Source: a virus
Strand: one strand, 5' to 3'
DNA: 23,585 bases
IMG/VR virus record: IMGVR_UViG_3300011116_000775
Span: 1 to 23,585 of that record
Shown: positions 1 through 23,585 of the stretch, piece after piece
Position numbering within the stretch: position 1 is the first letter of the stretch
Layout: the number at the start of each line of letters is the position of its first letter
Program-made: the position numbers and the translations under genes
Notes under the pieces: model-generated
What the model was told of the DNA's origin: nothing
Database searches by the model: none
What the model saw: only the letters and a program-made list of their open reading frames with translations

Positions 1-3000
1 TACTTTACAGGCAAGGGGTATCAAACTGCCGAAGATGTCTTCGACTTCGTCGAGTCCGGCGCGATGCGTTACAAAGTCAGGCCCGAACAAATGGGCGGGA
101 CAGGAGCCAAGTATGCTCGCAGTATTAGAACGACAGCGTTTGGCCGTGTCATCATGGTCAATGACGTTAACTACTACAACCCCAAAGAAGACAACTTCAA
201 CAATCAGGTCGACCTAAGAGAAGTGCTGCATAGCAGCATACCGCAGCCTGTCATTAGACAGGCCGATGAATATGTTGAACAGTTTTATGCAAGCAAACCC
301 GAGGTCAAGATAGCCCCTGAAGAAAGGGCAAGGGCTGAAGAACTTCTTGCCCCGAAAATTGATTTGGCTAAACAGGCCAAGGCAACCTACGACCAGATGA
401 TATTGAACATCGTCAACAAGACCGATTCCATCGGTCAGATGTTGGCTCCTATCAAAGGCATAAAACGCGCTGCTGAGAAACTGGTTGAAGAAAAGTTTGA
501 AGTAAACAACATCAAAGACTTACTGCGCTCAACGATTGTAGTCACTGACTACAGCCAGTTGCAGGACGTGGTCAACGCAATTAACCAAAACTTTAACATC
601 CTTCGGATCAAGAACCGGTCTGAGAATCCTATCGTTGGGCCAAACGTCCAAACAGAACCGCGCAAGAAATTTGGTGGTTATTCGGATGTGATGATTAACA
701 TCCGTATGCCTAACGGCATCATCGCCGAGATTCAGATTAACTCGCCCGTAATGCTTGCGGCCAAGGACGAACAAGGCCACAAGCTTTACGAAGCGGCGCG
801 GGAACAGCCCGAAGGGTCAGAGCTTTATCGGACTATCTACGAAGCCATGGAAGGCTTTTACGACGCAGCTTTCTTGGCGTTGAATGCTCTAAGGTCCGAG
901 GCACAAACAAGGAAAGCTCGCTCCGACATAGGCGCGGCTCCTTTATCTGGCACAGCCATAGGCGAGAGAGTCTCGCCAGAATCGTCAAGCTTGAAAGAAG
1001 AGCCGTCAGGGAAAACGGCAATCTCTTCGCCTGAAAATGTAGCAATGAATTTAGTCCCTTCCGGGAAAGAATCAGGTACTCGCATCATTGTTCCTCCTAG
1101 TTCCAAGGTTAAATATGCTTTGTCATTCCCGCAAGACGTAACTGACGCACGGCGGGATTTAAAGCTTAAACGGTTAAGACTTACCGCAGCAGGGAAAGCT
1201 TACCCCGGCGCACCCAAGAATGAGCGCATGGTTCTTTCAGCGCCCGGGAAACCAGACTTTGTTACCGGCGATATCACGATAGATGATTGGAAGAATCGAG
1301 TTCAATCGTTACTTAGTGAACAAGAGATTAAGTCTTTTGCAAACTGGTACAGCGAAGTTAACAAGCTGTTTAAACAGTACTTCCCAAAGAACGACCCCAG
1401 TGTTGATAACTACATGGCTGCTTGGCTGGTTGCCAATCAGAACACCGACGTATCAACGGCGATGAAGAACGCTTTGCTTCAGGCAGAACAAATTGGTCGG
1501 AAGATGCCTGAGTCTCAGATGCGCTTAGGTGGTCTTGAGACCGCCACGATTGCCGCACGAAGCGCTATTCGCGGGGTTCCTATCACCGAAGGTGTAGGGA
1601 TCAAGATCTCTGATTTCGTTGACAGTGCGCTTGGAAAGAATACTCGTACTTACTACGGCGATCACGCTGTGGGTGCAGCACCATTTGTGGTTGATATCCA
1701 CACAGCAAGGGATACGGGTCTTGTGGACCCGATCCTTGTCAATCATTTAAAGCGTTTAGGGTACAACGTCCCAGAGGATATCAAGATTGACTTCCCCATG
1801 GGGCCCGGGGAAACGCAATACGAAAACCGTGCCGACTTTGGTCGAGAGATGACCAAGCGTTTAAACGCTGAGAAATGGATGGGCAAGTCCGACTGGAAGC
1901 CTGCCGAGATCCAAGCCATTGGATGGATGGCAATGACACGCCTTACCGCCGATGCGGTAGAAGATACCCGCACAGCTTTGGAAAGAAATCTTCAGCGCAT
2001 CTCGATGGAAGCAGCGCCGGGAGATGGGTCGCCACTGGCTGAGAAGTATGGCGAAGCATTCAGTCAGCTACCGGCTGACAAGCAAGCCGATCTTACTCAG
2101 ACCCTCACAACCATGGCAATCAATGCAGCGCAGCAGATCTCGGGGATCAAGCTGTCATCGATTGTTCACGGCATGGGCGGTTGGCAGCACTTTCAAAATC
2201 CGGCGACCGTGGCCCAAACCTTAGCCACTCCCGAGGGCGCAGAGATTGCTTCAAATGTTATTGGGTATCTGCTTCAGCAAACTGAGGTGTGGAGCAACAA
2301 AGCAAAGCCTTTGACCAAGAACCCGAGAGGGTTTGCGATTGACTTCCTAGAAGCCGCCGATGGAACTACGCTTGCAACTGATGCGGGCATTCTGAACTTC
2401 TGGAACAAGGTTATGGAAGCTGACCCGACTAAGTTGTTTGTCGGTTATCAGCCTATCAAGACCGCAGACAACCGTCATGGCATCCGGGTTCTAGTGAATA
2501 AAGGTGGGAAACAAACGTCAGAAAAAATATTTTCTGCTATCAAAGATAATATTAAAGATATGGTGGTAAAGTCTGGTCTTAAATTGGAGGTCACCGGACA
2601 TGAAGCAGAAATCATCGTCGCAAGAAACGACTGGACCCAAGACAGGGAAGGGCGAGCTTATCTGGAAAGGCTGGTCGACCTCGGAGTCGCAGATCCCGCA
2701 GCCAAACTCGATCCTCTTCGGAGCCAATTTGAGACAGTCTACAAAGAAGGCACGGGAGTCCGATTTGCTAGATCTCCAGAATCTCAAGCAGGACCCAGCG
2801 GAAGCGGCCATGTTGTACTCGGACGAACTCGTAAAGCAGATGCGGCAGAAGTAAAAGGCGTTCATTACGGCAACAAGCTTGTCGATAAACTTTTGGGCAG
2901 TATGTACGGCACCGGGATTCGCGGGGCCGAGCGCCAGCGACTAGCTAAATCGACCGACGAAAGAATTAAAAAGCGCGTCTACTTCTACATTGAGAAGCCT

Positions 3001-6000
3001 GATGGCAAGATGCCCCCGGTTGAGTCTGGGCTAGGCGCGTTTGTTTACACGCAGAACTTCGGGAATATCTTAGCCCCCGGAGACAAAATGTCTGACATGT
3101 TTGCCAAAGCAAACAGAGACTTCAACGACTTTGAATCTTCTGTCGTTAACGCAGGTTATGACGGCTATGCCGTCCCGTCTATGGGCATGATGGTTATCCT
3201 CAACCATGATGTGCCGGTGAACTACGAAGGCACTCGAGACAAAGTTAAATTTGCAAAAGCAGCACAAGAAGGGATACCACCCAACGTGCTGAAGGCTCAG
3301 GCCATGGAGCGTTTAAACGAAGTACAGCCCATGGCAGAACCTAACGGGTTTAACTTGGCCCGTTCACCAGTGACGGCAAAAGCCGGGATGAATGTGCTGA
3401 ATCAGTTTGTCGATGAGGCGCCGACCTTCGGGAAACAAGTTGTTCAGCGCATCCTCGATATGCCCAAGAACAACCGTGCCATGGTCTACAAGTTCCTGAC
3501 ACTGGAGCAACTGGCCGATGTCGGCCAGAACCTCCTGCCCGAACTGAAGGATTACTACGAAACCTTTCAGGACATGACAGGGTATCGGGAAAAACAAATC
3601 TACTACGCTCAGAAGATCGCCGAAAGGTTGGCTAAACTGAAGAACAAATCCCCCGAGATGGTGGAGCGTTTGGCTGACGTGTGTAATGACGCAACCCTCC
3701 TTGGATTTGATCCTGACCCCGCCAAGAAGGCGGTAGGTACGTCCCTACCCATCATGAAACTGAAGGGTGATTGGAACAAGCTAAACCAAGAGGCCAAGGA
3801 TCTCTATGTTGAGATGCGGAACTTCTATGAGAATCGGTTTAACGCCTATCAGGCTATGCTTCAGGATCGCATCGACAAATCGGTGACTGATCCAGCATCG
3901 CGTCAGGCCATCATGGAAAAGTTCCGCAAGATGTTTGAGAGCGCAAGGAACAAGGGTCCTTACTTCCCGCTCTCACGCTTTGGTCAGTATTGGGTCTCCT
4001 TTGAACAGGGTGGCATCAAGAACTTCCGGATGTTTGAAACCTTAGCAGATTCACAGCGGTTTCAGAAAGAGTTGGACTCGCAGGGTGTGCCGCACAACCA
4101 AGGCGTTCGCGGGGATACCATGATCCCTGACGGGATACCGGCGTCTCAGATTCAAGAGATCATCGGGCTAGTCGATACCGCCGGGAATCCCGGAGAGCTT
4201 AAGCAACAGATCTGGAACACCTACATCTCGATGTTGCCTGAAGTCTCAATGAGGAAGCACTTCCTACCTCGTAAAGGCACACCGGGATACAGTAACGATA
4301 TCCTGCGTTCGTTCTCGGAGAACACCTTCCACGGGGCTTATGCCCTAGCGCGTTTAAAGTACGCGCCGGATTTCGATGCTGCTATCGCAGCCATGAAAAA
4401 GCGCGAGAAAGATTTATCCGGCGAGCAAGATTCCGAGAAACGAAGCGAACTCTTGCGTGAAGTCGAAAGCCGCCAACAGTACATCGACAACCCGACAGAT
4501 ACCAACTTCTTCACGAACATGGCAGGCACCATCGGGTTTACATGGTTCCTGACAGCGCCAGCTTCTGCTATCACCAACTTAGCCCAGAACGTCACCGTAG
4601 CTTTCCCGATCCTGTCGGCCAAGTTCGGGACAAACAGCGCCATGCGGGAGATGTCCACGGCGTATAAACAGTTCATGGCAAGCGCCAAGCGCGGTGAAGA
4701 GTCGGTCTTTGATATTCAGCGTACCTTGCAGCAACTCTACAATGAGACCAAGTCTGCCAAGTACAAGCGGGAAATGGACGCCATCAATGCACTGATGGAC
4801 AACGGCACCTTATCTCGTACCCAGACCATGGACCTTGCCCAGCTTTCGGATAAACCCAGCATGGTCGGGACAAGGTTCCACTCAACCATGAAGTATGTGG
4901 GTATGTTGTTCCATGGTGCCGAAGTGATGAACCGAACAACAACGGCACTGTCTGCCTTTAGACTTTCGTATGAGAAACATAAGTCACTAGGCGAAGCCGA
5001 AGCTTATCAACGTGCGCTTAAAGATGCTCGAGAGATCACGCGCAAAGCACACTTTGACTACAGCGCCTCAAACAAACCACCGATCATGCAGGGCAAGACC
5101 GCTCGAGTGATCTTCATGTTTAAACAGTACGGCCAGCATATGGCGTACATGTTGTTGAGAGAAACCCAGTTGTATGGGAAGTACTTGATCGATAAGTATC
5201 GCGGCACACCGATGCAGAAAGAAGCCGAGATCCGGGCTAAAGAAGCCCGGGATACGGTGATCGGGATTCTCTGTACCACCGGGATGTTCTCGGGCGTCTT
5301 CGGGCTTCCTTATCCTTTGTATGTGCTGACCATCACGATTGCTAATGCTTTGTTTGGTGATGATGAGGACGAAGAGTTCGATGCGGAGACACGGTTTAAA
5401 CTGTGGCTGACCGACACGTTAGGGGCTGGTCCTGCGGACATTATCGCCAAGGGTCCTTTGTCTTACCTAACCGGCGCCGATATCTCTGACAGGATTAGTT
5501 CCAACGGTTTAATCTTCCGAGATACCGGTCGACTAGGACCGAGGCAGGCCAAGGATGAAGATCAGGTTGCTGCAACGCAGCAATTCTTGGTAGAGATGGC
5601 CGGACCGATGGGTGGTCTTGCCATGAATATCGGGCAAGGCATCGAGTCATTTAAGAACGGTCAGGTGTACCGTGGCATCGAGAAGATGGTTCCCGCACCG
5701 CTACGCGATGTGATGGAGACTTACCGATACAACACTGAGGGTGTCCTCACCATGAAGGGTGATCCGATCCTTGATGAGGTATCGAGTATGCAATCGTTCG
5801 TCAACCTGATTGGCTTCTCGCCGGTAGAACTCGCTCGGCAGTATGAGGAGAACGCCGCCATCAAGGCGGTCGAGTCGAAGGCAAACATGGAGCGGAAGCG
5901 GATCTTGAACAAGTTTGCTTTGGCAACTAACAACCATGATTTCGATGCGTTAGAAGATGTTGAAGCGGCGATTGAACGATACAACGAAAGATTCCCGAGT

Positions 6001-6141
6001 TACGAAATCACTGGTAAGACTCTTGCCAAGTCTCTCAAGTCGCGGGAAGCCGCGTCAGCGGAGAATGAACACGGCGTCAGGGTTACAAAGAAGCTGGCGG
6101 GGATCGCGGAACGCGCTGGGCAATTAACCGGCACAGAGTAA
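1..6141 (+). CDS. Giant phage polyvalent/internal virion protein, 5' partial (RelA/SpoT-like, ART-like, PLxRFG)
   Basis: The frame is open from base 1, so this is the C-terminal part (2046 codons seen) of a larger protein that starts outside the window. Residues are counted from base 1. Residues 130-265 resemble the RelA/SpoT nucleotide pyrophosphokinase fold: KDLLR with D173, GGYSD at 225-229 and EIQI with E243 match the family's D, GYxSxH and EVQIR motifs. Residues 950-1080 (GVHYGN, H955; AGYDGY from 1051) resemble ART-PolyVal-type ADP-ribosyltransferases. FPLSRFG at 1322-1328 is the PLxRFG motif of large phage polyvalent proteins, followed by the usual C-terminal region with hydrophobic stretches near 1508-1540 and 1753-1780 and an acidic run (DDEDEE). 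Such proteins are thought to be carried in the virion and delivered with the DNA; whether that holds here is inference. The gene ends the rightward late operon and overlaps the tail of the opposing HNH gene by 59 bp. Confidence 0.85.
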   Translation, partial: YFTGKGYQTAEDVFDFVESGAMRYKVRPEQMGGTGAKYARSIRTTAFGRVIMVNDVNYYNPKEDNFNNQVDLREVLHSSIPQPVIRQADEYVEQFYASKPEVKIAPEERARAEELLAPKIDLAKQAKATYDQMILNIVNKTDSIGQMLAPIKGIKRAAEKLVEEKFEVNNIKDLLRSTIVVTDYSQLQDVVNAINQNFNILRIKNRSENPIVGPNVQTEPRKKFGGYSDVMINIRMPNGIIAEIQINSPVMLAAKDEQGHKLYEAAREQPEGSELYRTIYEAMEGFYDAAFLALNALRSEAQTRKARSDIGAAPLSGTAIGERVSPESSSLKEEPSGKTAISSPENVAMNLVPSGKESGTRIIVPPSSKVKYALSFPQDVTDARRDLKLKRLRLTAAGKAYPGAPKNERMVLSAPGKPDFVTGDITIDDWKNRVQSLLSEQEIKSFANWYSEVNKLFKQYFPKNDPSVDNYMAAWLVANQNTDVSTAMKNALLQAEQIGRKMPESQMRLGGLETATIAARSAIRGVPITEGVGIKISDFVDSALGKNTRTYYGDHAVGAAPFVVDIHTARDTGLVDPILVNHLKRLGYNVPEDIKIDFPMGPGETQYENRADFGREMTKRLNAEKWMGKSDWKPAEIQAIGWMAMTRLTADAVEDTRTALERNLQRISMEAAPGDGSPLAEKYGEAFSQLPADKQADLTQTLTTMAINAAQQISGIKLSSIVHGMGGWQHFQNPATVAQTLATPEGAEIASNVIGYLLQQTEVWSNKAKPLTKNPRGFAIDFLEAADGTTLATDAGILNFWNKVMEADPTKLFVGYQPIKTADNRHGIRVLVNKGGKQTSEKIFSAIKDNIKDMVVKSGLKLEVTGHEAEIIVARNDWTQDREGRAYLERLVDLGVADPAAKLDPLRSQFETVYKEGTGVRFARSPESQAGPSGSGHVVLGRTRKADAAEVKGVHYGNKLVDKLLGSMYGTGIRGAERQRLAKSTDERIKKRVYFYIEKPDGKMPPVESGLGAFVYTQNFGNILAPGDKMSDMFAKANRDFNDFESSVVNAGYDGYAVPSMGMMVILNHDVPVNYEGTRDKVKFAKAAQEGIPPNVLKAQAMERLNEVQPMAEPNGFNLARSPVTAKAGMNVLNQFVDEAPTFGKQVVQRILDMPKNNRAMVYKFLTLEQLADVGQNLLPELKDYYETFQDMTGYREKQIYYAQKIAERLAKLKNKSPEMVERLADVCNDATLLGFDPDPAKKAVGTSLPIMKLKGDWNKLNQEAKDLYVEMRNFYENRFNAYQAMLQDRIDKSVTDPASRQAIMEKFRKMFESARNKGPYFPLSRFGQYWVSFEQGGIKNFRMFETLADSQRFQKELDSQGVPHNQGVRGDTMIPDGIPASQIQEIIGLVDTAGNPGELKQQIWNTYISMLPEVSMRKHFLPRKGTPGYSNDILRSFSENTFHGAYALARLKYAPDFDAAIAAMKKREKDLSGEQDSEKRSELLREVESRQQYIDNPTDTNFFTNMAGTIGFTWFLTAPASAITNLAQNVTVAFPILSAKFGTNSAMREMSTAYKQFMASAKRGEESVFDIQRTLQQLYNETKSAKYKREMDAINALMDNGTLSRTQTMDLAQLSDKPSMVGTRFHSTMKYVGMLFHGAEVMNRTTTALSAFRLSYEKHKSLGEAEAYQRALKDAREITRKAHFDYSASNKPPIMQGKTARVIFMFKQYGQHMAYMLLRETQLYGKYLIDKYRGTPMQKEAEIRAKEARDTVIGILCTTGMFSGVFGLPYPLYVLTITIANALFGDDEDEEFDAETRFKLWLTDTLGAGPADIIAKGPLSYLTGADISDRISSNGLIFRDTGRLGPRQAKDEDQVAATQQFLVEMAGPMGGLAMNIGQGIESFKNGQVYRGIEKMVPAPLRDVMETYRYNTEGVLTMKGDPILDEVSSMQSFVNLIGFSPVELARQYEENAAIKAVESKANMERKRILNKFALATNNHDFDALEDVEAAIERYNERFPSYEITGKTLAKSLKSREAASAENEHGVRVTKKLAGIAERAGQLTGTE

Positions 6142-6373
6142 CATTCAAAGCATCTAACTCGTCCATTTTCCTAATCTTCCACGCTCGTTTCTGACCATGC
6201 CAACCAAGGATAGATCCTTGGTGGCAGTCCTTACACAAGGCTACGCAAGTGTATTGAAGACCTTGCTTGATATGGTGAGCGTCCGACGGTGGCGGGGCAT
6301 CACAAACCGAGCAAGGCAAGCTCTTCACCTCACTGAGGTGAGCTTTTTCTTTGGGTGAGATCCGATTCAACAT
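6083..6373 (-). CDS. Small HNH/Ref-like (DUF968-type) nuclease
   Basis: The 96-aa protein has a zinc-binding HNH pattern: C21xxC24, AHH at 32-34, C47xxC50 followed by H51, then GWHG near 57-60 and a Trp/Arg-rich segment. The CxxC...DAHHIKQG...CKDCHQG...WHG order matches the HNH domain of phage P1 Ref and DUF968 proteins, which nick DNA and aid recombination. It is the last gene of the leftward early operon. Its start lies inside the preceding small gene and no clear Shine-Dalgarno is visible, so translation is probably coupled. Its last 59 bases are antisense to the end of the giant virion gene. The family call is fairly safe; the exact role (recombination, DNA processing or packaging) is not shown. 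Confidence 0.75.
   Translation of the reverse strand: MLNRISPKEKAHLSEVKSLPCSVCDAPPPSDAHHIKQGLQYTCVALCKDCHQGSILGWHGQKRAWKIRKMDELDALNVTLCRLIAQRVPRSPPASL
6318..6351 (+). terminator. Rho-independent terminator of the rightward virion operon
   Basis: TCACCTC (6325-6331), loop ACT and GAGGTGA (6335-6341) form a perfect 7-bp stem. AAGC (6318-6321) pairs with GCTT (6342-6345) across a TCT bulge. The stem is followed by TTTCTTT on the plus strand. It lies about 180 bp past the stop of the giant gene and inside the coding sequence of the opposing HNH gene. Confidence 0.7.
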
Positions 6374-6521
6374 GAATTTTTAAGGCTGCGACAGCAAGCC
6401 GGATGTTAACAATAGCTTCAGATAGATTGTTTAAACAAGCTTCGTAGTTCTTGATTTCCCCTTGGTGATAAGCCATCCGGATATGTTTATCAGCGTTGAT
6501 TAAATAGTAGGCATAGTTCAT
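6330..6521 (-). CDS. Small phage protein of unknown function (63 aa)
   Basis: The ATG at 6521 overlaps the TGA of the gene before it by one base (TGATG) and has AGGA about 7 bases upstream, so the 63-aa start is preferred over longer readings. The protein (MNYAYYLINADKHIRM...) looks all-helical and has no motif I recognise. Helical spacing such as CLNNLSEAIVNIRLAVAALK could form a small helical bundle. Its 3' end overlaps the HNH gene start by 44 bases. Operon position makes it an early accessory protein; function is unknown. Confidence 0.6.
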   Translation of the reverse strand: MNYAYYLINADKHIRMAYHQGEIKNYEACLNNLSEAIVNIRLAVAALKIHVESDLTQRKSSPQ

Positions 6522-6685
6522 CAGTGCATCCTGTTGGTGTCTTGCAGGCGAAGAGATTCCATCACGGCGTCTCGCAACATATCGCAAAGCCGAAATGAGT
6601 CTGACATCGACAACGTCGATGAGACGATTAGGTTATTAGACTGATCCAGCCCGATCAGTAAAAACTCTTGTAAATCCGGGAGCAT
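6521..6685 (-). CDS. Small phage protein, start uncertain (54 aa or longer)
   Basis: The reading frame is open up to 6811, but the upstream part lies over the DUF3310 gene. The ATG at 6685 gives 54 aa beginning MLPDLQEFLLIGLD and a short overlap; an ATG at 6760 would give 79 aa. The pattern LIGLDQSNNLIVSSTLSMSDSFRLCDML resembles a widespread family of very small phage proteins in which a variable strand pair is followed by a helix; that resemblance is by eye and gives no function. Its stop overlaps the next start (TGATG). Confidence 0.5.
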   Translation of the reverse strand: MLPDLQEFLLIGLDQSNNLIVSSTLSMSDSFRLCDMLRDAVMESLRLQDTNRMH

Positions 6686-6902
6686 CGCCGCGCAATGTTC
6701 GACGCCTTTCGATCTCTCTTCGGATGTACCAGACAGCTTTCTCAAGATCTTGGATGTCATCGCTTTCTTCCTTTTCACCGGCTCGCCAAATGTATTTGAT
6801 GGCGTTGCCAAGACAGAATCCCATGTGTTCGGTTATTTGAATACACTCTACCCCTGATGGGTGGCTTGTGTAATGGGGAGGTTTGTTGACTAGGTCTTTC
6901 AC
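6636..6902 (-). CDS. DUF3310 family protein
   Basis: The 88-aa protein carries the DUF3310 signature near its N-terminus: VNKPPHYTSHPSGVECIQIT, then GFCLGNAIKYIWRAGEK, and the DLEKAVWYIRREI helix. DUF3310 proteins are common in phages and are often labelled nucleotide-kinase-like, though the activity is poorly established. The start is GTG at 6902: it has a near-perfect AAGGAGG Shine-Dalgarno and overlaps the TGA of the upstream gene as GTGA. The C-terminal tail after residue 70 overlaps the next small gene. Confidence 0.85.
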   Translation of the reverse strand: MKDLVNKPPHYTSHPSGVECIQITEHMGFCLGNAIKYIWRAGEKEESDDIQDLEKAVWYIRREIERRRTLRGDAPGFTRVFTDRAGSV

Positions 6903-7141
6903 GCCACCTCCTTGTTCAGATCATAAACGTGCCGGATCAAATCAGCCACCCCCAAAGGGGCGACGGGATCTGCCATAGCGGCACATTGCTCGGCGGTTTC
7001 CCGCCTGACACTTTCAATTAACGCCACAAGGTCTTTCGTTTTGCCTGACCAAACCACAGTCCTTGGCTTGCGTTTAAACCCATGGGCCATAGCCAGTTCT
7101 GATATCTCTTTACTCACGATGATCCCTTTCACGTTTTTCAT
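6899..7141 (-). CDS. Hypothetical early protein (80 aa)
   Basis: The ATG at 7141 is preferred over upstream in-frame starts (7204, 7180) because AAGGGG lies just before it, although it then overlaps the preceding gene by 32 bases. The protein (MKNVKGIIVSKEISELAMAH...) has a basic centre (FKRKPRTVVWSGKTKDL) and an acidic helical tail. I do not recognise a family. GTTTAAAC at 7072-7079 lies inside it. The stop overlaps the DUF3310 GTG start (GTGA). Confidence 0.6.
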   Translation of the reverse strand: MKNVKGIIVSKEISELAMAHGFKRKPRTVVWSGKTKDLVALIESVRRETAEQCAAMADPVAPLGVADLIRHVYDLNKEVA

Positions 7142-7406
7142 TACCCCTTGCTCGTATGGCGGCGGCGCAGTCTTTTCCATGCTTGTACCACTCAGGGCCA
7201 CCATTAAATATATTCAATGCTGGATGCACCCCAAGCCCCTCACACACCTTCGCACACGCCTCACGCTCGGCAGCAGCAACGAGGGCAGCGAAGCGTTCAA
7301 GAACATCGGGGGTGGCAAAGACTTGCACATCGTCCCAGTGCTCTGGGCTTCTAAATGGTTTGCACCCCGCCTCCCGCGCCATGCGGATGATGTCTTCTCT
7401 ATCCAT
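7110..7406 (-). CDS. Conserved hypothetical phage protein (98 aa)
   Basis: The protein begins MDREDIIRMAREAG and contains LERFAALVAAAEREACAKVC and DCAAAIRARG. This helical pattern occurs in many small proteins of Burkholderiales phages with no assigned function. The ATG at 7406 lies inside the last codons of the upstream gene, and its Shine-Dalgarno (GGGAG) is formed by that gene's conserved LREKN codons. The segment between residues 17 and 40 varies in such proteins. Function unknown. Confidence 0.7.
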   Translation of the reverse strand: MDREDIIRMAREAGCKPFRSPEHWDDVQVFATPDVLERFAALVAAAEREACAKVCEGLGVHPALNIFNGGPEWYKHGKDCAAAIRARGNEKRERDHRE

Positions 7407-7647
7407 GATTCTTCTCCCGCAGCTTGGCTTCAAGGACTTTGCATAGCCAGTTGACTGATTTATCACCTTTAACCATCTCGCACGACAGTATGTCAATCTC
7501 CCCATCCGTCAGCCCAACCCATTGCTTCAGTGCCAATCGGCGCAATTCGACGGCTGATTCCCTGCCCGTGCTATTGCTTATTCGTCCTTGCACAAACTCA
7601 GCGTCCAGCGCATCAGCCAGCCGCAGGGCTTTGGGTTGTGTGCTCAT
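7399..7647 (-). CDS. WVGLT-module paralogue 1 (82 aa)
   Basis: This is the shortest of five related proteins in this operon. Its C-terminal half carries the shared module KQWVGLTDGEIDIL followed by VLEAKLREKNHG. The N-terminal half (MSTQPKALRLADALDAEF) differs from the other copies. It starts with ATGA overlap to the upstream gene and ends so that its last codons supply the Shine-Dalgarno and start for the next gene. The family is widespread in Betaproteobacterial phages; no function is known to me. Confidence 0.75.
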   Translation of the reverse strand: MSTQPKALRLADALDAEFVQGRISNSTGRESAVELRRLALKQWVGLTDGEIDILSCEMVKGDKSVNWLCKVLEAKLREKNHG

Positions 7648-8039
7648 GTGTTCTTCTCCTTTAGCTTGGCTTCGATGTATCGGGCAAACCTCACACCGTC
7701 CTCATTCAAGAAAAGTGCTTCCATGTCCTCCTCCGTCAGCCCAACCCATTCACGCTTTGGTGGTGCGGTGTAGAGTGGTATGTCATCTGGATTGGGGCCG
7801 ATCAGGTTGCCTTCTTCATCGAACTTTGATGAGCGATGCCACCAAAGTTCCCCCTTGCCCCCATTGGTAATCCACGCCACCGGCTCTTGCTCTGTCTCCA
7901 GTGCTTGGCGTAGGGCGGCGATGGAGTCAGTTGTATTGCGCTTTGCCTGCTCCAGCGCAGACTCAGGCCAAACCCACTTTCCGTAATTTGCCCAGCCCTC
8001 CAGCGTGTGCAGCGCCATCTGCATCGCTTCTCTGCTCAT
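7644..8039 (-). CDS. WVGLT-module paralogue 2 (131 aa)
   Basis: Three blocks are visible: an N-terminal helix MSREAMQMALHTLEGW shared with the paralogue ending at 8708; a middle block EPVAWITN...DDIPLYTAPP; and the C-terminal module REWVGLTEEDMEALF...EAKLKEKNT. The DNA for the first ten codons is nearly identical to that at 8969-8998. Upstream and downstream joins are both ATGA. The last codons read AAGGAGAAAAACACATGA, serving as protein end, Shine-Dalgarno and next start at once. Function unknown. Confidence 0.8.
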   Translation of the reverse strand: MSREAMQMALHTLEGWANYGKWVWPESALEQAKRNTTDSIAALRQALETEQEPVAWITNGGKGELWWHRSSKFDEEGNLIGPNPDDIPLYTAPPKREWVGLTEEDMEALFLNEDGVRFARYIEAKLKEKNT

Positions 8040-8488
8040 GTGTTTTTCTCCTTTAGCTTGGATTCAAGTGCTTTGGTAATCTTTACCCAATAATTTCGCT
8101 CTGCAAACTGCCCGCTAATTACTTCCCCAATCTCCTGATCGGTCAGCCCAACCCATTCTCGCTTTGGAATTACTTTTTCGTGGTATGTTTGATCGTTCAT
8201 TACTGCCATGGCAAGTGACTGGCAGGTTTGGCATGGTGCGGTGTATAGAGGTGTCCATCGCTCAGGGTAACGGCCAATATCTGCGGGTCTGTGCGTGATG
8301 ACATTACCTTCAATAAAATTGTGCATCCACGCCACCGGCTCTTGCTGCGCTAATGCTGCATTCCATCCTCGCTGATAAGCCTGTGCAATCTCAATTTGTT
8401 TGTCGTGTTCAGTTTTCACGACACGTTCTTCCCATGCGTGTTCCGCAAGTTGAATTTTTGCCTCGTAATCATCGTATGAATCGCTCAT
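8036..8488 (-). CDS. WVGLT-module paralogue 3 (150 aa)
   Basis: The largest family member here. An acidic helical N-terminus (MSDSYDDYEAKIQLAEHAW) is followed by a helix QAYQRGWNAAL, the block EPVAWMHN...WTPLYTAPCQTCQ, and the shared C-terminal module KREWVGLTDQEIGEVI...ALESKLKEKNT. The CxxC in the middle is absent from its paralogues. It joins both neighbours by ATGA overlaps. The same three-block layout recurs in many phage hypothetical proteins; the role is unknown. Confidence 0.8.
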   Translation of the reverse strand: MSDSYDDYEAKIQLAEHAWEERVVKTEHDKQIEIAQAYQRGWNAALAQQEPVAWMHNFIEGNVITHRPADIGRYPERWTPLYTAPCQTCQSLAMAVMNDQTYHEKVIPKREWVGLTDQEIGEVISGQFAERNYWVKITKALESKLKEKNT

Positions 8489-8715
8489 TGCTCCCTCGCT
8501 TTCAGCATCGCGTCTGCCATTTTGTAGTAACGCCTTGCACTATCTTCCATCGTTTCCCCGTTAGCTCCAGCAACTTCAGCAGCCCAGTCGCCCTGCATCG
8601 CCTTGGCTGCAAGGTAGTCGCGCAGAGACATGCCTGGCTGGATTAGGTACGAATGTGCAACGGGAAATGCTCCCCCACCATCTGTTGGTGTCTTTGCGTT
8701 TTTGTTTTCAGCCAT
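8485..8715 (-). CDS. LRDYxAA-domain small phage protein (76 aa)
   Basis: The protein MAENKNAKTPTDGGGAFPVA... contains GMSLRDYLAAKAMQGDW and ends YYKMADAMLKAREQ. This LRDYFAA...AYxxADAMLKAR pattern defines a very common small phage family of unknown function; two more copies of the fold appear here, at 11044-11229 and as the C-terminal half of the alpha-CTD protein at 10054-10422. The ATG at 8715 uses a GGGAG that lies within the final codons of the upstream WVGLT paralogue. Confidence 0.75.
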   Translation of the reverse strand: MAENKNAKTPTDGGGAFPVAHSYLIQPGMSLRDYLAAKAMQGDWAAEVAGANGETMEDSARRYYKMADAMLKAREQ

Positions 8716-8998
8716 GATTTTTCTCCCGCAGCTTGGCTTCCAGTGCTCTTGAAACATCAAGCCAACCTCCACCTTCAAGCACATCGTCAATTGCATCTGA
8801 CACTTCTTCGTCAGTCAGTCCAACCCATTCATGTTTACTTTTTGCCTTTTCATCGACACGTTCTTGCGATGTGTCGTCGGCATCGACAAGTGCTTGGCGC
8901 AGGACGGCGATGACTCCTTCTAGTTTTTGGTCGCAATACACGTCATCCGCAATCTCGTTCAACATACCAAGCGCCATTTGCATAGCTTCTCTGCTCAT
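8708..8998 (-). CDS. WVGLT-module paralogue 4 (96 aa)
   Basis: N-terminus MSREAMQMALGMLNEIADDV matches paralogue 2; the C-terminus has HEWVGLTDEEVSDAI...ALEAKLREKNHG. The middle EPVAW...LYTAPP block seen in the longer copies is missing, so this is the two-block form. It starts with ATGA overlap to the XRE regulator. Its final codons overlap the next start by 8 bases and supply its ribosome site. Function unknown. Confidence 0.8.
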   Translation of the reverse strand: MSREAMQMALGMLNEIADDVYCDQKLEGVIAVLRQALVDADDTSQERVDEKAKSKHEWVGLTDEEVSDAIDDVLEGGGWLDVSRALEAKLREKNHG

Positions 8999-9309
8999 GC
9001 CCTATCCCCCGCATCTTGTTTCCATTCGTCAAACTTAGCCGTGAGCCGAGCGGATAGCTTTGCACTAGGTTCCTGCTTACCTCTTTCAATCCTGCTGAGA
9101 TTGCCCATGCTGGTCCCGACTTCCTTTGAAAGCTCTCTAATGGTCCGACCAGAAGCTAGCCTTGCCTGTTTCCAATGGGTGGACTGTTCTGTGAGTTCTT
9201 TGATTAACTCAGCGGCCTCGCGGATCAAAGCTTTCTCAGGGGCGCAGTAGTCAGGTAGTCCTGTTGCGTACCCTACAAGTCGGTTGTAAACCCTTTCATA
9301 TTTGTTCAT
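8995..9309 (-). CDS. XRE/Cro-family HTH DNA-binding protein
   Basis: The 104-aa protein has an N-terminal helical part (1-45) and a classic Cro/CI helix-turn-helix at about 48-90: WKQARLASGRTIRELSKEVG, then TSMGNLSRIERGKQEPS. The motif LSRIERGKxxPS is diagnostic of XRE-family repressors. It sits inside the early operon, not next to the control region at 14.05 kb, and may act on that palindrome; this is inference. It starts with ATGA overlap to the gene upstream, and its stop overlaps paralogue 4 in the same way. Confidence 0.85.
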   Translation of the reverse strand: MNKYERVYNRLVGYATGLPDYCAPEKALIREAAELIKELTEQSTHWKQARLASGRTIRELSKEVGTSMGNLSRIERGKQEPSAKLSARLTAKFDEWKQDAGDRA

Positions 9310-9578
9310 GAGTTCCTATCCCGCAAAATGGTTTCAATCTTTTGGATCACTTCCACATGGGTGAACTTGGATAGCTCCTCGTAGTCACTGTCGTTTAAAC
9401 CGCGCCACTCAAACGGTGTGACAAACAACGGTATGTTGTAAGCTTGGTAGCGGTTTCTTTTCTTCTCCGCGCTGTGAATGATCCTTGTCTGTTCGTCAAA
9501 CTCTAGGTCAGTCGCCCATGCGATGGGTTCATCCAAAAAGGATTTATCTTTTTGGTACAAGTTGTGATCCCCGGACAT
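9306..9578 (-). CDS. Divergent WVGLT-module paralogue 5 (90 aa)
   Basis: A diverged member of the family: EPIAWATD...YNIPLFVTPFEWRGLNDSDYEEL...IQKIETILRDRNS lines up block by block with EPVAWITN...DIPLYTAPP and EWVGLTDEE...ALEAKLREKN of its neighbours. The ATG at 9578 has GGAG about 6 bases upstream, in the 9-bp gap after the zinc-ribbon gene. GTTTAAAC at 9393-9400 lies in it. Function unknown. Confidence 0.75.
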   Translation of the reverse strand: MSGDHNLYQKDKSFLDEPIAWATDLEFDEQTRIIHSAEKKRNRYQAYNIPLFVTPFEWRGLNDSDYEELSKFTHVEVIQKIETILRDRNS

Positions 9579-9587
9579 ATCAACTCC

Positions 9588-9764
9588 TTATTCTTTCACC
9601 TTCGGAGATCTCTCCTTGGTGGTAAATCGTTCTTCACAATGAACGCATTCTCTGCGCCGCTCAACATAAAAAACTTTTTGGTTAGGCTCCCAATAGTTTC
9701 TGGTTTCAATCACCTTGGTTTTATAAGCACGGCCATCAGGCTGAACACAAAATGGGCACTTCAT
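9588..9764 (-). CDS. NrdR-like zinc-ribbon protein (58 aa)
   Basis: Protein starts MKCPFCVQPDGRAYKTKVIE and has ERRRECVHCEERFTTKE near the end. CPxC at 3-6, then RRRECxxC at 37-43 and ERFTT match the N-terminal zinc ribbon of the NrdR repressor almost motif for motif (MxCPxC ... RRRxCxxCxxRFTT), but the ATP-cone domain that senses dATP in NrdR is absent. The start overlaps the upstream stop as ATGA, and it is followed by a good GGAG for the next gene. It could be a DNA- or RNA-binding accessory factor; regulation of ribonucleotide reductase genes is only a guess. Confidence 0.8.
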   Translation of the reverse strand: MKCPFCVQPDGRAYKTKVIETRNYWEPNQKVFYVERRRECVHCEERFTTKERSPKVKE

Positions 9765-10057
9765 GCTTTGAAGGCGTTGTATTCAGCAACCAGCCACCTC
9801 TGCCAGCCGTTGGTCCACTCCCTCGGCCATAACATCATCTCTTCAAGCGTTGCGTGACGTGCAATCAACTCAGAGGCACTCAAGCGTTTGGTCTTATCTT
9901 CTTTGTACTCGAACAACTTCGTCATGCCGTTATAAGTTCTCACGAAGGCTCCCGGCTGGACCCATACTGGTTCTGAGCGATGCGGGTAGTAAGGCATACC
10001 GTTTAAACAGAACACAGGTTCCGGGCCGCTGGGCGCTTTGGGTTCAGAGATTTTCAT
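9761..10057 (-). CDS. Hypothetical early protein (98 aa)
   Basis: The protein MKISEPKAPSGPEPVFCLNG... has proline-rich start, a likely beta-rich centre (PVWVQPGAFVRTYNGMTKLF) and a Trp-rich helical end (WPREWTNGWQRWLVAEYNAF). No known family recognised. It joins both neighbours by ATGA overlaps. GTTTAAAC at 10001-10008 lies within it. Confidence 0.65.
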   Translation of the reverse strand: MKISEPKAPSGPEPVFCLNGMPYYPHRSEPVWVQPGAFVRTYNGMTKLFEYKEDKTKRLSASELIARHATLEEMMLWPREWTNGWQRWLVAEYNAFKA

Positions 10058-10422
10058 TTCATTCTCGCTTTCAACATTTCATCGGCAACTAAAAAGGCAA
10101 TCTCAGCAAAAGCCACTTCAGGTTTTTGATTGGGAACCTGCCCCCACTTACCAGCAAAGATGCCGGTGATCACCGCAGCAGCGAAGTGATCCCGAAGATT
10201 GGGGTAGTCCGGTATCTTAGGGATCGGCACCTTGGGTAAGGCAAGACCTTTGCTTGCAAGGATCTCTTTGACTTCGTTGATGGCTCGCCGTCCGATGCCA
10301 TCGGTTTTCAACAACTGAATTTCGGTGTACTGAAGTACGTCCTTGATCGTATAGATCCCGGCGTAATGTAAGGCGTTTAGTGTGCGCTGCGTCAGCAGCC
10401 CACAATCAAGTTGTTCATCCAT
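10054..10422 (-). CDS. RNA polymerase alpha C-terminal-domain-like protein fused to LRDxFAA domain
   Basis: Residues 9-62 (LLTQRTLNALHYAGIYTIKD, QYTEIQLLKTDGIGRRAINE, KEILASKGL) are a close match to the bacterial RNA polymerase alpha-CTD. Aligned by eye to E. coli, R265 is R13, N268 is N16, G296 is G44, K298 is R46 and E302 is E50; S299 is A47. These residues contact UP-element DNA, so DNA binding is plausible. After a proline-rich linker (63-74) comes the phage LRDHFAA...AEIAFLVADEMLKAR domain (77-120). There is no alpha N-terminal domain, so it cannot assemble like host alpha. It could bind UP elements, sigma or activators as a competitor or bridge; this is inference. AAGGA precedes the ATG at 10422. 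Confidence 0.8.
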   Translation of the reverse strand: MDEQLDCGLLTQRTLNALHYAGIYTIKDVLQYTEIQLLKTDGIGRRAINEVKEILASKGLALPKVPIPKIPDYPNLRDHFAAAVITGIFAGKWGQVPNQKPEVAFAEIAFLVADEMLKARMK

Positions 10423-10431
10423 GACACATCC

Positions 10432-10911
10432 TTAAAATAACGATTCTTGGTTTTGCGGGAAGTAAGTATTCATCACGGCGTGGTAATCGAAGAATGTCTC
10501 AAAGCATTCGTAGATGCCTGTTAGTTCATCGCTCGAGGCTTCGACTTCCCCGTTGTAGGTATAGACTTTCTTCGGCACCTTGACTTTGCCTTGAGCAAAC
10601 TTAATCCCTAGCTCAGTGGGGCGCCACAAGCCTGAGTGCTTTGCCTTGATATCACTGCTGGCGCGGCGCTCAACCAGACCCCACCACCGAAGGGTCGGCA
10701 ACTGGTTGGAACGTAAGACTCGGGTATGCCCTGAGTTAGGCACGTCGACCCATCCTTCGTCGTTTCTCTTGGCACCGCACAGCCAGATCAAACTGTAGGC
10801 CATGGTCGAGTTGATAGACCGGGCATAGATCTTTCCCCATCGGTTACAGACGGGGCAATAGCCCCCTTCATGCTCGATGATCTCTCGCCATCTGATCTTC
10901 TCTTCGATCAT
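10432..10911 (-). CDS. Zinc-finger-containing phage protein (159 aa)
   Basis: The N-terminal third has HEGGYCPVCNRWGKIYARSI, a CPVC half of a possible zinc site with a further C45 in LIWLCGAKR. The centre (LRSNQLPTLRWWGLVERR, HSGLWRPTELGIKFA) looks like a winged-helix fold with a typical WGL turn, and the end is acidic and aromatic. The layout fits a small DNA-binding protein, but I cannot name a family. The ATG at 10911 overlaps the stop of the 58-aa gene before it. Nine bases separate its stop from the alpha-CTD gene. Confidence 0.7.
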   Translation of the reverse strand: MIEEKIRWREIIEHEGGYCPVCNRWGKIYARSINSTMAYSLIWLCGAKRNDEGWVDVPNSGHTRVLRSNQLPTLRWWGLVERRASSDIKAKHSGLWRPTELGIKFAQGKVKVPKKVYTYNGEVEASSDELTGIYECFETFFDYHAVMNTYFPQNQESLF

Positions 10912-11084
10912 TCTGCCACCCCATTGAAGCGAAGTGCGATACGCGCTCTATCCAACTCGGCGATACGCTTGCGCTCTTTAAGAACTTTGGGGTCCCGCCA
11001 AGGGTAGGGCTGCTTTAACAGGCGCCAATGTTTCTTGAATGTCTCAAGGACATTCGTCGATTCGCTTGTTGTCTTGATTTCCAC
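10908..11084 (-). CDS. Small basic protein with GTG start (58 aa)
   Basis: The reading frame starts at GTG 11084 with GGAG 7 bases upstream and ends with a TGA overlapping the next ATG. It translates to MEIKTTSESTNVLETFKKHW, then a very basic segment (DPKVLKERKRIAELDRARIA). It overlaps the upstream gene by 41 bases. Its helical charged character suggests a small nucleic-acid or protein-binding factor; no family recognised. The ribosome site and the exact stop/start coupling argue that it is real. Confidence 0.6.
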   Translation of the reverse strand: MEIKTTSESTNVLETFKKHWRLLKQPYPWRDPKVLKERKRIAELDRARIALRFNGVAE

Positions 11085-11229
11085 AACGTAACTCCATCAT
11101 TTGGTTTGCAATCTCATAGGCATCTTTGGCGATGTTTAAACCACCGATGCCGGGTTGCTTGCCGTGTGCGCTCAAGAGTCCCATAAGCGCGAAGGCTGCG
11201 AACGTGTCGCGCAGTTCATCGTTTGTCAT
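11044..11229 (-). CDS. LRDxFAA-domain small phage protein (61 aa)
   Basis: MTNDELRDTFAAFALMGLLS and AKDAYEIANQMMELR place it in the same small phage family as the protein at 8485-8715 and the C-terminal half of the alpha-CTD fusion. It has only this domain plus a short polar tail. GTTTAAAC at 11134-11141 lies inside. Its start overlaps the upstream gene end by 14 bases. Function unknown. Confidence 0.75.
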   Translation of the reverse strand: MTNDELRDTFAAFALMGLLSAHGKQPGIGGLNIAKDAYEIANQMMELRCGNQDNKRIDECP

Positions 11230-11371
11230 AGCGCTGTAAGAAGGAAACCACTTTGTAGTGGTGATTACCTTTCAGGAAAGGCTCGATCTCTTTGAGCAAA
11301 GCAAGCGCCTGTTCAAAGATCGGGTTGTGTTCTACATCATGATAGGCTTTAGCCTCTTCCATGGGGTCCAT
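11216..11371 (-). CDS. Small hypothetical protein (51 aa)
   Basis: ATG at 11371 has a strong GAGGAG seven bases upstream. The protein MDPMEEAKAYHDVEHNPIFE continues into LKEIEPFLKGNHHYKVVSFL and ends LQRYDKR. It is probably two helices; no family recognised. It overlaps both neighbours by 14-23 bases, in keeping with the nested style of this operon. Confidence 0.6.
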   Translation of the reverse strand: MDPMEEAKAYHDVEHNPIFEQALALLKEIEPFLKGNHHYKVVSFLQRYDKR

Positions 11372-11762
11372 GTTTCCACTCCTCAAATTGATTAACTAAT
11401 TCAATAAAAGCGTTTCGGGCTGACTCGTTGCTGTTCAACATAGACCTTGATTCCACATGGCAGATATCTCGGACGGCTTGCTCTGCCGCCGTCTGTGTGG
11501 CCTCGAAGATCAGGTTGTTTTCCTTCAGGAACTCCTGAAACTTTTTGTCTTTGCAAAGCACAGCAGCCAGCGAAACATAGTTGGGCTGATAAGGTTGGTC
11601 ATCATTGTTCAGCCTGACCATCACAACCATATACCTTGCGCCGACAAAATCCCTAACTAATAGGTCGGGGATCTCGTCAGGGTGGATAGTCAGGTGCAGG
11701 GCAAAGCCCTTGGCATCCTGTCTCAGCGAAGTCTTGACGGCTTCAAACTGGATGGATTCCAC
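11349..11762 (-). CDS. Conserved hypothetical phage protein (137 aa)
   Basis: The start is GTG at 11762 with GGGAG about 8 bases upstream. A beta-rich core (GFALHLTIHPDEIPDLLVRD, GARYMVVMVRLNNDDQPY) is followed by an LCKDKKFQEFL segment and a helical tail. This core with LCKDxxFxxFL resembles a conserved protein often found beside ERF and nuclease genes in phages of Betaproteobacteria. It may take part in recombination, which is inferred only from gene neighbourhood. Confidence 0.7.
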   Translation of the reverse strand: MESIQFEAVKTSLRQDAKGFALHLTIHPDEIPDLLVRDFVGARYMVVMVRLNNDDQPYQPNYVSLAAVLCKDKKFQEFLKENNLIFEATQTAAEQAVRDICHVESRSMLNSNESARNAFIELVNQFEEWKHGPHGRG

Positions 11763-12069
11763 CGAAGGCTCTCCCTAATTGGATCAGTGCGTTACCCACA
11801 GCAGCCCAATCAACGCTCGGCCTATCCGGCCCGATAGCTGCAACGTATGCCTCGACCTCTCTCTTAGGCTTCTCATCTTCCAATACGGGATGCCTGTCCT
11901 GCTCGCTCCACAACTTGTAATGCCTGTAAACCGTGGAGATAGACCGACCAAGTTCTTTGCTTAGTTCGGGAGGCTTCCTGCCTTGGTCAAAGCTTCTGTA
12001 AAGCGCCTCGAGTTGTTTCTTGTTGAACGTGCGGCGCTTCCGACGATAGATGATCCTGACTTGGTTCAT
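11743..12069 (-). CDS. HTH protein, resolvase/Hin-type helix-turn-helix (108 aa)
   Basis: Residues 1-50 are basic and carry a helix-turn-helix: KKQLEALYRSFDQGRKPPEL, then SKELGRSISTVYRHYKLW. The GxxxxELSKELGRSISTVYRH pattern matches the HTH of resolvases and transposase-like regulators. The remaining part is acidic with a DWAAVGNALIQLGRAF helix. The second ATG (12069) is preferred because GGAAG is at proper spacing from it and too close to the first (12075). It probably binds DNA; it could be a regulator of this operon. Confidence 0.7.
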   Translation of the reverse strand: MNQVRIIYRRKRRTFNKKQLEALYRSFDQGRKPPELSKELGRSISTVYRHYKLWSEQDRHPVLEDEKPKREVEAYVAAIGPDRPSVDWAAVGNALIQLGRAFGGIHPV

Positions 12070-12326
12070 TCCCATTCTTCCTTTTTCTGTTGGTCCATAG
12101 GCTTCGATGCTTGAATCGAAAGGTAAGGTTTCCCTGCTGCGCTTTTCTTTTTCCAGACCGCCAGACGCATGGTCAGGTGACCCTCTTCGTTCTTGGGAAG
12201 CTGCTTCAGCAAGTCCGGTGACAGGGTCAAGGTGCCTGAAAAAGCTGGTGCTTTTTCATTGCTTGAGTTGCCCTCGAATACGGTGCCTGAGTTGGGTAAG
12301 GGTTTATAAGGCGTGTTGTATTTCAT
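12066..12326 (-). CDS. Small OB-like/ssDNA-associated phage protein (86 aa)
   Basis: The protein MKYNTPYKPLPNSGTVFEG... has SGTLTLSPDLL, MRLAVWKKKSAAGKPYLSIQ and a charged end. The RLAVWKKxSAAGKPYLSI strand pair is like small OB-fold/DUF736-like proteins that sit with phage recombination genes. Placed between the ERF operon start and the HTH gene, it might assist ssDNA handling, which is inference. Start and stop both overlap neighbours (ATGA at the start). Confidence 0.65.
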   Translation of the reverse strand: MKYNTPYKPLPNSGTVFEGNSSNEKAPAFSGTLTLSPDLLKQLPKNEEGHLTMRLAVWKKKSAAGKPYLSIQASKPMDQQKKEEWE

Positions 12327-12475
12327 TTAGACCTCTCATAGTGTGTGATAAGAAACAGAATGACATCGGCAATCGAAGTCCTGAACCCGACTTTCTTTGA
12401 GATCTCTAACTGCATCTCGCGTAGACGGGCCAAAACCTCTGGCCGCAGTGACACATTTTTTTGTTGTGTACTCAT
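12323..12475 (-). CDS. Ribbon-helix-helix-like protein (50 aa)
   Basis: Translation gives MSTQQKNVSLRPEVLARLRE, then MQLEISKKVGFRTSIADVIL and a short helix. A short beta strand (NVSLRP), helix, turn with GFR-TS, and helix is the layout of Arc/MetJ/CopG-type RHH DNA-binding proteins; 50 aa is a normal RHH length. ATGA overlaps at both ends fix the start and stop. As the third gene from the promoter it is a good candidate for the regulator of the palindrome at 14052-14067, but that is inference. Confidence 0.7.
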   Translation of the reverse strand: MSTQQKNVSLRPEVLARLREMQLEISKKVGFRTSIADVILFLITHYERSK

Positions 12476-13179
12476 TTCTTCAGTTCGCTAGAACGGTCGG
12501 TAAACCGTTTGGTTAAAAGCCCCATTCGTTCGGGGTCCATCTTCTCCAGCTTGGTCCAAGTCTCCTTGTTGATACTGTAAAAACTTCTCAGTGATTTGAT
12601 GGTTTTACAGTCCTCGAGGAAGGCTTCGGCCAAGGTGCAGATCTGGTCAGCTAATGCATTCGGTACTTCTTTGACAATCACAAAAGGGGTCGGCTCATCT
12701 CCTTGTGGTTCTTCTGGTGGAGGTAGCGCTTGTTTAAACGCAGCAGCCGGTGGGTTCTTCTCTTCTTTCTTGTCATCGACTTCGTTGGGAACCTCGGCGT
12801 CATCACCGGTGGCTAACTGAAGCAAACGCAGAAGCGCGTACTTGTTAGCTCCGGTTAATGCTTTGTAGATCCCTTTGTCTCCTACGCCCTTTGAATTTCG
12901 ATCATTCCCTGATCCTGCACAGGTGAATGATATCGAGTCGCCTGACTCGTGAAACACCGTGTAGTTAATGATCACATGCGTGTTGCCGTTGTCATCATGT
13001 TCTACGGTTTGAACCGAAGGCATGATCATGAGACCTTCTTTCAACATGGCGGGACGCACCGTGGTGATTACGTCCGCTTCGGTTACATAGCTATACTTTT
13101 GAAAATCGTTATAGCCTTTCTTCTGCACATACTTGATGCTATTCGCTACGTTGATCAGCGCTGCTAAGACTTGCTTCAT
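12472..13179 (-). CDS. ERF-family single-strand DNA annealing recombinase
   Basis: The 235-aa protein has the ERF pattern: an N-terminal helix (VLAALINVANSIKYVQKKG), FQKYSYVTEADVITTVRPAM, KEGLMIMPSV, a beta-rich core ending in SISFTCAG, then KGVGDKGIYKALTGANKYAL with LLQLATGDDAE, where ERF proteins carry their conserved loop. A proline-rich linker (PPPEEPQGDEP) joins a C-terminal helical domain. ERF proteins anneal complementary strands and work with a 5'-3' exonuclease; the next gene upstream is just such a nuclease. The start at 13179 has GGAG five bases upstream and is preferred to an earlier ATG at 13227. Confidence 0.85.
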   Translation of the reverse strand: MKQVLAALINVANSIKYVQKKGYNDFQKYSYVTEADVITTVRPAMLKEGLMIMPSVQTVEHDDNGNTHVIINYTVFHESGDSISFTCAGSGNDRNSKGVGDKGIYKALTGANKYALLRLLQLATGDDAEVPNEVDDKKEEKNPPAAAFKQALPPPEEPQGDEPTPFVIVKEVPNALADQICTLAEAFLEDCKTIKSLRSFYSINKETWTKLEKMDPERMGLLTKRFTDRSSELKK

Positions 13180-14035
13180 ATGTTCTCCATTGATTACAAA
13201 AATCCCTAACGTCACAAAAATTTGCACATCGAGTGCGCTCTTCAGGTCGATGCTCGACGTAGTGTCCCTTGCCTAGTGACTGAGCATGGGCATCGGCTTC
13301 GGCTTTGTCTGCGTACAACTTAATCGCTTTAACTCGTTTGTCGTTCTTTATTGCGTACACCGGAGGTTTAGCCCACATATCCTCTTTGCTGCACGGTGCG
13401 AGGTCATCGCCGAAAGCTGAGGAGGTGAAGGCTTCTTGGTGTAGGGCAACCCGTTCCCTTATAAACTGTTCTGTTGTTTCGTTATCCCACATCGGTACAT
13501 CAATCGTAACGATTGGTGCTTGAGGGTAGCCCTCTCGTTTAGCGTCATGCATGGACCAGTCCCTGATGATCGCTACGATTTGTATACTTCTGACAGGTGT
13601 TTTCTTAACGGTCTCCACCAGCCACTTGTAGATGTTGAGTTGCTGTTCCCACTCAATCTTCTCGTTCATCACCGACCATGCTTTGGTGACCTTGTAGTCT
13701 TGGATGGTGCGTGTTCCATCGGCATGGCATATCTGAGAGTCGATGGCGCCGGAAAAGATCCAGCCGTTTATCTCGGTGAAGATTCTCTCTTCGGTCAGAT
13801 GTTTTTCATCGCCGCCTTGCTCGAGGATGTGATGCACCGCAGTGCCAAACAAAGACCAGACCAGCGAGGTTGCATCAACCTTGATCTCGGCGTCATGCAT
13901 TTGCCTGAGCGCCACAATGCGCGGCGAGTTGATGGCCTGCGTCACACTGATGTGTGACTTGCCTTTGTCGTAGGTAGGACGGTGTAACGCGTTGATAACC
14001 GCTTGAGGTAATCCGTAGTTGTTTGTAATCTGCAT
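13139..14035 (-). CDS. PD-(D/E)XK exonuclease (RecB/Cas4-like)
   Basis: The 298-aa protein shows the motifs of RecB-type nucleases in order: GTAVHHILE (H69), GAID (D99), IQDYK (D113 and K115), and QLNIY (QxxxY, 132-136). Near the C-terminus CANFCDVRDFC gives three cysteines, with a fourth possible partner in APCSKED, so an iron-sulphur cluster as in Cas4/AddB is possible. It would resect DNA ends for the ERF protein, whose gene start it overlaps by 41 bases. It is first in the operon; the ATG at 14035 has CAGGAA upstream and lies about 15 bases after the predicted transcription start. Confidence 0.85.
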   Translation of the reverse strand: MQITNNYGLPQAVINALHRPTYDKGKSHISVTQAINSPRIVALRQMHDAEIKVDATSLVWSLFGTAVHHILEQGGDEKHLTEERIFTEINGWIFSGAIDSQICHADGTRTIQDYKVTKAWSVMNEKIEWEQQLNIYKWLVETVKKTPVRSIQIVAIIRDWSMHDAKREGYPQAPIVTIDVPMWDNETTEQFIRERVALHQEAFTSSAFGDDLAPCSKEDMWAKPPVYAIKNDKRVKAIKLYADKAEADAHAQSLGKGHYVEHRPEERTRCANFCDVRDFCNQWRTYEASLSSADQRSE

Positions 14036-14051
14036 ACGCTTTCCTGTTAAT

Positions 14052-14067
14052 GGGTACAATCGTACCC
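14052..14067. promoter_or_regulatory. Palindromic operator over divergent -10 elements
   Basis: GGGTACAATCGTACCC has 6-bp perfect arms around AATC. It covers the -10 of the leftward promoter, so a protein bound here would block it. Candidate binders in the window are the XRE, RHH and HTH proteins. A related half (ATGGGTACAAC) recurs at 14967-14977 in the leader of the primase-helicase. Confidence 0.6.
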
Positions 14068-14086
14068 GTTCTGATGGGTTTGTCAA
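14059..14086 (-). promoter_or_regulatory. Leftward early promoter (TTGACA-N16-TACGAT)
   Basis: On the minus strand a perfect -35 TTGACA (14081-14086) is 16 bases from TACGAT (14059-14064). Transcription would start near 14052 and read the exonuclease-ERF operon. The -10 lies inside the 16-bp palindrome. A plus-strand TACAAT at 14055-14060 within the same palindrome could be the -10 of a weaker divergent promoter for the nuclease gene, but no good -35 is seen for it. Confidence 0.7.
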
Positions 14087-14095
14087 GGGGTAAAC

Positions 14096-14479
14096 ATGGG
14101 AAAAATGCAGCGTAACAAAGGTGCTCAGGCAGAGCGTGAGTTGTTTGCTTTGCTGACAGATGGGCTAGGTTTAAACATCACCAGAAACTTGGTGCAGACC
14201 CGGGCTGGTGGTGCTGACACGATTGACATTCCGGGCGTTGCCCTCGAAGTGAAACGGCATGAGGTCTTGCAGATTGGATCTTGGTGGGAGCAAACGCTCG
14301 CGCAGGCTGGGGATCGAATGCCTTTGCTGGCATACCGACAAAGCAGGCAACCTTGGCGCTTTGTGATTGACCTTTATGATCTCTGCCCCGATTACTTTCA
14401 GTCTCGGGGCTTGGACGTGACGCACTGTGCAACCTTGTCGATCCAGTCGGTGATTGTTTTCCTGCGGCAAAAGGTTTAA
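14096..14479 (+). CDS. PD-(D/E)XK Holliday-junction-resolvase-like nuclease
   Basis: The 127-aa protein starts MGKMQRNKGAQAERELFALL and continues ITRNLVQTRAGGADTIDIPG, ALEVKR, GSWWEQTLAQA and LLAYRQSRQPW. E13, D41 and ExK (E51, K53) form the PD-(D/E)XK active site, and the layout with NKGAxxERE, RNLxQTRxGGxD and PWxxV is typical of small phage resolvase-like nucleases (Hjc/VRR type). It probably cuts branched DNA made by replication and ERF recombination. AAGGGG precedes the ATG. The stop TAA lies inside a GTTTAAAC site (14474-14481), and a terminator follows 45 bases later. Confidence 0.8.
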   Translation: MGKMQRNKGAQAERELFALLTDGLGLNITRNLVQTRAGGADTIDIPGVALEVKRHEVLQIGSWWEQTLAQAGDRMPLLAYRQSRQPWRFVIDLYDLCPDYFQSRGLDVTHCATLSIQSVIVFLRQKV

Positions 14480-14524
14480 ACTCTCGCATCTCCTGCAACT
14501 TCCATGACGATGGAGATCCCTGTT

Positions 14525-14554
14525 AATCCCCCGCGCAATACGGGGGATTTTTTT
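14525..14554 (+). terminator. Rho-independent terminator after the nuclease gene
   Basis: AATCCCCCG (14525-14533), a 7-base loop and CGGGGGATT (14541-14549) form a perfect 9-bp stem that runs into a seven-T tract at 14548-14554. Confidence 0.9.
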
Positions 14555-14559
14555 GCCTA

Positions 14560-14587
14560 TTGACAGGCTTAAATATTCCTATACAAT
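14560..14587 (+). promoter_or_regulatory. Strong sigma70 promoter (TTGACA-N16-TACAAT)
   Basis: TTGACA at 14560-14565 is a consensus -35; TACAAT at 14582-14587 matches five of six -10 bases; spacing is 16. It lies directly after a terminator and starts the ncRNA and perhaps, by read-through, the primase-helicase transcript. Confidence 0.8.
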
Positions 14588-14590
14588 CTT

Positions 14591-14770
14591 GCCCTAGTCG
14601 GATTTGGCAGTCCGGCGAATGGAAAAGAGTGAGAACCCCAGATGTTTTAGGTTGGGGCGTTGATGATGAAGTGCGTTTTCCCTTCGGGGGAAATTCTCTT
14701 TTCCAAAGCGCCTGAGTCTGCCTTCGCCAAAGGTAACGCCTCAACCTAAGATCTCTGGGGTTTTTCTTTT
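14591..14770 (+). ncRNA. Probable structured phage ncRNA with own terminator (about 180 nt)
   Basis: From the strong promoter the transcript first forms GTCGGA/TCCGGC (14597-14602 with 14611-14616). A long rod then follows: AACCCCAGA (14634-14642) with TCTGGGGTT (14754-14762), a 4x4 internal loop, and TTAGGTTGGGGCGTT (14647-14661) with 14735-14749 (15 pairs, one G-U). Inside the rod is a 7-bp hairpin with a cUUCGg loop (14676-14693). The rod ends in TTTTTCTTTT, like a terminator. GGAAAAGAG (14621-14629) is an exact complement of CTCTTTTCC (14696-14704), a possible pseudoknot or switch; loop TTTGGC (14603-14608) complements GCCAAA (14726-14731). No Rfam family recognised; the rod shape recalls 6S RNA but no sequence match is claimed. 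Confidence 0.65.
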
Positions 14771-15014
14771 GGGTCCGGCTCGGACCCCATCCGTTAGCAA
14801 GGACACTAACCGTGGTCGCGTGGGAGAGAAGCGGATAGACGGTACGCGAAAGCTAGGGGGCAGTTCCCGAACAACCCGTCCGGCTGGCTGAATCCTCAAG
14901 CCGAGGGGCATCGAAAGGTGCATGAGGATGGTGCTTACGCACCCAAGGAGCCTCCCCCCTGAACTCATGGGTACAACCCGTGGGGGTAGGGGGGCTTTCA
15001 CAAGGAGCCTCATA
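14771..15014 (+). other. Hairpin-rich leader upstream of primase-helicase (possible cis-RNA or origin)
   Basis: No gene is seen. Perfect or near-perfect hairpins follow one another: GGGTCCG-GCT-CGGACCC (14771-14787); GTTAG/CTAAC (14793-14810); ATCCTCA/TGAGGAT (14892-14898 with 14923-14929) enclosing GCATC-GAAA-GGTGC with a GNRA tetraloop; GGTGC-TTAC-GCACC (14930-14943); CCCCCCT/AGGGGGG (14954-14960 with 14988-14994) enclosing CATGGGT-ACA-ACCCGTG (14966-14982). AAGGAGCCTC occurs twice (14945-14954, 15002-15011); the second copy is the Shine-Dalgarno of the primase-helicase. Could be a regulatory leader or replication origin; no DnaA box seen. Confidence 0.55.
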
Positions 15015-16676
15015 GTGTTTGCAGAATTACTAAAAGGAAGTGACCATGCAAGGTCTGTCTGTCCACAGTGTAGCCACCAGCGCAGGAAGCATCGCGAACC
15101 CTGCCTGAGCGTCAACCGTGTGATGGATGGCGTTGTGTATCAATGTCACCATTGCGGATTTTCAGGGAAAGAAAAGTACATGGAACAAAAATACATAGAA
15201 CAAACCCACACAGCCCCGAAACAAATGAGGGGCTTAGGCGCCAATGAAATAGCGTGGCTCGAGGCGCGGGGACTAACGTCCCGAACCATGCCACTGGTTG
15301 AAGCAACCGAACAGTTCTTCCCCAAGATAGGGGCCAAAGCCCCGGCTGTTGTGTTCACCTACAAAAAGGGTAGCAAAACAGTCGGTGCGAAATACCGTGC
15401 CATCACTGACAAAGCCTTCATCCAACAGGTAGGCTCCGAGCAGATCTTCTACCAGCCGATGGACATCGACCTCACCAAACCCTTGGTGATTACCGAAGGC
15501 GAGATTGACGCCTTGTCTTGCATCGAAGCAGGGTGGTCGAACGTGGTAAGCGTCCCCGGCGGGGCGCCGGTGAAGATCTCCGAAGGAAGGGTGGACCCGT
15601 CCGAGGATAAGAAGTTTGGGTTTATTTGGGAGGCCAAGTCGATCCTCGACAAGGTCCCGGCGGTGATCCTTGCGGTCGATGCCGACATCCCCGGGGTTGC
15701 TTTGAAAGAAGAACTCGCTCGGAGAATAGGCAAATCAAAATGCAAGACGGTGACCTACCCGGAGGGCTGCAAGGATTTAAACGATGTCCTTGTAAAACAC
15801 GGCGAGCTTGAACTCATATCCGTCATCGAACAGGCACAAGCTTGGCCGATTGAAGGGGTCTTCAATGCCAAGCACTTTGAATCTCAGGTCTTCGACCTGT
15901 ACGAAAAAGGATTAGGCAGTGGCGAGTCGACGGGTTACCCCGAACTCGATGAGTTCTACACGGTGGTGCCGGGACAGTTAACGGTGGTGACAGGTTATCC
16001 ATCTTCAGGCAAGAGTAACTTTGTCGACCAGTTGATGGTCAACCTCGCTCGAGACAAGCAGTGGAAGTTCGCGGTCTGTTCGTTTGAGAATCCTCCGGCG
16101 CTGCACATACCGAAGCTTTGCGAGCTATACCTGAAACAGCCCTTCTTTGAAGGGCCGAATCCCCGAATGGGCAAAGAAGAACTCAACAAAGCTTTGGAAT
16201 GGGTAGCGAATCATTTCATCATGCTGGATACGATCTCCAGTGAATCGACCATCGAGTCGATTCTCGACCGAGCACAATCAGCCGTGGCACAACTCGGTGT
16301 TCGCGGGTTGGTGATCGATCCCTACAACTTCGTGGACCTTCACTCGACCACGACCGAGACCGATGCCATCTCCCGAATGCTGACCCGGGTTCAGGCATTT
16401 GCCAAGGCCGCTGGTATCCATGTCTGGTTTGTCGCCCATCCCGCAAAACAGATGCGGGTTGGCGAGTCGCTTCCTGTACCTGATGGCATGTCGATCTCAG
16501 GCTCGATGGCATGGTGGGCGAAGGCCGATGTAGGTATGACCGTGCATCGGAAAGAAGGCGTCGAAGTGCTGGTGAGAATCTGGAAATGCCGCTGGCGGTG
16601 GACCGGGCAGACCGGCGACGTGTCGTTGATCTACGACCGGACGTGCGGGGCCTACCGGCAGGACTGGACCTTTTAG
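15015..16676 (+). CDS. Bifunctional DNA primase-helicase (T7 gp4/Twinkle type)
   Basis: The 553-aa protein joins all primase-helicase parts in order: zinc ribbon C16xxC19 ... C44xxC47; TOPRIM with EGEID (161-165) and DAD (222-224); linker; and a RecA-like DnaB-family helicase with Walker A GYPSSGKS (327-334), GLVIDPYN (Walker B-like) and the C-terminal WKCRWRWTGQTGDVSLIYD. It would lay primers and unwind the fork during phage replication; no DNA polymerase is in the window. The GTG at 15015 is chosen because AAGGAG lies seven bases upstream; an ATG at 14922 would add 31 residues encoded within the hairpin region and lacks a matching site. It is one of only two genes on the plus strand in the replication region. 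Confidence 0.9.
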   Translation: MFAELLKGSDHARSVCPQCSHQRRKHREPCLSVNRVMDGVVYQCHHCGFSGKEKYMEQKYIEQTHTAPKQMRGLGANEIAWLEARGLTSRTMPLVEATEQFFPKIGAKAPAVVFTYKKGSKTVGAKYRAITDKAFIQQVGSEQIFYQPMDIDLTKPLVITEGEIDALSCIEAGWSNVVSVPGGAPVKISEGRVDPSEDKKFGFIWEAKSILDKVPAVILAVDADIPGVALKEELARRIGKSKCKTVTYPEGCKDLNDVLVKHGELELISVIEQAQAWPIEGVFNAKHFESQVFDLYEKGLGSGESTGYPELDEFYTVVPGQLTVVTGYPSSGKSNFVDQLMVNLARDKQWKFAVCSFENPPALHIPKLCELYLKQPFFEGPNPRMGKEELNKALEWVANHFIMLDTISSESTIESILDRAQSAVAQLGVRGLVIDPYNFVDLHSTTTETDAISRMLTRVQAFAKAAGIHVWFVAHPAKQMRVGESLPVPDGMSISGSMAWWAKADVGMTVHRKEGVEVLVRIWKCRWRWTGQTGDVSLIYDRTCGAYRQDWTF

Positions 16677-16858
16677 AACGGCGCCTCGGGAGGTTCGATA
16701 AGCTGAACCTCCTTACGCTTGAGCACAAACACTTCAGGGAAGGGCCAAGGCGATTGGGGCACTCGTACCCAAACCTTGTCCCGCTCAATCTTATCGACCC
16801 GTCCTTCGCCGTGAGGCGTGATCACGGGTTCACCGGGCCGCAGTAATATCGTAGGCAT
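16673..16858 (-). CDS. Small beta-rich hypothetical protein (61 aa)
   Basis: MPTILLRPGEPVITPHGEGR, VDKIERDKVWVRVPQS and FVLKRKEVQLIEPP suggest a small SH3-like barrel with a KOW-type G-x-V pattern. AAGGTG is seven bases before the ATG. It is the last gene of the second leftward operon and its stop overlaps the end of the primase-helicase by four bases, tail to tail. Function unknown. Confidence 0.65.
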   Translation of the reverse strand: MPTILLRPGEPVITPHGEGRVDKIERDKVWVRVPQSPWPFPEVFVLKRKEVQLIEPPEAPF

Positions 16859-17105
16859 GGTTTAGCACCTTTTTGTCATCTTCAGGTTTGAGATTGAAAT
16901 CTGAAAGCTTGAGCACGGGCTTACCTTCAATGTCGTTCATGATCCGCAACAAGATGGTGGCAACCTCGTGCGGTGTTTCGCCATTGAAGAATGGCTCGTT
17001 GAATCCAGACGGTTTGCCGTCATCGCGGTAAAACACTTCGACGATTTCGACCCAAGGCTCGCCGTCATTGAGGTGTGATCGGTCAAGTAATCGATAGTTC
17101 CACAT
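16830..17105 (-). CDS. Hypothetical protein (91 aa)
   Basis: The ATG at 17105 has AAGGAG upstream, so the 15-residue upstream extension is left out. The protein MWNYRLLDRSHLNDGEPWVE, IVEVFYRDDGKPSGFNEPFF, then a helix TPHEVATILLRIMNDIE looks like a small alpha/beta protein; similar short phage proteins with WVEIVEVYYDxxGxP are common but unassigned. It overlaps the next gene by 29 bases. The 96 bases before its upstream neighbour hold a weak hairpin (GCGGGT...ACCCTGC, 17159-17180). Confidence 0.65.
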   Translation of the reverse strand: MWNYRLLDRSHLNDGEPWVEIVEVFYRDDGKPSGFNEPFFNGETPHEVATILLRIMNDIEGKPVLKLSDFNLKPEDDKKVLNHAYDITAAR

Positions 17106-17201
17106 GAAACACTCCTTATAAAAACACTTACACAAAAATAGGTACTGCAAAAGGCGGGTTGCGTTTACCCTGCATGTTTAACAGTAGGCGGTAGAGACTG
17201 T

Positions 17202-17405
17202 TTAAACGACATGTCTGATTTGGTAGACATAAGAACCGCAGTTAGTCACGACTTCGCCGTTCTCCAGCATCCATTCAAACTGTTGTCTGTCATGCCTCGG
17301 TATTGTTTCGAGTGAGCCGTATTCCCGAACATACGCACCCGTCCGGTTGCTGGTGTAGTAGGTGCGCTCGATGTCACCCAAGAAATGCAAAACATAAGTA
17401 CGCAT
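17202..17405 (-). CDS. Hypothetical protein (67 aa)
   Basis: MRTYVLHFLGDIERTYYTSN, RTGAYVREYGSLETIP and CGSYVYQIRHVV suggest a small all-beta protein. GGA lies before the ATG at 17405. The stop TAA is formed by a GTTTAAAC site at 17200-17207. No family recognised. Confidence 0.6.
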   Translation of the reverse strand: MRTYVLHFLGDIERTYYTSNRTGAYVREYGSLETIPRHDRQQFEWMLENGEVVTNCGSYVYQIRHVV

Positions 17406-17426
17406 GACGTATCCTTTTTTTCAAAA

Positions 17427-17447
17427 GCCGGCTTCTGAAAAACCGGC
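17427..17447. other. Intergenic hairpin GCCGG/CCGGC
   Basis: Five-base arms (17427-17431, 17443-17447) lie in the 103-bp gap between two leftward genes, beside two GTTTAAAC sites (17451-17458 and 17507-17514). On the minus strand the hairpin is followed by TTTTGAAAAAAA, so a weak terminator or attenuator is possible. Confidence 0.4.
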
Positions 17448-17508
17448 GATGTTTAAACGCAAGAAAAAAGCTCAAGTAAAAATAAATGCAGTCTAGGTTG
17501 TGGCTTGT

Positions 17509-17955
17509 TTAAACGCTACTAAGCTTCTTGATTAGTCTCGTGAGGTAGGCTTCGTAAGAAGCTTTTCTCTCTTCAGGCCAAAGCGCAGTGCTCAAATCGT
17601 CCAAGTTTTCGAGCGCGTCATTCAGTTTGATGAGTCTTGCCATAGGCGAAAGCTTCTTTGCTTTGGCGAGCACATATTTTTTCTTGTGCTTCACCCTCTT
17701 AGGGACGGTTAATTCTTTGACCAGATCAGCGACCGTGTCGTTGAAAATATGTCTAAGCGTTTTGACGGTCATGTTCGTGTCTTCGACCACGTCATGCAGG
17801 ATCGCGGCCATGATGACGTTGTCATCATTGGTGTAAGCACTCACTCTGTTTGCAACGCTTAGGGGATGCATAACGTATGGTGTCTTGCCGTCAGCCCTCG
17901 TTGCTCTACCGTGGGCTGCAACTGCAACGAAGCAGGCTGTGAGAATGTTAGCCAT
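17509..17955 (-). CDS. SpoT/MESH1-type HD alarmone hydrolase
   Basis: The 148-aa protein is a stand-alone HD hydrolase of the RelA/SpoT type. Motifs in order: AAHGRATRADGKTPYVMHPL (H30 in the YxxHP motif), AAILHDVVEDT (H54-D55, E58-D59), FNDTVADLVKELT and RLIKLNDALENL (D113), matching RelSeq H53, H77-D78 and D144. Small alarmone hydrolases of this kind remove the 3'-pyrophosphate of (p)ppGpp or related alarmones, and phage-borne ones are known to neutralise toxic alarmone synthetases. The ATG at 17955 with AAAGGA upstream is preferred over 17991, which would overlap the preceding gene and hairpin. The stop TAA lies in a GTTTAAAC site (17507-17514). Confidence 0.85.
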   Translation of the reverse strand: MANILTACFVAVAAHGRATRADGKTPYVMHPLSVANRVSAYTNDDNVIMAAILHDVVEDTNMTVKTLRHIFNDTVADLVKELTVPKRVKHKKKYVLAKAKKLSPMARLIKLNDALENLDDLSTALWPEERKASYEAYLTRLIKKLSSV

Positions 17956-17968
17956 GATGAATCCTTTC

Positions 17969-17984
17969 CGGGGGTTGCCCCCCG
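17969..17984 (-). other. Hairpin directly after the VWA gene stop
   Basis: CGGGGG-TTGC-CCCCCG, 6-bp stem, begins three bases after the TGA of the VWA gene and lies in the leader of the HD hydrolase. No T tract follows. Same placement as the hairpins at 22244 and 22575. Confidence 0.5.
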
Positions 17985-17987
17985 ATG

Positions 17988-19472
17988 TCATGCGGCAAGT
18001 TTGATTTGGTTGAGAGCAACCGTGGCAAGGTCCGAGATCTTGTCGACGCGGACCGAGTTGGGACCGTAAACAGCTTGCACGTCATACCCGATGCCGACCC
18101 CAATCGTCGGGATGCCGAGGCGCTCGCCAGACTTGACCTGAGCGGTGACTGATGCAGGGCTGTGACCCTCGCCGTCAGTGAAGGCAAAGACCACGCGCCG
18201 GGATTCCGACCGACTACGCAGAAGCTTTTGTGCAAAGCACAAAGCGTCATAGTCATAGGTGCTACCGCACGGCTCGAGCTTGCGAAGCTTCGGGACGAAG
18301 CGCTTCCACGGCTCGTTGAAGGTCTTCAGCATCGAGGTGCTGCCAGCGAAGCCAACCACGGCGGTCGGCACGTTAGCGGCTGCTAAGGAAGCACCGACTG
18401 CGTACACCGCCGAGACCAACGGGCTGATGGTGGACTCCATCGAAGACGACAGGTCGACCAGCAAGACAACCGCAGAGTCGATGCCCTCGTCGTCATAGCG
18501 GCGTTTAAACACGTTGCCCGAGGTCTGGTAAACCGCGAGGCGGTTGCTGTTGATGGTGCCGCTACGATAGCCAGCTTCCCAACCGTAGTGATCGGTCTTC
18601 TCGAAAAGCTTACGCACGTCAAAGCGAAGGCGACCGCTGACATTCGTATCAACGAAATTGTTGCGACTGTCATTGATGAAGGCGCTTTCCTTGACAACCT
18701 TCTCGCGCCGACCGCTCGGGAGCGTACCCGCCGAGGTCTCGAACTGCGGCTCGATGGGGACGCCGCCGTCATTTTGGTCGAAGTCGGCAGGGATGGGACC
18801 GAGGTCATTCGACGGGTCACCATTCGATGGGTCACCGCTCGATGGGTCACCATTGGACGGCGCCGGGGAATCCTCCGGAGGAGGCAGGCGAAGCTGGTCA
18901 ACAATCCACTTAGCAATCACCATGTTGTCACCAGACCCCGTCGAAGCTTTGATCATGGGCATCGCAGCAGCGAAGATAGGGTTTAAACGTGGGGACCAGT
19001 CGCTATGCAGTCCACGACCGAAGCACACAAGTGCAAAGGCGATGTTGTGCGGGTTGGTCCAGTCGACGGGAGACGAAGACATGCAGTGCTCGCCTAGCTC
19101 GTGGAACAGTTCGCCCGAACCCGGGATCAGGTTGGATTTGACGATCTCGCCTTCCATCCAGATATCCTCAACCGCGTTATGCATACGCGACAGGAAGGCA
19201 TCGGTGAAGAAGTACTGAGGACCGAACTTGGAGAAGATGACGTGGCCGAGTTCATGGAGGGCGAAAGCCTGAAGCCTGCGGAACTCGTCATGAGGGATGA
19301 CGGCGTCATCGAGGAAGTTAGGAAGGGTAATGACCGTGCCATCGGTATAGGCCCCATCCCCGCACCAGCGGATGGGGTTCCAACGATCATTACCCGGGCG
19401 AAAGAGGGACCGAGCGCGACGAATCGTATGGTCGATGGCATCGCGCACCTCGTAACCTTTGAAAGATTTCAT
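17988..19472 (-). CDS. CobT-like VWA-domain protein with HExxH motif
   Basis: The 494-aa protein has two parts. The N-terminal part carries FALHELGHVIFSKFG (H73-E74-x-x-H77) followed by HNAVEDIWMEGEI (E102, D103, E107), a metal-site pattern like that of zincin-type peptidases and of CobT-like proteins. A low-complexity acidic linker (about 196-240, with three PSNGD-type repeats) leads to a C-terminal von Willebrand A domain with a full MIDAS: DLSSS (340-344), T405 and FTDGEG (D433). VWA proteins of this class work with MoxR/CobS AAA+ ATPases, and one is encoded directly upstream with ATGA overlap at 19469-19472. Metal-chelation-type cobalamin synthesis is unlikely in a phage; protein remodelling or proteolysis is more plausible, by inference. 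Confidence 0.8.
   Translation of the reverse strand: MKSFKGYEVRDAIDHTIRRARSLFRPGNDRWNPIRWCGDGAYTDGTVITLPNFLDDAVIPHDEFRRLQAFALHELGHVIFSKFGPQYFFTDAFLSRMHNAVEDIWMEGEIVKSNLIPGSGELFHELGEHCMSSSPVDWTNPHNIAFALVCFGRGLHSDWSPRLNPIFAAAMPMIKASTGSGDNMVIAKWIVDQLRLPPPEDSPAPSNGDPSSGDPSNGDPSNDLGPIPADFDQNDGGVPIEPQFETSAGTLPSGRREKVVKESAFINDSRNNFVDTNVSGRLRFDVRKLFEKTDHYGWEAGYRSGTINSNRLAVYQTSGNVFKRRYDDEGIDSAVVLLVDLSSSMESTISPLVSAVYAVGASLAAANVPTAVVGFAGSTSMLKTFNEPWKRFVPKLRKLEPCGSTYDYDALCFAQKLLRSRSESRRVVFAFTDGEGHSPASVTAQVKSGERLGIPTIGVGIGYDVQAVYGPNSVRVDKISDLATVALNQIKLAA
18811..18855 (-). repeat. Three tandem 15-bp units in the VWA gene linker
   Basis: GAYGGGTCACC-based units at 18811-18825, 18826-18840 and 18841-18855 encode repeated GDPSN/GDPSS peptides in the linker between metalloprotease-like and VWA parts. 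Copy number may vary between relatives. Confidence 0.75.
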
Positions 19473-20713
19473 GGTTTCACCTGAGAGAAAAGAAGATGAC
19501 CCCAATCAACCGGGGCAACGTACTGATCGAAAATGGTCTGAAGCTGCGCCGCACTCTCGGGCGGCTGCTTGTTGACCACGGTCGACCTCCAAGCTGACCG
19601 CAACGGCAGGCCAGCAGTCAAGACCTCGACGAAGGCAAAAGCATTACGCAAGGTCGGTGCATCAACCAGAAGGCCCTTGCCCGTATCGACCCGGGCGATG
19701 TTCCAGATCTTGACCACGGCATCGGCCAATGGTTTGGGGCAACCCGTGTTGCCGCAGATAACGCGAGCCTCGGAGACAGGGTCCAACCACGTCACGGTCT
19801 CCATGAAAGCGTAGCGGTCGATGAGCGCAGCGTTCTGCGCCGTGGTCCCGACGAAGCGTCCGGTGCTATCCGACTGACCGACCGTGTTGTCACAAGCAAC
19901 GACCATGACGCCGGGAGCGCGTGAGTACACGTTCGGCCCGGAGGTCACCGAGCATCCTGGCTCGAGCCAAGCGTTAAGTTGGGCGATCAACTCGGGGCGA
20001 CCGTTGGTAGGCTCATCCAGCAGGATGATCGCACCGGGATGTTTAAACCCGGTGGTGAAGGCAGTCTCCTGCCAGACACTGTTGCCAGCGTCCAGACCCC
20101 AACAACCGAAGAGTTCAGAAGCATCGGTGCCGCGATGGAAGTTGACCCGGAAAAGCTTGCGACCCGTGGCAGCAGCAAACTGCGTGACTGCGGAGGTCTT
20201 GCCGGTTGAGCGATCACCGGTCAGCCAACCGTTTAAACCGGCCTTCTGAGCGACGATCAGGTGATGGAGAACATTCTCCTGCCAGACATAGTTTGGATCG
20301 ATCTTAGGCGCTTCTGGATCGCCGTAGACGTCAACGCGCAGCAGATTACCACCGGCGTTGTAGAGGTCGATGCCGAACACCTCGCGGACGGTCTTGGATT
20401 CGACCGCCGGGGCTGCTGCACGGGCAACCTCGGGCTTTGCAGTGATCGCCGTCTCGAGGGGTTTGATGAGCGCTGCCACGGCCTTGGAAATCTCGGCACG
20501 AATGACAGAGTCATCAACCACGGGCGCGGCGGGAACAACCAGCGGAGCGGCTGGCTTGCCTGCGATAGCATCAAGATCGAACACCGTATTGATGCCATGA
20601 GCCATCAGCGCCGAGACAAGGTCAGCCTTGTAGTTGGGACCGGGGGCGATGTTTAAACCAAGGACCCGGGCCGCAGGCTCAAGCTTTGAGACAGGGCAAA
20701 GTAGAAGTGACAT
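19469..20713 (-). CDS. MoxR/CobS-type AAA+ ATPase
   Basis: The 414-aa protein has an N-terminal region with a SAP-like or helix-extension-helix segment (about 16-50, YKADLVSALMAHG) and an Ala/Pro-rich linker (50-105). The AAA+ core follows: Walker A GDRSTGKT (166-173), Walker B IILLDE (229-234), sensor 1 VVACDNT, and an arginine finger region LIDRYAF (R300). GTDASELFGCW is the typical MoxR/CobS loop. It would hydrolyse ATP to remodel a target together with the VWA protein encoded next. The start has GGAG seven bases upstream. GTTTAAAC occurs three times in the gene (20041, 20231, 20651). Confidence 0.88.
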   Translation of the reverse strand: MSLLLCPVSKLEPAARVLGLNIAPGPNYKADLVSALMAHGINTVFDLDAIAGKPAAPLVVPAAPVVDDSVIRAEISKAVAALIKPLETAITAKPEVARAAAPAVESKTVREVFGIDLYNAGGNLLRVDVYGDPEAPKIDPNYVWQENVLHHLIVAQKAGLNGWLTGDRSTGKTSAVTQFAAATGRKLFRVNFHRGTDASELFGCWGLDAGNSVWQETAFTTGFKHPGAIILLDEPTNGRPELIAQLNAWLEPGCSVTSGPNVYSRAPGVMVVACDNTVGQSDSTGRFVGTTAQNAALIDRYAFMETVTWLDPVSEARVICGNTGCPKPLADAVVKIWNIARVDTGKGLLVDAPTLRNAFAFVEVLTAGLPLRSAWRSTVVNKQPPESAAQLQTIFDQYVAPVDWGHLLFSQVKP

Positions 20714-20717
20714 AGCG

Positions 20718-21305
20718 TTACTCCAAAGTCATGGGGAGAGGTGAGTGCGAAGGAACCGCACACAAGGGCATCGCAATTGATGCCCACTTGGCAGTCAGAC
20801 GCACTGAATAGCCGCAGGCAGAGCAAACTGCCTTGAGCATTCGGGTCGACTGCTTTTTGGTCGACAGGACCAGTGAAGCGTGAGGGTAAGGACCGAGGTC
20901 CGCAATCCACGGGCGAATCGTTGCCTTGAAGGCATCGGAACCGACCGTCGAGCGCATCGGGCCAGTGAGGCCGATGGCGTGAGCGATGGCGCGAAACTTG
21001 GGGCCATGCCCCTCGTGTACCCCGACCGCCGCATGGCAGAGTTCGTGAGCCAGAACTTCCATGACGCGCATCGGGTCCGAAAGCTCAGGGTGAATGTAAA
21101 TCTCGACGTGGGCGTCAGCCGAATTAGAGGCGGCGTGACATTCACCGACACGCATCGAGGTCTTGTTTTTGGAGCGCGTACCGCCGGTCGAGGGAAACCC
21201 GCAGGAAACCCGGAAGGACGGGAGCGGGAGGGAGTTGAGAGCAAAGAGACCGCCGAGTTCAGCGGCGGCGGCGTTGAGCCACGCCTCACGAAGTGCAATT
21301 GACAT
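20718..21305 (-). CDS. SprT-like zinc metalloprotease
   Basis: The 195-aa protein has the SprT/Spartan core VLAHELCHAAVGVHEGHGPK with HELCH at 87-91 and a third metal ligand at H100, followed by FRAIAHAIGL. A C-terminal zinc ribbon is partial: C161xxC164 and C182, with H187 perhaps as fourth ligand. SprT-like proteases cut DNA-protein crosslinks in other systems; phage copies are widespread but unproven. The ATG at 21305 has GGAG at the right spacing; a TTG two codons earlier is less likely. Only four bases separate it from the AAA+ gene, forming a three-gene set with VWA. Confidence 0.85.
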   Translation of the reverse strand: MSIALREAWLNAAAAELGGLFALNSLPLPSFRVSCGFPSTGGTRSKNKTSMRVGECHAASNSADAHVEIYIHPELSDPMRVMEVLAHELCHAAVGVHEGHGPKFRAIAHAIGLTGPMRSTVGSDAFKATIRPWIADLGPYPHASLVLSTKKQSTRMLKAVCSACGYSVRLTAKWASIAMPLCAVPSHSPLPMTLE

Positions 21306-21307
21306 GA

Positions 21308-21454
21308 TCAATCTCCGATGGAAAGGATGCCCAAAGCGAGGGCAGACAAGAGCAAGACCATCGCAAAGTCAGTGAACCCGACCAGCGCCGTAGGCACCGC
21401 AGCGGCAAGTGCAGCCGCAGACAAGTACCCGAAAGCTTTAAGTACAGTTTTCAT
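21308..21454 (-). CDS. Small two-helix membrane protein (48 aa)
   Basis: MKTVLKAFGYLSAAALAAAV, then PTALVGFTDFAMVLLLSALA and LGILSIGD. Two hydrophobic helices (about 6-25 and 30-46) with a short polar turn and a positive N-terminus indicate an inner-membrane protein. A strong GGAGG lies four bases before the ATG. The stop is two bases from the SprT start, so it is co-translated with it. It may be holin-like, a membrane anchor, or an inhibitor of a host membrane function; no family recognised. Confidence 0.65.
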   Translation of the reverse strand: MKTVLKAFGYLSAAALAAAVPTALVGFTDFAMVLLLSALALGILSIGD

Positions 21455-21502
21455 AACACCTCCAATTTCAGGGCTGCGCTCTCAGCGAAAGCGCAAGCCT
21501 GA

Positions 21503-21520
21503 AGCACGTTTAAACGTGCT
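21503..21520. promoter_or_regulatory. 18-bp perfect palindrome centred on GTTTAAAC
   Basis: AGCACGTTTAAACGTGCT in the 110-bp gap between two leftward genes. It is the most extended copy of the iterated motif and can form a 9-bp-arm cruciform or RNA hairpin. A second hairpin (GCGCT/AGCGC, 21479-21495) lies beside it. Confidence 0.6.
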
Positions 21521-21564
21521 CAGAGGGTTAAAACCGAGAGTTTTTGTAACCCCAAAGTAGATTG

Positions 21565-21825
21565 CTAGCAATCTGCAAGCGCGTTTAAACGCTTTTCGAT
21601 GATCTTTTTGTTTTCACCTTGCTCGACAACCCGATAGGTCAGCCGACTGAGCGAAGCGATAAGCTCGGCGGCGCTCATCCTGTTGGGATGACCCGCGATG
21701 CCGCCGCTCACAACCCTGCGGACAAAGTACCCGTTGACGATTTCGATGGTGCAAGGGCTACCTTTCGCGGTGTACCAAGCATTTTTGTAAGCCTCAGCAA
21801 GAAGTTTTTTTGTTTCAGTATCCAT
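21565..21825 (-). CDS. Hypothetical protein (86 aa)
   Basis: GGAGG lies before the ATG at 21825. MDTETKKLLAEAYKNAWYTA, a beta strand pair IEIVNGYFVRRVVSGG, and helix NRMSAAELIASLSRL; the end is basic. Unknown family. GTTTAAAC at 21583-21590 is inside. It overlaps the gene upstream by 11 bases. Confidence 0.6.
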   Translation of the reverse strand: MDTETKKLLAEAYKNAWYTAKGSPCTIEIVNGYFVRRVVSGGIAGHPNRMSAAELIASLSRLTYRVVEQGENKKIIEKRLNALADC

Positions 21826-22186
21826 GACAATCCTCCAAGTCACGTTCGTAGGCTAGGTCCTCGTCGGCGCCGTACTCGAGGTAAGCATCCGACCCGTACA
21901 CGGGACGCCCCGGCTCCCAACGCTCGAACCCAACGGGCAGCTTGCCGAAGTTGATCAGGCGCTTGGTCAGGACCCGGGCAAGCGCCTCGGCAGGCTCGAG
22001 CGCCTCGGCCTCGAAGAGGGCGGTCTTGACGAAGAGCATCTTTGTGTTACCCGCTGCATCCGCAGCGCGGACGTAGGAGGCGAAGCCGTGAACATCGCCC
22101 CGAGGGTTGTCGTAATCGGCCATCTCGGGGTTGCGCCCGACCACAACAATGTCTGTCTGAGCCAGAAAATCGACGGGTTTAAACAT
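21815..22186 (-). CDS. Conserved hypothetical phage protein (123 aa)
   Basis: The second of two close ATGs (22186) is chosen, since GGAG is six bases before it and directly abuts the first. The protein begins MFKPVDFLAQTDIVVVGRNP and contains DNPRGDVHGFASYVRAADAA and a helical part (ALEPAEALARVLTKRL) with an acidic C-terminus. DNPRGD(V)xGF...RAAD is a pattern I associate with unassigned phage proteins. The codons after ATG are TTT AAA C, part of the GTTTAAAC site at 22177-22184. Confidence 0.65.
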   Translation of the reverse strand: MFKPVDFLAQTDIVVVGRNPEMADYDNPRGDVHGFASYVRAADAAGNTKMLFVKTALFEAEALEPAEALARVLTKRLINFGKLPVGFERWEPGRPVYGSDAYLEYGADEDLAYERDLEDCHGY

Positions 22187-22243
22187 GGTCATCTCCTTTG
22201 GTTGAACATCGCGATGCCCACTCGATGAATGAGCATGGCGATG

Positions 22244-22261
22244 GCGCGGGAGGCCCCGCGC
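22244..22261 (-). other. Post-stop hairpin GCGCGGG/CCCGCGC
   Basis: A 7-bp stem with loop AGGC starts five bases after the TAG of the gene at 22267. It is almost identical to the one at 22575-22591, including the flanking CAGCGG before the stop codon. No T tract. Confidence 0.6.
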
Positions 22262-22266
22262 AGCGG

Positions 22267-22554
22267 CTAGCAAGTGATCGAATCCCAACCTCTCGCAAAA
22301 TGCTCATCCTTGGCAAGGGCAAACATCTCGCAGTCAAAGAGGTAATCCATGACCTCATCTTTCAGGAAGAACAGGTCATCATCGGCATTGACGGCGAAGG
22401 TCTTCGAGTCGAAGAGTCCACCATCGACATAGAACTCAATGTCGACGGCGTCGAACTTGTCATCGGGCGGCGTGGTCCGGAACACTTTGGCGGTGAACCG
22501 GGGATCGGGATGGTAACCGTCGATGATCCGAACAGCGGTGCGGTACAGGTACAT
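22267..22554 (-). CDS. Acidic hypothetical protein (95 aa)
   Basis: MYLYRTAVRIIDGYHPDPRF, then DKFDAVDIEFYVDGGLFDSK and DDDLFFLKDEVMDYLFD. Strongly acidic in the centre and probably alpha/beta. GGAGG precedes the ATG. No family recognised; an acidic DNA-mimic role is only a possibility. Confidence 0.6.
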   Translation of the reverse strand: MYLYRTAVRIIDGYHPDPRFTAKVFRTTPPDDKFDAVDIEFYVDGGLFDSKTFAVNADDDLFFLKDEVMDYLFDCEMFALAKDEHFARGWDSITC

Positions 22555-22574
22555 GGCAAATCCTCCAAAAGTTA

Positions 22575-22591
22575 GCGCGGGGAGCCCGCGC
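22575..22591 (-). other. Post-stop hairpin GCGCGGG/CCCGCGC
   Basis: Seven-base perfect stem, loop GAG, starting five bases after the stop of the gene at 22597. On the minus strand it is followed by TAACTTTTGG, which also brings in the Shine-Dalgarno of the next gene. Confidence 0.6.
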
Positions 22592-22596
22592 AGCGG

Positions 22597-22965
22597 TTAG
22601 TCGAGACGTGAATCACAATAGGCAAAGATGCCTGCATCCATCAGGACCTTAGCGAAGGCGTTACCCCAAGCCGTCTTGCGGTCATAGGACTGCGTGTTGA
22701 GCGGGCAGTAAATCATCAAGCCGCCGCCGTAGGCAGGACGGGCATAGCCCATCTTCTTGGCCCAACGTCCGAAGGGCGTGTTGCCCTTGATCTTGACCCA
22801 AGCAAACCCGCAAACGCCCTCCGAAACGTAGTAGGAACGGCCCGAAGGGGCGCCGGTGAGAACGTCACACTCGGTGACGACCATCGGCTCAGGGACGGCC
22901 TTGGCAGAGGCCGTAAGGCCAGCCTCGGAAGCAGCAGCGAAAAGTGAATGAAAAAAAGCAGACAT
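22597..22965 (-). CDS. Conserved phage protein of unknown function (122 aa)
   Basis: GGAG is seven bases before the ATG at 22965. A helical start (MSAFFHSLFAAASEAGLTAS) precedes YYVSEGVCGFAWVKIKGNTP, FGRWAKKMG, AYGGGLMIYCPLNTQSYDRK and a final helix with GIFAYCDSRLD. The string VCGFAWVKI...F.RW...G...YGGG...NQSY.RK...A...GI.AY..SR.D matches a protein family I recall from diverse tailed phages; function not known. Confidence 0.7.
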   Translation of the reverse strand: MSAFFHSLFAAASEAGLTASAKAVPEPMVVTECDVLTGAPSGRSYYVSEGVCGFAWVKIKGNTPFGRWAKKMGYARPAYGGGLMIYCPLNTQSYDRKTAWGNAFAKVLMDAGIFAYCDSRLD

Positions 22966-23019
22966 AGCGATTACTCCAAGGGTTGAAAAGAAAAACAAGT
23001 CGCGGGAATGCCCGAAGGG

Positions 23020-23208
23020 CTAGGCAGTCATCCAAACCTTATGAAGCGCCATAAGCGCAGCAACATGATCAACACCCGCAGCGGTGAGCTTGGCAACATA
23101 GGCACCAGTGGCTTTCTTGACCATCTCATCCTTACGCCAGCCGTCAGGCATGGCTTTAAGGTCAGCAGCGGCTTTGGCAAACAGGGCAAGCAGTGCATTA
23201 GCAGTCAT
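23020..23208 (-). CDS. Small helical hypothetical protein (62 aa)
   Basis: MTANALLALFAKAAADLKAM, then PDGWRKDEMVKKATGAYVAK and a final helix. All-helical, slightly basic. CGGAGA precedes the ATG. Its stop lies next to a small hairpin GCCC-GAA-GGGC (23010-23020). First recognisable gene of the leftward operon in this window. Confidence 0.6.
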   Translation of the reverse strand: MTANALLALFAKAAADLKAMPDGWRKDEMVKKATGAYVAKLTAAGVDHVAALMALHKVWMTA

Positions 23209-23585
23209 GGCAAATCTCCGAAGGGTTGAACATCAGGAAGCGCTCCCAAGAAGCGCTTGCTGATGCCCCTAACAAGGCAGGCGTAAACAACACGCCCGAG
23301 CCAAAAGCGAGGGGAAACCAGACAACGGTGAACAGCGATCAAGCCCCAAAGAGGGGCGGTTCTTTTTCAAATTGATAGAGCCAGTCAAGGCTCATCCTCT
23401 AGGCAGGTCAGGGCATCGCCCCTCCGACCACCCCATCGCCAACGTATCGACTCCGGAGTCCGACGATTACTTGCGCCGTTCAAGTCCCACGCCCCCAATG
23501 TACTCTTACCAGTGGAAAAGTGTTGGAAAAACTGCTACCAGCCGACGAACGGTCGGTTTAAACAGACGAGCGGTAGGAAATGGTG
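23209..23585. other. Non-coding end region with hairpins and palindromes
   Basis: No convincing gene in 377 bases. Contents: a long hairpin CATCAGGAAGCGCT/AGCGCTTGCTGATG (23231-23244 with 23252-23265, one mismatch) in the leader of the 62-aa gene; GCCCC-AAAGA-GGGGC followed by GGTTCTTTTT (from 23343), terminator-like on the plus strand; a 12-bp palindrome GACTCCGGAGTC (23449-23460); GTTCAAGTCCCACGCCCCCA (23479-23498), like the T-loop and 3' end of a tRNA but without a matching T stem; and GTTTAAAC at 23556-23563. No clear leftward promoter was found; TTGACT at 23383-23388 lacks a good -10. Confidence 0.5.

Follow-up and report, generated by a model that had tools for sequence, protein, structure and literature searches.

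A viral fusion of an RNA polymerase alpha-CTD to a recurrent phage hairpin module as a candidate promoter adaptor

The window, by which is meant the whole stretch of DNA analysed here, is a complete IMG/VR virus record of 23,585 bases. Within a minus-strand array of small genes, an open reading frame (ORF) at 10054..10422, with its start at 10422 and its stop at 10054, encodes a protein of 122 aa in which the C-terminal domain of the RNA polymerase alpha subunit (alpha-CTD) is fused to a phage module termed LRD. The sequence-only reading had these coordinates right, and the strand is minus. The start is fixed by an in-frame stop just 3 codons upstream of the ATG, a Shine-Dalgarno (SD) sequence AAGGA stands 6 nt upstream of that ATG (probable ribosome-binding site AAGGAT at 10428..10433, minus), and the fusion-gene stop and the start of the downstream gene form an ATGA-type overlap. 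The SD spacing, the constrained start, and the overlap together make the ORF a credible gene. Upstream in the same operon lies a gene of the family phrog_2693 (10432..10911, minus), while the overlapping downstream gene (9761..10057, minus) encodes a 98-aa protein for which Pfam and PHROG profile searches returned no family match. An ERF annealing protein (12472-13227, minus) and a PD-(D/E)XK exonuclease (13139-14086, minus) belong to the same array. A 58-aa protein at 9588-9764 (minus) consists of the NrdR zinc-ribbon N-terminal domain only (PF22811, E 4.3e-10), the rest of NrdR being absent.

Residues 10-62 of the fusion (10237..10395, minus) constitute the alpha-CTD, the HhH DNA-binding domain of RNA polymerase alpha. 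Pfam PF03118 (RNA_pol_A_CTD) matches residues 10-56 over profile positions 20-66 of 67 with 41.2 bits against a cut-off of 23.8 (E 1.3e-10), and RNA polymerase alpha subunits account for all 48 PDB sequence matches at E<=0.1. The AlphaFold model adopts the alpha-CTD fold with a pLDDT of about 90 across the N-terminal half, and its top Foldseek matches are all RpoA, some of them alpha-CTD bound to UP-element or A/T-rich DNA. The earlier identification of this half as a true alpha-CTD is thus borne out by Pfam, PDB matches, model fold, and Foldseek alike. A chance match or a generic HhH domain was ruled out by the PF03118 score, the all-RpoA PDB matches, and the identity to RpoA. The protein also lacks the alpha-NTD, which serves dimerisation and core assembly in RpoA, as had been claimed: at 122 aa, it scores 44.3 bits on the RpoA equivalog profile, far under the cut-off of 302.

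The DNA-contact surface of the domain appears mostly, though not fully, kept. In E. coli numbering, R265 (R13 of the fusion), N268, K291, G296, and E302 are identical and position 298 is Arg, in agreement with the earlier listing of R265, N268, G296, E302, and a basic residue at 298 as retained. Three positions that the earlier reading had not listed differ, namely C269 (Ala), S299 (Ala), and N294 (Gly). In the closed complex at rrnB P1, the minor groove is entered by R265 and N294 while K291 and K298 bridge to phosphates (PMC7822876), and DNA binding needs R265 and N268 (PMC11434276). Since the minor-groove residue N294 is replaced by Gly, DNA binding by the fusion may be weaker than that of E. 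coli alpha, and the C269A and S299A substitutions may weaken it too. The suggestion that the protein occupies UP elements therefore stands only in part: an alpha-CTD without an NTD and with a partly intact DNA surface makes it possible, but the Gly at 294 may leave such binding weaker.

The alpha-CTD is followed by a linker (PKVPIPKIPDYPN..) at 10201..10236 (minus; residues 63-74, pLDDT about 57) and, as the C-terminal half, by the LRD module at 10060..10200 (minus; residues 75-121), a predicted two-helix hairpin delimited by PHROG, hidden Markov model (HMM), and structural model. Both the LRDxFAA helix and the ADxMLKxR helix are present, and these residues match phrog_20565 (E 3.9e-8) as well as phrogs 2201 and 37111, phrog 30599 being a further match to LRD. 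An LRD HMM built in this analysis finds the module three times in the window: at fusion residues 75-120 (57 bits), at 8488-8796 (66.6 bits), and at 11047-11229 (47 bits). The latter two matches fall in stand-alone LRD proteins encoded at 8485..8715 (minus; 76 aa from the probable start, the ORF being open to 8796) and 11044..11229 (minus; 61 aa), the start at 8715 being placed by the MAENKNAK/MSENKNAK beginning. Together, the HMM and PHROG matches uphold the view that the C-terminal half is a common phage domain also found alone at 8485 and 11044.

LRD mostly occurs as a stand-alone phage protein of about 60-90 aa. Pseudomonas phage D3 orf38 and Burkholderia phage BcepMigl gp34 (phrog_2201/phrog_20565) carry the same hairpin module as the fusion, but such stand-alone proteins have no alpha-CTD and usually show a short FP-containing N-terminal segment in its place. 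Likewise, in six IMG/VR contigs (L001-L006), an LRD 85-89% identical to the fusion tail is not joined to alpha-CTD, and no alpha-CTD was found elsewhere in those records. One contig (L172) contains one long ORF with LRD and without alpha-CTD; this ORF and the many stand-alone copies rule out LRD as an exclusive alpha-CTD partner. Searched by fold on its own, the LRD hairpin gave no informative match.

The DNA around these genes has further features of its own. At the 3′ end of LRD (92 sequences; 8485-8526 in the window), synonymous codon use is biased toward AAA for Lys (72/87), GCG for Ala (55/76), AGG for Arg (66/91), and GCA for Ala (66/92). Given these biased codons and the AAAGCGAGGGAG ahead of the overlapping ATG, the LRD tail seems to hold the ribosome-binding site of the next gene. 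Across 7144-9030 of the window, patches of about 30-340 bp, many of them 80-100% identical, match scattered sites in many viral contigs. A second module, (R/H)EWVGLTDEE(I/V)...AKLKEKN, recurs as the C-terminus of at least five small ORFs close together on the minus strand between 7399 and 9578 (7399-7647, 7644-8039, 8036-8488, 8708-8998, and 9306-9578).

A survey of the fusion in other phages, which the sequence-only reading had proposed, was carried out by scanning IMG/VR with a degenerate alpha-CTD pattern that covers positions 296-304, and is biased for them, but not position 265. The scan yielded 65 loci with an alpha-CTD relative, forming about 39 clusters with the window included. The ORFs are short and no full RpoA occurs among them, which rules out RpoA contamination of the viral contigs. 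In INPHARED, most matches were annotated RpoA or bacterial records or were indistinguishable from these, the only clear cultured-phage case being Ruegeria phage vB_RpoS-V16. The alpha-CTD and LRD pairing recurs in at least three topologies: alpha-CTD followed by LRD (the window and L032), LRD followed by alpha-CTD (L017/L019 and the L015 family, which includes L025, L039, and L180), and a split LRD whose two helices flank an inserted alpha-CTD (L011/L012). For L015, profile comparison of the N-terminal half with LRD is weak alone (24.8%) and reaches 92% with L017 added, and full-length tblastn matches of the family (E 4e-14 to 5e-18) support the assignment; dN/dS in this family is about 0.3-0.55. 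LRD was found in 3/34 alpha-CTD clusters and in 0/742 other clusters at the alpha-CTD loci (p 8e-5), although the gene filter behind this value missed lone LRD genes, and counting two such families brings p to an estimated 8e-4. As the loci were picked for alpha-CTD and the contigs are perhaps related, this enrichment is supporting rather than decisive. A functional link between alpha-CTD and LRD is best supported by the recurrence in several topologies, which the sequence-only reading could not reveal.

Several other partners of the phage alpha-CTD are themselves transcription modules. Sigma70_r4 is joined to alpha-CTD in L009 (E 1.1e-8) and L031 (E 8.4e-12), and an XRE helix-turn-helix in L073 (E 7.8e-12). 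In the two former contigs, sigma-70 region 4 and alpha-CTD share a single ORF (L009:4467-5171 and L031:4587-5159) resembling the sigma4/alpha-CTD promoter-binding unit. One ORF (L036:4620-5327) holds two alpha-CTDs, and one contig (L050) has two separate alpha-CTD ORFs. Gp23 of Ruegeria phage vB_RpoS-V16 (L156:2923-3789) is a 288-aa protein with alpha-CTD at its N-terminus; it is named pyrophosphatase in one record copy, so an alpha-CTD/MazG-like fusion in a cultured phage is possible.

With 47-70% identity, the alpha-CTDs joined to LRD look as if captured from betaproteobacterial RpoA. Among the RpoA compared, that of Burkholderiales is closest to the domains of the window (55%), L017 (59%), L015 (68%), and L032 (47%), and L011 is 68-70% identical to it over a stretch of about 80 residues that takes in some of the RpoA linker. 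A low-resolution tree puts L011 among Burkholderiales RpoA, does not unite the LRD-joined forms in one group, and does not group the alpha-CTDs of the window and L032, whose shared domain order may therefore not be inherited. L032 (also L187) lies in a Paenalcaligenes hominis DSM 26613 prophage and encodes a full-length homologue of the fusion with the same order of alpha-CTD, linker, and LRD, identical at 41% of aligned positions but with Ser for N268 and a longer LRD loop; its neighbours, named by eye, are SSB, RdgC-like, and integrase genes. Across 399 genomes of the same taxonomic order, the full fusion occurs only in P. hominis among the matches listed, the others covering the alpha-CTD part only, in RpoA-length frames. 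A single alpha-CTD (rpoA) is found in 58 of 60 sampled Pseudomonadota genomes; one genome has none at threshold, and P. hominis has two.

Among 46 non-redundant phage alpha-CTDs, R265 is present in every one, a basic residue at 298 in 45, and Asn294 in 40, while acids at 259 and 261 occur in 32 and 29, respectively. The rpoA control for surface conservation held 4 non-redundant sequences at 80% identity and is descriptive only. In the fusion, D259, L260, and E261 are replaced by Cys, Gly, and Leu, changes that the earlier reading had likewise not listed. Residues 259 and 261 of alpha are taken here to be the sigma-region-4 contact. The acid at 261 is missing from all five LRD-joined representatives compared with 12 of 41 others (p 0.0045), a post hoc value in which two of the five representatives may share ancestry. 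With D259 and E261 lost from this patch, the earlier idea that the fusion takes sigma contacts is disfavoured. The conserved R265 and the lost acids favour contact with DNA over contact with sigma, and hence a trans-acting adaptor on promoter-upstream DNA is the preferred reading.

This preference is tentative and carries somewhat less than even confidence. The fusion would act from the phage early region as an adaptor in trans on promoter-upstream DNA, with LRD as its partner module. A captured betaproteobacterial-type RpoA alpha-CTD would serve as a free DNA-binding module on a phage helical hairpin, docking upstream of promoters on A/T-rich DNA with a narrow minor groove and possibly also on host activators that normally touch alpha-CTD. 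The LRD hairpin would either oligomerise the fusion or recruit another phage protein; the lone LRD proteins encoded in this operon may be such partners. Transcription at the bound promoters would then be altered in trans while the fusion stays outside the polymerase core. The DNA binding, the promoter target, and the role of LRD are inferred from domain identity, the recurrent LRD pairing, the transcription-module partners (Sigma70_r4 and XRE), and the kept R265. The adaptor reading is weakened by the N294G, C269A, and S299A substitutions, by the LRD without a fold match, by the failure of the window and L032 to group, and by L172.

An absent alpha-NTD together with a conserved R265 would suit a decoy, a free alpha-CTD that, by sitting on UP elements or on activators that contact alpha, weakens strong host promoters, such as those of rRNA or activator-dependent genes. 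Phages are known to attack alpha (PMC7552054): T4 Alt/ModA do so by ADP-ribosylation and LUZ19 Rac by cutting, and a decoy would reach the same end by competing. However, it leaves the repeated joining to LRD unexplained and would work with a DNA-contact set made incomplete by N294G, and is considered unlikely. Much the same doubt attaches to the proposal that the domain has become a general HhH DNA-binding module for phage recombination or replication, its transcription link gone. The ERF and exonuclease genes lie about 2-3 kb from the fusion gene, L032 adjoins the SSB, RdgC-like, and integrase genes named by eye, the sigma patch is lost, and weak similarity to HHH_5 and RAD51D_N exists, but the nearest relatives are RpoA rather than repair HhH proteins, and several of the other domains joined to phage alpha-CTDs are sigma-region-4 or XRE.

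The two halves might also be little linked, LRD being a widely shuffled gene end that carries the ribosome-binding site of the next gene and the alpha-CTD having been caught by short-homology recombination. Sub-gene DNA mosaicism at 7.1-9.0 kb, the synonymous bias at the LRD end with AAA-GCG-AGG-GAG ahead of the overlapping ATG, and the ERF recombinase in the same genome would fit such an accident. It is nevertheless regarded as quite improbable, given that LRD also stands N-terminal to alpha-CTD, or encloses it without loss of either helix. The varied LRD topologies and the dN/dS of the L015 family argue that both halves are maintained as protein.

That viruses have built alpha-CTD/LRD proteins several times suggests, without proving, that these proteins act on host transcription. 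More broadly, and with greater reserve than for the fusion itself, the host alpha-CTD may have been taken up by phages again and again as a portable module for promoter-upstream DNA and joined to LRD, sigma-region-4-like, XRE, and other domains. The resulting trans adaptors would stay outside the polymerase and, alongside ADP-ribosylation and cleavage, provide another way of interfering at alpha. If promoter-upstream DNA is bound in trans, the promoter-binding tail of the polymerase would be a detachable part reused by viruses, and small plug-in modules like LRD would be placed in a functional setting for the first time. The about 39 clusters with varied partners (sigma region 4, XRE, LRD, and tandem alpha-CTD) open this question to cultured systems, namely the Paenalcaligenes hominis prophage and Ruegeria phage vB_RpoS-V16 with its other alpha-CTD protein.

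No study of a phage-encoded free alpha-CTD was found in the open-access literature. Individual phage proteins with an alpha-CTD already have entries in BFVD/UniProt under the name 'RNA polymerase, alpha subunit, C-terminal', with no function recorded, among them those of an uncultured Caudovirales phage, Rhodococcus phage Finch, and Mycobacterium phage Mithril; like the fusion, these are short with a single alpha-CTD, and LRD is absent from their names, by which alone they were compared. Neither the joining to LRD nor its recurrence appears to have been described in that literature. Compared with RpoA, the fusion shares the alpha-CTD fold (PF03118) and its main DNA residues, but it is without the alpha-NTD and the RpoA linker, has altered residues at 269, 294, and 299, has lost the acids at 259 and 261, and bears a C-terminal LRD. 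T4 Alt/ModA, which ADP-ribosylate host alpha, and LUZ19 Rac, which cuts it (PMC7552054), exemplify phage interference with alpha function of the kind proposed here. Whereas those proteins modify or cut the alpha of the host, the phage encoding the fusion would supply an alpha-CTD of its own.

Follow-up and report, generated by a model that had tools for sequence, protein, structure and literature searches.

Locus organization and promoter

The region between a nuclease gene and a primase-helicase gene in the virus record IMGVR_UViG_3300011116_000775 (23,585 bases, analysed as a whole and called here the window) raises the question of whether a stretch devoid of genes encodes an RNA of its own, how far such an RNA extends and what it might do. 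The initial annotation had proposed a new non-coding RNA at 14591-14770, with a long rod, a possible pseudoknot, its own promoter and a terminator. In silico analysis indicates a larger unit, a structured RNA gene spanning about 14594 to about 15011 on the plus strand (Table 1). The segment first noted is indeed structured, but it is not the whole RNA; it represents the 5' domain, and the sequence continues to about 15011. That the structured RNA gene has two domains, with 14591-14770 as the first, and defines a new family in tailed phages is well supported.

The predicted promoter lies 3' of a terminator and consists of TTGACA (14560-14565), a 16 nt spacer and TACAAT (14582-14587), with 11 of 12 positions matching the consensus. 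In the nearest relative, L001 (primase 68% identical, whole RNA region 79% nucleotide identity), a terminator and a promoter-like site occupy the same places with changed letters. Promoter-like sites also precede the rods of relatives, where 60% score at least 9/12, versus 5% at control positions; this enrichment at the same place across the family upholds the assignment of an own promoter. The primase-helicase gene that follows has a possible GTG start at 15015.

Table 1. Features of the RNA gene and its flanks in the window
Feature	Position	Strand	Remarks
RusA-like/PDDEXK nuclease gene	14096-14479		Gene on the upstream side of the RNA
Intrinsic terminator of the upstream gene	14525-14554	+	Insulates the RNA gene; present at the same place in L001
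Sigma-70-type promoter TTGACA-16-TACAAT	14560-14587	+	Predicted; transcription start expected near 14594
5' hairpin	14597-14616	+	Loop UUUGGC (14603-14608) can pair with GCCAAA (14726-14731)
Rod pseudoknot strand s, UGGAAAAGAG	14620-14629	+	Pairs with 14696-14705; matched changes in relatives
Rod	14634-14762	+	H1, H2 and apical UUCG hairpin
Rod helix H1, AACCCCAGA/UCUGGGGUU	14634-14642/14754-14762	+
Rod helix H2	14645-14661/14735-14750	+
Apical UUCG hairpin of the rod	14676-14693	+
Rod pseudoknot strand s', CUCUUUUCCA	14696-14705	+	Pairs with 14620-14629
U-tract, UUUUUCUUUU	14761-14770	+	Right after H1; intrinsic-terminator geometry
Core domain	14779-14946	+	Match to model R1, 106.9 bits; P1, P2, P3, P4, P5
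Core helix P1	14786-14789/14821-14824	+
T-loop-like hairpin P5	14856-14868	+
Core pseudoknot	14881-14929	+	Crossed helices 6 and 7, with P8 (14908-14921)
Hairpin P9, GGUGC-UUAC-GCACC	14930-14943	+
Direct repeat DR1, CAAGGAGCCUC	14944-14954	+
Hairpin P10	14952-14994	+	Pyrimidine-rich strand with GGGGGUAGGGGGG (14982-14994)
Direct repeat DR2, CAAGGAGCCUC	15001-15011	+	AAGGAG inside may double as Shine-Dalgarno sequence for GTG 15015
Primase-helicase gene (Toprim and DnaB-like)	15015-16676	+	Next gene downstream of the RNA

The 5' domain

The segment 14591-14770 folds at -82.3 kcal/mol, compared with -54.6 +/- 4.0 for shuffled sequences (z -6.9), and none of 200 shuffles equals it. A stable stem followed immediately by a U-run, characteristic of an intrinsic terminator, is found at 14754-14770, and the U-tract after H1 recurs at the same place in relatives of unrelated sequence. 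The upstream layout of the relatives also repeats that of the window, successively: promoter, 5' hairpin, a leader strand pairing into the interior of a long stem, the stem itself and the U-run. The reading as a new structured RNA with a terminator-like 3' end is supported.

The proposed pairing of UGGAAAAGAG with CUCUUUUCCA was confirmed by compensatory changes over 44 rods. It was scored by run lengths rather than by duplex energy, because the latter is confounded by composition. Between leader and interior, the longest run of Watson-Crick pairs has a mean of 8.2 within a phage versus 5.5 between phages (p 5e-26, which is not a p-value of independent trials, the members being related), and a run of at least 7 is present in 89% of the 44 rods versus 14% of the cross-controls. 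In the relatives closest to the window, starting with the window itself, the two strands are UGGAAAAGAG/CUCUUUUCCA, AGAAAGAGAG/CUCUCUUUCU, GAAAGAAAGG/CCUUUCUUUC, UGCUGAGUA/UACUCAGCA, GAACGAAG/CUUCGUUC, GAAUCGAGAA/UUCUCGAUUC, GAUUCCA/UGGAAUC and GGAACGAA/UUCGUUCC. The second proposed complementarity, between the loop UUUGGC and GCCAAA, does exist, but it hardly varies and shows little covariation: UGGCA and GCCA are kept in the closest rod relatives. This pairing is compatible with the data, not proved by them.

The pseudoknot also bears on the suggestion that the RNA is a 6S-like decoy of RNA polymerase or a put-like antiterminator. The long rod and the own promoter would suit such a function, but neither 6S nor any other Rfam family is matched, and the structure is pseudoknotted instead of being a plain rod with a large central bubble. 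Neither the decoy nor the put-like element is supported, and both roles are considered extremely improbable.

The rod is a module that can be detached from the core it precedes, because some members lack it: their core follows immediately after a promoter (L033, L053, L076, L162) or at a short distance from an upstream gene (L097, L098, L161, L197). As a separate observation, contig L023 (4280-4660) contains a promoter, a rod and a GGGGTAGGGGGGG box, and its intervening core is unrecognised by the core model.

The core domain

Among primase relatives, conservation is highest in the stretch 3' of the rod, not in the rod itself. This second domain (14779-15011) lies directly downstream of the rod and is conserved across 49 distinct representatives, 34 of which were aligned with MAFFT and used to build the covariance model R1. 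The T-loop-like hairpin has three pairs closing a loop UGCAAAU/UGCAACU. In the core pseudoknot, the helix CGGCU (14881-14885)/AGCCG (14899-14903) is crossed by AUCCUC (14892-14897)/GAGGAU (14924-14929).

In the 34 aligned representatives, 83.9% of the cells of the 38-pair structure, pseudoknot included, are paired, compared with 63% in shuffles and 30-45% in slid controls. Cells changed on both sides number 281 versus 96 in shuffles, counts that do not represent independent events, the members being related. For the crossed helices 6 and 7, 100% and 98% of the cells are paired, again with changes on both sides. Base pairs are thus kept through matched changes in both the rod (s/s') and the core. 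An ordinary terminator with chance folding and no RNA function has a single point in its favour, that hairpins are generally abundant in phage genomes; it is refuted by the covariation in both domains, with model matches reaching an E value of 1e-41, and retains a negligible probability. A group I intron core was considered, given a somewhat similar order of crossed helices, and rejected; the sequence of the helices is free to vary, and a conserved guanosine site was not seen.

Distribution and database searches

When viral contigs were screened with a sequence pattern derived from the core region, at least 120 segments matched, the majority being true members. Coding sequences and fortuitous matches (the GGTGCAAATCCTCGAGG group, L131 and L139) were also picked up by the first such search and were discarded; the 49 distinct representatives are the reduced set left after the removal of two chance matches. 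Outside its seed, the covariance model recognised L069 (E 3e-27) and L045, L029, L036 and L057 (E 3e-7 to 9e-7), all E values being rough. Weak matches (E about 0.01) were obtained in L006 (3828-4002), L015 (2043-2217), L008 (3532-3704) and L012 (3380-3484); they precede the primase in a group of G+C-rich phages and are possible remote members.

When 19 long phage records were scanned over their full length, the model found a single copy in each. Among 84,980 bacterial and archaeal genomes, the pattern matched four times; three of these matches, in metagenome-assembled genomes (MAGs) of Acidovorax, Polaromonas and a gammaproteobacterium, were confirmed by the model. One further match, weak and partial, came from a set of 299 relatives of the first of these genomes. 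The RNA is regarded as a phage feature, because there is one copy per phage record and it is nearly absent from bacterial genomes. The hosts may include Burkholderiales, a guess from the three MAGs.

BLAST with three members gave no match among known phages, and tblastn with the primase returned distant isolates only, so that no cultured phage carrying the RNA was found. A comparison with Rfam release 15, at the gathering score and up to E 10, produced nothing near threshold and hence no matching family: C4 antisense RNA, self-splicing introns and the rest gave weak matches at chance level, and cobalamin and other riboswitch models gave none, the T-loop-like hairpin being the sole likeness. 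No published description was found in the open-licence literature, and an earlier one is possible. Judged by these sequence comparisons, the RNA of about 420 bases is a previously undescribed large structured family in many uncultivated phages. Given a family name and a covariance model, it could be annotated across viral contigs.

In being large, structured, often phage-borne and pseudoknotted, the RNA resembles GOLLD and ROOL, the ornate large RNAs frequent in phages (PMC12286853). It matches the Rfam model of neither one and is set apart by its length of about 420 nt, by the terminator-like domain close to the promoter and by the pair of direct repeats that flank a G-rich hairpin.

The 3' end and the gene neighbourhood

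Behind P9, DR1 leads into a pyrimidine-rich strand, which is followed by GGGGUAGGGGG, some U's and finally DR2. All 49 representatives carry the G-rich box, as GGGGUAGGGGG in nearly all; the number of G's varies slightly, and one member has GGGGAAGGGGG. Base pairing is possible between the box and the pyrimidine-rich strand, in which C and U interchange. The two direct repeats match within a phage, with at least 7 identical letters in 43/49 versus 11% in cross-controls, a conservative comparison since the sequences compared are related. Between phages they change together: the similar RNAs of L119 and L157 carry CAAGAACUUA twice and CAACCCAAU twice. In the whole record, the window repeat CAAGGAGCCUC occurs at 14944 and 15001 only. 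A search for an RNA complement of the repeats from -400 to +350 bases revealed none, own sequences being no better than the cross-control. Matched repeats with no complement in cis are an unusual constraint, which to our knowledge no RNA class explains.

Most genes next to the RNA serve replication or recombination (primase-helicase, replication initiator, Toprim primase, RusA, RecT, Sak, NinB and NinG). In the L082 group it lies beside the terminase, between late genes on the other strand. The gene content behind DR2 swaps among close relatives (L132/L196/L198, L183/L111, L092/L129, L126/L199), and in near-identical RNAs with different next genes the sequence identity stops at DR2 or a few bases past it. 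A mobile element was considered and set aside, gene exchange being seen deeper in the operon as well and no empty site having been demonstrated. The use of DR2 as ribosome-binding site of the next gene was likewise rejected, start codons lying behind it in 12/49 members versus 20% at random. In the window and in L001, DR2 is placed a few bases before the primase gene start and may double as ribosome-binding site there.

A cis-acting, riboswitch-like leader of the following gene would agree with this last arrangement and with the co-orientation of the RNA and the following genes in most contigs. Against it, next genes differ widely even between near-identical RNAs, starts are not enriched after DR2, and some members have no close gene behind them on that strand; such a leader is very unlikely.

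Another reading is a free-standing RNA acting in trans, in which rod and core would form one molecule joined by the U-tract as a linker and the direct repeats, beside the G-rich hairpin, would be two equal binding sites for one partner (protein, DNA or RNA). The single copy per genome, the variety of gene contexts, that of the L082 group among them, repeats matched within phages and different between them with no complement in cis, and the lack of start codon enrichment behind DR2 all point this way. On the other side, the rod has the geometry of a textbook terminator, the RNA has no known partner and rod-less members exist. This reading is possible, though we consider it doubtful.

The placement of the core beside replication genes suggests a role in an early or replication programme. 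Alternatively, in line with the primer and replication-control candidates of the initial annotation, the RNA would be a replication primer or origin RNA, the G-rich stretch near its 3' end making a persistent RNA-DNA hybrid like that of ColE1 RNA II or mitochondrial CSBII, and the RNA of DR1 could pair with the template at DR2. This would account for the neighbouring genes and for a G-rich box kept in 49/49 while its pyrimidine partner drifts, and the within-strand GC3 skew rises across the RNA in 14/18 contigs (p 0.014). Yet the cumulative GC skew does not reach its minimum close to the RNA (p 0.41), the L082 group adjoins the terminase, and the G-rich strand is also explained as one side of P10. 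A primer of this kind is rated as unlikely.

The G-rich box may resemble mitochondrial CSBII, a likeness that need not imply homology. An R-loop analogy can be drawn from published work (PMC4412123, PMC6317783). The ColE1 replication primer RNA II shares with the window RNA an own promoter, a structured 5' part, a G-rich stretch near the 3' end and a replication setting; there is no sequence or Rfam relation, and the window RNA has the pair of direct repeats and a putative origin. The mitochondrial LSP transcript with CSBII (PMC6317783) is alike in its nearby promoter, in two G-runs followed by U's and in a genome copied with a Twinkle/T7-type helicase, but the G-rich box of the window sits in an RNA hairpin. 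An invariant G-rich box by replication genes provides a testable link to R-loop priming.

The rod as a putative gate

For the rod, the reading we favour, at somewhat less than even confidence, is that of a pseudoknotted intrinsic terminator gating the second domain of this new RNA family. A gating function is inferred because a strong stem directly followed by U's constitutes an intrinsic terminator, and it is favoured because the rod is separable from the core. Transcription would start at the RNA's own promoter, and the 5' leader would pair into the interior of the long stem, making the stem that ends in the U-tract part of a pseudoknot. Many transcripts would stop near 14770 and be released as an RNA of about 175 nt; the remaining ones would read through into the second domain with its T-loop-like hairpin, pseudoknot and G-rich hairpin between direct repeats, which would be the effector. 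The leader strand would pair while the terminator is still incomplete and could thereby tune the ratio of stop to read-through, both of which are deduced here from sequence features.

Several points stand against such a gate. The full-length fold pairs part of the 5' leader with the core, a fold to which the comparative data lend no support; a rod that stopped most transcripts would leave little of the core; and the U-tract could be a structural linker. The core may be a replication-control RNA or a trans-acting RNA. The gate might be combined with the former in a new class of replication RNA, in which a pseudoknotted terminator gate precedes a G-rich hairpin and matched direct repeats that place the RNA on the template and start replication with no RNA complement; we regard this combination as rather improbable.

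In phage lambda, the pR'-6S RNA-tR' leader of Q antitermination consists of a promoter, a short RNA and a terminator followed by more of the transcription unit. The window RNA has the same order of promoter, short RNA, terminator and continuation. It differs in that no Q protein was identified, the terminator is pseudoknotted and a second structured RNA comes after it.

Other genes in the window

Apart from the RNA gene, at least four small neighbouring genes at 7399-9578 on the minus strand have a common tail like WVGLTDEE...LEAKLKEKN. The tail looks like a copied C-terminal module and is also present in a gene of the related locus L158. At 17991-20713 on the minus strand, an AAA gene (MoxR/CobS-like) adjoins a VWA gene with weak CobT similarity, a pair of genes known from cobaltochelatase-like systems. 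A 2025-aa protein encoded at 64-6141 on the plus strand contains an LPD39 domain and a sub-threshold RelA/SpoT match, and a small protein encoded at 17509-17991 on the minus strand resembles, by the look of its sequence (HPLSVA...ILHDVVEDT), a putative HD-type (p)ppGpp hydrolase.

Follow-up and report, generated by a model that had tools for sequence, protein, structure and literature searches.

A phage SprT-AAA+-VWA gene cassette with a putative metallopeptidase, and its link to a dispersed GTTTA(A/C)AC motif

MoxR and VWA proteins form established pairs in which a VWA co-chaperone works with an AAA+ motor and its VWA domain grips the target peptide, and we know of no SprT-like subunit in the RavA-ViaA, MoxR-VWA or bpMoxR ternary systems. 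The viral locus described here likewise joins a MoxR-type motor to a VWA partner, and metallopeptidase effectors are described as rare among MoxR-VWA systems (PMC7159879). The closest described arrangement is found in group 2.2 jumbo phages, where a MoxR-clade AAA+ gene lies beside a gene for a VWA protein whose N-terminal part is a metallopeptidase domain (Iyer et al. 2021, PMC7824862); that work named no SprT in the unit and proposed virion processing, whereas in the cassette loci, which belong to a different set of phages, a SprT-like gene, often catalytically dead, is a constant third member of the unit. Homologous pairs annotated as ‘CobS/CobT’ in phages and haloviruses (phrog_249, phrog_1576, phrog_5298; PMC8651126) differ from the cassette in having neither a SprT neighbour nor the GTTTA(A/C)AC motif. 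Cobaltochelatase CobNST (PDB 9uka, 21vu) shares the AAA+/VWA motor pair and a distantly related CobT N-terminus, but true CobT lacks HExxH and has CobN as its partner. The SprT-like proteins of actinophages and proteophages (phrog_6361; SprT/Spartan/Wss1, PF10263), mostly at about 33–47% identity, have the same layout of zincin domain and C-terminal ribbon, but they stand alone without an AAA+/VWA partner and retain HExxH in the isolates examined.

Within the window (the whole 23,585-nucleotide viral stretch analysed), genes for a 48-aa hydrophobic protein, a SprT-like protein, an AAA+ ATPase, a VWA protein and an HD protein follow one another on the minus strand. The first two gaps measure 2 and 4 bases, the AAA+ and VWA genes overlap at an ATGA, and 32 bases separate the VWA gene from the HD gene. 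The four genes, spacings and motifs described in an earlier sequence-only reading were all present as given, and its distance to the HD gene was exact.

21308..21454, minus strand: 48-aa hydrophobic protein, two-helix, opening the cluster; an accessory gene without conservation
20718..21305, minus strand: SprT-like protein, 195 aa, ATG start; PF10263, phrog_6361; subject of the motif survey and motif linkage
19469..20713, minus strand: MoxR/CobS-type AAA+ ATPase, 414 aa; PF07728, phrog_249, TIGR01650 weak
17988..19472, minus strand: VWA protein, 494 aa; PF13519, CobT_C; predicted N-terminal gluzincin-like domain (aa about 1–200), linker, C-terminal VWA
18828..19472, minus strand: N-terminal 215 aa of the VWA protein, putative metallopeptidase domain; residues invariant in 64 relatives
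17509..17955, minus strand: HD protein, MESH1/SpoT-like small alarmone hydrolase; PF13328; PDB 3nqw, 5vxa

A promoter scan detected no promoter, an Rfam search gave no match, and PADLOC returned weak matches only, with no defence assignment.

Used singly as queries against viral contigs, the VWA and AAA+ proteins of the window found no match, and profiles were required. About 100 other viral loci show the order SprT-AAA+-VWA, with 30–55% protein identity, which indicates that the gene arrangement is not due to chance. Among 80 related viral loci retrieved through the AAA+ gene alone, the SprT gene lay directly upstream in 77 of the 79 with enough upstream sequence. The conserved unit is thus made up of three genes, of which neither the 48-aa protein nor the HD gene is a constant neighbour. 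The three core genes stay together in relatives. The membrane protein, which the sequence-only reading had counted as a component, has no counterpart in the closest relative (L175), and comparable small hydrophobic ORFs occur near only about 15 of 101 loci. The HD protein matched PDB 3nqw (E=1e-19) and 5vxa; no homologue lies beside the L175 cassette, and this MESH1/SpoT-type alarmone hydrolase is probably a neighbour rather than part of the unit. The pair or cassette adjoins replication genes in the phages inspected: in other phages the pair sits next to genes for DNA polymerase III alpha, a sliding clamp, ligase or primase. In the window’s relatives, the upstream neighbours of the cassette are terminase genes on the opposite strand.

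The AAA+ protein has intact Walker A (GDRSTGKTS) and Walker B (ILLDE) motifs, matches PF07728 (E=5e-13) and phrog_249 (E=2e-32) with bpMoxR as a weak Pfam match, and is conserved in all cassette loci. Its partner matches PF13519 (E=3e-9) and CobT_C (E=1e-4) and carries HELGH...HNAVEDIWME at the N-terminus and the MIDAS sequence DLSSS at the C-terminus; D-x-S-x-S was found in every cassette locus that covers this part. Since the search patterns of the first scan contained HExxH, conservation of this motif in that scan was discounted as proof; the AAA-selected set is free of such bias. All 99 loci with sufficient downstream sequence have the N-terminal HExxH...ED domain, either fused to VWA or encoded as a separate ORF, apparent HExxH-less VWA loci were explained by split genes, and residues H73, E74, H77, E102 and D103 were invariant in 64 relatives. 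The same signature occurs in T5S1, CRP-810, Mae-Yong1326-1, a Klebsiella phage and RHEph10, and in the ‘peptidase’ of S-CAM9 and P-SSM7; the CobT-like protein of phage nickie is one case in which HExxH has been lost. A model of the domain (pLDDT 89.7) gave no significant Foldseek match, and its best alignments (VIA) were to zinc peptidases of the M1, minigluzincin/selecase, M48, M4 and Wss1 kinds at Z 4.5–6.2, values in a range possible for common arrangements, so that the peptidase call combines fold and motif. Gluzincins are marked by an HExxH helix and a downstream Glu ligand in a zincin fold; the domain probably has a fold of this kind, and peptidase activity is predicted. The earlier view of a working unit that couples a MoxR-type motor with a VWA protein bearing a metallopeptidase site, and that is linked to DNA transactions, gained support.

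The SprT-like protein of the window matches PF10263 (E=1.4e-8; 35.0 bits against a Pfam gathering threshold of 25.6) and phrog_6361 (E=1.4e-38), with HELCH in its N-terminal domain and a C-terminal zinc ribbon, CSACGYSVRLTAKW...C. Across the cassette loci, HExxH of SprT is missing in 34 of 101 while the ribbon cysteines are retained in 100 of 101. Mapped on the AAA tree, this loss took at least 3 changes and most simply about 8, and dN/dS values of 0.04–0.19 between dead SprT genes point to purifying selection. The SprT active site has thus been lost repeatedly under purifying selection with the ribbon retained, a new finding, and the protein’s own protease site is optional. The sequence-only reading held that separation of the genes in relatives, or HExxH sites that are not kept, would speak against it; the core genes are co-located and HExxH of the VWA protein is always kept, but that of SprT is gone in about a third of loci, a divided outcome. 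Because the SprT site is lost there, in genes still under purifying selection, the ‘two metal sites’ of that reading are not a constant feature. Standalone SprT proteins had HExxH intact in 47 of 47 cases, which is weak evidence because matches were ordered by their similarity to a query with an intact site.

GTTTA(A/C)AC occurs 25 times in the window against 0.31 expected from shuffles, and 19 of the 25 sites lie inside genes.

21508..21515, unstranded: GTTTAAAC site; distance upstream to the TM-SprT-AAA-VWA operon, 53 bp
21583..21590, unstranded: GTTTAAAC site; distance upstream to the operon, 128 bp
20041..20048, unstranded: GTTTAAAC site, one of 25 in the window
Further GTTTAAAC sites: 1368, 1859, 3311, 5118, 5394, 6429, 7072, 9393, 10001, 11134, 12732, 14169, 14474, 17200, 17451, 17507, 18503, 18981, 20231, 20651, 22177, 23556

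The density of GTTTAAAC was 0.8–1.1 per kb in SprT loci versus 0.005 in CobST-only loci. When contigs were picked by DNA alone, 23 of 38 motif-rich contigs encoded a SprT of this kind versus 1 of 40 motif-poor contigs (Fisher p=9e-9); most of the 15 motif-rich contigs without a visible SprT were fragments, and two motif-rich contigs encode a 60-aa protein that consists of just the ribbon. When a single shared gene sufficed to group contigs, nearly everything merged, and a stricter grouping was adopted. The motif was enriched in all 10 isolates that carry the ribbon and in none of the 4 that lack it; related phages are not independent, and about five independent lineages carry both. Phages with a standalone SprT have the motif without AAA+/VWA, so reading of the motif does not need the motor. 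Just upstream of SprT in the cassette loci there was no enrichment of sites (7 observed versus 11 expected). A host origin of GTTTAAAC was rejected, as the Burkholderiales MAG that includes a cassette contig was not enriched (68 copies in 3 Mb versus 109 for the reversed control), and our literature search found no prior report of the two words (GTTTAAAC, GTTTACAC) with phage. These results suggest a new link between the SprT ribbon and GTTTA(A/C)AC, based on co-occurrence and consistent with binding.

In our best reading, the SprT-like protein would serve as a DNA-site adaptor and the AAA+/VWA-peptidase as motor and blade, and we give a probability of about 0.5 to the cassette being an ATP-driven protein-remodelling and cleaving machine steered to DNA. 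The MoxR-type AAA+ would be the motor and the VWA protein, by analogy with known pairs, its co-chaperone, whose VWA domain may grip the target peptide, while the N-terminal HExxH...ED domain, with its conserved site and predicted gluzincin-like fold, would be the constant blade. As the putative targeting subunit, the SprT-like protein would recognise through its ribbon the many GTTTA(A/C)AC copies of each phage, its own protease site having been lost several times. Targets would be proteins located on or close to the marked DNA of the phage, such as RNA polymerase, repressors, nucleoid proteins of the host or crosslinked proteins, and a role in removing proteins from DNA is possible. Gene context and sites near gene starts in some isolates hint that the machine may act during replication or early transcription. 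We tentatively extend this to phage SprT-like proteins at large, which might be sequence-specific DNA binders whose ribbon reads GTTTA(A/C)AC sites spread by the phage, and in one large group of phages they might deliver the AAA+/VWA metallopeptidase there as the SprT protease decays to a pure adaptor.

The SprT-like protein could instead be a stand-alone transcription regulator with dispersed operators, sharing only an operon with an AAA+/VWA-peptidase that works elsewhere. Many phages do have SprT and the motif without the pair, and sites are placed as expected of an autoregulated operator: Mano, Persinger, Mica and ECO1230-10 have just 4–7 sites, one of which lies 15–19 bp before the SprT start, and in Jasmine and Caron a site lies 37–38 bp before it. 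We nevertheless find this account doubtful, given that SprT stays directly upstream of this AAA+ type in 77 of 79 loci despite wide divergence and that, in the sets examined (the standalone set being biased), its active site is lost only where the motor is present, which suggests a division of labour. In virion assembly or maturation, the AAA+ and metallopeptidase-VWA proteins would fold and trim structural proteins, with SprT as an added second protease. A role of this kind was already proposed for the same pair in jumbo phages on the precedent of the tail-assembly MoxR-VWA of the archaeal virus ATV (PMC7824862), and would suit the upstream terminase genes. Those genes are on the strand opposite to the cassette, however, the pair elsewhere adjoins replication genes and not structural ones, and the motif linkage is left unexplained, making a virion role unlikely.

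Repair of DNA–protein crosslinks, with SprT (Spartan/Wss1-like) and the VWA peptidase degrading crosslinked proteins that the AAA+ unfolds, as SPRTN does with p97, would agree with the SprT family membership, the Wss1 structure among the fold matches and the replication-gene context. Crosslinks are not sequence specific, so this leaves the site linkage unexplained, and the cassette can do without the SprT protease; we regard crosslink repair as improbable. The usual annotation, under which the pair is cobaltochelatase CobS and CobT cooperating with a host CobN in vitamin B12 synthesis, draws on kinship with CobS/CobT (TIGR01650, CobT_C) and on claims of phage cobST as B12-related genes (PMC8651126, PMC11288001, PMC11705849). 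Yet the scores fall far under the NCBIfam equivalog cut-offs (AAA+ versus TIGR01650, 46.6 against 558.6 bits; VWA versus TIGR01651, 15.1 against 759), and no CobN (PF02514) was found in 39 viral records related to the window record, itself a fragment, although a host may carry CobN. The N-terminus of true CobT is detectably related to the peptidase domain of the VWA protein (E=0.004), but the peptidase site is present in 0 of 24 true CobT proteins; as it is kept in all 99 phage loci, these phage pairs are probably mislabelled as ‘CobST, vitamin B12 gene’, and a cobaltochelatase role is very improbable.

Many reports treat phage ‘cobST’ as auxiliary genes for vitamin B12. The phage pairs keep a peptidase site that true CobT lacks, which argues for their being proteolytic machines, and ecological claims built on the cobST label therefore need review. 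Repeated loss of the SprT active site with the protein retained is a rare natural experiment that indicates the ribbon as the useful part, and the link to GTTTA(A/C)AC makes an unexplained phage ‘SprT-like protease’ testable in cultured Escherichia, Streptomyces, Arthrobacter and Microbacterium phages. If the reading is true, phages would encode a site-addressed proteolysis system.

The four genes proposed in the sequence-only reading, encoding a 48-aa membrane protein, a SprT-like protein, a MoxR/CobS-type AAA+ ATPase and a CobT-like VWA protein, were confirmed on the window sequence in coordinates, spacings and motifs. Comparison of the window, a 23,585-base IMG/VR virus record, with 50,697 phage genomes gave no near DNA match, and family and structure-database searches assigned the products as follows.

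Minus strand, SprT-like protein: PF10263 and phrog_6361
Minus strand, AAA+ ATPase: AAA_5 and phrog_249 (labelled "porphyrin biosynthesis", i.e. CobS)
Minus strand, VWA protein: VWA_2, CobT_C, phrog_1576 and phrog_5298
17509-17955, HD protein, a MESH1/SpoT-like small alarmone hydrolase: PDB 3nqw (E=1e-19)

Elsewhere in the window, positions 1-6141 encode a cut-off giant polyvalent DarB-like protein (phrog_10089, E=1e-113; LPD39). Early in its visible part this protein has a weak, below-cut-off RelA_SpoT-like domain (PF04607, E=6e-4), and it could form a synthetase/hydrolase pair with the HD protein within one phage.

Scanning with a VWA-protein profile recovered 80 loci, about 22 of which carried SprT, AAA+ and VWA genes on the same strand with tiny gaps or overlaps, flanked by terminase genes on the opposite strand and by a primase-helicase. 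In a second scan the AAA+ protein was the sole query, blind to the SprT and VWA genes, and the best 80 of 308 relatives were kept; under a strict rule, SprT was adjacent in 77 of the 79 of these loci having 700 bases upstream, and in the other two it was present, overlapping a long reading frame. The closest relative, L175, contained all three genes (identity 54% for AAA+, 65% for SprT and 40% for VWA) and lacked, at the cassette, genes for the membrane protein and the HD protein. The conserved unit is therefore SprT-AAA+-VWA, without the membrane protein of the proposed four-gene unit. Some other phages had the AAA+/VWA pair without SprT, and some the same SprT type without the pair.

In the N-terminal domain of the VWA protein, H73, E74, H77, E102 and D103 were the sole invariant residues among 64 diverse relatives. 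The VWA-protein scan was biased by having HExxH among its search patterns, whereas the AAA+-selected loci were unbiased. Wherever an AAA+ locus extended far enough downstream to tell (99 loci), HExxH...ED was present, in some loci as part of the VWA protein and in others encoded by its own gene just before the VWA gene. Foldseek returned no significant match to the predicted structure of this domain (mean pLDDT 89.7). A second-look aligner placed M1 aminopeptidases, selecase/minigluzincins, an M48-like peptidase, thermolysin and Wss1 at the top with Z of 4.5-6.2, modest scores that carry more weight given that zinc peptidases were matched and that the motif agrees. Exceptions were Pseudomonas phage nickie (L291, 2318-4402), whose CobT-like protein had lost HExxH (GFLDSEISKVLY) alongside a retained CobS-like gene, and degenerate Dehalococcoidia chromosomal homologues. 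A Rhizobiales chromosomal CobT-like VWA protein (L257, 7177-9033), distinct from the same genome's true CobT (L265), had HEVLGH, one residue longer than HExxH.

Of the two HExxH sites in the sequence-only reading, that of the VWA protein was kept in these loci and that of SprT was not always kept: among 101 cassette loci, 67 retained all four SprT catalytic positions and 34 had a broken site (AMLCH, AQLCR, IQLCL, TQLSV, HELCR...R and deletions). The three ribbon cysteines were kept in 100 of the 101. On the AAA+ protein tree the intact/broken pattern required at least three changes, and most simply eight, and dN/dS between dead SprT genes was 0.04-0.19, comparable to intact ones. SprT is therefore kept for a role other than its own proteolysis. 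Within the cassette the SprT active site is optional and its zinc ribbon not, and the constant predicted peptidase site lies in the VWA protein.

The SprT zinc ribbon co-occurs across phages with the word GTTTA(A/C)AC (GTTTAMAC; A form GTTTAAAC, C variant GTTTACAC). The A form occurred 25 times in window 1-23585 (1368 to 23556) against 0.31 expected, with 19 sites wholly within genes, sites 53 and 128 bp upstream of the operon, and one-mismatch forms at background level. Its density was 0.8-1.1 per kb in SprT loci vs 0.005 in loci with the AAA+/VWA pair alone; the second most frequent 8-base palindrome of the cassette loci was about 8-fold rarer, and the consensus in relatives extended to YGTTTAAACR. 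Several isolates had the word 15-73 bp before the SprT gene, although the cassette loci as a group showed no enrichment there (7 observed, 11 expected). Methylophilales phage Venkman had 34 A-form sites, about 30 in its first 15 kb, and in a minus-strand block the word filled several junctions from gene stop to next ATG.

Searching for pairs of closely spaced copies of the word, with no protein query, yielded 120 stretches. This type of SprT was found in 23 of 38 word-rich records vs 1 of 40 word-poor ones (Fisher p=9e-9), and two of the 23, contigs L325 (position 3173; 24 A-form copies in 7.3 kb) and L329 (2211; 19 in 6.9 kb), encoded the ribbon alone as a 60-aa protein. Arthrobacter phage JasmineDragon had SprT and no A form; its top over-represented word was the C variant (20 copies vs 0.1 expected), also present in Microbacterium phage Caron (17) and Streptomyces phage Crosby (37). 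JasmineDragon had a further over-represented word, TTCACGTGAA (6 copies of the 10-mer). Across whole genomes, GTTTAMAC was enriched in 10/10 isolates with the ribbon signature KQxTR...Y..R...KW (looser in Venkman), at 4 to about 40 sites against 0-1 for the reversed control, and numbered 0-1 in 4/4 isolates whose ribbon had been lost or was of another type (MW2, Epa5, Bachaco and Cece). These ribbon-and-word isolates represent about five independent lineages, given apparent kinship within Mano/Persinger/Mica/ECO1230-10, Pan1/R5C and JasmineDragon/Caron. Because the A form was found by chance in the window and the C variant in JasmineDragon, neither of these records counts as an independent test, unlike the rest.

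The AAA+/metallopeptidase-VWA pair is already known, having been described as MoxR/metallopeptidase-VWA in jumbo phages by Iyer et al. 2021 (PMC7824862), a description our data support. Phage CobS/CobT pairs have also been placed in B12 synthesis (PMC11288001, PMC11705849), and "peptidase" has been seen as a misannotation of phage cobT (PMC8651126). The phage domain profile did match the true CobT N-terminus in the PDB (21vu, E=0.004; 9uka, E=0.08), but the aligned CobT region lacked HExxH, which occurred in 0/24 CobT proteins from alphaproteobacterial genomes, 23 of which span the region. The window AAA+ and VWA proteins scored far under the CobS and CobT equivalog cut-offs, and CobN was not found in 39 related viral records. 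This evidence goes against both the B12 role and the misannotation view, and the phage "CobT" is thus a CobT relative with a predicted peptidase site that the phage protein kept or CobT lost.

In the open-access literature we found no report of a SprT-AAA+-VWA cassette in which SprT is often dead, or of an association of GTTTA(A/C)AC with the SprT ribbon. We propose that the three proteins would form a complex in which the AAA+ protein is the motor, the VWA domain the grip and the HExxH...ED domain the predicted blade acting on a protein target, while the SprT ribbon would bind DNA and read the word as an address. Virion processing by the cassette is less favoured; because the cassette or pair sits by replication genes, the gene context favours a role in replication or early transcription.
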